Positions 1-50,699 of a DNA stretch of 50,699 nucleotides are shown here, piece after piece. A program made the translations under genes and the position numbers. The notes under the pieces are model-generated. The model had not been told where the DNA came from. It did no database searches and worked only from the letters and a program-made list of their open reading frames with translations. Position 1 is the first letter of the stretch, and every line of letters begins with the position of its first letter. This DNA comes from Candidatus Termititenax aidoneus. GTDB lineage: Bacteria > Margulisbacteria > Termititenacia > Termititenacales > Termititenacaceae. The stretch covers positions 113,677 through 164,375 of the forward strand of contig BGZN01000001.1 in the NCBI GenBank assembly GCA_003864455.1, in the 5' to 3' direction.

Positions 1-721
1 CGTCCAGCGCGTAAGTCTGGCCGTCGTCCGCCAGATATTCCACAAAAACGTGATCGCCATATGTGGCGTGTTTGCCAGCCACCGCCGACACGCGGCTATT
101 GGCGGTCTGATAATCCATGCCTTCATTCATGAGCAGCGCGATCATCGCCGAGGCCAGCAGTATAGACAGGTCTTCGCAATCGCCGCCGCGCTGAAAGATC
201 GTCTCGCCGACAAAATTCCAATCGTCTTTGTCCTCCGGCACATAGTTAAAATTGTTGATAATATAATTATAAAGTTTGGCTAATTTTTCCTCCGCCGAAA
301 GTTTGGAGTCATTCAGCCCGGGAATTTGCTCCAGCAGTTTGGCGATCTCCGGGTCAAAAGGATCGATGTAAGTATCCACGCTGTTGTAGCCGCCGGACAG
401 ATCGGAGTAACCAAAAGCCGCGTCCACCAAAGAGTTTTCGCCGTTGTAAGAAACTAGATAATACGAGTCGTTATCCGAATTGATCTTACCGGACGCATCG
501 TACTGCTTGATATTGTAAATATACGAGCCATTGTCTTCCTCGATAGAGAGCTGGCCGCGCCGCGCAAAGCCGCGTGAAAGCAAAGCGCTGTCCGTGGAAG
601 CCGCGTTGTAAACGCCGTCTTCCGCGGCGCGGGCAATATAGGCCGGATCGGTCTGTGTGACCGCGTTCAAGCCCGCCGCCAGCATGCCGGCGTCTAATGC
701 TCCCCGAATATTGTCAACCAT
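1..721 (-). CDS. Transglutaminase-like protein, copy 1 (3' end cut by window edge)
   Basis: The frame is open from the ATG at 721 to the window edge, giving about 240 residues. It begins MVDNIRG and has no signal peptide. Around residues 180-235 it carries the transglutaminase-type triad: Cys in RGGDCEDL, His in GDHVFVEY and Asp in YALD. The start is set by a G-rich ribosome site (tgtgggggaaaaa) and by agreement with the right-end copy. That copy (49589-50309) aligns over the whole length without indels. I count about 16 amino-acid differences in 240. Upstream of the ribosome site the two loci are unrelated. The substrate is unknown; the fold could be a protease, amidase or transglutaminase. 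The family assignment is fairly safe, the role is not. Confidence 0.8.
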   Translation of the reverse strand, partial: MVDNIRGALDAGMLAAGLNAVTQTDPAYIARAAEDGVYNAASTDSALLSRGFARRGQLSIEEDNGSYIYNIKQYDASGKINSDNDSYYLVSYNGENSLVDAAFGYSDLSGGYNSVDTYIDPFDPEIAKLLEQIPGLNDSKLSAEEKLAKLYNYIINNFNYVPEDKDDWNFVGETIFQRGGDCEDLSILLASAMIALLMNEGMDYQTANSRVSAVAGKHATYGDHVFVEYLADDGQTYALD

Positions 722-826
722 TTTTTCCCCCACAGACGGTAAACATACTAAGCGTCAAAAGACCGCTTGGGCAGTTTTTAACGCTTGATATTCATCAGGA
801 GAAAATAGAGAGTAGAGAAAACTTAT

Positions 827-886
827 GACCGAGCGCGTTATTCTTTGCGCGCGAGGAAATCCCCGAAGGCAACCGGCCGAGGGGGT
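827..886 (+). repeat. Two-hairpin structured repeat, copy at the prs locus
   Basis: The core GACCGAGCGCG, a 9-nt loop, then GCGCGCGAGGAA (827-858) matches copies at 42876 and 49363. It is followed by a second hairpin at 859-886 whose arms are ATCCCC and GGGGGT, with an inner GGC/GCC pair closing the loop AACCG. The second stem differs completely in sequence from the other copies yet still pairs. Confidence 0.65.
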
Positions 887-887
887 G

Positions 888-911
888 TTTTCCGCGTGTC
901 TACACGGAAAA
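888..911. other. Hairpin directly before the poly-G tract
   Basis: TTTTCCG (888-894) and CGGAAAA (905-911) form a perfect 7-bp stem with a 10-nt loop. No T-run follows on the plus strand, so it is not a standard terminator. It sits 3 nt from the G-run. Confidence 0.5.
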
Positions 912-914
912 TCT

Positions 915-935
915 GGGGGGGGGGGGGGGGGGGGG
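915..935 (+). repeat. Homopolymeric G tract, 21 G
   Basis: 21 consecutive G residues in noncoding DNA, about 180 bp upstream of prs and about 195 bp upstream of transglutaminase copy 1. Such tracts slip during replication and can fold into G-quadruplexes. The exact length may be unreliable in the assembly. Confidence 0.9.
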
Positions 936-1081
936 TAACTGTTAATTGATACTAAATTATTCATTGTGTTGTAAAGCTCCTTTTTCTATTCTGCGTGCCA
1001 AAACTTCACCTGCTTACAAGGAAGTAATTACCCGCTTATCGATAAAGTATACCTGTAAAATGCATCGAATTTTGTTGGTGT

Positions 1082-1108
1082 TTTACAAAATCCGCGCGGC
1101 GTTATAAG
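1082..1108 (+). promoter_or_regulatory. Probable prs promoter, leaderless type
   Basis: TTTACA (1082-1087), a 15-bp spacer and TATAAG (1103-1108). The prs ATG begins 8 nt after the -10 box, where transcription would start, and no Shine-Dalgarno sequence precedes it. This suggests a leaderless mRNA. The spacer is short, so the -35 assignment is weak. Confidence 0.5.
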
Positions 1109-1116
1109 ATACATTT

Positions 1117-2070
1117 ATGAGCAACGGAGAACTGCGCGTATTCCCCCTAAGTTCGCATCCGGAAATGGCCGACAAAATATCCGACCTGCTCGGCATCGCG
1201 CGCGGACAGATCAAACGCTCCAGATTCAGCTGCGGCGAGTTGTACACCCGTATTTTGGAAAATATCCGCGGGCATGAAGTTTATCTGGTGCAAACTTCCA
1301 CCGCTGACGTAAACAACGACGTTATGGAATTGCTCATAGCCATCGACTCCTGCAAGCGCGCTTCGGCCAGTTCGATCAACGTGATAATTCCGCATTTTCC
1401 TTACAGCCGTCAGGACAAAAAGTCCGCGTCGCGCGAGCCGATCACCGGACGCCTCATCGCCAATCTGCTGGAGGCCGCCGGCATTGACCGTATTATTACT
1501 ATGGATTTGCACGCCGACCAAATTCAGGGTTTTTTCAATGTGCCGGTCGACCATTTAAATTCATTAGTTTTATTCGTCAAATATTTCCGCAATATTGTCG
1601 GCGAGAAAAACAAAGATTATGTCGTGGTGTCGCCGGACACCGGCCGCGCCAAAGCTTGTAAAAAACTTTCCGACAAACTCGAAGTCGATCTGGCGATCCT
1701 GCACAAATCCCGTCCCGAGCACAATGTTTCCGAAATCCTGCACGTCATCGGCAATGTCAAAGGCAAAAAGTGTATTTTATTTGACGACATTATTGACACG
1801 GCCGGTTCGATCCAAAATGCTTACAATGTTTTGGTCAGTCAGGGCGCCCGGGAAGTATATGTCGCGGCCACGCACGCGGTATTTTCCGGACCGGCGGCTG
1901 AGCGTCTCAACTCCTGCGCTCTCAAAGAGATCGTGGTGACCAACACTATACCGCTGGCTAAAGAAAAAGAGATTAAAAATTTGTCGAGTATTGACATCGC
2001 GCCGCTTTTTGCTGAAACGGTCAAGCGCAATCATCAGCATGCCAGTATCAGCGAGCTTTATGATATTTAA
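1117..2070 (+). CDS. prs: Ribose-phosphate pyrophosphokinase (PRPP synthetase)
   Basis: This enzyme makes 5-phosphoribosyl-1-pyrophosphate from ribose 5-phosphate and ATP for nucleotide, NAD, histidine and tryptophan synthesis. At 317 residues it is full length. Visible motifs are PYSRQDKK near residue 95, MDLHADQIQGFF near 128, and the PRPP-binding loop DDIIDTAGS near 223. The flexible motif reads SPDTGRAKAC rather than SPDxGGVxRAR; similar variants exist in other lineages, so it is not taken as damage. The gene stands alone, convergent with recR, and the two stops overlap by 4 bp with no terminator hairpin between them. Confidence 0.95.
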   Translation: MSNGELRVFPLSSHPEMADKISDLLGIARGQIKRSRFSCGELYTRILENIRGHEVYLVQTSTADVNNDVMELLIAIDSCKRASASSINVIIPHFPYSRQDKKSASREPITGRLIANLLEAAGIDRIITMDLHADQIQGFFNVPVDHLNSLVLFVKYFRNIVGEKNKDYVVVSPDTGRAKACKKLSDKLEVDLAILHKSRPEHNVSEILHVIGNVKGKKCILFDDIIDTAGSIQNAYNVLVSQGAREVYVAATHAVFSGPAAERLNSCALKEIVVTNTIPLAKEKEIKNLSSIDIAPLFAETVKRNHQHASISELYDI

Positions 2071-2654
2071 TTAATCGCCACGCGCCCTTCATAAGCGCGC
2101 GTCAAAGTCAGTTCGTCGGCATAATCAATATTCGCGCCGGTGGAGAGGCCGTAAGCCAGGCGTGTCAATTTCACCGCGCAGTCTTTGAGTAATTCGGAAA
2201 TATACATAATCGTCGCCTCGCCTTCCACAGTCGGGTCCAGCGCGAAAAACACTTCCCGAAAAGCGCCGCCGCGGATTTTTCGCACCAATTCCTCGATGCG
2301 CAGAACTTCCGGCGTGATATTGTCCAGCGGCGAAAGCAGTCCGCCAAGAATATGATACAGGCCTTTGTAGCCGACCTTTTCCAGGGCTTGGCTGTCGCGC
2401 GGCTCGGCCACCACGCAGAGCAAAGCGCGGTCGCGCGTCTGATCGCGGCAAATCTCGCAAGGGTCCTGCAGCGTGATATTGTGGCACTCTGAGCAGTAAC
2501 GGACATTTTTTTTGACCGCCTGCAGCGCCTGCGTAAAATCATTCACCCAGGCCGGCGACTGGCTCAAAATAAAAAAGGCCAGACGCTGTGCCGAACGCGC
2601 GCCGACCGAAGGCATTTTTTGAAAATATTTAGCGAGTTCGTCCAACGGACCCAT
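2067..2654 (-). CDS. recR: Recombination mediator protein RecR
   Basis: RecR acts with RecF/RecO in loading RecA onto gapped single-stranded DNA. The 195-residue length is typical. The N-terminal helix-hairpin-helix reads MPSVGARSAQRLAF. A zinc finger follows (CSECHNITLQDPCEIC, residues about 54-69), then a Toprim domain (LCVVAEPRD; FALDPTVEGEATIMY). It is the last gene of the long minus-strand set. Its ATG overlaps the ebfC stop by 1 nt (TAATG), the usual ebfC-recR arrangement. Neither recF nor recO is in the window. Confidence 0.95.
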   Translation of the reverse strand: MGPLDELAKYFQKMPSVGARSAQRLAFFILSQSPAWVNDFTQALQAVKKNVRYCSECHNITLQDPCEICRDQTRDRALLCVVAEPRDSQALEKVGYKGLYHILGGLLSPLDNITPEVLRIEELVRKIRGGAFREVFFALDPTVEGEATIMYISELLKDCAVKLTRLAYGLSTGANIDYADELTLTRAYEGRVAIN

Positions 2655-2974
2655 TACAGCAGCCCGGGTATTTTCAGTCCGCCAGTTACCGCAGAAAGTT
2701 TTTGCTGGGCAGTCCGGCCGACCTGCTCCAGCGCTTTGTTAAAAACTTCGTAAATAGTTTTCTCGATCCGGCCGCGGTCATTGGCCGCAAAATCTTTCAG
2801 CAATCTCACGCTTTTCAATTTCATCTTGCCGGTGATCTCCACTTCCAGCGCGCCGTCCGCCGAAATTTCCTTGATGACCGTATTTTGCAGTTCCTTTTCC
2901 GCCGCGGCCATTTTCGCTTTCATCTCGCCGACCTTTTTTAACATATTGCCCATATCGCCCAATCCGCCAAACAT
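2654..2974 (-). CDS. ebfC: Nucleoid-associated protein, YbaB/EbfC family
   Basis: A small dimeric DNA-binding protein of the YbaB/EbfC family, 106 residues. The N-terminus is glycine/methionine-rich (MFGGLGDMGNMLKK), followed by a long basic helix (KVGEMKAKMAAAEKEL), the strand DGALEVEITGKM and a C-terminal helix ending in GGLKIPGLL, all typical. The start is backed by a strong ribosome site (agaggagg) 5-6 nt upstream. It is translationally coupled to recR. The function is inferred from family and neighbourhood. Confidence 0.93.
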   Translation of the reverse strand: MFGGLGDMGNMLKKVGEMKAKMAAAEKELQNTVIKEISADGALEVEITGKMKLKSVRLLKDFAANDRGRIEKTIYEVFNKALEQVGRTAQQKLSAVTGGLKIPGLL

Positions 2975-2991
2975 AATTGCCTCCTCTTAAT

Positions 2992-3438
2992 TTAATTTGA
3001 CTGCGGCGTCAGACATTCCACGCGCAGCGGAAACGAACTGGCCTCTTGCACGACAAAAACACTTTCCTCATTACTCTGGGTGTAAGTGTCGCGCGTAAAA
3101 ACTACCCAGAACAAATATTTGCCCAGCGCCGTATAATCGTCAGTTTGAATAGTCCAGGCATATTCCTGAAAAGAATTTGGCTCCAGCCGCAACTCGGTTT
3201 TTTGCCGGAGGCTGTCCAGCATTTGCCGGTAGTCGTACTGCCGGCCGTCGTCCGGACATTGTTCGAGATAATAAGAAACAGTTATCTTCTCCGGCTGATC
3301 CGTGGGATTATTCAAGATTACAGAATGTTTGGCGCTGCCGCCGCGCGGCAAACGCACCAATTCCTGCGGGCCTTTGAGGTCTAGAGCAGCGGCCAGGGAC
3401 AGCAAAAAACACCAAGCGCAAAATTTACGCAAAATCAC
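2992..3438 (-). CDS. Small secreted protein of unknown function
   Basis: This 148-residue protein has a clear signal peptide (MILRKFCAWCFLLSLAAA), so it is exported. The mature part is mostly beta strand (HSVILNNPTDQPEKITVSYY; YLFWVVFTRDTY), resembling an immunoglobulin-like module. Three cysteines are present, one in the signal peptide. It starts at GTG, overlapping the stop of the preceding gene as GTGA, so the two are translationally coupled. No family is recognised with confidence. Its place after secDF in the operon may only reflect clustering. Confidence 0.75.
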   Translation of the reverse strand: MILRKFCAWCFLLSLAAALDLKGPQELVRLPRGGSAKHSVILNNPTDQPEKITVSYYLEQCPDDGRQYDYRQMLDSLRQKTELRLEPNSFQEYAWTIQTDDYTALGKYLFWVVFTRDTYTQSNEESVFVVQEASSFPLRVECLTPQSN

Positions 3439-3968
3439 ACCTGCCTTTGGATTAACTTTTCTAAAAACGCCGCGCGGGTCCGCCGCAGCAAACCGGCGCG
3501 CTGTTCGATTACAACAGGCTGATCACAGTTTTTTACCAGCACGGCGTAAAAACCTAAAAATTTGGCCGGCAAAACGTCAGACCAAAGCGCGCCGCCGGCC
3601 AGAGCGCATTCCGCTGGACGCACGCCGTATTCGGCCAGCACAGCTTTGAATCCGCTCAACAAAGGCTTGAGCAAAGCGTAATAAACCGGCGTCTGCAAAA
3701 CGGCGGAAATCCGCGCCAGCCGCGCGCGGTCTAAACTGCCGGAGATTAAAACAGTTTGGAAAGGATAAGTTTTCAATTGTTCAAACCAGTAGATCATGCG
3801 CAGGGACGGCTCGGCGCTGTCCGGCGGCAGCACAGCATTGTCCGCGTCGATCAGCAGCAATTTAACGCCGCGCGCGGCCAGACTTTGCAGATTGAGCGCC
3901 ACAATATCGTCAAGATATTCTTCGGGAGTCAGAAATTCACGCAGCGTTTCTTGCAGAGTCAGAGGCAT
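3435..3968 (-). CDS. YqeG-like HAD-superfamily protein, motifs degraded
   Basis: The fold resembles YqeG-type HAD phosphatases: LLLIDADNA near residue 35 (motif I), LISGS (motif II), LKP (motif III) and SDVLPAKFLGFYAVLV (motif IV region), in the right order over 177 residues. Motif I has Ala where the family has Thr (DLDNT), and the usual GDQ before the TDV-like stretch reads GGA, so activity is doubtful. The ATG at 3968 is chosen: it lies 7 nt after secF, whereas an upstream ATG at 4046 would overlap secF by about 70 bp and gives an unrelated N-terminus. Confidence 0.65.
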   Translation of the reverse strand: MPLTLQETLREFLTPEEYLDDIVALNLQSLAARGVKLLLIDADNAVLPPDSAEPSLRMIYWFEQLKTYPFQTVLISGSLDRARLARISAVLQTPVYYALLKPLLSGFKAVLAEYGVRPAECALAGGALWSDVLPAKFLGFYAVLVKNCDQPVVIEQRAGLLRRTRAAFLEKLIQRQV

Positions 3969-3975
3969 AATTCGC

Positions 3976-4854
3976 TCACGCGGCTTTTCTAAACAGGGCA
4001 TAGAGCGGCGCCGCCAAAAATATCGATGAATAAGTGCCGGCGGCAAAACCGATAAGCATAGTCAAAGCAAAATTTTTGATGCTGACGCCGCCGAAAAGAT
4101 AGACAGCCAGCACCGCCAGTATAGTTGTAAATGAAGTCATAATGCAGCGTCCCAGCACGCTGCGCAGAGAAGCATCGGCCACCGCCGCAAAATCCGGCTG
4201 CGGCACGGGCTGGCGCTCAGACCGCAGATTTTCGCGCACGCGGTCAAAAATAATGATCGTGGCATTGATCGAATAACCGACAATAGTCAACACTGCCGCG
4301 ATCATGGAAAGATTGAAATCCAGGCGCAGAAAAGACACCGCCCCCAGCGTTACCAGCATGTCATGCAGCAAACACAGCACCGCCGCCAGGCCGGTCCAAA
4401 ATTCAAAACGGAAAGTGATGTAAATCAGCATGCCGGATAAAACCAAGATGATTAAAACCAAAGCCTGCCTGGAAAGATCACTGCCTGCCGAAGCGCCGAT
4501 GTTTTCAAAACTCAAAAGCTCATAATTGCCAAAATTTTCCTGCAAAATTCCGGCGAACTGTTCGCGCCGGGCCTCGGACATTTCTATAGTTTTCAGCCGG
4601 AAATCTTCCCGGGCTGAATTTTGCGCTTGAATAGTGGTAATGTCCACTCGCTCGCCGCTTAATTTGGCGCGCAATTCCGCCAGCGCGACCGGCTGCTCAA
4701 AACGGACAATCCACACCGTGCCGCCGGTAAAATCAATGCCCAGATTAAAAACCTGTCCGGTAGTCCGCCAATTAAAAAGCAAAACGGCCAGACTAGCGGC
4801 GATAAACAGGCCGCCCAGCGCAAACCACAATTTGCTCCATTTTACAAAACTCAT
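3976..4854 (-). CDS. secF: Protein translocase subunit SecF
   Basis: SecF pairs with SecD and uses the proton-motive force to assist late steps of Sec-dependent export. At 292 residues it is full length. There is one N-terminal membrane segment, the periplasmic signature LGIDFTGGT near residue 40, and five C-terminal membrane segments including GYSINATIIIFDRVRE, a highly conserved SecF motif. The start overlaps the secD stop as ATGA. The gene lies between flagellar export and secreted-protein genes. Confidence 0.96.
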   Translation of the reverse strand: MSFVKWSKLWFALGGLFIAASLAVLLFNWRTTGQVFNLGIDFTGGTVWIVRFEQPVALAELRAKLSGERVDITTIQAQNSAREDFRLKTIEMSEARREQFAGILQENFGNYELLSFENIGASAGSDLSRQALVLIILVLSGMLIYITFRFEFWTGLAAVLCLLHDMLVTLGAVSFLRLDFNLSMIAAVLTIVGYSINATIIIFDRVRENLRSERQPVPQPDFAAVADASLRSVLGRCIMTSFTTILAVLAVYLFGGVSIKNFALTMLIGFAAGTYSSIFLAAPLYALFRKAA

Positions 4855-6209
4855 GCGTCCTCCCTCTGCGTCTTGGGCTGCAAAAATTTCAGCTGATAAA
4901 GATTTTGCATAAATAATCTGGTTACAACCAGCGCGGTAAACATCGAGAGCAGCGTGCCGACAAATAAGGTCACGGCAAAACTCTGTATCGCTTTAGTGCC
5001 CTGCCAGTAGAGAAAAACCGCCGCCAGTATCGTCGTAACATTGCCGTCCAAAATCGCCGACAGCGATTTATTAAAAGCGTTGTCGATAGCGGAGAGCATT
5101 GGCAAACCGCCGCGTAATTCTTCTTTGAGCCGCTCGTAAATAATCACATTGGCGTCCACAGCCATGCCGATAGAGAGGATCAGACCGGCAATGCCGGGCA
5201 GGGTCAGCGTGGCGTTCAGCAGGATCAACACCGCCAGGACCAGCGCGCTGTAAACCAGCAAAGCCAAATCCGCCAGCAAACCATTGAACCGGTAAACCAA
5301 AAGCATGGCCGCCGCCACCAAAAGCAAAGCGACCACTCCGGCAAATTTCGACTGGTCGATGGCGTCTTGGCCGAGCGTGGGGCCGACCACTTCGTTGTTG
5401 AGCACTTCGATCGGCACCGGCAGAGAACCGGCGCGCAATTTGATGACCAGATCCTGCATTTCCGCCACGCTAAACGAGCCGGAAATCTGCGCGCGTCCGC
5501 CGGAAATCGGCTCATTGACATTGGGCGCGGAAATGATCCTGCCGTCGAGCAGTATAGCCAGCGGCCGGCCTACCGAACGCAAAGTGGCCGTATAAAATTT
5601 GCGCGCGCCTTCCGTATTAAATTCCAGAGCCACCACCGGCCGGCCAAATTCATCGGTCGAAGGATTAACCGCCTTGAGATCATTGCCGGCCATCACCGTG
5701 CGGCGCAAAACAATTTGATCCTCGCTGATAATCTCGCCTCTATTATTGTAGCGCGGCACTGCGGCCAGTTCGCCGTCGCCTAGAAAATCCTGCCGTTCTT
5801 TTTCCGAAAGCAGTGTAAGATCGCCGGGCACCCATTCCGCCTCTTTAAATTCCAAAAGCGCGGTGGATTTGATCAGCTCCAAAATCCGCGCGTTTTCCGA
5901 AGCACTGGCGCCGGGGATTTCCACCACCACCTGATCGCTGCCCCGTGAATAAACCGCGGTTTCGGCCACGCCCAGGCCATTGATGCGGTTTTCCACCACG
6001 CTGATAATGCCGTTGAGCACATCGGAAGTGATCGTCTTGACTTCCGCCGTCGGTTTGGCGCGCAAAACCACACTCGTGCCGCCTTGTAAATCCAGTCCCA
6101 GCTTGATTTTCCAATGCGGCGTCAGGGTCGGCGAGATTATCCACAGCGCCGCCAGAAAAACTACCAGTATTAAGGAAAACAAGGTTTTATTCAGAGTTGC
6201 TTTATTCAT
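4851..6209 (-). CDS. secD: Protein translocase subunit SecD
   Basis: SecD is the partner of SecF in the inner membrane. At 452 residues it is slightly compact. It has an N-terminal membrane helix (LFSLILVVFLAALW), the signature LGLDLQGGTSVVL near residue 38, and periplasmic P1 and head domains. A C-terminal five-helix bundle holds GMAVDANVIIYERLKEE. The Sec-type motif D/N-x-x-x-x-Y/F-x-R is intact. It follows tgt by 9 nt; the yajC gene that often lies between tgt and secD is absent here. Confidence 0.96.
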   Translation of the reverse strand: MNKATLNKTLFSLILVVFLAALWIISPTLTPHWKIKLGLDLQGGTSVVLRAKPTAEVKTITSDVLNGIISVVENRINGLGVAETAVYSRGSDQVVVEIPGASASENARILELIKSTALLEFKEAEWVPGDLTLLSEKERQDFLGDGELAAVPRYNNRGEIISEDQIVLRRTVMAGNDLKAVNPSTDEFGRPVVALEFNTEGARKFYTATLRSVGRPLAILLDGRIISAPNVNEPISGGRAQISGSFSVAEMQDLVIKLRAGSLPVPIEVLNNEVVGPTLGQDAIDQSKFAGVVALLLVAAAMLLVYRFNGLLADLALLVYSALVLAVLILLNATLTLPGIAGLILSIGMAVDANVIIYERLKEELRGGLPMLSAIDNAFNKSLSAILDGNVTTILAAVFLYWQGTKAIQSFAVTLFVGTLLSMFTALVVTRLFMQNLYQLKFLQPKTQREDA

Positions 6210-6218
6210 CGCGCCCCC

Positions 6219-7289
6219 TCAAATCTCATCATTTAAAATTTTCCGCCGCAAATCACGCGTTAAGTTTACCAAATAACGAATATTATGAATAGTCATGAGA
6301 ATTATCGCCAAAATCTCTTTGGCCTGCGCGAGATGCCGGATATAGGCGCGCGAAAAATGCCGGCAGGCGTAACAATCGCAAGTCTCAACCAGCGGCGCAA
6401 AATCGGCGGCAGATTTGGCGTTGAGGATATTTTCCAGGCCGTCCGGCGCAAAAAAAGTATTGTGCCTGGCCAGACGGGTCGGCAGCACCGCGTCAAACAT
6501 GTCGATGCCAAAAGGCACACATTGCTGTAAATTTTGCGGCAGGCCGACACCCATCAAATAACGCGGCTTGTCCGGCGGCAGCAGGGCGGCCGTGTATTGC
6601 GCCACGCGGTACAGGTCTGCTTCCGGCTCGCCCACCGACACACCGCCGATAGCGTAGCCGGCAAAATCCAAACCGCGCAAATATTCCGCCGACTCCTGCC
6701 GCAAATCTTCGTGCAGACCGCCCTGCACTATGCCAAAGAACGCTTGAACTTGGTTCTGCGCAAAATGCTCCAGCGCGCGTTTTTCCCAGTCTAGAGTCAG
6801 GCGCAGATCCTCCGCGACTTTTTCTTTGGCGGCGGTGTGCGGCGAACAAACATCGAGCGGCATCATAATATCCGAACCCAGCTGGCGCTGAATATCCACG
6901 ACCAGTTCCGGCGTAAATTTATGTTTGACGCCGCCGTCAAACGGCGAGCGAAATTCCACGCCGTCCTGAGTTATTTTACACAGCTTGGCCAGCGAAAAAA
7001 CCTGAAAGCCGCCGGAATCGGTCAGGATCGGTTTGTCCCAGTGCATGAATTTGTGCAAACCGCCGGCCCGGGCAATCAAGTCCGCGCCCGGACGCAAAAA
7101 CAAATGGTAGGTGTTGCTCAAAATTATCTGCGCGCCCTGCTCCGCTGTCAGCTCAGGTGTCAGGGCTTTGACAGCGCCGAGCGTGCCTACCGGCATAAAG
7201 ACCGGCGTTTCGATAGCGCCGTGTACCGTCTCCAGCAAACCGGCCCGGGCGCCGGAGCGCGCCGATTTATGCACCAGCGTAAATTTCAT
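6219..7289 (-). CDS. tgt: Queuine tRNA-ribosyltransferase
   Basis: This enzyme exchanges guanine-34 of GUN-anticodon tRNAs for the queuosine precursor preQ1. The 356 residues include LTDSGGFQVFSL near 90 (substrate pocket with catalytic Asp), GIVQGG and AIGGVSVGE, the nucleophile region GIDMFDAVLPTR, and the zinc site CDCYACRHFSRAYIRHL near 308-324. The protein is somewhat shorter at the C-terminus than E. coli Tgt. tgt-secD-secF is a common bacterial order. The start is coupled to the fliR stop as ATGA. Confidence 0.96.
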   Translation of the reverse strand: MKFTLVHKSARSGARAGLLETVHGAIETPVFMPVGTLGAVKALTPELTAEQGAQIILSNTYHLFLRPGADLIARAGGLHKFMHWDKPILTDSGGFQVFSLAKLCKITQDGVEFRSPFDGGVKHKFTPELVVDIQRQLGSDIMMPLDVCSPHTAAKEKVAEDLRLTLDWEKRALEHFAQNQVQAFFGIVQGGLHEDLRQESAEYLRGLDFAGYAIGGVSVGEPEADLYRVAQYTAALLPPDKPRYLMGVGLPQNLQQCVPFGIDMFDAVLPTRLARHNTFFAPDGLENILNAKSAADFAPLVETCDCYACRHFSRAYIRHLAQAKEILAIILMTIHNIRYLVNLTRDLRRKILNDEI

Positions 7290-8062
7290 GTCGGCTGCAT
7301 ATAAAAGAAAACATACGTCAGGCGCTCTACCATGATGCCGATAATCCAGACGATGCGCTCCATCAGCAGCGGTATCATCAGCATAAAAATAAAAATGCCC
7401 AGCGCCGGCTTGATCTGAAAGCCCAGCTGAAAAACATTGACCTGCGGAGCGACGCGCGAGATCAGGCCAAAAGCAAAGTCCAGCAAAAAAATCACGAGCA
7501 TTACCGGCGCGGCCAACTGCACCGCAATCGAAAAAATCGTGCCGACCATGCCGGCGATTTCATTCGCGGCGTTGGAAAAATTCCAGACGCCCAGCAGCGG
7601 CAGCGCGTCGTAACTTTTGTACAGCGCGGCCAGGATAAAATGCAGGCCGTCGATCATCAAAAAAATCATAATCACCACCCAGCGCAGCAAACGCGCCGTC
7701 ACCACGCTTTGCCGGCCGGTCGTCGGGTCAAGCATGCTGGCTACCGAGAGTCCCATCTGCGCGCCCATCAAATCACCAGCCGCTTCGATGCCGGTAAAAA
7801 CAACGCGCGCCACCGAGCCGAGCATGTAGCCAATCAAAAATTCCAAGCCGACCGCCAGCATAAAAAGCAGCATGTCATTGGGCAGACGGGTTTCGGGAAA
7901 AGGCACGACAAACCAGAGCAGAAAAGCCAGCGTTACCATGAAAACCGCTTTGAAACTGCGCGAGACAATATTGTCGCTCAAAATCGGCACGGTTACAAAA
8001 ATGCCGGCTATCCGCGCGATGATTAAAAGAAAAATTTCCAGCTGCAGGACGTTGAGCGCCAT
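7286..8062 (-). CDS. fliR: Flagellar export apparatus protein FliR
   Basis: FliR belongs to the inner-membrane gate of the flagellar type III secretion apparatus, packed with FliP and FliQ. The 258-residue product has about six hydrophobic segments and the FliR pattern LIIARIAGIFVTVPILSD at the N-terminus. It also has VGLEFLIGYMLG, AGDLMGAQMGLSVASMLDP and a C-terminal LMERIVWIIGIM. It is part of the fliM-N-O-P-Q-R block, the standard order. No flhB fusion is seen. Confidence 0.94.
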   Translation of the reverse strand: MALNVLQLEIFLLIIARIAGIFVTVPILSDNIVSRSFKAVFMVTLAFLLWFVVPFPETRLPNDMLLFMLAVGLEFLIGYMLGSVARVVFTGIEAAGDLMGAQMGLSVASMLDPTTGRQSVVTARLLRWVVIMIFLMIDGLHFILAALYKSYDALPLLGVWNFSNAANEIAGMVGTIFSIAVQLAAPVMLVIFLLDFAFGLISRVAPQVNVFQLGFQIKPALGIFIFMLMIPLLMERIVWIIGIMVERLTYVFFYMQPT

Positions 8063-8065
8063 AAA

Positions 8066-8332
8066 TTACCGCAGGGTCGGGATCATGGTCCAAAGTTTTT
8101 CGCAAAAAGCCACCAGTTGCGAAGCCATAGACGCGACGGTGATCATCAGCATCAGCATCACGATAATCATTTTGGGCACGAAAGTCAGGGACTGTTCCTG
8201 GATCTGCGTCAGCGCCTGAAAGATCGCGATAATCAAGCCGATCACCAGACCGAGGCCGATAGACGGCAGGGACAAAGTCAAAATGAGAATAATGCCGTCA
8301 TTCATTAAACTGCTGAGCGTGTCTATATTCAT
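8066..8332 (-). CDS. fliQ: Flagellar export apparatus protein FliQ
   Basis: FliQ is a two-helix gate component of the flagellar secretion system, present in several copies per apparatus. The 88 residues form two hydrophobic hairpin segments (LTLSLPSIGLGLVIGLIIAIF and MIIVMLMLMITVASMAS) joined by QALTQIQEQSLTFVPK, the conserved FliQ loop. Length and position between fliP and fliR agree. Confidence 0.95.
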   Translation of the reverse strand: MNIDTLSSLMNDGIILILTLSLPSIGLGLVIGLIIAIFQALTQIQEQSLTFVPKMIIVMLMLMITVASMASQLVAFCEKLWTMIPTLR

Positions 8333-8352
8333 TTATTGGCGCTCCGTTTGTG

Positions 8353-9090
8353 TCAAGTAAAAGACTGCACCAAACCGCGGGTAATCAAAAACCAGCCGTC
8401 GGCCAGCACAAAAAGCAAAATCTTAAACGGCAGGGAAATCATCACCGGCGAAAGCATAAACATGCCGAGTGAAAGCAGGACATTGGACACGACCATGTCC
8501 ACCACGATGAACGGCGCGAAAATCACAAAAGCGATCTTGAACGCGGTGGTCAACTCGGAAAGAATAAAAGCCGGGATCAAAACATAAACCGGCACGTCTT
8601 TGATGTCTGTGATCGGCGGAATTTTGGAAAACTCAATAAAAAGCACGAGGTCTTTTTCCCGGGTCTGGCGCAGCATAAAATTTTTGAGCGGCAAGAGGCC
8701 GTTTTCAAAAGCTCTTTGCTGAGAAATCACGCCGTTATTGTAAGGCTGAATGGCGGAGCTGTTAATTTCCTGCCAGACCGGAGTCATGACGTACATGGTC
8801 AGAAAAAGCGCCACGGACACAATGACAGCCGAGGGCGGCGTCTGCTGCGTGCCGATAGCCGAACGCACAAAACCCAGCACGATCACGATGCGCAAAAAAG
8901 AAGTCGTGGTCATCAAGAAAAACGGCAGCAAAGAGATCAGCGCCAGCGAAAGCAGCAGCGTGATATTTTGGCTGAACTGCACCGTGCCGGTCACTTGATT
9001 GAGATCAAAAGTCAGCGGCGAAACCGCCGGCGCGGCGGACAGCGCGGACAACAGCACAGCTCCCAGCCAGAATTTTTTATTTTTGAGCAT
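8353..9090 (-). CDS. fliP: Flagellar export apparatus protein FliP
   Basis: FliP forms the core pentamer of the flagellar export gate. The 245 residues start with a cleavable signal peptide (KKFWLGAVLLSALSAAPA), normal for FliP. Conserved stretches follow: MTTTSFLRIVIVLGFVRSAIGTQQTPP near residue 60, the PAFILSEL motif, and the C-terminal FAPFIVVDMVVSNVLLSLGMFMLSP near 190. The 5' end overlaps fliO by 14 bp, which couples their translation. Confidence 0.96.
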   Translation of the reverse strand: MLKNKKFWLGAVLLSALSAAPAVSPLTFDLNQVTGTVQFSQNITLLLSLALISLLPFFLMTTTSFLRIVIVLGFVRSAIGTQQTPPSAVIVSVALFLTMYVMTPVWQEINSSAIQPYNNGVISQQRAFENGLLPLKNFMLRQTREKDLVLFIEFSKIPPITDIKDVPVYVLIPAFILSELTTAFKIAFVIFAPFIVVDMVVSNVLLSLGMFMLSPVMISLPFKILLFVLADGWFLITRGLVQSFT

Positions 9091-9535
9091 GATTTTTCCT
9101 TGGGTTCGTAACTTTTGCCGATTTTAACACATTATTCTTTTTGGCAAAGTCCGCCAAATAAGCGGCAAAATCTTTTTTGGGCAGCGCCGTGTATTTCAAT
9201 TTGCCGGCCGGCAGATCATAACAGGCCGTTTGCTTATTGCTGACGATCAGCAATTTGTGCGCGCCCTTGATTTCCAGCACATAGGCGGCAGTGCCCGGCT
9301 CAATAACCAGCCGTTCTTTTAAAACCAAATTGGCCTCTGGAGAAATGCGGCCGCCGTTGACGCGCGGCAGCAAATATTTGTACCAGTAATAAGTAAAAAT
9401 CAACAGCAGAATAATGACAGCCAGCGATTTGAGCAAAGAGCGCAGATAGACGCCGGAGGAACTGACATACAAGGGCGCGGCCGCTTCCTCGGCAGCCGCC
9501 GCCGTCGCCAGCAGGATAATTAAAACCCGCAGCAT
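9077..9535 (-). CDS. fliO: FliO-like flagellar biosynthesis protein
   Basis: FliO assists assembly of the FliP ring. The 152-residue product has an N-terminal hydrophobic segment (LRVLIILLATAAAAEE), which may be a signal peptide. A single membrane helix follows near residue 35-50 (SLAVIILLLIFTYYWYKYLLP), then a cytoplasmic part with VLEIKGAHKLLIVSNKQ, the FliO-type beta domain. The sequence family is weakly conserved, so the call rests mostly on topology and on its exact place between fliN and fliP. Confidence 0.8.
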   Translation of the reverse strand: MLRVLIILLATAAAAEEAAAPLYVSSSGVYLRSLLKSLAVIILLLIFTYYWYKYLLPRVNGGRISPEANLVLKERLVIEPGTAAYVLEIKGAHKLLIVSNKQTACYDLPAGKLKYTALPKKDFAAYLADFAKKNNVLKSAKVTNPRKNHAQK

Positions 9536-9536
9536 T

Positions 9537-9893
9537 TTAACGGCTGATGACTTTGGTTACTTTTACTCCGTAGTTTTCACCAACAGCCACGATTTCCCCC
9601 TGAGCGATGAGTTGCGAATTGACCATAATTTCCACCGTCTCGCCGGCTTTTTTGGCCAGCTCGATCACGTCGCCTTTGGACAACTGCAAAAGCTTTTGCA
9701 AATCGACGCGCGTCTTGCCGAGCATCACGGTTACGTCCACCGGAATATTGCCGAAAAGTTCTTGGCTGAATTTCGCACCGCCGCCGGACGGATGCAGCTC
9801 GTCCAACGCTACAGTGTTGTATTCTTTGTTATTAGAACCGGCAGCCGGCTGCTGCTCTCCGATGCTTTCGCCAAACGCCACTACTTCGGCCAT
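9537..9893 (-). CDS. fliN: Flagellar motor switch protein FliN
   Basis: FliN builds the lower C-ring of the flagellar motor. The 118 residues end in a typical SPOA domain: IPVDVTVMLGKTRVDLQKLL, LSKGDVIELAKKAGETVEI, VNSQLIAQGEIVAVGENYGVKV. The N-terminal 40 residues are a variable linker. The ribosome site aaagggga sits upstream of the ATG. It directly follows fliM with a 39-nt gap. Confidence 0.96.
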   Translation of the reverse strand: MAEVVAFGESIGEQQPAAGSNNKEYNTVALDELHPSGGGAKFSQELFGNIPVDVTVMLGKTRVDLQKLLQLSKGDVIELAKKAGETVEIMVNSQLIAQGEIVAVGENYGVKVTKVISR

Positions 9894-9932
9894 AAATTTC
9901 CCCTTTGTTTTATATTTGCATTATCGCTTTTT

Positions 9933-11255
9933 TTATTTTAAATCGTCAATATCCCAGGTAAAATCATCGTCAGAGCCGGCGCTTTCTTCCGGCAAATTTA
10001 ATTCTTCAAGCAGCGGGTCTTTTATTTCCATTTTGCTCTCGTCAACTTTGCCTTCTTCCGTATAGGCCACGCTTTGTTCGTCAACCACCGGCGGCGCATA
10101 AGGCACGGCCGGCTCTTGTGTTTCCGGCTCGGGAACTTCCGCGGCCGGCTCTGGAACAGCGGCGGATTCCGGCGCGGCGGCTGGTTCTGGCGCAGGAGGC
10201 GTTTCCGGCGGAGCGGACACGGCCGGTTTAATTTCTTCCGGCGCGGCGGGAGGCGGCGCCGGGGCAGCCACGGCCTGTTCGGTTACGCGCGGCGCGGCAG
10301 ACACTTTTGGCGCGGCCAAATTGTAAAACTTGGGCTTGTGGTCAATAATTTTTACAGCGTAGCGGCTGCCGCGTTTGCCTAGCTTCACGAAAAATTCGCC
10401 TTGTTCAGCCACAGACATGACCAAGGAGTCGGTAACTTTTTCATTGAGCTGCAGAATATCGCCCGGCGCCATAGTCAAAATATCGCCGACCGAAACGCGT
10501 GTCGCGCCGATCTTAATATTGACGGGAACTTGCGTGCCGGCAACCGCGCCGGAAACTAACTGCACAGTCATTTTTTTCGGCTTGGCGTTTTTCTTGGCGG
10601 CGTAGGCAGCCTGCATTTTTTCCAAATCTTTGACTGTGTAAACAAACCAAAGCGCCGCGGGTTTATTGTCCGCCAGATAAAAAGTCTGCGAAAAAACCGC
10701 CATTTCCTCGTCTTTTTTTAATTTGGTTTCGGGCTTGAGTTTCGGCGCAAAAATCTCGCCGGCCGTCTCGCCGGAAAAAGCGTCCAGCAAATAAGTTTTG
10801 TACGACTTGAGTATTTCCTGCCTCAATAAAGCCAGCGCCGGTTTTTCCAGATCGGACAGCGTGTCGCCTAATTTTTTGACCGCCAAACCCTGTCCGCCGT
10901 AAAAACGATCAAGCAGCGCGTAAGCCAGCGTATTATCCAGCAGCACTGTAAAACCGCCCTGCGTTGTCGCAACCTCAAATGAAGTTACCGACGACGGCGC
11001 TATATTCAGAAAATCGGCGTATTTCAACTGCAGCGCCGCCGACTCTTGAATGCCGCAGGAAATTTTGAGATTCTGGCTCAAAACATCGCCGAAAAAATCC
11101 GCCCATTTGTGGTGAATTTCCAGCAATTCATCGACCTGCTCGACAGTCAACCCGCCCAGTTCTAAATCGTTGGTGTAATGCTCGCGGGGTCTGTACTCAT
11201 ACCAATTGCCGATAACTTGTTTTAAGCGAATATCTTTAAGTTGCACAGTAGCCAT
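9933..11255 (-). CDS. fliM: FliM-type flagellar motor switch protein with long acidic C-terminal tail
   Basis: The central CheC/FliM-like domain occupies roughly residues 40-225 and a SPOA domain follows at about 232-310 (VPVNIKIGATRVSVGDIL), as in FliM of the C-ring. The usual N-terminal CheY-binding motif (LSQDEIDALL type) is missing; the protein begins MATVQLKDIRLKQ. Instead, residues about 325-440 form a Pro/Ala/Glu-rich, disordered tail ending in an acidic stretch (SDDDFTWDIDDLK). At 440 residues it is about 100 longer than usual. It is coupled to the neighbouring hook/rod gene and lies 39 nt before fliN. Confidence 0.88.
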   Translation of the reverse strand: MATVQLKDIRLKQVIGNWYEYRPREHYTNDLELGGLTVEQVDELLEIHHKWADFFGDVLSQNLKISCGIQESAALQLKYADFLNIAPSSVTSFEVATTQGGFTVLLDNTLAYALLDRFYGGQGLAVKKLGDTLSDLEKPALALLRQEILKSYKTYLLDAFSGETAGEIFAPKLKPETKLKKDEEMAVFSQTFYLADNKPAALWFVYTVKDLEKMQAAYAAKKNAKPKKMTVQLVSGAVAGTQVPVNIKIGATRVSVGDILTMAPGDILQLNEKVTDSLVMSVAEQGEFFVKLGKRGSRYAVKIIDHKPKFYNLAAPKVSAAPRVTEQAVAAPAPPPAAPEEIKPAVSAPPETPPAPEPAAAPESAAVPEPAAEVPEPETQEPAVPYAPPVVDEQSVAYTEEGKVDESKMEIKDPLLEELNLPEESAGSDDDFTWDIDDLK

Positions 11256-11259
11256 TAAA

Positions 11260-12084
11260 TTACCCCAGCAATTTATTGATGACTTGTGAAATCTGATCGC
11301 TGGCGATCTTGATCGCGCTCAACACTGCTGACATCGCGCGCTGCACTTCAATGGCATCGATGGTCTCGCCGGTATAGAACACATTGGATTTTTCCAGCGA
11401 TTGCGCTTCGACTGTGCCAAAAGAACCATCGCCGGGAACGCCGGTAGTCATCGTGCCGGACACCACGGATTCTTTGAGCAGCGAGCCGTCGTATTGAGTA
11501 AGACCCTCAACATTGGTAAAATCCGCCAGTGTAATCTGGCCGATCTGTGCAGCCTCCTCTTGTCCCGCTTTATACAGCGAATAATTGCTAAGCAAAACGC
11601 CGTTGGGTCCCCAGCCCAGATCAGTAGCTTCGCTGGCTGTGAGAGGCCCCCCGTCGCCCATCAGCATATTGCCAGAGCCGTCAACTATATATCGTCCGGT
11701 TGTGTCGACGTGAAAACTGCCGTTGCGCGTGTAATAAATTGTCGAACCGCCGTCCGGTGAAACCATAAACAAACCGCGGCCGGAAACCGCGCAGTCCAGC
11801 GCTCCGCCTTCGCCCAGCGCGCCTTGCGCAAAATCCAAACTAATCGAACCCAGCGTTACGCCTGAGCCAAACTGGATCGGATTTAATTCGCCGGTCAGCC
11901 CTGTGCCTTGAAAACCCTCATTGACCACATCATTGAACACTGTTTTGAAAGACTGCTTCAAGGCTTTGTAGCCAGTGGTCGCCATATTCGCGCTGTTGTT
12001 GGTGCTAATACGCAAACTTTGACTGAACGCGCTCATCGCATTTTTGGAACGCCGGATAATATCCAGCAAACCTACTGTATCCAT
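11260..12084 (-). CDS. Flagellar hook/basal-body rod protein (FlgE/FlgG family)
   Basis: The 274-residue product has the N-terminal axial-protein signature (SLRISTNNSANMATTGYKA) and the central LDCAVSGRGLFMV and YYTRNGSFHVDTTGRYIVDG motifs. A C-terminal helix (ETIDAIEVQRAMSAVLSAIK) makes up the D0 coiled coil. These are shared by FlgE, FlgF and FlgG. Directly after flgD one expects the hook protein FlgE, but the short length fits FlgG as well, so no symbol is given. The product is exported through the FliPQR gate. Confidence 0.85.
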   Translation of the reverse strand: MDTVGLLDIIRRSKNAMSAFSQSLRISTNNSANMATTGYKALKQSFKTVFNDVVNEGFQGTGLTGELNPIQFGSGVTLGSISLDFAQGALGEGGALDCAVSGRGLFMVSPDGGSTIYYTRNGSFHVDTTGRYIVDGSGNMLMGDGGPLTASEATDLGWGPNGVLLSNYSLYKAGQEEAAQIGQITLADFTNVEGLTQYDGSLLKESVVSGTMTTGVPGDGSFGTVEAQSLEKSNVFYTGETIDAIEVQRAMSAVLSAIKIASDQISQVINKLLG

Positions 12085-12093
12085 AAATCCTCC

Positions 12094-12681
12094 TTATACA
12101 GCCGTGATCGATTTTATCTCGTCCAGCGTCAAATCAAATTTATCATCTATTCTAAACAGTGGTTTTTGCACATTTTCAATATCGACGCGCGTTACGCGGC
12201 CGGTTTTAGTCAGACCGTCCGCCGGATCGACATATTCGACAATCTGGCCGACCCATTTGAGATTTTCCGTGGCGTTGGTGTAAGCCTGCAAGCCGCGCAA
12301 AGTTTCCTCGACTTGATAAGACTGCAAAGCGGTCGTCGACGAAAGGAACGAGAAATCCGAAGTGATGCCCTGCGTGGAAAAAAGACTGCTCAAGGCGCTG
12401 TCCGTCGATGAAGTCAAGCCCAGTGCAGAAAAAATATCCGACGTTCCGCTACTCGAACCGGACAAGCCGTTGTAACTGCCGAGACTGCTGTAAAGGCTGT
12501 CGTCGTTGGAATCAGTGTCGGAAAACACATTGGTCGCGGAAAGCAAAAGATTAACATTGCGCCGCTGTATTTCCTCAACCCAAATCGGGAAAAATTCCGG
12601 ATTTTCCTCCAAATCTTTAATGGAAGTTATGGAACTAGTTTGAGTTTGAGAGCCTGTCACACCGCTTACCGCGTCTACCAT
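12094..12681 (-). CDS. flgD: FlgD-like hook-capping protein
   Basis: The C-terminal part fits hook-capping proteins: NLKWVGQIVEYVDPADGL (around residue 140) and VQKPLFRIDDKFDLTLDEIKSI, the FlgD pattern of a bound substrate-loop domain. The N-terminal 120 residues are Ser/Asp-rich and lack the canonical FLQLLVTQLQ motif, so the protein is divergent. Its place between fliK and the hook/rod gene supports the role. It would be exported and act as the scaffold for hook assembly. Confidence 0.7.
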   Translation of the reverse strand: MVDAVSGVTGSQTQTSSITSIKDLEENPEFFPIWVEEIQRRNVNLLLSATNVFSDTDSNDDSLYSSLGSYNGLSGSSSGTSDIFSALGLTSSTDSALSSLFSTQGITSDFSFLSSTTALQSYQVEETLRGLQAYTNATENLKWVGQIVEYVDPADGLTKTGRVTRVDIENVQKPLFRIDDKFDLTLDEIKSITAV

Positions 12682-12693
12682 TTGTTTCCCCCT

Positions 12694-13593
12694 TTAAGCA
12701 AGGTAATTAACCAACACATCGCGCATTAACGCGTATATTTCTTTGATTATAGCATTTTGGGGCAGTGTCTTCAATACGCCAAAATCATTTTGTCCGGTTT
12801 CTGACGCCAGAAATTCCCGCTCCAACTGCTCATGCCGCCGGCCGGAATAACCGGAAAAATCCAGATCCGCCAAACTAAAACCGTACTGCTCCAGCAGATC
12901 TTTTAGCTCAGGCTGAGCACTCTCCAAAAGACGGCGGGTCTCCGCGCCGGAAGCAAAAGCGACCTGCAATTTTTTTGACTCGGCAAAAATATAAATATCC
13001 AGCTTGCCTAGATCTTCCGGCTCAAGAGCAAATTTAAGTTTAAGTACCTGGCCGTCTTTTTTGGCCTGAATGGTTTTCATTAGCTCGGCGTAAATCTCGG
13101 CAAAAGGCACGGCCGGAACAGCCGGCGCGGTCTGCGCAGTCTTGGCGGGCAAGTCTATTCTCTCCACAGACGCGCCGCGGTAATTTACTTTGTCGACGAC
13201 TTTTTCCAACTGGGTTTGAATTAAAGCAGCCGGCGCGGTCTGCGCCTCCTCTGTTTGTTCGGCAGGCTCGTCAGCGTCAATTTTCGGTTCTGTTATTTCA
13301 AGTTTGTCCGCAGCTTTTTGCTCCGTTTGGGGCAAAAAAACTTCCGGAATTTCAGCACCGGACAAAATAGCGGCGAGTTCAGTCTGCGGCGCGGTTTGGG
13401 GTTTGGGCCGCGGCAAAAGCGGCGGCTCTGTTTGTTCAGAATGGGCTTGCTCCGCCGCGGCGGTCTTTTCCTGCGCCGCGCCGACCGCTTGATCCAGGAT
13501 CAAGGCAAAATTTTCATTTACAGCTGCGCCCGCTGAGACGCGCGTCAGTTCCGTCCGGGTCTGTGTTTTTAAGACGGCCAAATTAATTTCCAT
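12694..13593 (-). CDS. fliK: FliK-like flagellar hook-length control protein
   Basis: About 299 residues. The first 170 are Gln/Glu/Ala/Pro-rich and likely disordered, as in FliK rulers. The C-terminal domain (about 180-260) has VLKLKFALEPEDLGKLDIYI and ETRRLLESAQPELKDLLEQY, the FliK C-terminal signature that binds FlhB and switches export specificity. The ATG at 13593 is preferred over a TTG at 13611, because the ribosome site AAGGGG lies between the two and is well placed for the former. Confidence 0.85.
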   Translation of the reverse strand: MEINLAVLKTQTRTELTRVSAGAAVNENFALILDQAVGAAQEKTAAAEQAHSEQTEPPLLPRPKPQTAPQTELAAILSGAEIPEVFLPQTEQKAADKLEITEPKIDADEPAEQTEEAQTAPAALIQTQLEKVVDKVNYRGASVERIDLPAKTAQTAPAVPAVPFAEIYAELMKTIQAKKDGQVLKLKFALEPEDLGKLDIYIFAESKKLQVAFASGAETRRLLESAQPELKDLLEQYGFSLADLDFSGYSGRRHEQLEREFLASETGQNDFGVLKTLPQNAIIKEIYALMRDVLVNYLA

Positions 13594-13611
13594 GCCAGCC
13601 CCTTTTAGCAA

Positions 13612-16600
13612 TTAATTATTCAAAATATCTATTTCGTTGCGCACGCGGCTGTCCGCAAAAAGCCAGCGCGCAAATTCCCGTCTGGACAACAGATTCTGCG
13701 GCGCGGCCGCATTAATGCCGCCCGTGCTCAAAGCCCGATACCAAGCGGAAGCTTCTTGCTGGGTAATTTTGGCCTCCGGCCGAAAATTATTATTTGCTTC
13801 TTTTATTATACCACGGTCGACCAGCAGTTTGATCGACGGCGCTGACCAGCGATTGGCCGCCACATCGCTAAATACCGGCTGCGCGACTTGCTGCGGCGTA
13901 GCGCCAATCATGCGCACCAGCAGCGCCGCCACTTCCTCGCGCGTCAGTTCTTGATTGGGGTAAAAATCTTGCCCTTCTTTGAAATAGCCGAGCGTCGCCA
14001 GATATTCGATCAGTCCGCGCTCCGGCACGCTCTGAATATCCTGATAAGTCAGCAAACGCAAGCCTCTTAAACGCACAGTTTGCGCGCCGTTGTCCACGAC
14101 AATATTATTCTTGCCGGCCTCCAGTGTAACGACCTGCGTAAAAGAACTGTCGCTGCCGGCGCGCACCGCGCGGCCGTTGACGCGCACTTCTTCCACACCG
14201 CCGCTAAAACCGCTCAGGGTCAAGGCGTTTTGCTTGACACGAAAATTATTTTCAGGGTAAGCCACGAGCAAACGGGTGCGGCCGTCGACGGCTATAGAGT
14301 CGCCGCTGCGCGTAATCGGCCGCGCGGCGGAAAGCCGGTCATAGCGCGCCAAAAAACTTTGATAGTCATCGGCCGTTATTTTTTTTTTTGCCGCCGCGTT
14401 GTTCAGCTCTTCCGCTTGAATGATCAATCCCGAACGGTCTTGCACATTGTCCGGCGCCGCCACATCCTCCGCGCTTTCGTATTCGTCAAAATTGCGGTAC
14501 TGCTCCAGCAGATTTTTGTAGAAATCCGTGTTGGCCAGCATGGTGATAAATTGTTCGCGGGTCAGCGCGGCAGTGTCCGGAATATCGGCGGCCACCGTGG
14601 TGTCATCGGCTTCTTTGCCGTCCCATTCATTGAGCATTTCACGCGCGGCCGCCAGAGACAAAGGCTCGGCGCTGATTGTATTGCCGCCGGACGCGCCTTT
14701 CAAACCATTGAGGATTAGCTGCGCCTCGCCCCTGGTGATCGGCTGCCCGCCGTCAAAACGGCTGAACCGCGCGTAAGCGCTGGCCGCGTTGTACTGCAAA
14801 TTATCCAAAGTGTCCGGCTTGTCGGAAAAAGCTTTCACGTATAGAACGCGCGCTGTGCGGATCTCCGGCTGCGCGTCTTCCGTCGGCTCAGCCGGCTCAG
14901 CGCCGCTTTGCACGCGGATAATATTGCGGCCTTCCCGCAAATTGACCCTTGCTAAGAAAACACCTTTTTGCGCCGGCACGGTAACCCCGTTGAGCAGCAC
15001 ATGATCCGCGCCTTTGACCAAGCCTTTGACCTCAATTAACTGGCGGCCAACTATGGAACGATCCAGCGGGGACAAAATGCGCAGATTTTCCTCCGCGGTC
15101 TCGTCCAAACTGATCAAGCGGCCGTTGACGTACAGATCGGCCAGCACCCGCTGCTCGTAAACCGGCAAAGCGGAAAGCGGTGTTTCCATAAACTGCTCGC
15201 CGTAACCGGACTTCCAATCGTACAGTTCATTGATCCTGCGCTGCGCGGTCTGCACAGCGGCCAGCATCGCGGCGGCTTCCACGCGGGTCAATTCGCGGTC
15301 AGGGTAAAATTTTTCCTGCGGCGAAATAATGCCGGCTTCCAGCGCGGCGGCCACCTGCGGGGCGTACGGCAGATAAGGCGGCACATCTTCAAAAATTTGC
15401 TGCGCCAGATTGCCGCCGCTTAAATTCTCCATAAGCACAATCGCAGACACCGCGTCTTTGCGGGTAATAAAAGCGCCAGGGATAAAACCTCCGGCCTGCA
15501 ATTCCAAATAACCGGCGTCCAGAGCGGCTTTGATATATGGCGCGTTTTCGTCAGTGGAAAGCACATCCGGCGCGATATTGACCGGATCTGGCAAAAGCTC
15601 CAGCCCTTTGAGCAGAACCAGCGCCTTGGCAAACTCAGCGCGTGTCATAAAATCTTCGGGGCGGAAATAAGTCGGGGCTTCGGGGTCGTTGCTCATGACC
15701 CCCAAGGAGAGCAGCGAAGCGACTTGATTGCGCGCCCAGGAAAAACCGCCCAAATCATCAGCTTCCTGAATTTTTAAAACCCGCACCGCCGTCGAGACTG
15801 TCTGTCCGGCCTCGTCGATCATGACAATCTCCACCACGTTTTTGCCTTCCTGCGCCAGCTCGATCGGAAAATTGAAGCGGCCGTCCGCGTCCGGAGTAAC
15901 GGACTGCTCGCCGACCGCCACGCGCACTGTGCCTTCTTTGGCGACGCCGCGGACATTGATAGAACTGCGCGGCGTGATTGTGCGGTCGCGCGGCGCGGTA
16001 ACAAATCTGGCGGAGTAAACATCTTCCGCGACATCCGAGCGATTGCCAAAACCGTCGACCGCGACAGTGCGCAAAGTGATTGCCGAATTGTAATATTCCG
16101 GAGCGATATTCCAAGAGCCCAGCCAGTCGCCGCTCTCGTCCTCCAGCAGCGTGATCTGCGAGCCGTCCGGCAAACGGGTCAGCACAGTTTCGACTTCTTT
16201 ATTTACCGAAACGCGGATCGTAATGGCGTCGCCGCTGCGTGCGATAGTCGTGCTGATCATCGGCTTGATCTGATCGGTGTACAGCGTTACCACATTGGAC
16301 GGCTCGCTCTCTACAAACTGTTCATATTTAGCGACGGCGTAAACACTGTTTTGGCCGTCATCAAGATAAATGTTGTCGGCGTTCCAAATGCCGCCGGCAT
16401 CAGCTTTGACAGTCTTGCGCAGACGCTCGTTGACATAGACCGTTATATCAGCGTTTGGCTCGGCCGTGCCGTTGACCGCCGTCAAATTGGCGGTCAGATT
16501 TTCCGACTCAAAACTGGAAATAATTTCCGGCGTTTTGGTTTTGGAAACGCCGCGCAAAGTGATTGAAATATAATGCACATTGTCAAAAGGCAGCGGAAAA

Positions 16601-17529
16601 GTGCGAAAAGCATAATCCAGGGACAAGGTGTATGGATTGCCGTCAAAGCCGGTAATCGAAAAGACCCGGTAGCCCAAGCCGTAAGTCGGATAAAAATCAT
16701 CGAGACCCGCGCGCAAAGACAGCGATTGATCCGCGATATATTCCAAACCAAAATGCAGGCCGTTATTGTCAAAATCGCCGGCCGTGATAAATCTCTGGCC
16801 AAACAACTCAAAAGGCTTGGCCGCGCCGAGACGCAGATTCATTTGATAGCCGGACGAAGTGCCGACTTCACCGCCTTCTTCGGACGGCGCCTCCGCAAAA
16901 GCTGGAGCCATCAGATTTTGAATACCCAGGCCCAGCGCCAAATCGCCCAGCTCGCCAATGAACGGCAGCGCCGGCAAACTCAAATCAAAACGTATTCCAG
17001 CGTCCAAGCCCCAGCCGGAGAGCGTTTCACCAGCCAGTGTGGAATACGCCAGTTTAAAAGTGCCCCCGTAGCCGATATTCTTGAGAAAAGAAAACTCGCG
17101 CGGCCCCTGCTGCGCGTAAGTCAAACCCAGAATATTTTCCGCGTAACTGTAGCGCTGGCCGGTGCGGTAAATCCGCAGTTCTTCACCTTCGATAGTCGCG
17201 TCGGTCTCGGGAATATCATTGACGCCGTAAGAAAAATAACTCACGCCGAAAAATCCCAGCGGCGTCGGCACGATAGAAACGATGTCCAGAAATTTATAGG
17301 TGTTTAAAAATTCGTAGCTGCTCAAACCAAACTGCAGTTTTTGATTGCTGGCCAAAATCGCCGGATTAGCGCGCAGAGCGTTGACATCATCGCCCGCCGC
17401 AACCACCGCGCCGCCCAAGCCGATAGAGCGCGCGCCCAAGGCGTAATTGGTCGGGTCGACAGACTGGCGGTCCGCCGCCCAGACTAAGGCCGCCGCCGTG
17501 AATAAAATTATTGCCCAAAATTTACGCAC
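13612..17529 (-). CDS. Giant surface protein: PorV-like barrel, Ig-like repeats and SLH domains
   Basis: 1305 residues with a signal peptide (FWAIILFTAAALVWA). Residues about 20-330 resemble PorV/UPF0164 outer-membrane barrels (YALGARSIGLGGAVVAAGDD, RANPAI). Ig-like or Big-like beta modules follow at 335-590. Three SLH-type modules lie at about 595-765 (TRAEFAKALVLLKG; TRVEAAAMLAAV), more beta modules come next, and a second set of SLH-like modules is at about 1170-1290 (TREEVAALLVRMIG; SRREFARWLF). It likely spans or tethers the outer envelope. It lies 2 nt after the gene upstream and ends 18 nt before fliK, within the flagellar operon. Confidence 0.75.
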   Translation of the reverse strand: MRKFWAIILFTAAALVWAADRQSVDPTNYALGARSIGLGGAVVAAGDDVNALRANPAILASNQKLQFGLSSYEFLNTYKFLDIVSIVPTPLGFFGVSYFSYGVNDIPETDATIEGEELRIYRTGQRYSYAENILGLTYAQQGPREFSFLKNIGYGGTFKLAYSTLAGETLSGWGLDAGIRFDLSLPALPFIGELGDLALGLGIQNLMAPAFAEAPSEEGGEVGTSSGYQMNLRLGAAKPFELFGQRFITAGDFDNNGLHFGLEYIADQSLSLRAGLDDFYPTYGLGYRVFSITGFDGNPYTLSLDYAFRTFPLPFDNVHYISITLRGVSKTKTPEIISSFESENLTANLTAVNGTAEPNADITVYVNERLRKTVKADAGGIWNADNIYLDDGQNSVYAVAKYEQFVESEPSNVVTLYTDQIKPMISTTIARSGDAITIRVSVNKEVETVLTRLPDGSQITLLEDESGDWLGSWNIAPEYYNSAITLRTVAVDGFGNRSDVAEDVYSARFVTAPRDRTITPRSSINVRGVAKEGTVRVAVGEQSVTPDADGRFNFPIELAQEGKNVVEIVMIDEAGQTVSTAVRVLKIQEADDLGGFSWARNQVASLLSLGVMSNDPEAPTYFRPEDFMTRAEFAKALVLLKGLELLPDPVNIAPDVLSTDENAPYIKAALDAGYLELQAGGFIPGAFITRKDAVSAIVLMENLSGGNLAQQIFEDVPPYLPYAPQVAAALEAGIISPQEKFYPDRELTRVEAAAMLAAVQTAQRRINELYDWKSGYGEQFMETPLSALPVYEQRVLADLYVNGRLISLDETAEENLRILSPLDRSIVGRQLIEVKGLVKGADHVLLNGVTVPAQKGVFLARVNLREGRNIIRVQSGAEPAEPTEDAQPEIRTARVLYVKAFSDKPDTLDNLQYNAASAYARFSRFDGGQPITRGEAQLILNGLKGASGGNTISAEPLSLAAAREMLNEWDGKEADDTTVAADIPDTAALTREQFITMLANTDFYKNLLEQYRNFDEYESAEDVAAPDNVQDRSGLIIQAEELNNAAAKKKITADDYQSFLARYDRLSAARPITRSGDSIAVDGRTRLLVAYPENNFRVKQNALTLSGFSGGVEEVRVNGRAVRAGSDSSFTQVVTLEAGKNNIVVDNGAQTVRLRGLRLLTYQDIQSVPERGLIEYLATLGYFKEGQDFYPNQELTREEVAALLVRMIGATPQQVAQPVFSDVAANRWSAPSIKLLVDRGIIKEANNNFRPEAKITQQEASAWYRALSTGGINAAAPQNLLSRREFARWLFADSRVRNEIDILNN

Positions 17530-17530
17530 G

Positions 17531-20407
17531 CTACTTTACTCCAAACCTGGTAACAACTTCATGCCGCTTGCCAGAACCTTTGAAAGTCATGCGCAGGACA
17601 TACACGCCTCGGCCAACTTTGCCGCCGCTGGAAAAATCACCCGCCCAGGTGTACATGTTATAACCGGGCAAAACTTTCAGCTCTTCCTCGCGATACACCT
17701 CGCGGCCGGTTACGTCGTAAATACGGACAGTCATGACGCCGCTGTCCATACTGTTATTTTCAAAACCGACATAGAGCGGGCCGGTATCCGGGTCGTACGG
17801 CGTGGGATACGGCAAAACTTCTTTGATCTCCATGGTCTGGCCGACTGGAAGTATCTCGTACCGGAGAGTGGTTTCCTCTATCGTGTCATTAGGGTTGTCC
17901 GGATTGTTGGGGATAATCCGTATAACACCCGCTGTTCCGGCGCTGGTCTCCGGAAAATTTTTCTCCGGAAAATAAATAGTCGCGTCCGTTTCGCTCAAAA
18001 ACCAATCTTCGTATCTTTTCAGCAGGATGCCATTTTGATAGATCATAAAATTATAATTGAGCTGCGCTTCCAGCTCGGCGTTTAAAGATATAGTTAGGCT
18101 GGAATTTGGCGGTATTTTATCGCCATTTATAAAAACTTTGGTCAAACCTTCTTCACCGATGCCGGAGTTCGTAAAACTAATACCGCCCGGCAAAATATAC
18201 TCCGGCCAGGACGAAGCTGTAACTATAGAGCCGGAGCCGTTTAGCTGCAGAGTAACGTAACCCGGTATGCTGGGCGCCGGTATGCTACCGGAACCCAATC
18301 CGGCGGCGGCCGAGCGAAATCTCTTGTCCGGGCTGTAATAAGCGCGGTAAGCGGCCGGCGGCGCGTCTGGCGAGCCCTGCATGTAAGAACCAGCCTCGTT
18401 GCTAATATCGTAGAGAACCTGCGCGTCAACATAAACCGTGCCGTTGGTTTTAAGCTTCTGCGCGGTTACGGTAAAAGTAGCCACTGTCGGCTCATTATAA
18501 ATCGGCAGTATATTGCCGAAAGAAAGCGGGTTAGACCATGTAAACTCGCTGCTGATATCCGAACGTTCCGTCGAATCCGAACCAAAATCGCTGCCGGCAT
18601 AAAAAACCGGACGCGTGCTGTTCAGATTGCTGGAAGGATGGAAAACAACTTCCATCTGCACGGCAGGACCCGCGGCAGGCGGCCGATCAACCGACTCAGA
18701 CTCATTGTAAATAGGCACAAACACATAAAAAGTTTGCCCGGGTTCGATAGAGGTAATATCATTACCAATATTATTGAGACCACCCGAAGTATCGGTAACG
18801 CGTATCGGCCCTATCAAAGCGCGGTTAGGATACAAATTAATAAAAGCCGGTCCGGGCGGCGCGGCGGGACTCCAAAACGAGGCGCTGGAATTGGAGTTTC
18901 TTGAATTTGTCGAAACAGAAATCCCGACGACTTGCGCCTGCGCGGACATGCCTTTGGCGGCTAGCACGCCGATGTCGTAAACCACATAATATTGATTTGG
19001 CCCGGGCTCCAGAGTCTGGCTGCGAAAAACGACTTTTTTGCTGTCCAGGATATCGCCGACGCCGACTAAGCTGGGTGTCTGCTGGCCGGACAAAACCGGC
19101 GGATATTTATAAAGCAGGACACGGTTAACCCCCTCGTCAGTCAGCTTCTGAAAAGTGCCTCCGGCGTTGGCTACTTCGATAACCACATTTTGGATCGGCT
19201 GATGTGTGTCCGGCACCAGATAAGAAAAATCGATCATTCTGATACCGCGCTGCCCGGCCACGGCCGAAAGGGGATCGTGAACCAGCGCGTTCGCTGAGAT
19301 CAGCCAAGCGTCGGCCAGCCGGCAGACAACCGAGATATTGGTGCTGGCGGCAGAGCCCAGACGCAAACTAGAAGCATTGCCGTTGTTTAAAACACCGCTG
19401 CCGCCGATCAAGCGGCAGGTCAAAGTTTTGCCGGTGGGGAAACCCGCGCCAAGCTCATACAAGACATAAAAAACCTTTTCCGAAAGCTGCGTATTTGGCA
19501 CGCCGCCGCCCGAGACGCTGTAGGCCGACAAGGTGATAGTTTGACCAAAAGGCAGCTCTACGATCTCCTTGGTGTTCCCGTTTTTATCATAAGAAAGCAG
19601 GCCGGTGTCGCAGACAATGGTTTCCCTGTCCGGACCGGAATAATCCCCGTCGCCGTTGTCCGCCAGCAAAATTATCCGGCGCACACTTTCATCGCGGTTT
19701 TCCGTGCTGGTGGCGAAATTTTCCGCGCTGCCCAGGCTAAGACTTTTAATCCCGACTTCCGAAGTTTCCGCGCGCAGAGTGAATTGCATAATCGCAAAAG
19801 TAATATTCGCCGGCACGCCGGTCGAATTGCTCGGCAGCATGGTTTTCAGACTACTCGGCTTATACACCAAACCATTGGCTTTGACTTTAATGGAATAAAC
19901 ATAACTGTCCGAGATCTGCACCGCCTCATTGTCGCCCTCTTGAAGGCTGTCGATTTTCGCATTCACAAAAACATCTGTCCCGCCAGTAATTGAATATTTG
20001 GCTGTCGCAGAAATTTTGTAATAAATAGCGTAGTTAGTGGTAGACGCAGAACCTGTATGGGTAAAAGAAAGCTGATAAGCAGCGCCTCCCTCGATAGGAC
20101 GGCCGCTGGTATTGGACACCGGCGAGCCGCCGGAGTAGTCACTGTTTAAACCGCTCCTCAATTCCACGCTCTCAATGCCGTCGGCATCAAACAGCAGATC
20201 GGAGGAAATAGCATTCACCAAGCGTATCTTTAGCGTGCCGCCGGCGCTGCCGTGTATGCTGAAAACTTTTACTAGAACCGTGTCGGATAGGTAAGCCTCG
20301 TTAGCCGGAGGAACATCCCTGACGGTCAAAGGCGGATCGTTGAGCGCAAACAGCGCCGCCGCCTGCAAGACAAGCCCCAAACCTAAACCCAGATATTTAA
20401 TGCGCAA
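17531..20407 (-). CDS. Large secreted protein with FlgD/type-IX-like C-terminal module
   Basis: About 959 residues. A TTG start at 20407 is chosen: it follows a G-rich ribosome site (aggggaaagggg) and gives a clean signal peptide (RIKYLGLGLGLVLQAAALFA). The first in-frame codon at 20473 precedes the promoter. The body is a series of Ser/Gly/Asn-rich beta modules with no recognised family. The last 100 residues (VMTVRIYDVTGREVY; WAGDFSSGGKVGRGVYVLRM) match the FlgD-Ig/type IX sorting-tail pattern. It heads the 18-gene minus-strand set and is followed after 1 nt by the barrel-SLH gene. Confidence 0.7.
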   Translation of the reverse strand: MRIKYLGLGLGLVLQAAALFALNDPPLTVRDVPPANEAYLSDTVLVKVFSIHGSAGGTLKIRLVNAISSDLLFDADGIESVELRSGLNSDYSGGSPVSNTSGRPIEGGAAYQLSFTHTGSASTTNYAIYYKISATAKYSITGGTDVFVNAKIDSLQEGDNEAVQISDSYVYSIKVKANGLVYKPSSLKTMLPSNSTGVPANITFAIMQFTLRAETSEVGIKSLSLGSAENFATSTENRDESVRRIILLADNGDGDYSGPDRETIVCDTGLLSYDKNGNTKEIVELPFGQTITLSAYSVSGGGVPNTQLSEKVFYVLYELGAGFPTGKTLTCRLIGGSGVLNNGNASSLRLGSAASTNISVVCRLADAWLISANALVHDPLSAVAGQRGIRMIDFSYLVPDTHQPIQNVVIEVANAGGTFQKLTDEGVNRVLLYKYPPVLSGQQTPSLVGVGDILDSKKVVFRSQTLEPGPNQYYVVYDIGVLAAKGMSAQAQVVGISVSTNSRNSNSSASFWSPAAPPGPAFINLYPNRALIGPIRVTDTSGGLNNIGNDITSIEPGQTFYVFVPIYNESESVDRPPAAGPAVQMEVVFHPSSNLNSTRPVFYAGSDFGSDSTERSDISSEFTWSNPLSFGNILPIYNEPTVATFTVTAQKLKTNGTVYVDAQVLYDISNEAGSYMQGSPDAPPAAYRAYYSPDKRFRSAAAGLGSGSIPAPSIPGYVTLQLNGSGSIVTASSWPEYILPGGISFTNSGIGEEGLTKVFINGDKIPPNSSLTISLNAELEAQLNYNFMIYQNGILLKRYEDWFLSETDATIYFPEKNFPETSAGTAGVIRIIPNNPDNPNDTIEETTLRYEILPVGQTMEIKEVLPYPTPYDPDTGPLYVGFENNSMDSGVMTVRIYDVTGREVYREEELKVLPGYNMYTWAGDFSSGGKVGRGVYVLRMTFKGSGKRHEVVTRFGVK

Positions 20408-20433
20408 AATGGAATTTCCCCTTTCCCCTGTTA

Positions 20434-20461
20434 AGTATAAATTATATATTATCAAAGCCAA
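20434..20461 (-). promoter_or_regulatory. Candidate promoter of the 18-gene surface/flagellar operon
   Basis: On the minus strand TTGGCT (20456-20461), a 16-bp spacer and TATACT (20434-20439) lie about 27 bp upstream of the TTG start at 20407. The leader contains the G-rich ribosome site. It is divergent from the gene at 20516. Confidence 0.45.
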
Positions 20462-20515
20462 ACAAACAATCAAAATATCGTGTTATAATAATATCGATAA
20501 ACGGGGGCGGGCAGC

Positions 20516-20941
20516 TTGCGTAAATTATTATTTTTTCTCACACTGATTTTGAGCAATGTTTTAGCCGAAATAGACGTCATCGCTGAGCTGGGCGCTACAC
20601 ATGTTGATCTCTTGCGGCAAAAAGGCGCGCCCAACGCGATACTGCCGGTGCGCCAGGGACGGCCTGATGACGACGATGTGGCGTTCGTTTACGGCGACAG
20701 TTATTTTTATCTGTACAACAATCATTTTTACCGCGCTTTTTTTTCCAAAAGACACAGCGGCGAGATTTACAAAGGCTTAAAGATCGGCGACAGCAAAGGC
20801 GAATTGACCAAACTCTGGGGCAATAAATACGATTTGGAAAAAGACGGCTTGGTCTGGCACAAAGACGGCTATATTATTGTGGCCAAGATCACCACAGAAA
20901 ATCAGCTGGAGTCGATTTGGTTTATCAAGGATGTGAATTAA
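20516..20941 (+). CDS. Small secreted protein of unknown function
   Basis: This 141-residue protein starts at TTG behind a G-rich ribosome site (cgggggcggg). It has a signal peptide (RKLLFFLTLILSNVLA). The mature part holds VAFVYGDSYFYLYNNHFYRA and GLKIGDSKGELTKLWG, which look like a small alpha/beta fold. No family is recognised. It is the first gene of the plus-strand set leading into patatin, rsmH, ftsL and ftsI. TATAAT (20484-20489) upstream may be its -10 box, with no clear -35. Confidence 0.75.
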   Translation: MRKLLFFLTLILSNVLAEIDVIAELGATHVDLLRQKGAPNAILPVRQGRPDDDDVAFVYGDSYFYLYNNHFYRAFFSKRHSGEIYKGLKIGDSKGELTKLWGNKYDLEKDGLVWHKDGYIIVAKITTENQLESIWFIKDVN

Positions 20942-20943
20942 AA

Positions 20944-21765
20944 ATGAATTTCGATTTTTTAAATTTTTTACATCTCCGGCGGCCGAAAATCGGCCTCGCG
21001 CTGGGCGGCGGCAGCATGCGCGGTCTGGCCAATGTCGGCATTTTGAAGGGGCTGGAAAAACACGGCGTGCCGATCCACTGCATCTCCGGCACCAGCGCTG
21101 GCTCGATAGCCGCCGCCCTTTACGCCGCCGGCCAAACCGCCGCGGAAATAGAAGAAATCGTTTTGAACCTTGATTGGTTTAAAATCGCCAGTTTGAGTCT
21201 GAGCGGCCAGGGCATGCTCAATCCCGCCAAGCTGCAAAGATATTTGGACGCGCTGCTGCCGGTCAAAACTTTTGGCGAGACCAGGATCCCGCTGCATATT
21301 TCGGCCAGCGATTTGCTGACCGCGCAGGAGTATGTGTTTGAACGGCCTGACGAGGAGATCGCCCTGGCCACGGCGGTCAGTTGCTCGATACCCGGGGTTT
21401 TTTCGCCGAGCGCGTACCGCGGCCGTTATCTGGTTGACGGCTGTTTGGTCAACAACATTCCCTTGAGCGTTCTCGCGGCGCATCGCCCGACAGTTTATAT
21501 CGGCGTGAATGTGATCCCGCGCGGAACTATGCCGGAAAAGCCGCGCAACATTTTTCAAATCTTTTCGCGCGGCTATGACATTTATGAATTGAGCAATCTG
21601 GCGCGCTATCAAAAATACAAACCGCTGCTTCTAGAGCCGCTCCAAGAATACGTCAAGCCGGAACTGAAGCCTGGCAAAGATTTTTACCGCAAATTGATCC
21701 AGGCCGGTGAAACAGAAATAGAAAGACAATTGCCGCGGCTGAAAAAACTCGCGCGGGTAAAATGA
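20944..21765 (+). CDS. Patatin-like phospholipase
   Basis: About 273 residues of the patatin/RssA type. The oxyanion motif GLALGGGSMRG lies near residue 17, the nucleophile serine is in GTSAGS near 47, and the catalytic Asp is in VDGCLVNNIP near 166. All dyad residues are intact, so an active acyl hydrolase is expected. There is no signal peptide. The ATG at 20944 follows the preceding stop by 2 nt; an earlier ATG at 20917 would overlap that gene and adds nothing conserved. The gene overlaps rsmH as ATGA, so it is co-expressed with division genes. Confidence 0.92.
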   Translation: MNFDFLNFLHLRRPKIGLALGGGSMRGLANVGILKGLEKHGVPIHCISGTSAGSIAAALYAAGQTAAEIEEIVLNLDWFKIASLSLSGQGMLNPAKLQRYLDALLPVKTFGETRIPLHISASDLLTAQEYVFERPDEEIALATAVSCSIPGVFSPSAYRGRYLVDGCLVNNIPLSVLAAHRPTVYIGVNVIPRGTMPEKPRNIFQIFSRGYDIYELSNLARYQKYKPLLLEPLQEYVKPELKPGKDFYRKLIQAGETEIERQLPRLKKLARVK

Positions 21766-22619
21766 GCCACACGCCGGTACTGCTGCAGGAAATCCTCGCG
21801 GGCTTAAATTTACGCAGCGGGCAGACTATCGTGGACTGCACTTTTGGCGGAGGCGGCCACGCGGCGGCTCTAGCCCGGCAGGTCCGGCAGGTACTCGCTT
21901 TTGACCGGGACCCCAATGCGCCAAATTACGCCGCGGATATTCTAGCGGCCAATCCCAATATTAAACTGGTGCCGGATAATTTTTCGCGGCTGGCCGAATA
22001 TATCATCGCGCCGGTCGACGGCTTTGTTTTTGATCTGGGTGTTTCGTCTTTTCATCTGGATTTGCCGGAACGCGGCTTTAGCTGGCGGCAGGACTGCGCG
22101 CTGGATATGCGCATGGACACGCGGCAGGCTTTGACCGCGGAAAAAATCGTCAATCAATACGCGGAAAAAGAACTGGCCGATATTATTTATAATTACGGCG
22201 AAGAAAAATACTCACGGCGCATCGCCAAAAATATTTTGGCAGCGCGGCAAAAAAATAAAATTACAACCAGCGCGCAGTTAAAAGAAATAATTTTACGCAG
22301 TGTCTCCGGCAATTACACCGCCAAAAACATTTCGCTGGCGCGCGTCTTTCAAGCCCTGCGCATCGCGGTCAATGACGAGCTGAATATTCTGGCCGGCGCT
22401 TTGACCCAAGCGGCGGATTTATTGAAAACCGGCGGACGCCTCGCGGTGATTTCTTTTCATTCGCTGGAAGACCGCATCGTCAAAAATGTTTTTCGGGATT
22501 TGCAGCAAAAAAACATTCTCACCCTATTGGCCAAAAAACCGCTGCGGCCAAGCGCGGTGGAAATTCAAAACAATCCGCGCGCCCGCTCCGCCAAACTGCG
22601 TCTCGGAGAAAAAAAATGA
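21762..22619 (+). CDS. rsmH: 16S rRNA (cytosine-1402 N4)-methyltransferase RsmH
   Basis: RsmH (MraW) methylates N4 of C1402 in the ribosomal P-site of 16S rRNA. At 285 residues it is slightly short. Motifs: HTPVLLQEILAGL at the N-terminus, VDCTFGGGGHAAAL near residue 26 (SAM binding), FDLGVSSFHLD near 93, RVFQALRIAVNDEL and VISFHSLEDRIVKNVF near 240. The gene begins the usual mra order (rsmH, ftsL, ftsI), but mraZ is replaced upstream by the patatin gene. Confidence 0.97.
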   Translation: MSHTPVLLQEILAGLNLRSGQTIVDCTFGGGGHAAALARQVRQVLAFDRDPNAPNYAADILAANPNIKLVPDNFSRLAEYIIAPVDGFVFDLGVSSFHLDLPERGFSWRQDCALDMRMDTRQALTAEKIVNQYAEKELADIIYNYGEEKYSRRIAKNILAARQKNKITTSAQLKEIILRSVSGNYTAKNISLARVFQALRIAVNDELNILAGALTQAADLLKTGGRLAVISFHSLEDRIVKNVFRDLQQKNILTLLAKKPLRPSAVEIQNNPRARSAKLRLGEKK

Positions 22620-22906
22620 AAAAACAAAACTTAAACCGCCTGCTGATTTTATTGGCCGCCGTTTTGGTCTGCTTGTCAGCGGCTCTGCTCTACAAACAAA
22701 TCCCGCTGCTCCAGCTGCACAAACAATTAACCGCGCTGGAAAATCAAATCCAGCAGCTACAGTACGAAAATGAGCTGCTGCAAATCGAACTGGCGCGGCA
22801 CACCGGATTGGAATATCTTGACGCGCAGGCCGCGCGGCTGGGCTTGATCCGTCCGGCCAATATCCGTTTTATCCAAAAAAATGCGCCGCCGCGGAGCAAG
22901 CCATGA
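22616..22906 (+). CDS. ftsL: FtsL/DivIC-like cell division protein
   Basis: A 96-residue bitopic protein with a short cytoplasmic N-terminus and one membrane helix (LLILLAAVLVCLSAALLY). A coiled coil follows (LHKQLTALENQIQQLQYENELLQIEL), then the short tail YLDAQAARLGLIRPANIRF, typical of FtsL/DivIC. It is coupled to both neighbours by 4-nt overlaps. Sequence alone does not separate FtsL from DivIC; position between rsmH and ftsI favours FtsL. Confidence 0.85.
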   Translation: MKKQNLNRLLILLAAVLVCLSAALLYKQIPLLQLHKQLTALENQIQQLQYENELLQIELARHTGLEYLDAQAARLGLIRPANIRFIQKNAPPRSKP

Positions 22907-24591
22907 CGCAATTTGAGCGTTTGCGCGCGGTCAGTTTATTTACGGCCTTGCTGTTTTTGCTGGTTGTCGGCCGGCTTTTTTATCTACAGATCTGGAAACA
23001 CCAAGATTATCAGACCATGTCGCGGGAACAATTGCATAAAGAAAACGAACAGCCGGCCAAACGCGGCAGCATTACCGACCGCAACGGCATCCTGCTGGCC
23101 GCGACAGTCGCCGCGAGAACCGCGTATCTAGACTGCTCGGAAATTCAAGACCTGCCCGCCACAGCCGCGCATCTGGCGGCTGTGTTGAACCTTCAGCCCA
23201 ACGCTGTCCTCGAAAAGATCAAAAATCAAAAATACACTATTCTGCTCAAACGCCGGCTCAGCGAACAGGAAGAAAACAAATTAAGAACCTTAAATATCCG
23301 CGGTGTGTATTTCACCGACGATCAGCGGCGCGTCTATCTGCGCCGCAATCTGGCCGCTCATGTTTTGGGCTTCGTCAACGCCGATAATCAAGGCGGCGGC
23401 GGACTGGAGTATTCGCTGGACAGATATTTGCAGGGCATACCGGGCAAATTACTTTTTGAAAAAGATGTGCGCGGCCAAGAGCTGTACATCAGCAACCGCG
23501 TCGTGGTCGAGCCGCGCGACGGCGACAATATTCAGTTGACTATCGATGAGTTTTTGCAGTACATCGCGCATAAATATTTAGCCGCCGCGCTGCAAGAAAC
23601 GCGCGCCGACAGCGGCAGCGTGATCATTATGGACACGCGCAGCGGCCAAATCCTGGCTATGGTTTCGCTGCCGGATTACGATCCCAATCAATATTTTAAA
23701 TATCCCGCGGGCAATTTGCGCAACAATGCCGCGGGCTTCAATTACGAACCGGGCTCGGTTTTCAAAACGATTACCGTCGCCGCGGCGCTGGAACTGGGGC
23801 TGGCCGCGCCGAACACTACTTTTATCAACGGCAATGTTTTCGACCATGCCAAACACCAGATCCGCGAATCGCATCCGCTCAAAGACCCAGACCGGCCGCG
23901 CTATCTCAAGGACATTTTGATCGAATCGCTCAATATCACTTCGGCCAAATTAGCTCTGGCTATTGGCAAGAATAGAATGCACGATGTCCTGCGCCGGTTT
24001 CGGCTGGATCAACACGTCGGAATTTTGCCCGGCGAAGAAAGCGGCCTGCTCACACCGCTGGACAAAGTCGACGCGCACAGCGAAGCGGTTTATGGTTTTG
24101 GCCAAGCTTTTTCGGTAACGCCGCTGCAAATGCTCGCCGCGGTCAACGCCATCGCCAATGACGGCGTGTATGTCAAGCCAAGCATCGTGCAAAAAATTTA
24201 TGACAACAAAGGACAGGTGCTCAAAGATTTTACGCTGCGTCCCGAAAAACAAAGGATCATCTCGCCGCAAACCGCGCGCGCTATCCGCTTGATGCTGCAG
24301 GAAACCGTGCAAAAAGGCACGGCGGCGCTGGCCGGAATTTCGGGTTACTCGATAGGCGGCAAGACCGGCACTTCGCAAAAAGCGCGGCCGCGCGGCGGCG
24401 GCTACTACGCCAATGATTACATCAGTTCTTTTTGCGGATTAGTGCCGGCGCTAAAACCGCGTCTGACGATTTTGGTGGTCATTGACAATCCGCGCAACCG
24501 CCAGCATCAAGGCGGCTATGTCGCCGCGCCGGTTTTCCGCGAGATCGCGCGGGAAGCGGTGCGTTATCTGGCGATACCGGAAGATCTGTAA
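22903..24591 (+). CDS. ftsI: Penicillin-binding protein FtsI (class B transpeptidase)
   Basis: The septal peptidoglycan transpeptidase. 562 residues: one N-terminal membrane anchor (AVSLFTALLFLLVVGRLFYL), the PBP dimerisation domain (KRGSITDRNGILLA near residue 55), then the transpeptidase domain. That domain has SVFK near 285 (nucleophile Ser), a candidate SLN motif near 346 and KTGTS near 487. All three catalytic motifs appear present. The gene ends the plus-strand set; its stop faces the ackA stop 10 nt away without a visible terminator. Confidence 0.93.
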   Translation: MTQFERLRAVSLFTALLFLLVVGRLFYLQIWKHQDYQTMSREQLHKENEQPAKRGSITDRNGILLAATVAARTAYLDCSEIQDLPATAAHLAAVLNLQPNAVLEKIKNQKYTILLKRRLSEQEENKLRTLNIRGVYFTDDQRRVYLRRNLAAHVLGFVNADNQGGGGLEYSLDRYLQGIPGKLLFEKDVRGQELYISNRVVVEPRDGDNIQLTIDEFLQYIAHKYLAAALQETRADSGSVIIMDTRSGQILAMVSLPDYDPNQYFKYPAGNLRNNAAGFNYEPGSVFKTITVAAALELGLAAPNTTFINGNVFDHAKHQIRESHPLKDPDRPRYLKDILIESLNITSAKLALAIGKNRMHDVLRRFRLDQHVGILPGEESGLLTPLDKVDAHSEAVYGFGQAFSVTPLQMLAAVNAIANDGVYVKPSIVQKIYDNKGQVLKDFTLRPEKQRIISPQTARAIRLMLQETVQKGTAALAGISGYSIGGKTGTSQKARPRGGGYYANDYISSFCGLVPALKPRLTILVVIDNPRNRQHQGGYVAAPVFREIAREAVRYLAIPEDL

Positions 24592-24601
24592 TTATTTGAA
24601 A

Positions 24602-25789
24602 TTATCCCCGCACAATCTCAATCACATCTCTAGCAATAATAAACTCTTCATTGGTCGGGACGACGTACACTTTTATTTTAGAAGATGGACTGGAAACCAA
24701 ACGCTCGGCGCCGCTGTGTTCCTGATTTTTGGCGTCGTCTAGTTTTAATCCCAGAGCTTCCATGTCCGCGCAAACCGCCTGCCGGAAATCCGGACTGTTC
24801 TCGCCAATGCCGGCGGTAAAGATCAGCGCGTCCGCGCCGTTGAGCGCGGCTAAATAAGCGCCGATATATTTTTTGACCGAATAAGCCTGCATGCGCAAAG
24901 CCAGTTGGCAGCGCGCGTCGCCTTTAGCCGCGCCAGCCAGTATATCCCGCTGATCGGAAAAACCGGAAATCCCCAGCATGCCGCTTTCTTTGTTGAGACG
25001 GGACATTATCCGGTCGACAGTCTCGCCGGTTTTACTGACAAGAAATTGCACAATGGCCGGATCAAGATCACCGGCGCGCGTGCCCATGATGACTCCGGCC
25101 AGCGGCGTCAGTCCCATAGAGGTGTCCAAACATTTGCCGTCCTTGACCGCGGACAGCGAAGAGCCGTTGCCGACATGGACAATTATCGCCTTCCAACCCG
25201 GCTTATTGTCCAGCAGTACGGCTGTGCGCTCGGACACGTAGCGGTGTGAACTGCCGTGAAAACCGTATTTGCGAATTTTATATTTTTGCGCCAGCTCATA
25301 ATTCAGGGCATAAGCGTAAGCATGCTCCGGCATGGTCTGATGAAACGCCGTGTCAAAAATCACTACCTGCGGCGTGTCCGGCATCACCTCGCGCGCCGAC
25401 TCGATACCCACAACATTGGGCGGTGTATGCAGGGGCGCTAGATCCTCATTGGCTTTGATCTCCGCTAAAACCGCATCGTCTACCAGCGCCGAAGCGGAAA
25501 ATCTTACGCCGCCGTGCACGATGCGGTGGCCGACGCCCTCGATGTCTTGCAGAGAATGAATTACTTTAGCTTCTTGCAGCAGAAAAGCCAGCACCAAATT
25601 TATCGCCGTGCGGTGATCGGCGCATTTATCTTTGCGCGCGATTTTTTGGTCATTGTGTTTATGGACAATATTGGAATCCGGCAAACCGATGCGGTCGATC
25701 AAACCGTTGGCCAAAACTTTTTGCGCGTCCCAATCATAAAGCTGATATTTCAAAGAAGAACTGCCGCAATTAATGGATAGAATGGACAT
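24602..25789 (-). CDS. ackA: Acetate kinase
   Basis: Converts acetyl phosphate and ADP to acetate and ATP, or the reverse. The 395-residue protein is full length and shows LSINCGSSSLKYQLY at the N-terminus, VGHRIVHGG near 86, FDTAFHQTMP near 147, YGFHGSSHRYVSER near 175, VHVGNGSSLSAVKDGK and FTAGIGENSPDFRQ near 324. It follows pta by 3 nt, so the two form an acetate-producing ATP-yielding operon, the mark of fermentative metabolism. Confidence 0.97.
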   Translation of the reverse strand: MSILSINCGSSSLKYQLYDWDAQKVLANGLIDRIGLPDSNIVHKHNDQKIARKDKCADHRTAINLVLAFLLQEAKVIHSLQDIEGVGHRIVHGGVRFSASALVDDAVLAEIKANEDLAPLHTPPNVVGIESAREVMPDTPQVVIFDTAFHQTMPEHAYAYALNYELAQKYKIRKYGFHGSSHRYVSERTAVLLDNKPGWKAIIVHVGNGSSLSAVKDGKCLDTSMGLTPLAGVIMGTRAGDLDPAIVQFLVSKTGETVDRIMSRLNKESGMLGISGFSDQRDILAGAAKGDARCQLALRMQAYSVKKYIGAYLAALNGADALIFTAGIGENSPDFRQAVCADMEALGLKLDDAKNQEHSGAERLVSSPSSKIKVYVVPTNEEFIIARDVIEIVRG

Positions 25790-25792
25790 TAT

Positions 25793-26794
25793 TTATTCCC
25801 CCGTCTGCAATTCGGTAATGATCACCGTGTTGACAATATCCTGCGCCGAGCAGCCGCGCGAAAGATCATTGACCGGTTTGGCCAGACCCTGCAACACAGG
25901 GCCGATGGCTTCGGCTTTGCCAAAACGCTGAACAAGTTTGTAGCCGATATTGCCGGCGTTAAGGTCGGGAAAAATCAAGGTATTGGCCTGTCCCGCGATA
26001 GCCGAACCCGGAGCTTTCAAACGCCCGACTGCCGGAATCAGCGCGGCGTCAGCCTGCAATTCTCCGTCTATATCCAGTTCCGGATATTTCTCTTTAACTA
26101 TCTGCAAAGCCTTTGTAATTTTTTCCACAGCGGGATGCGCCGCAGAGCCTTTGGTCGAAAAAGACAACAGCGCAATCCTAGCCCGGGCGCCGATTATTTG
26201 CCGCATACTGTCCGCCGTGCATTTGGCAATGTCCGCCAATTGCGCGGCGTCGGGGTCGGGATTGACCGCGCAGTCCGCAAAAAACAAAACGCCGTTTTCG
26301 CCGAAAGATTTATCCGGCGATACCATCATAAAATAACTGGACACCAGCGAAATATTTTTTTGCATGCCGACACAAAACAGCGCGGATTTAATAACTTTGG
26401 CCGTGGCCGTAATGCAGCCGCAAACCATACAGTCCGCCGCGCCAATGCCGACCAGCCCGGCGCCGGCAAAAACCGGATCTTCTGTCATCAATTTTTGCGC
26501 TTCGTCCAACGTCGCGCCTTTGTGCTTGCGGCGCGCATAGTAAAGATTGGCGAGTTCCTCCGTGCGCGCATAATTTTTGGGGTCAATAATTTCCGCAGCG
26601 GCAATCTCTGCTCCGGCTTTGTCCGCCAACTCTTTTATCCTGGCCGGCGCGCCAAGCAGAATAACCTGTGCGATTTTTTCTCGGAGAATAATAGCCGCGG
26701 CTTGAAGCACACGTTCGTCATAACTTTCGGGGAAGACTACTTTTTTGTATTTTTTCTGGGCTTTTTGTTTAAGTTCGGCGATTATGTCGGACAC
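25793..26794 (-). CDS. pta: Phosphate acetyltransferase
   Basis: Transfers acetyl from CoA to phosphate, making the substrate of AckA. The 333-residue protein is the short Pta type without the N-terminal DRTGG domain. Motifs: VVFPESYDERVLQAA near residue 20, DPVFAGAGLVGIGAADCMV near 110, SSYFMMVSPDKSFGENGVLFFADCAVNPDPD near 155-190, and the C-terminal NTLIFPDLNAGNIGYKLVQR. It starts at GTG behind a good ribosome site (caggaagtga). Confidence 0.96.
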   Translation of the reverse strand: MSDIIAELKQKAQKKYKKVVFPESYDERVLQAAAIILREKIAQVILLGAPARIKELADKAGAEIAAAEIIDPKNYARTEELANLYYARRKHKGATLDEAQKLMTEDPVFAGAGLVGIGAADCMVCGCITATAKVIKSALFCVGMQKNISLVSSYFMMVSPDKSFGENGVLFFADCAVNPDPDAAQLADIAKCTADSMRQIIGARARIALLSFSTKGSAAHPAVEKITKALQIVKEKYPELDIDGELQADAALIPAVGRLKAPGSAIAGQANTLIFPDLNAGNIGYKLVQRFGKAEAIGPVLQGLAKPVNDLSRGCSAQDIVNTVIITELQTGE

Positions 26795-26832
26795 GTAAAA
26801 TCACTTCCTGTTAGGTGATACAAATAAGGAGC

Positions 26833-26862
26833 ATTATATATCGAGTTAAAGAACTCTGCAAA
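26833..26862 (-). promoter_or_regulatory. pta-ackA promoter with inverted repeat in the spacer
   Basis: On the minus strand TTTGCA (26857-26862), an 18-bp spacer and TATAAT (26833-26838). The spacer contains a perfect inverted repeat, GAGTT-4 nt-AACTC (26843-26856), a possible operator. The leader is about 32 nt with a ribosome site. Confidence 0.55.
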
Positions 26863-26870
26863 ACAGATTT

Positions 26871-26899
26871 TTAGAAGCGGAAGCAAGATATGTTATAAT
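26871..26899 (+). promoter_or_regulatory. Candidate leaderless promoter of the toxin-antitoxin-like pair
   Basis: A perfect -10 box TATAAT (26894-26899) lies 6 nt before the GTG start at 26906. The -35 (TTAGAA, 26871-26876) is poor. No ribosome site is present, so translation would begin at or near the mRNA 5' end. Confidence 0.5.
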
Positions 26900-26905
26900 A
26901 TATTC

Positions 26906-27163
26906 GTGGCTGTTAAGATACTTGATTCGGCTAAAAAGCATGGTATTCACGAAAAAGACATAATCTATGTCATTGAACATGCTATTGAAGTGATTGAAAT
27001 TGCGGAAAATCCGCAGAAATTGCTTTATATTGGGTTTGATAGGTCTTTACGAACGCTTGAAGTAATTACTGTTTTAAAAAGCAATGAGGAAGAAATTGTA
27101 ATACATGCTATGAAAGCAACGAAAAAGGTCATTAAAATATTAAAGGAGTTGCAAAATGGTTAA
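26906..27163 (+). CDS. Small toxin-like protein of a putative toxin-antitoxin pair
   Basis: 85 residues starting at GTG. The pattern KILDSAKKHGIHEKDIIYVI, IGFDRSLRTLEVITVL and VIHAMKATKK resembles a family of small proteins usually paired with a short downstream partner. It also resembles BrnT-type RNase toxins, which end in a KAT-like motif. The local DNA is AT-rich compared with the flanking operons, suggesting transfer. The next gene overlaps by 8 bp, typical of toxin-antitoxin operons. The toxin role is inferred from size, order and resemblance only. Confidence 0.6.
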   Translation: MAVKILDSAKKHGIHEKDIIYVIEHAIEVIEIAENPQKLLYIGFDRSLRTLEVITVLKSNEEEIVIHAMKATKKVIKILKELQNG

Positions 27164-27356
27164 GAAAACGTTTGAGACGCTTGACGATGGCACTCCGCTA
27201 ACAGAAAAACTTGTCGAAAAAATGGTGTCAGATGTTTATTCGGCGCTAGAAAAGGGAGCGTATCGGCCTATAAAAAATCCACATGGTAAAATAAAACCAA
27301 TAAGAATAACAAATCAAAAATTACGTTCTAGATTAGAAAAAATCGCCTCGGAATAA
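27156..27356 (+). CDS. Putative antitoxin partner
   Basis: A 66-residue basic protein (MVKKTFETLDDGTPLTEKLV) overlapping the upstream gene by 8 bp, with ribosome site aaaggag just upstream. The sequence LEKGAYRPIKNPHGKIKPIR is Lys/Pro-rich and no DNA-binding fold is evident. Its size, coupling and AT-rich context suggest an antitoxin. No family is recognised, so the call is by context. Confidence 0.5.
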   Translation: MVKKTFETLDDGTPLTEKLVEKMVSDVYSALEKGAYRPIKNPHGKIKPIRITNQKLRSRLEKIASE

Positions 27357-27438
27357 TACTGATTTTACAGATGACAATATCGGCATTGATATTGTAGCAG
27401 AGGCAATTAAAGTACCCTAGCAATATTTTGAAAGAAAC

Positions 27439-27468
27439 GCAGGGTGATATTACAACATATCACCCTGC
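27439..27468. terminator. Strong hairpin, likely bidirectional terminator
   Basis: A perfect 12-bp stem (GCAGGGTGATAT at 27439-27450, ATATCACCCTGC at 27457-27468) with a 6-nt loop, between the convergent ends of the toxin-antitoxin-like pair and the minus-strand gene at 27484. T-runs on both sides are poor, so efficiency is uncertain. Confidence 0.6.
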
Positions 27469-27483
27469 TGCTTCATATCTGCT

Positions 27484-27822
27484 TCACCGAGTTAAATTAG
27501 GCTCAATATTCCATTTCTTCAGTGTTTTATCAAGCAAATCTTCTCTCAACCATTTCAACTCTATTACCTGTAGGGTTTTGACTAAATCATTACTTATATC
27601 AAAATAGGCGATTTTCAATTCATCAGCCTTGGCTTTCTGGCCTTTATTATCAGCATTTATTGCTTCTTCAGCAATATCTTCCAGTAATTTTTCTTTCTTC
27701 TCCGGATCAGAGAGAATATAGTTTAAATCGGCGTTAGTTATTTTGCCATCAGGTTTTTGCTCCGGGCCGGTAGTATCATATTTAGCCAATCCGCCAGCTG
27801 CACTAATATTTATGTCGCTCAT
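27484..27822 (-). CDS. Orphan small protein with dockerin/EF-hand-like segment
   Basis: 112 residues with no signal peptide. Near residue 23 it reads KPDGKITNADLNYIL, close to the calcium-binding loop and helix of dockerin or EF-hand repeats, but only one such segment is present. The rest is charged and helical (EDIAEEAINADNKGQKAKA). It has a perfect anti-16S ribosome site (aaggaggtgat), the strongest in the window. It lies in the AT-rich accessory patch. No family is recognised and the function is unknown. Confidence 0.65.
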   Translation of the reverse strand: MSDINISAAGGLAKYDTTGPEQKPDGKITNADLNYILSDPEKKEKLLEDIAEEAINADNKGQKAKADELKIAYFDISNDLVKTLQVIELKWLREDLLDKTLKKWNIEPNLTR

Positions 27823-27862
27823 TCAAATCACCTCCTTTATTTTTTAAGTCAAACACAGTAAG

Positions 27863-27887
27863 TATAGTATACGTCAGTAATACTATA
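27863..27887 (-). promoter_or_regulatory. Inverted repeat upstream of the orphan gene at 27484
   Basis: TATAGTAT (27863-27870) and ATACTATA (27880-27887) are perfect 8-bp arms with a 9-nt spacer, 41 bp upstream of the start codon. The AT-rich arms overlap possible -10 boxes, so this may be an operator. Confidence 0.45.
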
Positions 27888-27968
27888 TATACCCACTTTC
27901 TAAAAAATTATAACTACAACAATTTATCGTCAGAAACTTTTAGTCGTCCCATATTTTTATGCAAAAAA

Positions 27969-29711
27969 CTATTTTCTGTCCCGAATTTCCTGCCGCAGCT
28001 TGCCGATAAAATCGTCAGTTTTCAGCGTTTCGGACTGGCCCTCACGGTCGCGTACAGAGAGCGTGTTTTCCGCGCATTCTTTGTCGCCGAGCACGGCCAT
28101 GTAAACAACTTTTTCCAATTGTGCCTGACGGATTTTGTAGCCGATTTTTTCGGAGCGAGCGTCCAGTTCGGCGCGCAGGCCTTCCGCAGTCAGTTGGTCA
28201 AATAATTTCTGCGCGTATTCATTGTGTTTCTCGCTAATCGTCAGTATTTTGACCTGCACCGGCGCCAGCCAGGCCGGAAATTTACCGGCATAATGCTCGA
28301 TGAGTATGCCCAAAAATCTTTCCAGCGAGCCGTAAACCACGCGGTGTATCATCACCGGCCGGTGCTTTTGATCGTCCTGTCCGATGTAATTCAAATCAAA
28401 AAGTTCCGGCAGATTCATATCGAGCTGTATAGTGCCGCATTGCCAGGTGCGTCCCAGCGCGTCCTGAATATGAATGTCTATTTTGGGTCCGTAAAAAGCG
28501 CCATCGCCGGGACTGACTTTGTACTCTCGGCCAGTGATCTTGAGCGCTTCCTCCAGCGCTTTTTCGGAGCGCGCCCAGGCTTCGTCGCTGCCCACGGATT
28601 TCGCCGGACGGGTGGAGAGTTCCAGATGATAGGACAGGCCAAAAACGCTGTACATTTCCTCGACCAGTTTCAGCACATTTTGGATTTCCGGCAAGATCTG
28701 CTCCGGAGTCATAAAAATATGCGCGTCGTCCTGATGAAAAGCGCGCACGCGAAAAAGCCCCGACAGCACGCCGGATTTTTCGTGGCGGTGCACCAGGCCG
28801 ATCTCCGCCGAACGCAGCGGCAGCTCGCGGTAAGAATGCTGGGTCTCGCCGTACAATAAAATACCGCCCGGACAATTCATCGGCTTGATAGCAAAATCTT
28901 GCTCATCGATACGCGTGGTATACATATTTTCGCGGTAATTAAACCAGTGGCCGCTTTTTTCCCAGAGCGCGCGGTTGAGTATCACCGGAGTTTTAGTTTC
29001 CTGATAGCCGTACTTACGGTGTTTCTCGCGCCAAAAATCCAGTAAAGTGTTCCACAAAATCATTCCTTTGTTATGAAAAAACGGAAAACCCAAACCCTCT
29101 TCATGAAAAGAAAATAAATCCAACTCTTTGCCGAGTTTGCGGTGATCGCGCTTCAAGGCTTCTTCCTGCACATGCAAATAATTTTCCAGCTCTTCTTTGG
29201 AAGCAAAAGCCGTGCCGTAAATGCGCGTCAACATTTTATTTTTTTCGCTGCCGCGCCAGTAAGCGCCGGCAACTTTTAATAATTTCACCGCCTTGATCTG
29301 GGAGGCTTTCTCCACGTGCGGACCGGCGCACAGATCGCTGAAATCGCCGCTGTCGTAAAAACTAATTTCGCCATCGGTCAAATCCGCCAGCAATTCCAGT
29401 TTGTAAGGCTCGTCTTTTAATAATTTTTCCGCCTCGGCTTTGCTGACTGTCCGGCGCGTGAAATGCGGATTTTGTTTGATGATTTTCTGCATTTCTTTTT
29501 CGATAGCCGGCAGGTCTTTGTCGCTGATGGTTACGCCTTGGCCGCGTTCAGTATTCCCGTTCGAAAAATCAAAATCATAATAAAAACCATCGGCAATCGC
29601 CGGACCTATTGCCAGTTTTACATTAGGATAAAGATGTTTGACCGCGGCGGCCAGAATATGCGACACGCTATGCCTTAAAGTGCTTAATTCTGGCTTAGGG
29701 TCCCCGCTCAT
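27969..29711 (-). CDS. thrS: Threonyl-tRNA synthetase lacking the TGS domain
   Basis: Charges tRNA-Thr. The 580 residues begin directly with the editing domain (LRHSVSHILAAAVKHLYP near residue 10), so the roughly 60-residue N-terminal TGS domain of typical ThrRS is absent. The second editing and zinc motifs follow, then the class II catalytic core: RALWEKSGHWFNYRENMY, PMNCPGGILLY (zinc-ligand Cys), RVRAFHQDDAHIF and DIHIQDALGRTWQCGTIQLD, with a C-terminal anticodon-binding domain. It closes the minus-strand train that begins near 38668. Confidence 0.96.
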   Translation of the reverse strand: MSGDPKPELSTLRHSVSHILAAAVKHLYPNVKLAIGPAIADGFYYDFDFSNGNTERGQGVTISDKDLPAIEKEMQKIIKQNPHFTRRTVSKAEAEKLLKDEPYKLELLADLTDGEISFYDSGDFSDLCAGPHVEKASQIKAVKLLKVAGAYWRGSEKNKMLTRIYGTAFASKEELENYLHVQEEALKRDHRKLGKELDLFSFHEEGLGFPFFHNKGMILWNTLLDFWREKHRKYGYQETKTPVILNRALWEKSGHWFNYRENMYTTRIDEQDFAIKPMNCPGGILLYGETQHSYRELPLRSAEIGLVHRHEKSGVLSGLFRVRAFHQDDAHIFMTPEQILPEIQNVLKLVEEMYSVFGLSYHLELSTRPAKSVGSDEAWARSEKALEEALKITGREYKVSPGDGAFYGPKIDIHIQDALGRTWQCGTIQLDMNLPELFDLNYIGQDDQKHRPVMIHRVVYGSLERFLGILIEHYAGKFPAWLAPVQVKILTISEKHNEYAQKLFDQLTAEGLRAELDARSEKIGYKIRQAQLEKVVYMAVLGDKECAENTLSVRDREGQSETLKTDDFIGKLRQEIRDRK

Positions 29712-29729
29712 AAAATTTTTCTCTCAAAT

Positions 29730-30320
29730 TTAATTGTAAGACATCGGCAAACCCAGCAGCATGCCGAACGGCGTTTGCACCTCGCCGGGCTGCGGCCCGT
29801 CAAAAAGTCCGCGCTCCACCAGTGAAAACATTATATCCTTTTCGATCTCAAATATTTGGCGGCGCGACAAAAAACAAACCTGCTTGTTTGCCTGCGGCGA
29901 ACGCAAACCCAGCACCAACAGTCCGCCGGGCAGCGCCGGACGCATTTTGGTAAAATCGATATTGGCCGGACGCAGGAAAAAATCTATCGACGGCAGTTGA
30001 AAAGAAATATTTTCGCCGTTGTTTTTGGGCATTCTCCGGCGGGCAACCGGGCGCTGTCTGGCCGGCTGGGGCTGCGCTTTGGTTGAGGCTAGACGGGCTT
30101 CGGATTTCAAAAACTGCAACAAATCACTCTTTAGCACATCGTCCAAAACCGTCTTGACTATTAGGCCCATTTTGTCCACCAAGCCGTCGGCCAAGTTCTC
30201 AATCGCTTTCTCCTCATTTTGCCCTTCGCCGAAAACTTCAGGGAACATTGAACAACTGGCCTTAAAAGTGTCGTTTTCTTTTTTGACCACTATTTCAAAA
30301 TCCACCGGTATATTTAGCAT
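29730..30320 (-). CDS. Unknown protein with HicB-like N-terminal fold
   Basis: 196 residues. Residues 1-50 (FEIVVKKENDTFKASCSMFPEVFGEG, then EKAIENLADGLVDKM) look like the HicB/partial RNase-H fold used by antitoxins. A Pro/Arg-rich linker (QPARQRPVARRR) and a second module with RPALPGGLLVLGLRSP and LSRRQIFEIEKDIMFSL follow. No HicA toxin gene lies beside it. It sits between dnaX and thrS in the same direction. There is no clear ribosome site. Function unknown. Confidence 0.6.
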   Translation of the reverse strand: MLNIPVDFEIVVKKENDTFKASCSMFPEVFGEGQNEEKAIENLADGLVDKMGLIVKTVLDDVLKSDLLQFLKSEARLASTKAQPQPARQRPVARRRMPKNNGENISFQLPSIDFFLRPANIDFTKMRPALPGGLLVLGLRSPQANKQVCFLSRRQIFEIEKDIMFSLVERGLFDGPQPGEVQTPFGMLLGLPMSYN

Positions 30321-30368
30321 ACAATCAAGATTAGCATAAATTTAAAGATAAGGCAAAAGACCGGGATT

Positions 30369-31973
30369 TTAGTTTGAGAACAATTCTTTTACCCATTGCG
30401 TTTTTTGGTCAGCCGGCTCAGCGGCATAAGCTTCCAAAACCACTGCGAAATTCAGTTCCCGTCCGTAAACATCCTTGAGCAATTCGCAAATAAAATTTTT
30501 GTTCTGCGGTTCGAGCAATTTGTTTTTGTGAAAACCATAACTTTCCTTGAGCTGCAAAATTACAGAGCCGTCAGCATAATTTTTCGGCCTGGCTTCGCAG
30601 AGCAGCGCAAGGAGCAGCGGTTTTTTCTGCTTGACTTTGTTCAAGAAAAAATCCCAGGACTGCTTGACGTCGGCAAAAGTCAGGGGCTGATTTGGATCGA
30701 GCAAGGGTGGCGCTGCGGCGCTGTGCGCCGCAGCCATATTTATTGTCTGTGGCGTTGCGGCTGCGGCGCTGTGCGCCGACGGTGGCGTTTCGACTCCGCT
30801 CAACGCCCGTGGCGCAGAACGCGGCGGCGGAGACGATAAGGCCGCTCTGTTTTGGTCTGCTGGAATTTTCAGCGGCGGAGTTTCATTCGGCGGCGCGCAC
30901 AATTCCATGACGGCCAGTTCAAAAACCAGACGCACATTGGGATTCCAGCGCATGTCTTGCTCTGCACGGGCAAAAACGGCGATCATTCTTTTTAACTCCG
31001 CGGCGGTGGTTTGATCTGCCACAGATTGCAGCGCCGCCAGATCTTCCGCGCTCAAATCCAGCGCCTGCTCCGCGCGCAAAGACAGCAGGAGTAAATCGCG
31101 CAGGCAGTCCAGCAAATCCCGTCCGACCTGCCGCAAATCTTTGCCGTCGGCAATCCAGCGGCCGGTGATTTCCAGAGCGCCGGTCAACTCACGGGCGATA
31201 ATTTTTTCCAGCAGTTCCGCCAGCGCGGTATTCAGCGCCGAGCCCAGGGCAGCCAGAGCCTGATCAAAAGTAATAGCCGCGCCTTCCGCGGAAATCAGGC
31301 GGTCCAGCAAAGACAAAGCGTCGCGCATACAGCCGTCAGCCAAGCGCGCCAGATAATTTACAGTGCGGTCGTCGACGGTTACGTTTTCTTTTTGGCAAAT
31401 AGCTTTGAGATGCGCTTCTATCTCCGGCACGGTGATCCGTTTGAAATCAAAACGCTGGCAGCGCGAAAGAATGGTCGGCGGTATTTTTTGGATCTCGGTG
31501 GTCGCCAGCACAAATACGGTCTGTCCGGGCGGCTCTTCCAGAGTTTTGAGCAAAGCGTTAAAAGCTTCGGTCGTCAGCATATGCGCTTCGTCAATAATGT
31601 ATACTTTGTAGCGGCAGTTCTGTTCCAGCGGATTGTAATTGACCTGCTCGCGCAGTTTGCGGATCTCGTCAATGCCGCGGTTGGAGGCGGCGTCCAGCTC
31701 GATAATGTCTACCGCCGTGCCGTCACGGATTTTCTCGCACATGGGGCACTGGCAACAGGGCTTGATCGTTACGCCGTCCGCGCAATTCAGAGCTTTGGCC
31801 AGGATTCGTGCCAGACTGGTTTTGCCGGTGCCGCGCGGTCCGGCAAAAATATAGGCGTGCGCCAATTTGTCCTGCTGCAGGGCGTTTTTGAGCGTCTGCA
31901 CGATCGGCCGCTGGCCGATTATGGTGTCAAAATCCTGCGAGCGGTATTTGCGGTAAAGAGCCAGATACGCCAT
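30369..31973 (-). CDS. dnaX: DNA polymerase III subunits gamma/tau
   Basis: The clamp-loader ATPase. The ATG at 31973 is preferred (ribosome site ggag, 2 nt after the alr stop), giving 534 residues beginning AYLALYRKYRSQDFDTIIGQ. Walker A is GPRGTGKTS near residue 45, a zinc-binding cluster with CCQCPMC follows, and Walker B is YIIDEAHML. The linker at about 365-430 is Ala/Pro-rich and contains two AHSAAA repeats encoded by DNA hairpins. No A-rich frameshift signal for a gamma form was found. The C-terminal tau-like part is about 100 residues. Confidence 0.95.
   Translation of the reverse strand: MAYLALYRKYRSQDFDTIIGQRPIVQTLKNALQQDKLAHAYIFAGPRGTGKTSLARILAKALNCADGVTIKPCCQCPMCEKIRDGTAVDIIELDAASNRGIDEIRKLREQVNYNPLEQNCRYKVYIIDEAHMLTTEAFNALLKTLEEPPGQTVFVLATTEIQKIPPTILSRCQRFDFKRITVPEIEAHLKAICQKENVTVDDRTVNYLARLADGCMRDALSLLDRLISAEGAAITFDQALAALGSALNTALAELLEKIIARELTGALEITGRWIADGKDLRQVGRDLLDCLRDLLLLSLRAEQALDLSAEDLAALQSVADQTTAAELKRMIAVFARAEQDMRWNPNVRLVFELAVMELCAPPNETPPLKIPADQNRAALSSPPPRSAPRALSGVETPPSAHSAAAATPQTINMAAAHSAAAPPLLDPNQPLTFADVKQSWDFFLNKVKQKKPLLLALLCEARPKNYADGSVILQLKESYGFHKNKLLEPQNKNFICELLKDVYGRELNFAVVLEAYAAEPADQKTQWVKELFSN
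30712..30778. repeat. Paired hairpin repeats inside the dnaX linker
   Basis: GCTGCGGCGC-TGT-GCGCCGCAGC (30712-30734) is a perfect 10-bp stem. A second copy, CGGCGC-TGT-GCGCCG (30764-30778), is a shorter version. A third potential hairpin, GGCGTT to AACGCC, follows at about 30782-30805. All fall in the low-complexity linker of dnaX and stay in frame. Confidence 0.7.
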
Positions 31974-31975
31974 GC

Positions 31976-33019
31976 TTACTCCAGATGAAAACGTGGAACG
32001 CGTTTGCCGATGCCGCACATAATCTCATAATCGATAGTGCCGGTCAAATCCGCCAATTCCTGCGCCGTGATTTCCGCCGCGCCCTGCCGCCCGATCAAAA
32101 CTACTTCGTCGCCGGCAGACACTTTGTCATCGACCGCGGCTATACACATGTCCATGCAGATATTTCCGCAGATTTTATAAGACCGGCCATTGATCAAAAC
32201 ACGGCCGCGGTTGGAGAGCAGGCGGCTCAAGCCGTCGGCATAACCGGCGGAAATAGTCGCGACGCGCGTCGGCTTATCCGCTGTGAATGTCGCGCCATAA
32301 CTCACGGACTCTCCGGCCTGAATAGTTTTGACAGACATGACGCGCGATTTAAAAGCCAGCACGCCGCGGTACAAACCGATGCCGAGCCGGACCAGATTGT
32401 ACTGCGCCTGCGGAAACACCGGCAGCGCTTGAGAACTCGCCGCATGAATATATTTAAGGTCTGGTAAAAATTTTTTGGCCGCCGTTAAACACTCGGCAAA
32501 ACGTTCCAACTGTTTTTGTCCCGAGGCGTCCAGACAGGCTAAATGAGTAAACAGTCCCTCTACCTCAATGTTTTTTAAATTTTTTATTTTTTGCAAAAAA
32601 TCCGGCAGGTCTTCCGGGCGGAGGCCGATGCGGTTCATGCCGGTGTCCACTTTGATATGCACTTTCACTCTGTCCGGCGCGGCTTGATTTAGACGTTCGA
32701 CAAAAGCGTATTCATAAACCGTCTGCGCGACTTTGAGCTCAATGATCCGGTCAATGTACTGTTCAGCGGGCTGGCTAAAAATCAAGATCGGCGCGGTAAT
32801 TCCGCTCTGGCGCAGTTCCTGCGCTTCGCTCAACCAGGCCACGCCAAAATAATTGACGCCGCAGGCCGCCAATTTTTGGGCTACCGCCGGCGCGCCGTGG
32901 CCGTAAGCGTCGGCTTTGACCACGCCCAAAATTTCGGTCTGGCTGTCTAATTTGCCGCGGTAAGTTTGGAGATTTTCCGCCAATTTCCGCAAATCTATTT
33001 CCGCAAAAGCTCTCTTCAT
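31976..33019 (-). CDS. alr: Alanine racemase
   Basis: Makes D-alanine for peptidoglycan. 347 residues, slightly short. The PLP lysine lies in VVKADAYGHG near residue 35. HIKVDTGMNRIGLRPED near 120, the second catalytic Tyr in ESVSYGATF near 240 and the C-terminal VLIGRQG and YEIMCGIGKRVPR are all present. The ATG overlaps the stop of the CDP-alcohol phosphotransferase gene as ATGA, and dnaX follows 2 nt later. Confidence 0.96.
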   Translation of the reverse strand: MKRAFAEIDLRKLAENLQTYRGKLDSQTEILGVVKADAYGHGAPAVAQKLAACGVNYFGVAWLSEAQELRQSGITAPILIFSQPAEQYIDRIIELKVAQTVYEYAFVERLNQAAPDRVKVHIKVDTGMNRIGLRPEDLPDFLQKIKNLKNIEVEGLFTHLACLDASGQKQLERFAECLTAAKKFLPDLKYIHAASSQALPVFPQAQYNLVRLGIGLYRGVLAFKSRVMSVKTIQAGESVSYGATFTADKPTRVATISAGYADGLSRLLSNRGRVLINGRSYKICGNICMDMCIAAVDDKVSAGDEVVLIGRQGAAEITAQELADLTGTIDYEIMCGIGKRVPRFHLE

Positions 33020-33726
33020 TTTCTGCTCTTCGTTTTATTTTTGCCTCTGCTTTGGCCGGCAAAACGCGCTTTGATTTTTGGCGCGGTTCTGGGCAGCGCG
33101 CGGCAGACTTGATAGAGCAAGTACAACAGCGCGGTCAGCAGCAGCAAAGTATTGCCGATAACCGCCACCGGCAGCCAATCCAAAAGCCAGCAGACACCAA
33201 AGATCAGCCAAAGCTCCGCGCGGTTAAAAAACAAAACTGGCGTTTTTAGCTTCAAGAGTTTGATCTGTTGCAAAACAAACAGCAAAATACCGTGCAAAAC
33301 AAAAGCGCTCAAAAGCACAACGGCCAGGAAATAACTGTCCGCAAAGATCAATTTAGCAAGCAGCGGCACAAAAAGCAAAACATCGCAAAGCAAATTGGCC
33401 AGCGCATTCCAAAATTCTCCGAAGCGGCTCTCCGCGCCGGTTTGCCGCGCGTAAATGCCGTCAAAATGAGTAAAAAACCAGGCCAGAAAAAAACTGCCAA
33501 TCGCTTCTAGGCGCAGTTCATAAAGCACAAAACCGCCGCCCAGCAAAGCCCAAAAAACCGCGGCCGCAGTCAAAAAATTGGACGTGCAGCGAAACCAGCG
33601 GAAAAAATTTATCAGGCGCAGAAATTTTCTTTCATAAGTTTTTAAACCGCGCCTGTCCTGCCAGCGCAGCATCGAGAAATTCAGCGACATGACAAATTTA
33701 TCCATTCTGGCAATCGACTTTAACAT
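33016..33726 (-). CDS. CDP-alcohol phosphatidyltransferase-like membrane protein, active site degenerate
   Basis: 236 residues, several membrane segments. The family motif D-x2-D-G-x2-A-R-x8-G-x3-D-x3-D is recognisable near residue 90 as THFDGIYAR, eight residues, then GEFWNALAN. The spacing is exact, but the first Asp is Thr and the last two Asp are Asn. These Asp residues bind metal and catalyse in known members, so this protein is probably inactive or altered. It lies between a PgpA fusion and alr, the place expected for a PgsA-like enzyme. The start has a ribosome site (aggatg). Confidence 0.75.
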   Translation of the reverse strand: MLKSIARMDKFVMSLNFSMLRWQDRRGLKTYERKFLRLINFFRWFRCTSNFLTAAAVFWALLGGGFVLYELRLEAIGSFFLAWFFTHFDGIYARQTGAESRFGEFWNALANLLCDVLLFVPLLAKLIFADSYFLAVVLLSAFVLHGILLFVLQQIKLLKLKTPVLFFNRAELWLIFGVCWLLDWLPVAVIGNTLLLLTALLYLLYQVCRALPRTAPKIKARFAGQSRGKNKTKSRK

Positions 33727-33746
33727 GCTAACATCCTATATTGAAA

Positions 33747-35498
33747 TTAAGCCAAAAAATTCAAGCCCCAAACCATGAATAAAAACAAGCCGGTCAAAAC
33801 CAGCGCGGTGTAAATGCCGGCCAGCGCATCGTCCAGCACCACGCCCCAGCCGCGCGGCAATCTCTGGATCTGCCGAATGCCCAGCGGCTTCACTATGTCA
33901 AAAAAACGGAACAAAGCCAAACCCAGAACCGTAACGCTGCTGCCCATAGTCAGCAGTATCGTTTTGGCCGGAGAAGCCAGCATACCTAAAAAAACAAGAT
34001 TGGGAATAAACAAAACAAAATTAACCATCCAGCCCACAAAAAAAGAGGACAGCCAGAGCGCCAGCAAAAAAGTCAGGGACTGGCCGGCCACTTCGTCGAT
34101 CACAATTTCGGCGGCGTCTTGTTTTTGGTGCAGGCGGTCATACTCGCCGGAAACCCAGATACTGACGGGGAAAAGCGCGGCCAAAAACCAATGGTAAAAC
34201 CAGAAAAAGCCTTTAAACTCCGGCACATTCACAGCGCCAATATAGATCAGCACAGCCAGCAAGCTGCCCCAGGTGCCGGGGGCTTTGGGCAAATAACCGA
34301 CATATCCGGCCGTGGCCAAAAAATTAATTATCTTTACATATATTTTGCCGAGCGCTTTCTTGAAAAAAGAAATCTTTTCCACCGGCCGCGGCTTCTGGTT
34401 AATCAAAGCCAAGAATTTTTTCACGCTGTCGGCGGTTTTGTGCTGGGGTTTGTAACCCGGAAATTGTTTAGCCAGCTCCAGGTCGCGGCGCAGATCGAGT
34501 TTTTTCAGACGCGCCACATGATTGTGGCCAAGCAATTTGTGATAACGCGCCAAATATTCCTGTTCCGGCTGGCCGTCCGTCGGGATCAAAAGCGCCTTTT
34601 TTCCCAGCTCCGCCAGATCCATAACCGTAGAGTAACCGGAACGCGTAACCACCAGCGCGGCGGCGTTCATCATTTCTTCCTGCTGTTTTCTATTTAAAAT
34701 GCCAAAAATTTCCACTGTGCCGATTTTTCGGTGATAGCCGGCTTTTTCCGGCGTGCCCAGCGTGATGACGGTTTTATGACCCTGCAGCGTGTCCAGCGCG
34801 GCCATGATCTTTTCCTCAAACACAGTGCGCTGCGGCTCCGGACCGGAGATCGAAATAAAATAATCCAATTTTCTTTTAGTCCGGCGCTTCCTGAGCATCG
34901 ACAAAATACCGATGTATTCCACATCTTTTTTCTTTAAAAACCAAAAATTGTGCGTCAGCAGACCGGAAATCGAATTTTTCTCCGTGTCCGGCACGATAAA
35001 TTTTGTAAAATGTTTTTTGACGCTACGCATATAATTTTCCGTAAAAATCTCGCCGAACCAGGTCGCGCGCGCGGTGGATTGCTTGAGCTGATTGGACAAA
35101 AAATAACTGGGTCTATCCGGCAAATAAATGCCCATGCGCGAATCGGAAAATACCAGGTCAAATTTATATTTGGCGTGCAGTTTCAAAAAAGCTTTGTGCT
35201 CGTCCAAAACTTCTTTGACAAAAAGCGGCGAATTTAGTAAAAAGCGGCGCGAGGAAAAACCTTTTTTGCGGAAAACTCTATTAAAAGAATAATCGCGCAA
35301 CTCAAAATATCTGGCCACACTTTTGCCCAGCTCCTGACGCAAAAAAGCCAGCGAACGGCCGCAAGCAATGATGTACGTCTGATACCCGTTCTCAATCGCC
35401 GCCTGCACCAGCGGCAGCGTGCGCGTGGCATGTCCCAAACCATAAGAATTGAAAGCGAAAACAATTTTCTTAACCGGTTTCGCAGTTTTTTTAGGCAT
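33747..35498 (-). CDS. Fusion of MurG-like glycosyltransferase and phosphatidylglycerophosphatase A
   Basis: 583 residues. Residues 1-375 resemble GT-B glycosyltransferases of the MurG/GT28 type: FAFNSYGLGHATRTLPLVQA at the N-terminus, VVTRSGYSTVMDLAELGKKALLIPT near 290 and QPEQEYLARY, the sugar-nucleotide site. From about residue 390 a complete PgpA domain follows: YLPKAPGTWGSL, VIDEVAGQ, FRFFDIVKPLGI and LPRGWGVVLDDALAG, plus membrane helices. PgpA dephosphorylates phosphatidylglycerophosphate. The fusion suggests a link between a glycolipid step and phospholipid synthesis; substrates are unknown. Confidence 0.85.
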   Translation of the reverse strand: MPKKTAKPVKKIVFAFNSYGLGHATRTLPLVQAAIENGYQTYIIACGRSLAFLRQELGKSVARYFELRDYSFNRVFRKKGFSSRRFLLNSPLFVKEVLDEHKAFLKLHAKYKFDLVFSDSRMGIYLPDRPSYFLSNQLKQSTARATWFGEIFTENYMRSVKKHFTKFIVPDTEKNSISGLLTHNFWFLKKKDVEYIGILSMLRKRRTKRKLDYFISISGPEPQRTVFEEKIMAALDTLQGHKTVITLGTPEKAGYHRKIGTVEIFGILNRKQQEEMMNAAALVVTRSGYSTVMDLAELGKKALLIPTDGQPEQEYLARYHKLLGHNHVARLKKLDLRRDLELAKQFPGYKPQHKTADSVKKFLALINQKPRPVEKISFFKKALGKIYVKIINFLATAGYVGYLPKAPGTWGSLLAVLIYIGAVNVPEFKGFFWFYHWFLAALFPVSIWVSGEYDRLHQKQDAAEIVIDEVAGQSLTFLLALWLSSFFVGWMVNFVLFIPNLVFLGMLASPAKTILLTMGSSVTVLGLALFRFFDIVKPLGIRQIQRLPRGWGVVLDDALAGIYTALVLTGLFLFMVWGLNFLA

Positions 35499-35555
35499 AG
35501 AGTTAAATTATAACCAATTTTTCCAGGGCGGTAAAATGGGTTTAAGACACCAGAC

Positions 35556-36476
35556 CTACGCCGTCAAACCAGCGGCGGCAACCAGCGCGTAATCGGACTC
35601 GACAGAATTTCCGGCGGTGGTGAGATAATCGCCAAGCATGAAGCCGTTGGCGCCGGCTTCGAAAACCAAATCCTGCCGGTCTCTTAATAACTGTTCACGT
35701 CCGCCCATCACGCCGATATTTTTGTCCGGCAGGAAAAATCTAAATAAAGCGATAGTCCGGCAAATGTCGTTGATGTCCAGCGGCTGGAGATTGGCCAGGC
35801 GCGTGCCGGCGATGGGATTGAGAAAATTCAGCGGCACGGATTCGGGAGCAAGCTCTGCCAAAGCCATGACCAGCTCCACACGCTGCTCTTTGGTCTCACC
35901 CAGACCGATGATGCCGCCGCAGCACAATTCCAAACCGACCGCTTTGGCCGCGCGCGCCGTGCGCACTCGATCCTCATAAGTATGCGTCGTGCAGATTTGC
36001 GCAAAATAAGATTCCGCAGTTTCTAAATTGTGATGATAGCGGCGCAAGCCGGCGTTTTTTAATTTTTGCAGAGATTCTTTTTCGATAATGCCCAGCGAAG
36101 CGGCGGCATGAATATCCTCCGCGGCAATCAAACGCACAGCCTCGACTACCTGCTCTATGTCCCGCGGCGAGAGACCTTTGCCAGAAGTAACTATGCCAAA
36201 ACAATGCGCGCCATTTTTTTTAGCGAGCAAAGCTTTGGCCAAAATTTTCTCCGGCGGCAGGAGCGCGTAAGTTTCCACGCCGGTCTGATGCTGTCCCGAT
36301 TGCGCGCAGTAAGCGCAGTCCTCCGGACAGGCGCCGGATTTGGCGTTGACTATGCTGCATAATTGCGCGTGCTGGCCGGTGTGTTTATCACGGATCTCCC
36401 GCGCCTGACGCATTAGTTCGGGCAATTCGGCAACAGGAGTATTGAGAATAGCGAGGCCGTCGGATTTAGTGGGCAT
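35556..36476 (-). CDS. bioB: Biotin synthase
   Basis: A radical-SAM enzyme that inserts sulfur into dethiobiotin. The 306-residue product has the cluster motif CPEDCAYCAQSG near residue 50, HNLETAESYFAQI, GLELCCGGIIGLGET and the C-terminal GANGFMLGDYLTTAGN. No other bio genes are in the window, so the precursor is made by genes elsewhere or imported. The start overlaps the obgE 3' end by 11 bp. Confidence 0.97.
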   Translation of the reverse strand: MPTKSDGLAILNTPVAELPELMRQAREIRDKHTGQHAQLCSIVNAKSGACPEDCAYCAQSGQHQTGVETYALLPPEKILAKALLAKKNGAHCFGIVTSGKGLSPRDIEQVVEAVRLIAAEDIHAAASLGIIEKESLQKLKNAGLRRYHHNLETAESYFAQICTTHTYEDRVRTARAAKAVGLELCCGGIIGLGETKEQRVELVMALAELAPESVPLNFLNPIAGTRLANLQPLDINDICRTIALFRFFLPDKNIGVMGGREQLLRDRQDLVFEAGANGFMLGDYLTTAGNSVESDYALVAAAGLTA

Positions 36477-37452
36477 AGAGGGCTTTATACAATATTTCTT
36501 TCAACCCGTCCAGATTTTGCCCTGCGGCGGCGGAAATACTCAAAGTTTCGATTTGCGGAAATTCCTGTTTAAACCGCGCGATATTTTCCGCGCTTTCCGG
36601 CACGTCGATTTTATTAAAAACGACAAGCTGTTTTTTCCTGGCCAGTTTCGCGCTGTAGGCTTTTAATTCCTGCTGGATAGTCCGGTAATTTTGCGCCGGG
36701 TCGCCGGACAAACCGCTGGTGTCGATCAGATGCACGATTATTTTGGTGCGCTCGATGTGGCGCAAAAACTCGTCGCCCAGTCCGGCGCCGTCTGACGCGC
36801 CCTCGATCAGGCCGGGAATATCCGCAATGACAATATTTTTTTTGTATACCGGCAGTATGCCCAGATTGGGCGAGAGCGTGGTAAATGGATAATCGCCGAT
36901 TTTCGGTCTGGCGTTGGTCAGCATTTTGAGCAAGGTAGACTTGCCGGCATTGGGCAGGCCGACCAGTCCGGCATCGGCGATCAGTTTCAATTCCAGTTCG
37001 ACGCGCAATTCCTCGCCGGGCAGACCGGGCTGGGCGTAAGCCGGAGTTTGATTGCGCGACGTGGCAAAATGATAATTGCCCTGCCCGCCTTTGCCGCCTC
37101 TGGCCAGCAAAAATTTCTCGCCGGGCTTGGTCAAATCCACGATTATTTTCTGGGTTTCGGTCTGGCGCGCCACCGTGCCGCAGGGCACAAGCAACGTTAT
37201 GTCGTCCGCATCGCGTCCGGCCATTTTGTTACGCATGCCATTCTGCCCGTCCGAAGCAATAAATTCTTTTTTGTAGCGAAAGTCGTTCAGTGAATTTAAG
37301 CCAGTGTCAGCTTGCAGGTAAATCGAACCGCCCGCGCCGCCGTCGCCGCCGGCCGGTCCGCCGTAAGGTTTGTATTTTTCCCGCAGGAAATGTTTGCCGC
37401 CCGCTCCGCCGTGGCCGGCTTTGACGTAAATAACCGTTTCGTCGAGGAACAT
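36466..37452 (-). CDS. obgE: Obg family GTPase
   Basis: A ribosome-assembly GTPase. 328 residues: the glycine-rich Obg fold (FLDETVIYVKAGHGGAGGK; YGGPAGGDGGAGGSIYL), then a G domain with P-loop GLPNAGKST near residue 165, DIPGLIEGASDGAGLG and NKIDVPES. The C-terminal OCT domain is absent, as in many short Obg proteins. Its upstream region now lies against the ATPase gene; a diverged repeat of its first codons is at 38810-38845. Confidence 0.96.
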   Translation of the reverse strand: MFLDETVIYVKAGHGGAGGKHFLREKYKPYGGPAGGDGGAGGSIYLQADTGLNSLNDFRYKKEFIASDGQNGMRNKMAGRDADDITLLVPCGTVARQTETQKIIVDLTKPGEKFLLARGGKGGQGNYHFATSRNQTPAYAQPGLPGEELRVELELKLIADAGLVGLPNAGKSTLLKMLTNARPKIGDYPFTTLSPNLGILPVYKKNIVIADIPGLIEGASDGAGLGDEFLRHIERTKIIVHLIDTSGLSGDPAQNYRTIQQELKAYSAKLARKKQLVVFNKIDVPESAENIARFKQEFPQIETLSISAAAGQNLDGLKEILYKALYAH

Positions 37453-37471
37453 ATTATTTTGCTTCCCTTAA

Positions 37472-38668
37472 TTATTCTTTTCCCAGCAGCCAATCTAAAG
37501 CATTAATTTGCCGAATCCCTTGATGAAAACAATTAGTGTAATCGCGGGTCAGCAAAAATTTAGGATAGGAATCCTTAACACTCAACAAAGGTTTGAGTTC
37601 GCGCTCCAGCGTCTTTTTATCCAACACGCTCTGCGCCGCCTGATAGTATTCAATTTTGCCTCCCGGCAGAGACGCCACGAAATCCACTTCCTGTTCTTGC
37701 ACCTTGCCGACATATACTTTGTAACCACGGCGCAGTAATTCCAAACACACCACATTCTCCAAAATATGCCCGGCATCCGCTCCTTTATTGCCCAACAAAG
37801 CATAACGCAGGCCGATATCTGCCAGATAATATTTGGCATTAGTCAGTAAATATTGCCTGCCTTTCACATCGTAGCGGGCAATTTTGTAAAGCACATAGCT
37901 TTCCAGCAAACCGTTCAAATAAGTTTCCACGGTTTGGGGATGAATTTTACGGCCAGCCGAAGTCATGGTATTGCTGATATTTTTAAGCGAAGTCTCGCTG
38001 CCGATATTATCGAACATAAAACTCGCCACACTATCCAGCCTAGAAATATCCTTGAGTCCTTGGCGCAAAACAATATCTTTTTGCACAATGGTATGGTAAA
38101 TACCCTCAATATAATCCTGAATCAATTTTAGGTCGCGCCCAAATTCCAGCGTCTGCGGAAACGAGCTATTCAATAGGTAATCCTGAAACAGCGCGTCTTG
38201 ACTGGCGCGCTTGCCGCAGGCCGAGACATATTCTTGGAAAGACAGCGGCAGCATTTGAATCTCTATATAACGTCCGGCCAGTAAAGTGGCCAATTCGCTG
38301 GACAACAAATAAGCATTGGAACCTGTTACATAAATATCCACGCCTTTGCGCAGCCGCAGGCTGGCCAGCAATTTTTGCGCGCCCCTGATTTGCTGTATTT
38401 CATCCAGAAACACATAATTTTTGCGTCCCGCCGCAAAATGCTTTTCAATATGCCTGTGCAAAGCCCGCCAGTCCGCAAAAGTATTGGCTTCTTCTTCCAG
38501 ATTTATGGTTTGGATTTGCCTCGCGCTCACACCGTGTTTTCCTAGATATTCACGATACAAAGCCAGCAGGGTGGACTTGCCGCAACGCCGTATCCCCGTA
38601 ACCACCTTGACTAGGTCTTTGTCTTTCCAGCGTATCAGCCTTTCCAGATACTCCGTTCTCGGCAGCAT
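37472..38668 (-). CDS. AAA-family ATPase with DUF4143-type C-terminal domain
   Basis: 398 residues. Walker A is GIRRCGKST near residue 26, Walker B is NYVFLDEIQQI near 88, and TGSNAYLLSSELATLLAGR near 115 matches AAA_14 ATPases. The C-terminal half (about 200-398) is the DUF4143 module with winged helix (RKIHPQTVETYLNGLLES) and EVDFVA, a nuclease-like segment. This family is frequent in accessory DNA and its role is unclear. It lies 19 nt upstream of obgE, next to a duplicated obgE start, suggesting insertion. A strong AT-rich region precedes it. Confidence 0.88.
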   Translation of the reverse strand: MLPRTEYLERLIRWKDKDLVKVVTGIRRCGKSTLLALYREYLGKHGVSARQIQTINLEEEANTFADWRALHRHIEKHFAAGRKNYVFLDEIQQIRGAQKLLASLRLRKGVDIYVTGSNAYLLSSELATLLAGRYIEIQMLPLSFQEYVSACGKRASQDALFQDYLLNSSFPQTLEFGRDLKLIQDYIEGIYHTIVQKDIVLRQGLKDISRLDSVASFMFDNIGSETSLKNISNTMTSAGRKIHPQTVETYLNGLLESYVLYKIARYDVKGRQYLLTNAKYYLADIGLRYALLGNKGADAGHILENVVCLELLRRGYKVYVGKVQEQEVDFVASLPGGKIEYYQAAQSVLDKKTLERELKPLLSVKDSYPKFLLTRDYTNCFHQGIRQINALDWLLGKE

Positions 38669-38809
38669 AAAAAAACATCCTTTAGTTTCTCAACTATTTT
38701 TTATAATTATATATCAAAATTTCTGATTTTTCAATAGTTTTTATAATTCATTGTAAAAACTGTGCTATTTTAGGCTTTTTTTACAAATCAATGTTTTATT
38801 CTTCCGATA

Positions 38810-38845
38810 GGTTTTGACGTGAATAGTTGTTTCGTCGAGGAGCAT
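38810..38845 (-). pseudogene. Duplicated 5' remnant of obgE
   Basis: On the minus strand the ATG at 38845 opens a frame MLLDETTIHVK that matches the first codons of obgE (MFLDETVIYVK); 30 of 36 bases agree. The match stops there and the frame ends soon after, without the glycine-rich fold. It is a nonfunctional piece left by a duplication or insertion between this site and 37452. Confidence 0.75.
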
Positions 38846-38853
38846 CAAGCAGG

Positions 38854-38859
38854 ATTATA
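38854..38859 (-). promoter_or_regulatory. -10 box upstream of the obgE remnant
   Basis: A perfect TATAAT on the minus strand, 8 nt before the remnant ATG, in the same leaderless layout as at prs. No good -35 was found. It may be the ancestral obgE promoter. Confidence 0.4.
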
Positions 38860-38878
38860 ACATGCGGCAGAGCTGCGC

Positions 38879-39727
38879 TTAGACAACTTTAATTATGTAG
38901 ATCACCGTATAATAAGCGGGCACGGTGTTGACGGTAAATGTTGGGTTATTAACACCGGCGCTTTCCGTATTGCCGCTGATGTTGCCGCCGGAAATGCCAC
39001 CGCCTGTAATCCTATGGGTATGCCCGTCATCTGCTTGGATACTTAGACTAATATCGTGTGTGTGTGTTCCACCGTCGCCGGGAGTAGAGGCTGAAAAGGT
39101 ATGTGTATGCGTGCCGCCGCCGGTAATCGAAATTCCTGTCCCACTATTTTCCACGCTGCCGCGGCTGCTTTCTGGCTTGCCCGGATTCCCGCTGCCAACT
39201 CCGCAAATGCCACTAGCGCCACCCTCCTCATCATACCCTTGAAAGCTATGACTATGTCCGGGGTCATAAATATTAGTAGCGCCATGGCTGTGCGCTCCTT
39301 CTCCTGAAGTCGTACTGCCGGAAACACTATGCGTATGTGCACCGCCACTAGTACTTGTTGTTGCGCTACTACCCGTATGCCCATGCGCTCCGCCGTTTTC
39401 TATCGAGAAACTGGTCATGGACAGGCCGGTTAATGGCAGTTCTGTCACTGCATGGGCGTGTTCTGGAAGATAAGCAGAAGTCAGTGTCACGCTTTGGCTG
39501 TCCGCACCACCGCCAGTAATAAAGTCCGAACTAGAGCCGCCGCGCAAAAACCTGCCGATTAAGTTAGGTGTGTTGCTCGTTCCGTCGCAGATTTTCCAAA
39601 TAGTTTTGAAATCCGCGCTGGCCGCGCTCCAAGCGGTAGAACTAAAAGTCAAGATCGTGCCTTTCGGAAAAAAGGTTAGATTGAGAATATCGCTTGCCAG
39701 CAGCGGCTCACCTCTCGCTATAGTCAT
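38879..39727 (-). CDS. Tail-fibre-like protein with repeated HxH motifs
   Basis: 282 residues, very Gly/Ser/Thr/His-rich. An N-terminal collar-like part (FKTIWKICDGTSNTPNLIGRFLRGGSSS) resembles phage tail-collar domains. A repetitive shaft follows with at least seven HxH motifs (GGAHGHTGS, GGAHTHSVSG, GAHSHGA, DPGHSHSF, GTHTHTFSA, GTHTHDIS, DGHTHRI). In phage fibre tips such HxH pairs bind iron and lock trimers. A strong ribosome site (caaggagg) precedes it. No other phage structural genes are nearby. Likely a surface or released fibre; the host role is unknown. Confidence 0.75.
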   Translation of the reverse strand: MTIARGEPLLASDILNLTFFPKGTILTFSSTAWSAASADFKTIWKICDGTSNTPNLIGRFLRGGSSSDFITGGGADSQSVTLTSAYLPEHAHAVTELPLTGLSMTSFSIENGGAHGHTGSSATTSTSGGAHTHSVSGSTTSGEGAHSHGATNIYDPGHSHSFQGYDEEGGASGICGVGSGNPGKPESSRGSVENSGTGISITGGGTHTHTFSASTPGDGGTHTHDISLSIQADDGHTHRITGGGISGGNISGNTESAGVNNPTFTVNTVPAYYTVIYIIKVV

Positions 39728-39773
39728 TGGCTTCCTCCTTGCAAAAATATTTTATATCGAAATATGATTATAT

Positions 39774-39795
39774 TTTATCAGATAATTATGATAAA
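39774..39795. promoter_or_regulatory. Inverted repeat, candidate operator of the XRE regulator
   Basis: TTTATCA (39774-39780) and TGATAAA (39789-39795) form perfect 7-bp arms with an 8-nt spacer, in the divergent region between the fibre gene and the XRE gene. This placement suits autoregulation and control of the fibre gene. Confidence 0.5.
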
Positions 39796-39845
39796 GCAAG
39801 CCCCCTAGAACAGTTAGAATTTGGTCATCGAGCAGGAGGCCGCCA

Positions 39846-40229
39846 ATGGACAAGTCTAATCTGGAAAAAGAATTAAAAATCCTAATCAGCAGCAAGCTCA
39901 AACAAATCCGCAAACAAAGCGGAAATACTATTGAGCAAATGGCGGAAGAGATCGGCATTGAATACACCAATTTTTGGAATCTCTACAGCGGCGTTAATCT
40001 GCCGCGGCTGACTACGTTATTTCAATTGAGTAAAACTTACAATTTTCCCATCGGCTATTGGTTTGAGGGTTTGGAAAAACTGACGGCCAAAGAAAAAGCC
40101 GCAGCGCGGCAAAAAACCAAACTGGCCAATCTGCTGAACGTCTATCAAAAACTTGACGAGAATACGCAGGATGTAGTGCTAAACATTCTCAAAAGTTACG
40201 CGCACAAGCGCAAACACATAGTTAAATAA
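39846..40229 (+). CDS. XRE-family transcriptional regulator
   Basis: 127 residues. A helix-turn-helix spans about residues 15-70: LKQIRKQSGNTIEQMAEEIGIEYTNFWNLYSGVNLPRLTTLFQLSKTYN. A C-terminal helical part (KLTAKEKAAARQKTKLANLLNVYQKL) probably dimerises. The ribosome site caggagg stands before the ATG. It is divergent from the fibre-like gene and may control it. Its stop faces rpmA 6 nt away. Confidence 0.88.
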   Translation: MDKSNLEKELKILISSKLKQIRKQSGNTIEQMAEEIGIEYTNFWNLYSGVNLPRLTTLFQLSKTYNFPIGYWFEGLEKLTAKEKAAARQKTKLANLLNVYQKLDENTQDVVLNILKSYAHKRKHIVK

Positions 40230-40235
40230 GGGAGC

Positions 40236-40490
40236 TTACGCCGGATACACCGAGACCTTTTGTTTTTCGCGGTTGTAACGTTCAAATTTGACTACGCCGT
40301 CAATCGTGGCGAAAATCGTGAAATTACTGCCCAAACCAACATTCTGCCCCGGCAGGAATTTAGTGCCTTTTTGACGCACGATAATATTGCCGGAACGCAC
40401 TTTTTGGCCGCCGTAAATTTTGACGCCCAGGTACTGCGCATTGCTGTCGCGTCCGTTGCGGGAACTGCCCTTGCCTGTTTTGTGCGCCAT
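40236..40490 (-). CDS. rpmA: 50S ribosomal protein L27
   Basis: 84 residues, full length for L27. [23 protein letters not shown] at the N-terminus is the conserved tail reaching the peptidyl-transferase centre; no cleavable leader is present. [17 protein letters not shown] follows. It is downstream of rplU with a 44-nt gap, the usual L21-L27 pair. obgE, often next in this operon, lies elsewhere in this window (36466-37452). Confidence 0.97.
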
Positions 40491-40534
40491 ATTCTATGTC
40501 TCCTTAAAAAAATCTGGCGTAAAAATCTACGCCG

Positions 40535-40846
40535 TTACTTGTTAATTTTTTCGATTTTCACCAGCGTATAATTTTGCCTGTGGCCTTTTTTGCGGTTATA
40601 GCCGGTTTTCGGCCGAAATTTTTGCACAATAACTTTGTCAGCTTTGACCTGTTCGACCACCGCAGCCTGCACGGAAACACCCGGCAGATAAGGTTGGCCG
40701 ATCTGCACCGTCTCGCCGTCCGCCACGAGCAAAACCCTGTCAAAAACTACGGCCGCGGATTTTTCGCCCGTCAATTTTTCCACCGGAAAAATATCGCCTT
40801 CCGCCACTTTATACTGCTTGCCGCCTGTCTCAATAACTGCGTACAT
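40535..40846 (-). CDS. rplU: 50S ribosomal protein L21
   Basis: 103 residues, typical for L21: MYAVIETGGKQYKVAEGDIF at the N-terminus and the C-terminal KFRPKTGYNRKKGHRQNYTLVKI, which binds 23S rRNA. Ribosome site gcgaggt before the ATG. First gene of the L21-L27 operon. Confidence 0.97.
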   Translation of the reverse strand: MYAVIETGGKQYKVAEGDIFPVEKLTGEKSAAVVFDRVLLVADGETVQIGQPYLPGVSVQAAVVEQVKADKVIVQKFRPKTGYNRKKGHRQNYTLVKIEKINK

Positions 40847-40871
40847 ATATACCTCGCTTAAATAGGCGGTA

Positions 40872-40900
40872 ATTTTACTTTAAGCAACGGCAAAAATCAA
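40872..40900 (-). promoter_or_regulatory. rplU-rpmA promoter
   Basis: On the minus strand TTGATT (40895-40900), a 17-bp spacer and TAAAAT (40872-40877), about 26 bp before the rplU ATG. The leader is short and holds only a ribosome site; no L21 autoregulatory structure is evident. Confidence 0.6.
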
Positions 40901-40993
40901 TACATTGGTCAGCGTCAAACTTTCGATACTAAAGCAGACCCATTTATTTTTACTGGTATAAAAAAACGGTAAATGGGTATACATCTATATGCT

Positions 40994-42559
40994 ATGTGTA
41001 AATTAAAAAAAATATTATTCAGTCTCCTGCTGGGCGCGTGGGTTTTTGGCTCTACAGCCGGCAGTTTTTTGGACAACCCGATCTCGGCGCGCTCGCTGGG
41101 ACTGGGCAACTGCGGCGTAGCCCTGACGGAAGGCAGCGCGGCCTATCTCAATCCGGCCGTCATCAAAACGCAAAACAGCCAGAGTTATCAGCTAACGCAG
41201 GGCAAACTGCTCGATGAAGTAAATTACACGGCTTTTAATTATTCCATCGGCAATATTGCTTTTCTCGATTTGGGTTTGGGCTTTTCCTTTCTGAACGCCG
41301 GCGTTGATGGTTTACAGGAAGCGACTTACGACAATAACACCGGCACAGCCGCTTACACCGGCCAAACTTTTGGCTACAGCGGACGGGCGTATGTTTTGAC
41401 CGCCGGACTCAAAATTATGGACAATTTAGCGCTGGGTTTGAATTTCAAAACTGTGCAGGAAAATCTCTATGAACAAAACAGCCTGGGCAGCGGACTGGAT
41501 GTTGGCCTGCTCTGGCACACACCGAAATTTTCGCTAGGTCTGTCCTTGCTCAACGCCCTGCCGCCCAAATTGGCCTGGACCCAGGGCGCTGAAGAAGAAT
41601 TGAACACGCGCCTCATCGCGGGCGCTGCTTATGAAATCCTGAACGGCTGGAAAATTTTTGCCGACGTGGAACAAAACGGCAGCCGGCCTCTTTACTACAG
41701 CGTTGGCACAGAATATGTTTTTTTCAATATCGCGGCGCTGCGCGCCGGCTACAATCCTGACCAGATTTCCGTCGGCACGGGCGTTAGTCTTTTTAATTTC
41801 AACCTGGATTACGCGTATATAATGAAGCAGGCCGACACTGACACCGGCGCCACGCATTTTATTTCGGTAGCTTACCGGATCGAGAACAAAAAAGAAATGG
41901 ACAATATCGCCAGCGCCGACCGCAGCCGCAAGAGAATGGAAGAAGCTATCGAGGCGGAAAAGCTGGACAAAGAATTGGACGCGCAAAAACGGCTGGAAGA
42001 AAATAATCCTGAAGAAACAGCCGAGATCGAGCCGCTGCCGGTCCAGAACAAAGAAGAAATTATCGAGATCGCCGCCGTGCCCCAAGCCGAGGCCGCCAAA
42101 CTTGATCCTGTCGCGCCGATCAGCACAGCTCAAAAAGCGGTTAAAATCACGACTCAAAACGCCAAAGCTGTCGTCAAACGCAACCGGACTGCCAAATTGA
42201 AAAACGTCGTTACGGTCAATATCGTCGAAGAATCGTCCGGCAGCGTGTCTGACTACCGCATCGCGCTGGTTACGGCCAGATACCATGAGCAGACCGGCAG
42301 ACTACAGAGCAATGTTTATCTGGACAATACCGGCAATCAGCCATTGTCCGTGCGCACAACTTTCCGTCTGCTGAACCACAACAACAAAGTACTCTGGGAA
42401 AACAAAGGCCGTACTACGTCTATCAATGCCGGCAGCACAGAAGTGCTGCGGCTCACCGCCGAAAAAGAACTGCCGGCCGGCACTTATTATCTCGAAGCCA
42501 CTTCCAGCTCGCCGGAAATGAGCAAGTACCAAAAAGAGCTTTATATTAAGCGCAACTAA
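40994..42559 (+). CDS. PorV/UPF0164-like outer-membrane protein with coiled linker and beta C-terminus
   Basis: About 521 residues. Signal peptide KKILFSLLLGAWVFGSTAGS, then a barrel of about 290 residues with the family start NPISARSLGLGNCGVALTEG and AYLNPAV. A charged helical linker follows (SRKRMEEAIEAEKLDKELDAQKRLEEN), then an Ala/Val-rich stretch and an Ig-like C-terminal module (IALVTARYHEQTGRLQSNVYLDN). The ATG at 40994 is chosen for its signal peptide; another at 40973 is possible. Neither has a ribosome site. It shares its barrel type with the SLH giant at 13612. Its stop is 1 nt from the atpC stop. Confidence 0.75.
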   Translation: MCKLKKILFSLLLGAWVFGSTAGSFLDNPISARSLGLGNCGVALTEGSAAYLNPAVIKTQNSQSYQLTQGKLLDEVNYTAFNYSIGNIAFLDLGLGFSFLNAGVDGLQEATYDNNTGTAAYTGQTFGYSGRAYVLTAGLKIMDNLALGLNFKTVQENLYEQNSLGSGLDVGLLWHTPKFSLGLSLLNALPPKLAWTQGAEEELNTRLIAGAAYEILNGWKIFADVEQNGSRPLYYSVGTEYVFFNIAALRAGYNPDQISVGTGVSLFNFNLDYAYIMKQADTDTGATHFISVAYRIENKKEMDNIASADRSRKRMEEAIEAEKLDKELDAQKRLEENNPEETAEIEPLPVQNKEEIIEIAAVPQAEAAKLDPVAPISTAQKAVKITTQNAKAVVKRNRTAKLKNVVTVNIVEESSGSVSDYRIALVTARYHEQTGRLQSNVYLDNTGNQPLSVRTTFRLLNHNNKVLWENKGRTTSINAGSTEVLRLTAEKELPAGTYYLEATSSSPEMSKYQKELYIKRN

Positions 42560-42560
42560 T

Positions 42561-42824
42561 TTATTGAACTTTTAAAGCAAAGCTTTGCGTCAAAATCACC
42601 GCCGCGCCGCCGGCAAACTGCAAAAAAGAATTAGCGCCGACTGTGTAAATCTTTGGCGCTGGCGCGGCAGTCTCCAGACGCACCGCAGAGTTATCTTTAA
42701 GTTTGGCGATCAGCGGCTGATGACCGGTCAAAACGCCCAGCTCGCCATTGACCGCCTGCACAAAAATTCCGGTAATTTCCGTTTCTATTTGTTGCTCCGT
42801 CGCCGATACCAATGTGCATTTCAT
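42561..42824 (-). CDS. atpC: ATP synthase epsilon subunit, short form without helical C-terminal domain
   Basis: 87 residues only; usual epsilon is 130-140. The N-terminal beta sandwich is complete (VNGELGVLTGHQPLIAKL; TVGANSFLQFAGGAAVILT), but the C-terminal two-helix domain that inhibits ATP hydrolysis is missing. The stop is in frame and not due to an obvious frameshift. It is separated from atpD by a 137-nt gap holding a structured repeat, unlike the tight joints elsewhere in the operon. Its start has a weak ribosome site (aaggataac). Confidence 0.9.
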   Translation of the reverse strand: MKCTLVSATEQQIETEITGIFVQAVNGELGVLTGHQPLIAKLKDNSAVRLETAAPAPKIYTVGANSFLQFAGGAAVILTQSFALKVQ

Positions 42825-42859
42825 AAAATTGTTATCCTTTTTAAATCACTCGTTTGTCT

Positions 42860-42955
42860 CCCCTTTAAAGGCTAGCGAGCGCGGTTTTCTATGCGCGCGA
42901 AGCTGTGCAGAGACCATCGGGGCTCTGCTGAGATGCCGCTACTGCGGCAGAGGGG
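42860..42955 (+). repeat. Structured repeat copy between atpD and atpC
   Basis: The core GCGAGCGCGGTTTTC ... ATGCGCGCGA (42875-42900) matches the copies at 827 and 49363. A second hairpin has arms GCAGAGACC and GGGCTCTGC with loop ATCG (one mismatch), and a third is TGCCGC-TACT-GCGGCA. CCCC near 42860 and GGGG near 42951 could close the whole unit. The order and the ATCG loop agree with the tandem copies although the stem sequence differs. Confidence 0.65.
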
Positions 42956-42961
42956 TTACTA

Positions 42962-44386
<1,425 letters not shown>

Positions 44387-45295
44387 TTAAGCCTCTTTAT
44401 TTTCCAGCGCTCTCAAAACGTCAAAAGCGCTGACCACTTCCGACAATTCCTGCGTGATACGCATCTGCCGGGTCTTATTATATTGCAAAGTCAGATTCTG
44501 CAAAATCAAGCGTGCATTTTTATTGGCGCTCTGCATGCTCACCAGCCGCGCGTAATACTCGCCGGCGGCGGATTCCCAATAGGCTTTGTCCAAACAAGCG
44601 CTCAAATAACCGCGCAAAATTTCAGGATAAATAATTTCGGCCGCCGGTTCTAATATGGTTTCGTTTTGGACATTTCGACAGCGTATCCGCAGGATACCAG
44701 ACTCAATGTCCAATGCCTTTGCCGCGTCAAACGGATAAATCTTTTTAATCACGGGACTTTGTTCCAGTACCGACAGCAATTCATTGTAAGCCAGATAAAC
44801 TTCAATATTTTGACCGGCCAAAATTTTGCCGGCAATTTCCGCCACAAGCGGCGCGGTCTCCGCCTGATAATTTTTTTCCGCTGCGGTCAGGGCTGTGTAA
44901 GCATGTTTAATGTAATGCTGCCATTTGGCGCTGGCACGTCCCAGCAGCCAGAGCGCCGCGCTGCGGCCATTTTCCCTTTTTTCATTGTCCAGCACGATCT
45001 GCAGTTTGGCCAGCAGTTTATCATTGAAGCCGCCACAAAAACCTTTGTGCGCGAAAAAAGCCAGACAATATTTTTCCGGCGTTGCAGAGCCGTTGCCGGC
45101 AACGGCTTTACAACGCCGCTGCCCCGCGATTTGGGCAAAAATTTGCGCAAAGCAGGCTTGATAATTTTTGGCATTGTTAAAATTTTGGCGTATTTTATTA
45201 ACCTTCGTCCGCGTTACCATTTCCATCGCTTTGGTTACCTGGCTAAGATTGGTGATCGTTTTGATCCGATCTTTAATGGCTGTCAACTGGGACAT
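44387..45295 (-). CDS. atpG: ATP synthase gamma subunit with a palindromic in-frame insertion
   Basis: The central rotor shaft. 302 residues. N-terminal SQLTAIKDRIKTITNLSQVTKAMEMV, central FFAHKGFCGGFNDKLL near 87 and C-terminal LQYNKTRQMRITQELSEVVSAFDVL are conserved. Between the N-terminal helix and GFCGGFN lies RRCKAVAGNGSATP (about residues 60-73), encoded by a near-perfect 42-bp palindrome at 45077-45118. Without it the length would be about 288, normal for gamma. The start lies 23 bp inside atpA. Confidence 0.94.
   Translation of the reverse strand: MSQLTAIKDRIKTITNLSQVTKAMEMVTRTKVNKIRQNFNNAKNYQACFAQIFAQIAGQRRCKAVAGNGSATPEKYCLAFFAHKGFCGGFNDKLLAKLQIVLDNEKRENGRSAALWLLGRASAKWQHYIKHAYTALTAAEKNYQAETAPLVAEIAGKILAGQNIEVYLAYNELLSVLEQSPVIKKIYPFDAAKALDIESGILRIRCRNVQNETILEPAAEIIYPEILRGYLSACLDKAYWESAAGEYYARLVSMQSANKNARLILQNLTLQYNKTRQMRITQELSEVVSAFDVLRALENKEA
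45077..45118. repeat. 42-bp palindrome inside atpG
   Basis: Two 21-bp arms meet without a loop: the left arm begins CGGCGTTGCAGAGC and the right arm ends TTTACAACGCCG, with two mismatches in 21. The length is 14 codons, so the frame is kept. It encodes a loop between conserved parts of gamma, so it looks like a palindromic element tolerated in a protein. Confidence 0.8.
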
Positions 45296-46799
45296 TTAAA
45301 AATTCCTTTTTAAAATTATTGACCGCGTTTTGCGTCAGCAGGCCAAGCTCGCGCGTGAATTCTTTTTGCGTGCGAAAGGTTTCCAAAATATCCGCGTAAT
45401 TTTTGCGCAGATAACCTAGCAGCGCCGTCTCAAATTCCGCCAGTCTCTCCAGCGGAATATCCAGCAGTAAATCTTTGACACCGGCGTAAATAATAACGAT
45501 CTGTTCTTCCACGGGCAGCGGCCTATTTTTGTCCTGCTTGAGCAGCTCGACCATCAGCGCGCCTTTTTTTAACTGGCGCAGAGTTTCTTTGTCCAGCTCC
45601 GACGAGAACATAGAGAAGGCTTCTTTTTCGCGGTACTGCGCGAGGTCGATGCGCATAGTGCCGGAAATGCGCCGCATGGCCTTGATCTGGGCGCTGCCGC
45701 CGACGCGCGACACTGAAATGCCGGCGTTCACGGCCGGCCGCACGCCGCTGTTGAAAAGATCGGCCTCCAAAAAAATCTGCCCGTCGGTGATAGAAATCAC
45801 ATTCGTCGGCACATAGGCGGAAATATCATTGCCCTGCGTCTCGATAATCGGCAAAGCGGTCATCGAGCCGCCGCCTTTGGCCGGCGAAAGTTTCGCCGCG
45901 CGCTCCAGCAGCCGTGAATGCAGATAAAAAATATCGCCTGGATAAGCCTCGCGGCCGGGCGGACGGCGCATCAGCAGAGAAATCTGCCGGTAGGCGGCCG
46001 CGTGTTTGCTCAAATCATCGTAAACCACCAGCGTGTCTTTTTGCAGCTCATACATAAAATATTCCGCGATGGCACAGCCGACAAAAGGCGCTAAATACTG
46101 CGTGATGGCCGGAGCGCTGGCCGGCGCATCAATGATAATCGTGTTTTTCAGCGCGTCGTGCTGTTCCAGCTGATGCCGGAGTTTCACGACCGTGGATTCT
46201 TTTTGCCCGACCGCCACATAGATAGAAATAACGCCGGTATCTTTTTGATTGATGATCGTATCAACAGCCAGCGTGGTCTTGCCGGTTTGCCGGTCGCCGA
46301 TAATCAACTCGCGCTGTCCGCGGCCAATCGGCACTAGAGAATCGATCACTTTGTAGCCGGTCTGCAAAGGCACGCGCACCGGCTCGCGGTCGATCACGCC
46401 GGGCGCCGGGCTCTCCAGCGGATAAGCCGTCTCCGTCTTGATCAGCCCTAGGCCGTCAAGCGGATCGCCCATCGGGTTGATCACGCGTCCCAGCATATTT
46501 TGGCCGACCTTGATGCCGACCACATGGCCGGTGCGTTTGACCCAGGCGCCTTCTTTGACCTTGGTGTGATTTTCTAAAATCGCGCAAATAATTTCTTCTT
46601 TTTCTAGATTGAAAATCGTGCCGTAAATTTTACCCGGAAATTCCAGCAGCTCGCCGTTGACCGCCGAACTCAAGCCCCGAATGCGCGCGATGCCGTCGGC
46701 GGACTCCAGTACCGAACCGACCTCGTCCGCGCCGGAAATCGTTTTCAAGCTGTCGATTTTTTCCTGTATATTTCGCAATATCGTTTCTGTCAAAGGCAT
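45273..46799 (-). CDS. atpA: ATP synthase alpha subunit
   Basis: The non-catalytic nucleotide-binding F1 subunit. 508 residues, full length. P-loop GDRQTGKTTLAVDTI near residue 169, VGQKESTVVKL, DDLSKHAAAYRQISLLMRRPPGREAYPGDIFYLHSRLLERAAKLS near 270-315, and PAVNAGISVSRVGGSAQ near 365. The N-terminal part has LSSAVNGELLEFPG. It starts 9 nt after the atpH stop. Confidence 0.97.
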   Translation of the reverse strand: MPLTETILRNIQEKIDSLKTISGADEVGSVLESADGIARIRGLSSAVNGELLEFPGKIYGTIFNLEKEEIICAILENHTKVKEGAWVKRTGHVVGIKVGQNMLGRVINPMGDPLDGLGLIKTETAYPLESPAPGVIDREPVRVPLQTGYKVIDSLVPIGRGQRELIIGDRQTGKTTLAVDTIINQKDTGVISIYVAVGQKESTVVKLRHQLEQHDALKNTIIIDAPASAPAITQYLAPFVGCAIAEYFMYELQKDTLVVYDDLSKHAAAYRQISLLMRRPPGREAYPGDIFYLHSRLLERAAKLSPAKGGGSMTALPIIETQGNDISAYVPTNVISITDGQIFLEADLFNSGVRPAVNAGISVSRVGGSAQIKAMRRISGTMRIDLAQYREKEAFSMFSSELDKETLRQLKKGALMVELLKQDKNRPLPVEEQIVIIYAGVKDLLLDIPLERLAEFETALLGYLRKNYADILETFRTQKEFTRELGLLTQNAVNNFKKEFLNVPVDSH

Positions 46800-46808
46800 A
46801 ATTTCTCC

Positions 46809-47333
46809 TTAAACCAAAGCCGTTTTCAATTGTTCCAGACCGGCCTGCACGCTCAAGTCCAGCATTTTCTCGCCGCGCTTGAGAATAAAACCGCCCAGCA
46901 CATTTTTGGAAACAACATTGTGCAGATAAACTTTTTTGCTCTCCAGACGCTCCAATTCCCGGCGGAGCGTGTCCAGTTGCTCCGGCGTCAAATCCAGTGC
47001 CGACCAGACTTCCACAAAAAGCGAATTTTTCGTCTTGCTGAGCAGATCAACAAATTTGCTGCTGATCATTTCATAAAAATGCAAATCGTTATTTTCGATT
47101 AACTGTAAAATAAATTTTTTAAAATTTTCTCCGACCAGATTCGCAAAAACTTTTTGAAAATATTGATTTTTGCTTTCCGGCGCGACATGCTCGTCAAACA
47201 AAATTTCCTTGACGCCGCAAGTTTCCTCGCAAATCAAATTGAAGCGAAAAATATCCGTAACAAAAAGGTCTAACTCGCCGGCGTTTTCCAGCGTGTTCAA
47301 TAGTTCTTTTAAATTGTAGCGGTAATTCAGCAT
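46809..47333 (-). CDS. atpH: ATP synthase delta subunit
   Basis: The peripheral stalk connector between F1 and the b subunit. 174 residues, as usual. N-terminal helical part (LNYRYNLKELLNTLENAGELDLF) and the C-terminal signature KVYLHNVVSKNVLGGFILKRGEKMLDLSVQAGLEQLK, where GGF followed by D(L/A)S is typical. It follows atpF by 1 nt. Confidence 0.95.
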   Translation of the reverse strand: MLNYRYNLKELLNTLENAGELDLFVTDIFRFNLICEETCGVKEILFDEHVAPESKNQYFQKVFANLVGENFKKFILQLIENNDLHFYEMISSKFVDLLSKTKNSLFVEVWSALDLTPEQLDTLRRELERLESKKVYLHNVVSKNVLGGFILKRGEKMLDLSVQAGLEQLKTALV

Positions 47334-47334
47334 T

Positions 47335-47829
47335 TTAAAATTCTTTTAGTTTTTTTAATTCCTCGAAGCGTTCCTGCAAAATCCGCTGCTGCATTTCCGG
47401 CGTCAGGCTGACCCGCAGGACTTTCTCGCAGGCGGTGTAGAGCATTTTGCCGACGCGCTCCTCAAAATTGCGGTAAAAATCGTCCTCCAGCCGCCGCAAA
47501 TCTTCTTCTTTGGCTTTGCGCAGCGCGCGAAATTCTTCCTGCAGCGCTTCGAATTGCCCGGCCGCCTGTACCCTGGCCTTTTCACGCGCCTCGGAAAGAA
47601 TGCGGTGTTCGGTCAGTTCGATATTTTTTTGCTGTTCCGCCAGTTCAGCGCGCAAAGTTTCGGCCTCACGGCGTTGTTTTTCGGCGGCGGCCAGTTCGCC
47701 GGTGATTTTATCCGCGCGCTCCTGCATCATTTTGGCCAGGATCGGATAAATTTTGGCGCTGACGACCCAGCAGACCAGGCCAAAAGAAATCAGTGTCCAA
47801 AAAACAATATTGATCTCCAGTTTAAACAA
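47335..47829 (-). CDS. atpF: ATP synthase b subunit
   Basis: The membrane-anchored peripheral stalk. About 165 residues. A TTG start at 47829 is chosen, preceded by the ribosome site aaggag 6-7 nt upstream; the longer frame from 47910 would overlap atpE by about 70 bp and has no conserved N-terminus. One membrane helix (INIVFWTLISFGLVCWVV) is followed by a long coiled coil rich in Glu/Arg/Gln (KITGELAAAEKQRREAETLRAELAEQ) that binds delta. Confidence 0.9.
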   Translation of the reverse strand: MFKLEINIVFWTLISFGLVCWVVSAKIYPILAKMMQERADKITGELAAAEKQRREAETLRAELAEQQKNIELTEHRILSEAREKARVQAAGQFEALQEEFRALRKAKEEDLRRLEDDFYRNFEERVGKMLYTACEKVLRVSLTPEMQQRILQERFEELKKLKEF

Positions 47830-47839
47830 AACGCGCTCC

Positions 47840-48067
47840 TTATTTTGTGGCCAGTAAAATGCTGATGACGAGGCCGTACAAAGCCACGGTTTCGATAAAA
47901 GCGATGCCAATAAAAACCAGCGGCCGCACTTTGTCCAAAATCTCCGGCTGGCGCGCCACGCTGTCGAACAGTTTGCTCATCATCAGGCCGATGCCAAACG
48001 CGCCGCCCAGCGCCGCCAGACCCATACAAATCGCCGCGCCCAGATACGCTCCTATAATATTGTCCAT
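47840..48067 (-). CDS. atpE: ATP synthase c subunit (proteolipid)
   Basis: 75 residues forming a hairpin of two membrane helices. The polar loop SVARQPE is conserved and the ion-binding Glu is in FIETVALYGL near residue 60. Compared with Na+-binding c subunits, the Gln of the first helix is Ile here and the residue after Glu is Thr, with Phe at the Val position. This points to H+ rather than Na+ coupling. Ribosome site gaaaggag. Confidence 0.95.
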   Translation of the reverse strand: MDNIIGAYLGAAICMGLAALGGAFGIGLMMSKLFDSVARQPEILDKVRPLVFIGIAFIETVALYGLVISILLATK

Positions 48068-48094
48068 TTGCTTTCTCCTTTCTTAATTTTTTAT

Positions 48095-48158
48095 GCTTCG
48101 CCAATCATCGAAGCATTTTTTATGTCGCTTCGCCGATTGCTTCGCTAATCATCGAAGC
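48095..48158. repeat. 20-bp direct repeat at the atpB 3' end
   Basis: GCTTCGCCAATCATCGAAGC (48095-48114) and GCTTCGCTAATCATCGAAGC (48139-48158) differ at one base. The second lies in the last codons of atpB, the first just after the atpB stop. Each is also a hairpin (GCTTCG ... CGAAGC). It looks like a small duplication of the gene end. Confidence 0.8.
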
Positions 48159-48860
48159 GCCTAAAAAAGTAAATACATACGCTTGAATGCAGCAGACAAA
48201 AAATTCAAAGAATATTATCACAATCGCGCCGCCGTAAGAAGCCAGCCACACCGCGATATTATTGAATATAGAAGTAAAACTCAAAATACTGATCAGCAGC
48301 AAATGTCCGCCGGACATATTGGCGAAAAGCCGTATCGCCAGCGAAAAAGGCTTGAACAACTGGCTGATGATCTCGACCGGCAAAAGCAAAATGACTACCG
48401 GCCCCTTGACGCCCTGCGGCAGCAGACTTTTACAAAAACCCCAGAGGCCGTGTTTTTTAAAACGCACAAATAAACTAAGCACAAAAAACAAAACAGCCAG
48501 CGCCGCCGTGCCGTTGATATTGCTGACCGCGCTGCCCAGTCCCGCCTGCGGTCCCAGCAGGCCGAGCATGCCCAGCGGCAGTCCGGTAAACAATATATAT
48601 AGAAAGGCCGAAAGACACAGCGGCAGCCAGGCTTTGTCCAGTCCGGCCGGCGCGAGAATTTGTTTTTCCATAAACTCGACCGCGGTTTCCAGCAAATTTT
48701 GGCCGAAACTCCGGGGGGCAAAAGTCAGGCGGCGTGTGATGAGCCAGAGCAAAACGATCAGCAAAAACGCGGCGGCAAAATTCAAGAGCACTGTCGCGTC
48801 CACCGACAGATCCCAGCGGCCTAAATGCAGCGCCAGAAAAACTTTGGCTGATTCGTGCAT
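48120..48860 (-). CDS. atpB: ATP synthase a subunit
   Basis: The ion channel subunit of Fo. About 246 residues, chosen from the ATG at 48860 (ribosome site cgggga). A frame from 48980 adds 40 unrelated residues that overlap the neighbouring gene. Five or six membrane helices; the essential Arg lies in KPFSLAIRLFANMSGGHLLL near residue 180. The C-terminal part has FFEFFVCCIQAYVFTFLGASMI, typical. It precedes atpE by 52 nt, the gap holding one repeat copy. Confidence 0.95.
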   Translation of the reverse strand: MHESAKVFLALHLGRWDLSVDATVLLNFAAAFLLIVLLWLITRRLTFAPRSFGQNLLETAVEFMEKQILAPAGLDKAWLPLCLSAFLYILFTGLPLGMLGLLGPQAGLGSAVSNINGTAALAVLFFVLSLFVRFKKHGLWGFCKSLLPQGVKGPVVILLLPVEIISQLFKPFSLAIRLFANMSGGHLLLISILSFTSIFNNIAVWLASYGGAIVIIFFEFFVCCIQAYVFTFLGASMISEAIGEAT

Positions 48861-48895
48861 ACTATCCCCGTCAAAATTCGATCGCCCTGAATTTA

Positions 48896-49093
48896 TTATT
48901 TTTCGTCCGCGCTTTTGACGATCTTGTAAAGGCTGTAGCCTTCCAGAGCAAAAGCCAAAAGCAGCAGCAAAGACACGCAATTTGCGCCGGTGGCCAAACG
49001 CTTATCGAGCCACTGGCCGCCCAGCGCCGCCAGAACAATCACCACAGCGGATTCAAAAACCCAGTTGAGCAGTTGTCTTTCTGATGGGCGCAT
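48896..49093 (-). CDS. AtpI/AtpZ-like small membrane protein, first gene of the ATP synthase operon
   Basis: About 65 residues with two hydrophobic segments (FESAVVIVLAALGGQWLDKRL and VSLLLLLAFALEGYSLYKIV). The G-G-x-W-L-D pattern fits AtpI/AtpZ proteins, which aid c-ring assembly or Mg2+ handling. The ATG at 49093 is preferred over an upstream TTG at 49129, because a promoter-like -10 box sits between them; that would make it leaderless. It is followed by atpB after a 35-nt gap. Confidence 0.75.
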   Translation of the reverse strand: MRPSERQLLNWVFESAVVIVLAALGGQWLDKRLATGANCVSLLLLLAFALEGYSLYKIVKSADEK

Positions 49094-49100
49094 CGGGGTG

Positions 49101-49129
49101 ATACTAACTCCGAAAGGGAAAAAATGCAA
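49101..49129 (-). promoter_or_regulatory. Candidate promoter of the ATP synthase operon, leaderless type
   Basis: On the minus strand TTGCAT (49124-49129), a 17-bp spacer and TAGTAT (49101-49106). The ATG of the first gene lies 7 nt further, so transcription would start at or next to it. No ribosome site is present. Confidence 0.5.
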
Positions 49130-49362
49130 AACAGCGGCGGTCTAAATTTCCGCTGAGTAAAAGTATCTTACTCTGGCAAAACCGGCTAAATTAATCCTAA
49201 TCAGATTTCCGGTGAACAGTAAGTATATTATAACTATTTTGTAACTAGAGGTCAAACACAACGGTATACTGCAAATCAACGCTCTGGATTGTCCCCATTT
49301 TTTTTCGATGCATTTTTTGCCAATACTCTTTCGATATACCTACATGCGGCCTAACATTTAAT

Positions 49363-49544
49363 CAAAGGTACGACCGAACGCGGTTTTCAATACGCGTGAG
49401 GAAGTACCTTTGGCATCGGCCAAAGGTACGACCGAACGCGGTTTTCAATGCGCGCGAGGAAGTACCTTTGGCATCGGCCAAAGGTACGACCGAACGCGGT
49501 TTTCAATGCGCGTGAGGAAGTACCTTTGGCATCGGCCAAAGGTA
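49363..49544 (+). repeat. 58-bp tandem array, three units plus 8 nt, each a two-hairpin element
   Basis: Units start at 49363, 49421 and 49479, with a partial fourth at 49537. Each contains the core GACCGAACGCG, about 10 nt, then CGCG and GAGGAA, as at 827. Next comes GTACCTTTGGC, the loop ATCG and GCCAAAGGTAC, a perfect 11-bp stem that joins one unit to the next. Units differ only at two or three positions, all in or beside the CGCG arms. Confidence 0.85.
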
Positions 49545-49588
49545 TATATTTGATTTTTTAGGGTATTTCTTTGCCTACAGGGGGAAAA

Positions 49589-50699
49589 ATGGTTGCCAAT
49601 ATCCGAGGAACGCTGGACGCCGGCATGCTGGCAGCGGGCTTGAGCGCGGTCACACAGACCGATCCGGCCTATATCGCCCGCGCCGCGGAAAACGGCGTTT
49701 ACAACGCGGCTTCCACGGACAGCGCTTTGCTTTCACGCGGCTTCGCGCGGCGCGGCCAGCTCTCCATCGAGGAAGACAACGGCTCGTATATTTACAATAT
49801 TAAACAATATGATGTAACCGGCGCGGTAAATTCCGACAACGATTCGTATTATCTGGTTTCTTACAACGGCGAAAATTCTTTTGTGGACGCGGCTTTCGGC
49901 TACTCCGATCTGTCCGGCGGCTACAACAGCGTGGATACTTACATCGATCCTTTTGACCCGGAGATCGCCAAACTGCTCGCCCAAATCCCAGAACTGAATA
50001 ACTCCAAACTTTCCGCGGAGGAAAAGCTGGCCAAACTTTATAATTATATTATCAACAATTTTAACTATGTGCCGGAGGACAAAGACGATTGGAATTTTGT
50101 CGGCGAGACGATCTTTCAGCGCGGCGGCGACTGCGAAGACCTGTCGGTGCTGCTGGCTTCGTCAATGATCGCGCTGCTTATGAATGAAGGCATGGATTAT
50201 CAGACCGCCAACAGTCGCGTGTCGACAGTGGCCGGCAAACACGCTCTGTACGGCGATCACGTTTTTGTGGAATATCTGGCGGACGACGGCCAGACTTATG
50301 CGCTGGACGCCGCTTTTGCCGAACAAGGCAATATCACCAAGCTCTCCGATCTGAAACAGGTCAGCGAACTGAAATTCGATGTGTATTTCCGTTTCAACGA
50401 CAACAAAGTTTTTGGCGCGGCGGCGCAGCTCGAAACTCTGGAAAATAATGCTAAGGCTTATATCGACCCGACCGATCCGGCTTTGAGCAAATTTTTAGCG
50501 GAGTTTGAAAGCGCGATGGATTTGACCGGGCTTTCTATGGACGAGATCGCCGCCAAGCTTTTTAATTTTATCAAAACTGAATATCAGTGTTTAGATTTAC
50601 AGGATGTTTTTCCGAGCCAGAGTTTGGTCATCGACACCAAAGCCGGCGCTTCGCAAAATCTGGCTTTGCTGGCGCTTAATTCTTTACTGGCTCTCGCGG
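49589..50699 (+). CDS. Transglutaminase-like protein, copy 2, two domains (3' end cut by window edge)
   Basis: The open frame starts at ATG 49589 after a G-rich ribosome site (cagggggaaaa) and runs off the window at residue 370. Domain 1 (about 120-240) has the triad Cys in RGGDCEDL, His in GDHVFVEY and Asp in YALDAAF. A second, similar domain begins near residue 293 (YIDPTDPALSKFL), and its nucleophile region reads KAGASQNLALLAL, where Ser stands for Cys. There is no signal peptide. It is preceded by the 58-bp tandem array. Copy 1 is at the opposite end of the window. Confidence 0.8.
   Translation, partial: MVANIRGTLDAGMLAAGLSAVTQTDPAYIARAAENGVYNAASTDSALLSRGFARRGQLSIEEDNGSYIYNIKQYDVTGAVNSDNDSYYLVSYNGENSFVDAAFGYSDLSGGYNSVDTYIDPFDPEIAKLLAQIPELNNSKLSAEEKLAKLYNYIINNFNYVPEDKDDWNFVGETIFQRGGDCEDLSVLLASSMIALLMNEGMDYQTANSRVSTVAGKHALYGDHVFVEYLADDGQTYALDAAFAEQGNITKLSDLKQVSELKFDVYFRFNDNKVFGAAAQLETLENNAKAYIDPTDPALSKFLAEFESAMDLTGLSMDEIAAKLFNFIKTEYQCLDLQDVFPSQSLVIDTKAGASQNLALLALNSLLALA

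Follow-up and report, generated by a model that had tools for sequence, protein, structure and literature searches.

CDP-alcohol phosphotransferases (CDP-APs) carry an eight-residue signature, four Asp included, that has been described as absolutely conserved, and a TM1 motif, P(D/N)xx(T/S), that contacts the cytosine amine (PMC4634129). In PgsA1 all four signature Asp ligate two metals and the fourth, D4, is the presumed base, while the residue following D4 is always Lys or Arg in the family (PMC6506517). Replacement of D4 by Asn in MtPIPS (D93N) leads to a near complete loss of activity and leaves substrate binding uncompromised (PMC4634129). Genes of this family can be clustered with phosphatases, as in the inositol-lipid cluster of Bacteroides, which contains the PIP synthase BT_1523 and BT_1525, a phosphatase annotated as PgpA (PMC9246714).

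The locus analyzed here lies in a window of 50,699 nucleotides, meaning the whole stretch of DNA under study, from a genome of 2.26 Mb that is 93% complete. It encodes a 236-residue protein that we regard, with a probability of about 0.72, as a conserved dead CDP-alcohol phosphotransferase that has retained its pocket and is a putative membrane partner or sensor for PgpA, and possibly for PgsA. The features of the protein and of its two neighbours are the following, all on the minus strand.

33016..33726, minus strand: pseudoenzyme with the CDP-alcohol phosphotransferase fold, 236 aa, ATG start, about six TM helices and an N-terminal amphipathic part
33568..33582, minus strand: S49-N50-F-L-T53, corresponding to the P(D/N)xx(T/S) motif that contacts cytidine (role from PMC4634129)
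33469..33471, minus strand: T86 (ACT), replacing signature D1; six orthologues have T and G007 has S
33460..33462, minus strand: D89, the retained signature D2, invariant across 42 aligned CDP-APs
33445..33459, minus strand: G90..A93-R94, retained residues of the nucleotide pocket, invariant columns of the CDP-AP alignment
33418..33420, minus strand: G103, the retained signature G2, an invariant column of the CDP-AP alignment
33406..33408, minus strand: N107 (AAT), replacing D3; six orthologues have N and G007 has D
33394..33396, minus strand: N111 (AAT), replacing the catalytic base D4; all seven orthologues have N (compare MtPIPS D93N, PMC4634129)
33019..33102, minus strand: basic tail, the last 28 residues of the pseudoenzyme, net charge +11, ending in KSRK
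33747..35498, minus strand: upstream neighbour, a glycosyltransferase (MJ1255/GT28-like) fused to PgpA, 583 aa, with PgpA C-terminal at about residues 394-571
31976..33019, minus strand: downstream neighbour alr (alanine racemase), sharing a 4-nt ATGA overlap with the stop of the pseudoenzyme

Residues 49-180 matched the Pfam family PF01066 with 27.7 bits against a cut-off of 22 bits, and the same family was matched by all seven orthologues. Together with the predicted membrane helices, this agrees with the preliminary description, which had called the protein a CDP-alcohol phosphatidyltransferase. The signature region, THFDGIYARQTGAESRFGEFWNALAN, comprises T86, D89, G90, A93, R94, G103, N107 and N111, and the canonical D1xxD2G1xxAR(8)G2xxxD3xxxD4 reads T..DG..AR(8)G...N...N, with five of the eight residues kept. 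Since the spacing is exact, three of the four Asp (D1, D3 and D4) can be assigned as replaced, and the motif first reported, T..DG..AR........G...N...N, was reproduced residue by residue.

An orthologue was found in seven of the eight genomes examined of this Margulisbacteria family, with 37-90% identity, the eighth genome being 73% complete; the closest relative with a name is the MAG L003 of Candidatus Margulisiibacteriota (90% identity). The motif is T-D-N-N in six of the seven orthologues and S-D-D-N in the seventh (G007), so that D1 and D4 are missing throughout and D3 in all but one. At the codon level, D1 is replaced by ACT or ACC (AGC in G007), D3 by AAT or AAC (GAT in G007) and D4 always by AAT. 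Errors of sequencing or assembly might be suspected behind the three codons, as the assemblies are drafts in many contigs, but the same replacements occur in separate genomes, and the synonymous differences between the D3 codons exclude a sequencing error; an artefact is therefore refuted by the seven orthologues and has a negligible probability. Among the other PF01066 domains of 55 phylum genomes, 71 of the 72 that could be read show D-D-D-D, indicating that the degenerate motif is confined to one orthologous group. The remaining one, D-D-D-H, belongs to a separate CDP-AP (L076, G040:C17) with a His at the base position D4.

The seven orthologues were then aligned with 35 CDP-APs that have retained the motif. 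Across these 42 sequences, invariance is limited to the columns D2, G1, A, R and G2, and the pseudoenzyme keeps every one of them. The longest invariant run among the seven orthologues is FDGIYARQ (F88-Q95), and an invariant run of eight was reached in 9 of 20,000 shuffles of the invariant columns. Of the whole protein, the best preserved segment is thus the portion of the signature that belongs to the nucleotide pocket. Within the counterpart of the cytidine-contacting motif, N50 is invariant in the seven orthologues, position 53 is Thr or Ser, and position 49 is Pro in the other six.

The residues expected around the metals and the acceptor have a different fate. The residue after D4 is Leu, Met, Thr or Ile in the orthologues, and the counterparts of MtPIPS S132, K135, R137, R155 and R94, read by eye from an ungapped alignment with L075 and a profile alignment to MtPgsA1, are Leu, Leu, Gln, Leu and Leu in the window protein; the counterpart of R152 is kept as R169. 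The replacement of D4 by Asn, the one made in the MtPIPS mutant, is fixed in all seven orthologues, accompanied by the loss of D1 and, in six, of D3. Judged from these residues, the donor pocket appears to be kept, while the metal site, the base and the acceptor site appear to be gone, and transferase activity has likely been lost.

A rearranged active site might still support catalysis if T/S86, D89, N/D107 and D/E115 held a single metal, with an unusual acceptor or CDP-DAG hydrolysis as the reaction. Position 115, one helical turn past D4 (D4+4), is indeed Asp or Glu in all seven orthologues (D115 in the window protein), as it is Glu in L075 and Asp in M. tuberculosis PgsA1; moreover, D3 is kept in G007 and the pocket is strongly conserved. 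However, the presence of this acid in intact PIPS-type enzymes means that D115 is not a compensating gain, no other acidic residue is newly conserved near the pocket, and the change of D4 to Asn alone nearly kills MtPIPS (PMC4634129). We consider a surviving enzymatic activity of this kind unlikely.

Structural modelling was carried out with AlphaFold2 on the 42 sequences and returned a pLDDT of 82.1 and a pTM of 0.71, an earlier model from seven sequences (pLDDT 51) having been set aside. The 26 best fold matches of the model in the PDB were all CDP-APs, PIP synthases first, with high probability and moderate similarity (E about 2e-3 at best, TM 0.3-0.6). The best sequence-profile match in the PDB was likewise a PIP synthase (PgsA1/PIPS; 6h53, 6h59, 5d92; E 1.5e-5), and the nearest intact relative in the phylum was L075, which is PIPS-type (profile E 3.3e-13). 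Library scans ranked archaetidylinositol-phosphate and PIP synthases above PgsA, all far below their equivalog cut-offs: 28.9 against 180 bits for NF040950 (archaetidylinositol phosphate synthase), 22.8 against 170 bits for NF045883 (PIP synthase) and 25.7 against 109.1 bits for TIGR00560 (PgsA).

In the tree, whose long branches make the precise sister group unsure, the pseudoenzyme clade stood apart from all PgsA proteins, including those of the same genomes, thus pointing to an old paralogue or an acquired gene; a recent duplicate of pgsA was unsupported. The pseudoenzyme descends from the PIP/archaetidylinositol-phosphate-synthase branch and not from PgsA. With M. tuberculosis PgsA1 and R. 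salmoninarum PIPS it shares the helical layout, the Asn and Thr of the cytidine pocket, D2, G, A, R and G2, as well as the R152 counterpart and the acidic residue at D4+4. It differs from them in lacking D1, D3, D4, the Lys or Arg after D4 and the S132, K135, R137 and R155 counterparts, in the addition of the basic C-terminal tail and in its scores far below the equivalog cut-offs. A search of plasmids and phages returned no homologue, and a single scan of genome contigs returned only one true orthologue and an intact PgsA-like protein from Lactobacillus.

The source genome also encodes an intact PgsA with the four Asp present, on another contig (G000:C21), between genes that we take, from their translations, to be rimO-like and cinA-like. 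This PgsA (TIGR00560) has the PF01066 domain and the signature spacing in common with the pseudoenzyme, but differs in its intact Asp, its clade in the tree and its locus. The preliminary description had suggested a pseudoenzyme and proposed searching for an intact pgsA and comparing the substitutions in relatives. Both checks gave the anticipated result, the substitutions being conserved in the orthologues under purifying selection, and, with the published D4-to-N mutant as near-direct support, the proposal is well supported.

The preliminary description had also considered that the pseudoenzyme might be a regulator or partner of a true PgsA encoded elsewhere; its genomic association is with PgpA and not with pgsA. 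It had been placed next to PgpA, and the adjacency holds, although the neighbour is a glycosyltransferase-PgpA fusion rather than PgpA alone. The fusion, present in most of the genus, is a single open reading frame in the source genome (G000) and in G001, G004 and G005, and is divided into two in G006 (L047). The order obgE-bioB-GT-PgpA-pseudoenzyme-alr-dnaX-X-thrS, in which all names except GT and PgpA are presumed from the translations, is kept wherever the contigs allow. PgpA (PF04608) occurs in only seven of the 55 phylum genomes, the same seven that carry the pseudoenzyme, and is adjacent to it in each. This co-occurrence is suggestive of an association; being confined to one clade, it possibly reflects one acquisition event. 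Matches to the HAD-type PGP phosphatase PF09419 were weak and scattered. No CdsA (PF01148) was detected in the source assembly; since it is present in all seven family relatives, this absence is probably an assembly gap.

As in the Bacteroides cluster of BT_1523 and BT_1525, a CDP-AP gene is here clustered with a PgpA-family phosphatase, and a weak match to NF052561 was observed. Differently from that cluster, the catalytic motif is lost, the glycosyltransferase is fused to PgpA and inositol-phosphate synthase is missing. The latter (PF01658) was absent from the 19 genomes searched, which led us to reject an inositol-lipid pathway as the present function.

The coding sequences were further examined for selection. 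Within the genus, the pseudoenzyme showed dN/dS values of 0.17-0.27 (NG86), close to those of PgsA (0.15-0.29) and PgpA (0.18-0.32) in the same genomes, against 0.11-0.19 for alr, indicating that the gene is under purifying selection. Five orthologues have a full-length reading frame; of the remaining two, one is truncated by a contig end and the other frame-shifted. The protein thus has an enzyme fold, has lost its catalytic residues and is conserved under selection, the features of a pseudoenzyme.

These data also bear on whether the gene is a decaying remnant of a glycophospholipid cluster (a glycosyltransferase, a PgpA-like phosphatase and a PIP-synthase-like enzyme), kept for its translational coupling to alr. 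The 4-nt overlap with alr and the missing inositol-phosphate synthase would fit such a history, as would the evolution of the pseudoenzyme, which is faster than that of PgsA of the same genomes (tree path lengths), and the frame shift in G002. There the orthologue (L046, G002:C17, about 1161-1376) is split and both halves are conserved, suggesting recent decay or an assembly error; the gene may be dispensable in that genome, or the assembly may be wrong. Decay is however opposed by the dN/dS of about 0.2-0.3 across the genus, by the full-length frames in most orthologues and by the degenerate motif with its invariant FDGIYARQ block, common to two genera. We therefore regard a remnant as improbable, even more so than a surviving enzyme.

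The lost Asp, the kept lipid-nucleotide pocket and the family-wide preservation beside a lipid phosphatase suggest that the protein is probably a lipid-binding helper rather than an enzyme. It would sit in the membrane with its six-helix fold, and the old donor pocket would bind a CDP-lipid or phospholipid without turnover. That the pocket still binds a lipid nucleotide, such as CDP-DAG, CMP or a related phospholipid, appears reasonably likely from the residues retained, although with two metal ligands lost the diphosphate could be bound less tightly. The pseudoenzyme might present or sense the bound lipid for the adjacent PgpA, and the synthesis of PG by PgsA and PgpA would consequently be affected; alternatively, it might hold the GT-PgpA fusion at the membrane, and the intact PgsA is possibly a second partner. 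A role as partner of PgpA or PgsA is a guess guided by the genomic context, to which we give somewhat less than even odds. More tentatively still, the protein may be a CDP-lipid-binding subunit dedicated to the assembly or regulation of phosphatidylglycerol synthesis, for example in a heteromer with PgsA or by presenting substrate to the GT-PgpA fusion.

The termini of CDP-AP proteins are cytosolic, and the basic tail is thus probably held at the anionic inner, cytosolic face of the membrane. Similar tails, with net charges of +9 to +13, were found in the other orthologues whose C terminus can be read, five in number, and basic residues around a Ser close every readable one.

A parallel is offered by the iRhom pseudoproteases, which likewise conserve a membrane enzyme fold minus the catalytic residues; the fold is another one, and regulation, established for iRhoms (PMC6451368), is here a proposal. 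A lineage that keeps the nucleotide pocket and discards the metal site and the base is nature's equivalent of the binding-competent D4-to-N mutant. With it, lipid binding can be studied apart from catalysis, and the question arises whether bacterial phospholipid synthesis has pseudoenzyme regulators. The literature searched, which did not extend to most subscription journals, contained no paper on a pseudoenzyme among the CDP-APs. To our knowledge, a CDP-lipid-binding partner, if true, would be the first regulatory pseudoenzyme to be described among the CDP-alcohol phosphotransferases.

Other variations were observed around the locus and in the phylum. In G001 and G005, bioB and GT-PgpA are separated by a small HTH-like gene (L003:1793-2176 and L044:7822-8229) that is absent in the window. 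Gly/His-rich, tail-collar-like repeat proteins are encoded at 38879-39727 of the window and at L044:8284-9135 and 11701-12471; their insertion at differing places around the locus in relatives suggests a mobile or expanding family. Finally, about 13 phylum genomes encode a protein of roughly 350-450 aa with two tandem PF01066 domains, both DDDD (L052, L054, L057, L060-L065, L067, L068, L070 and L071), which is perhaps PgsA joined to a second CDP-AP.
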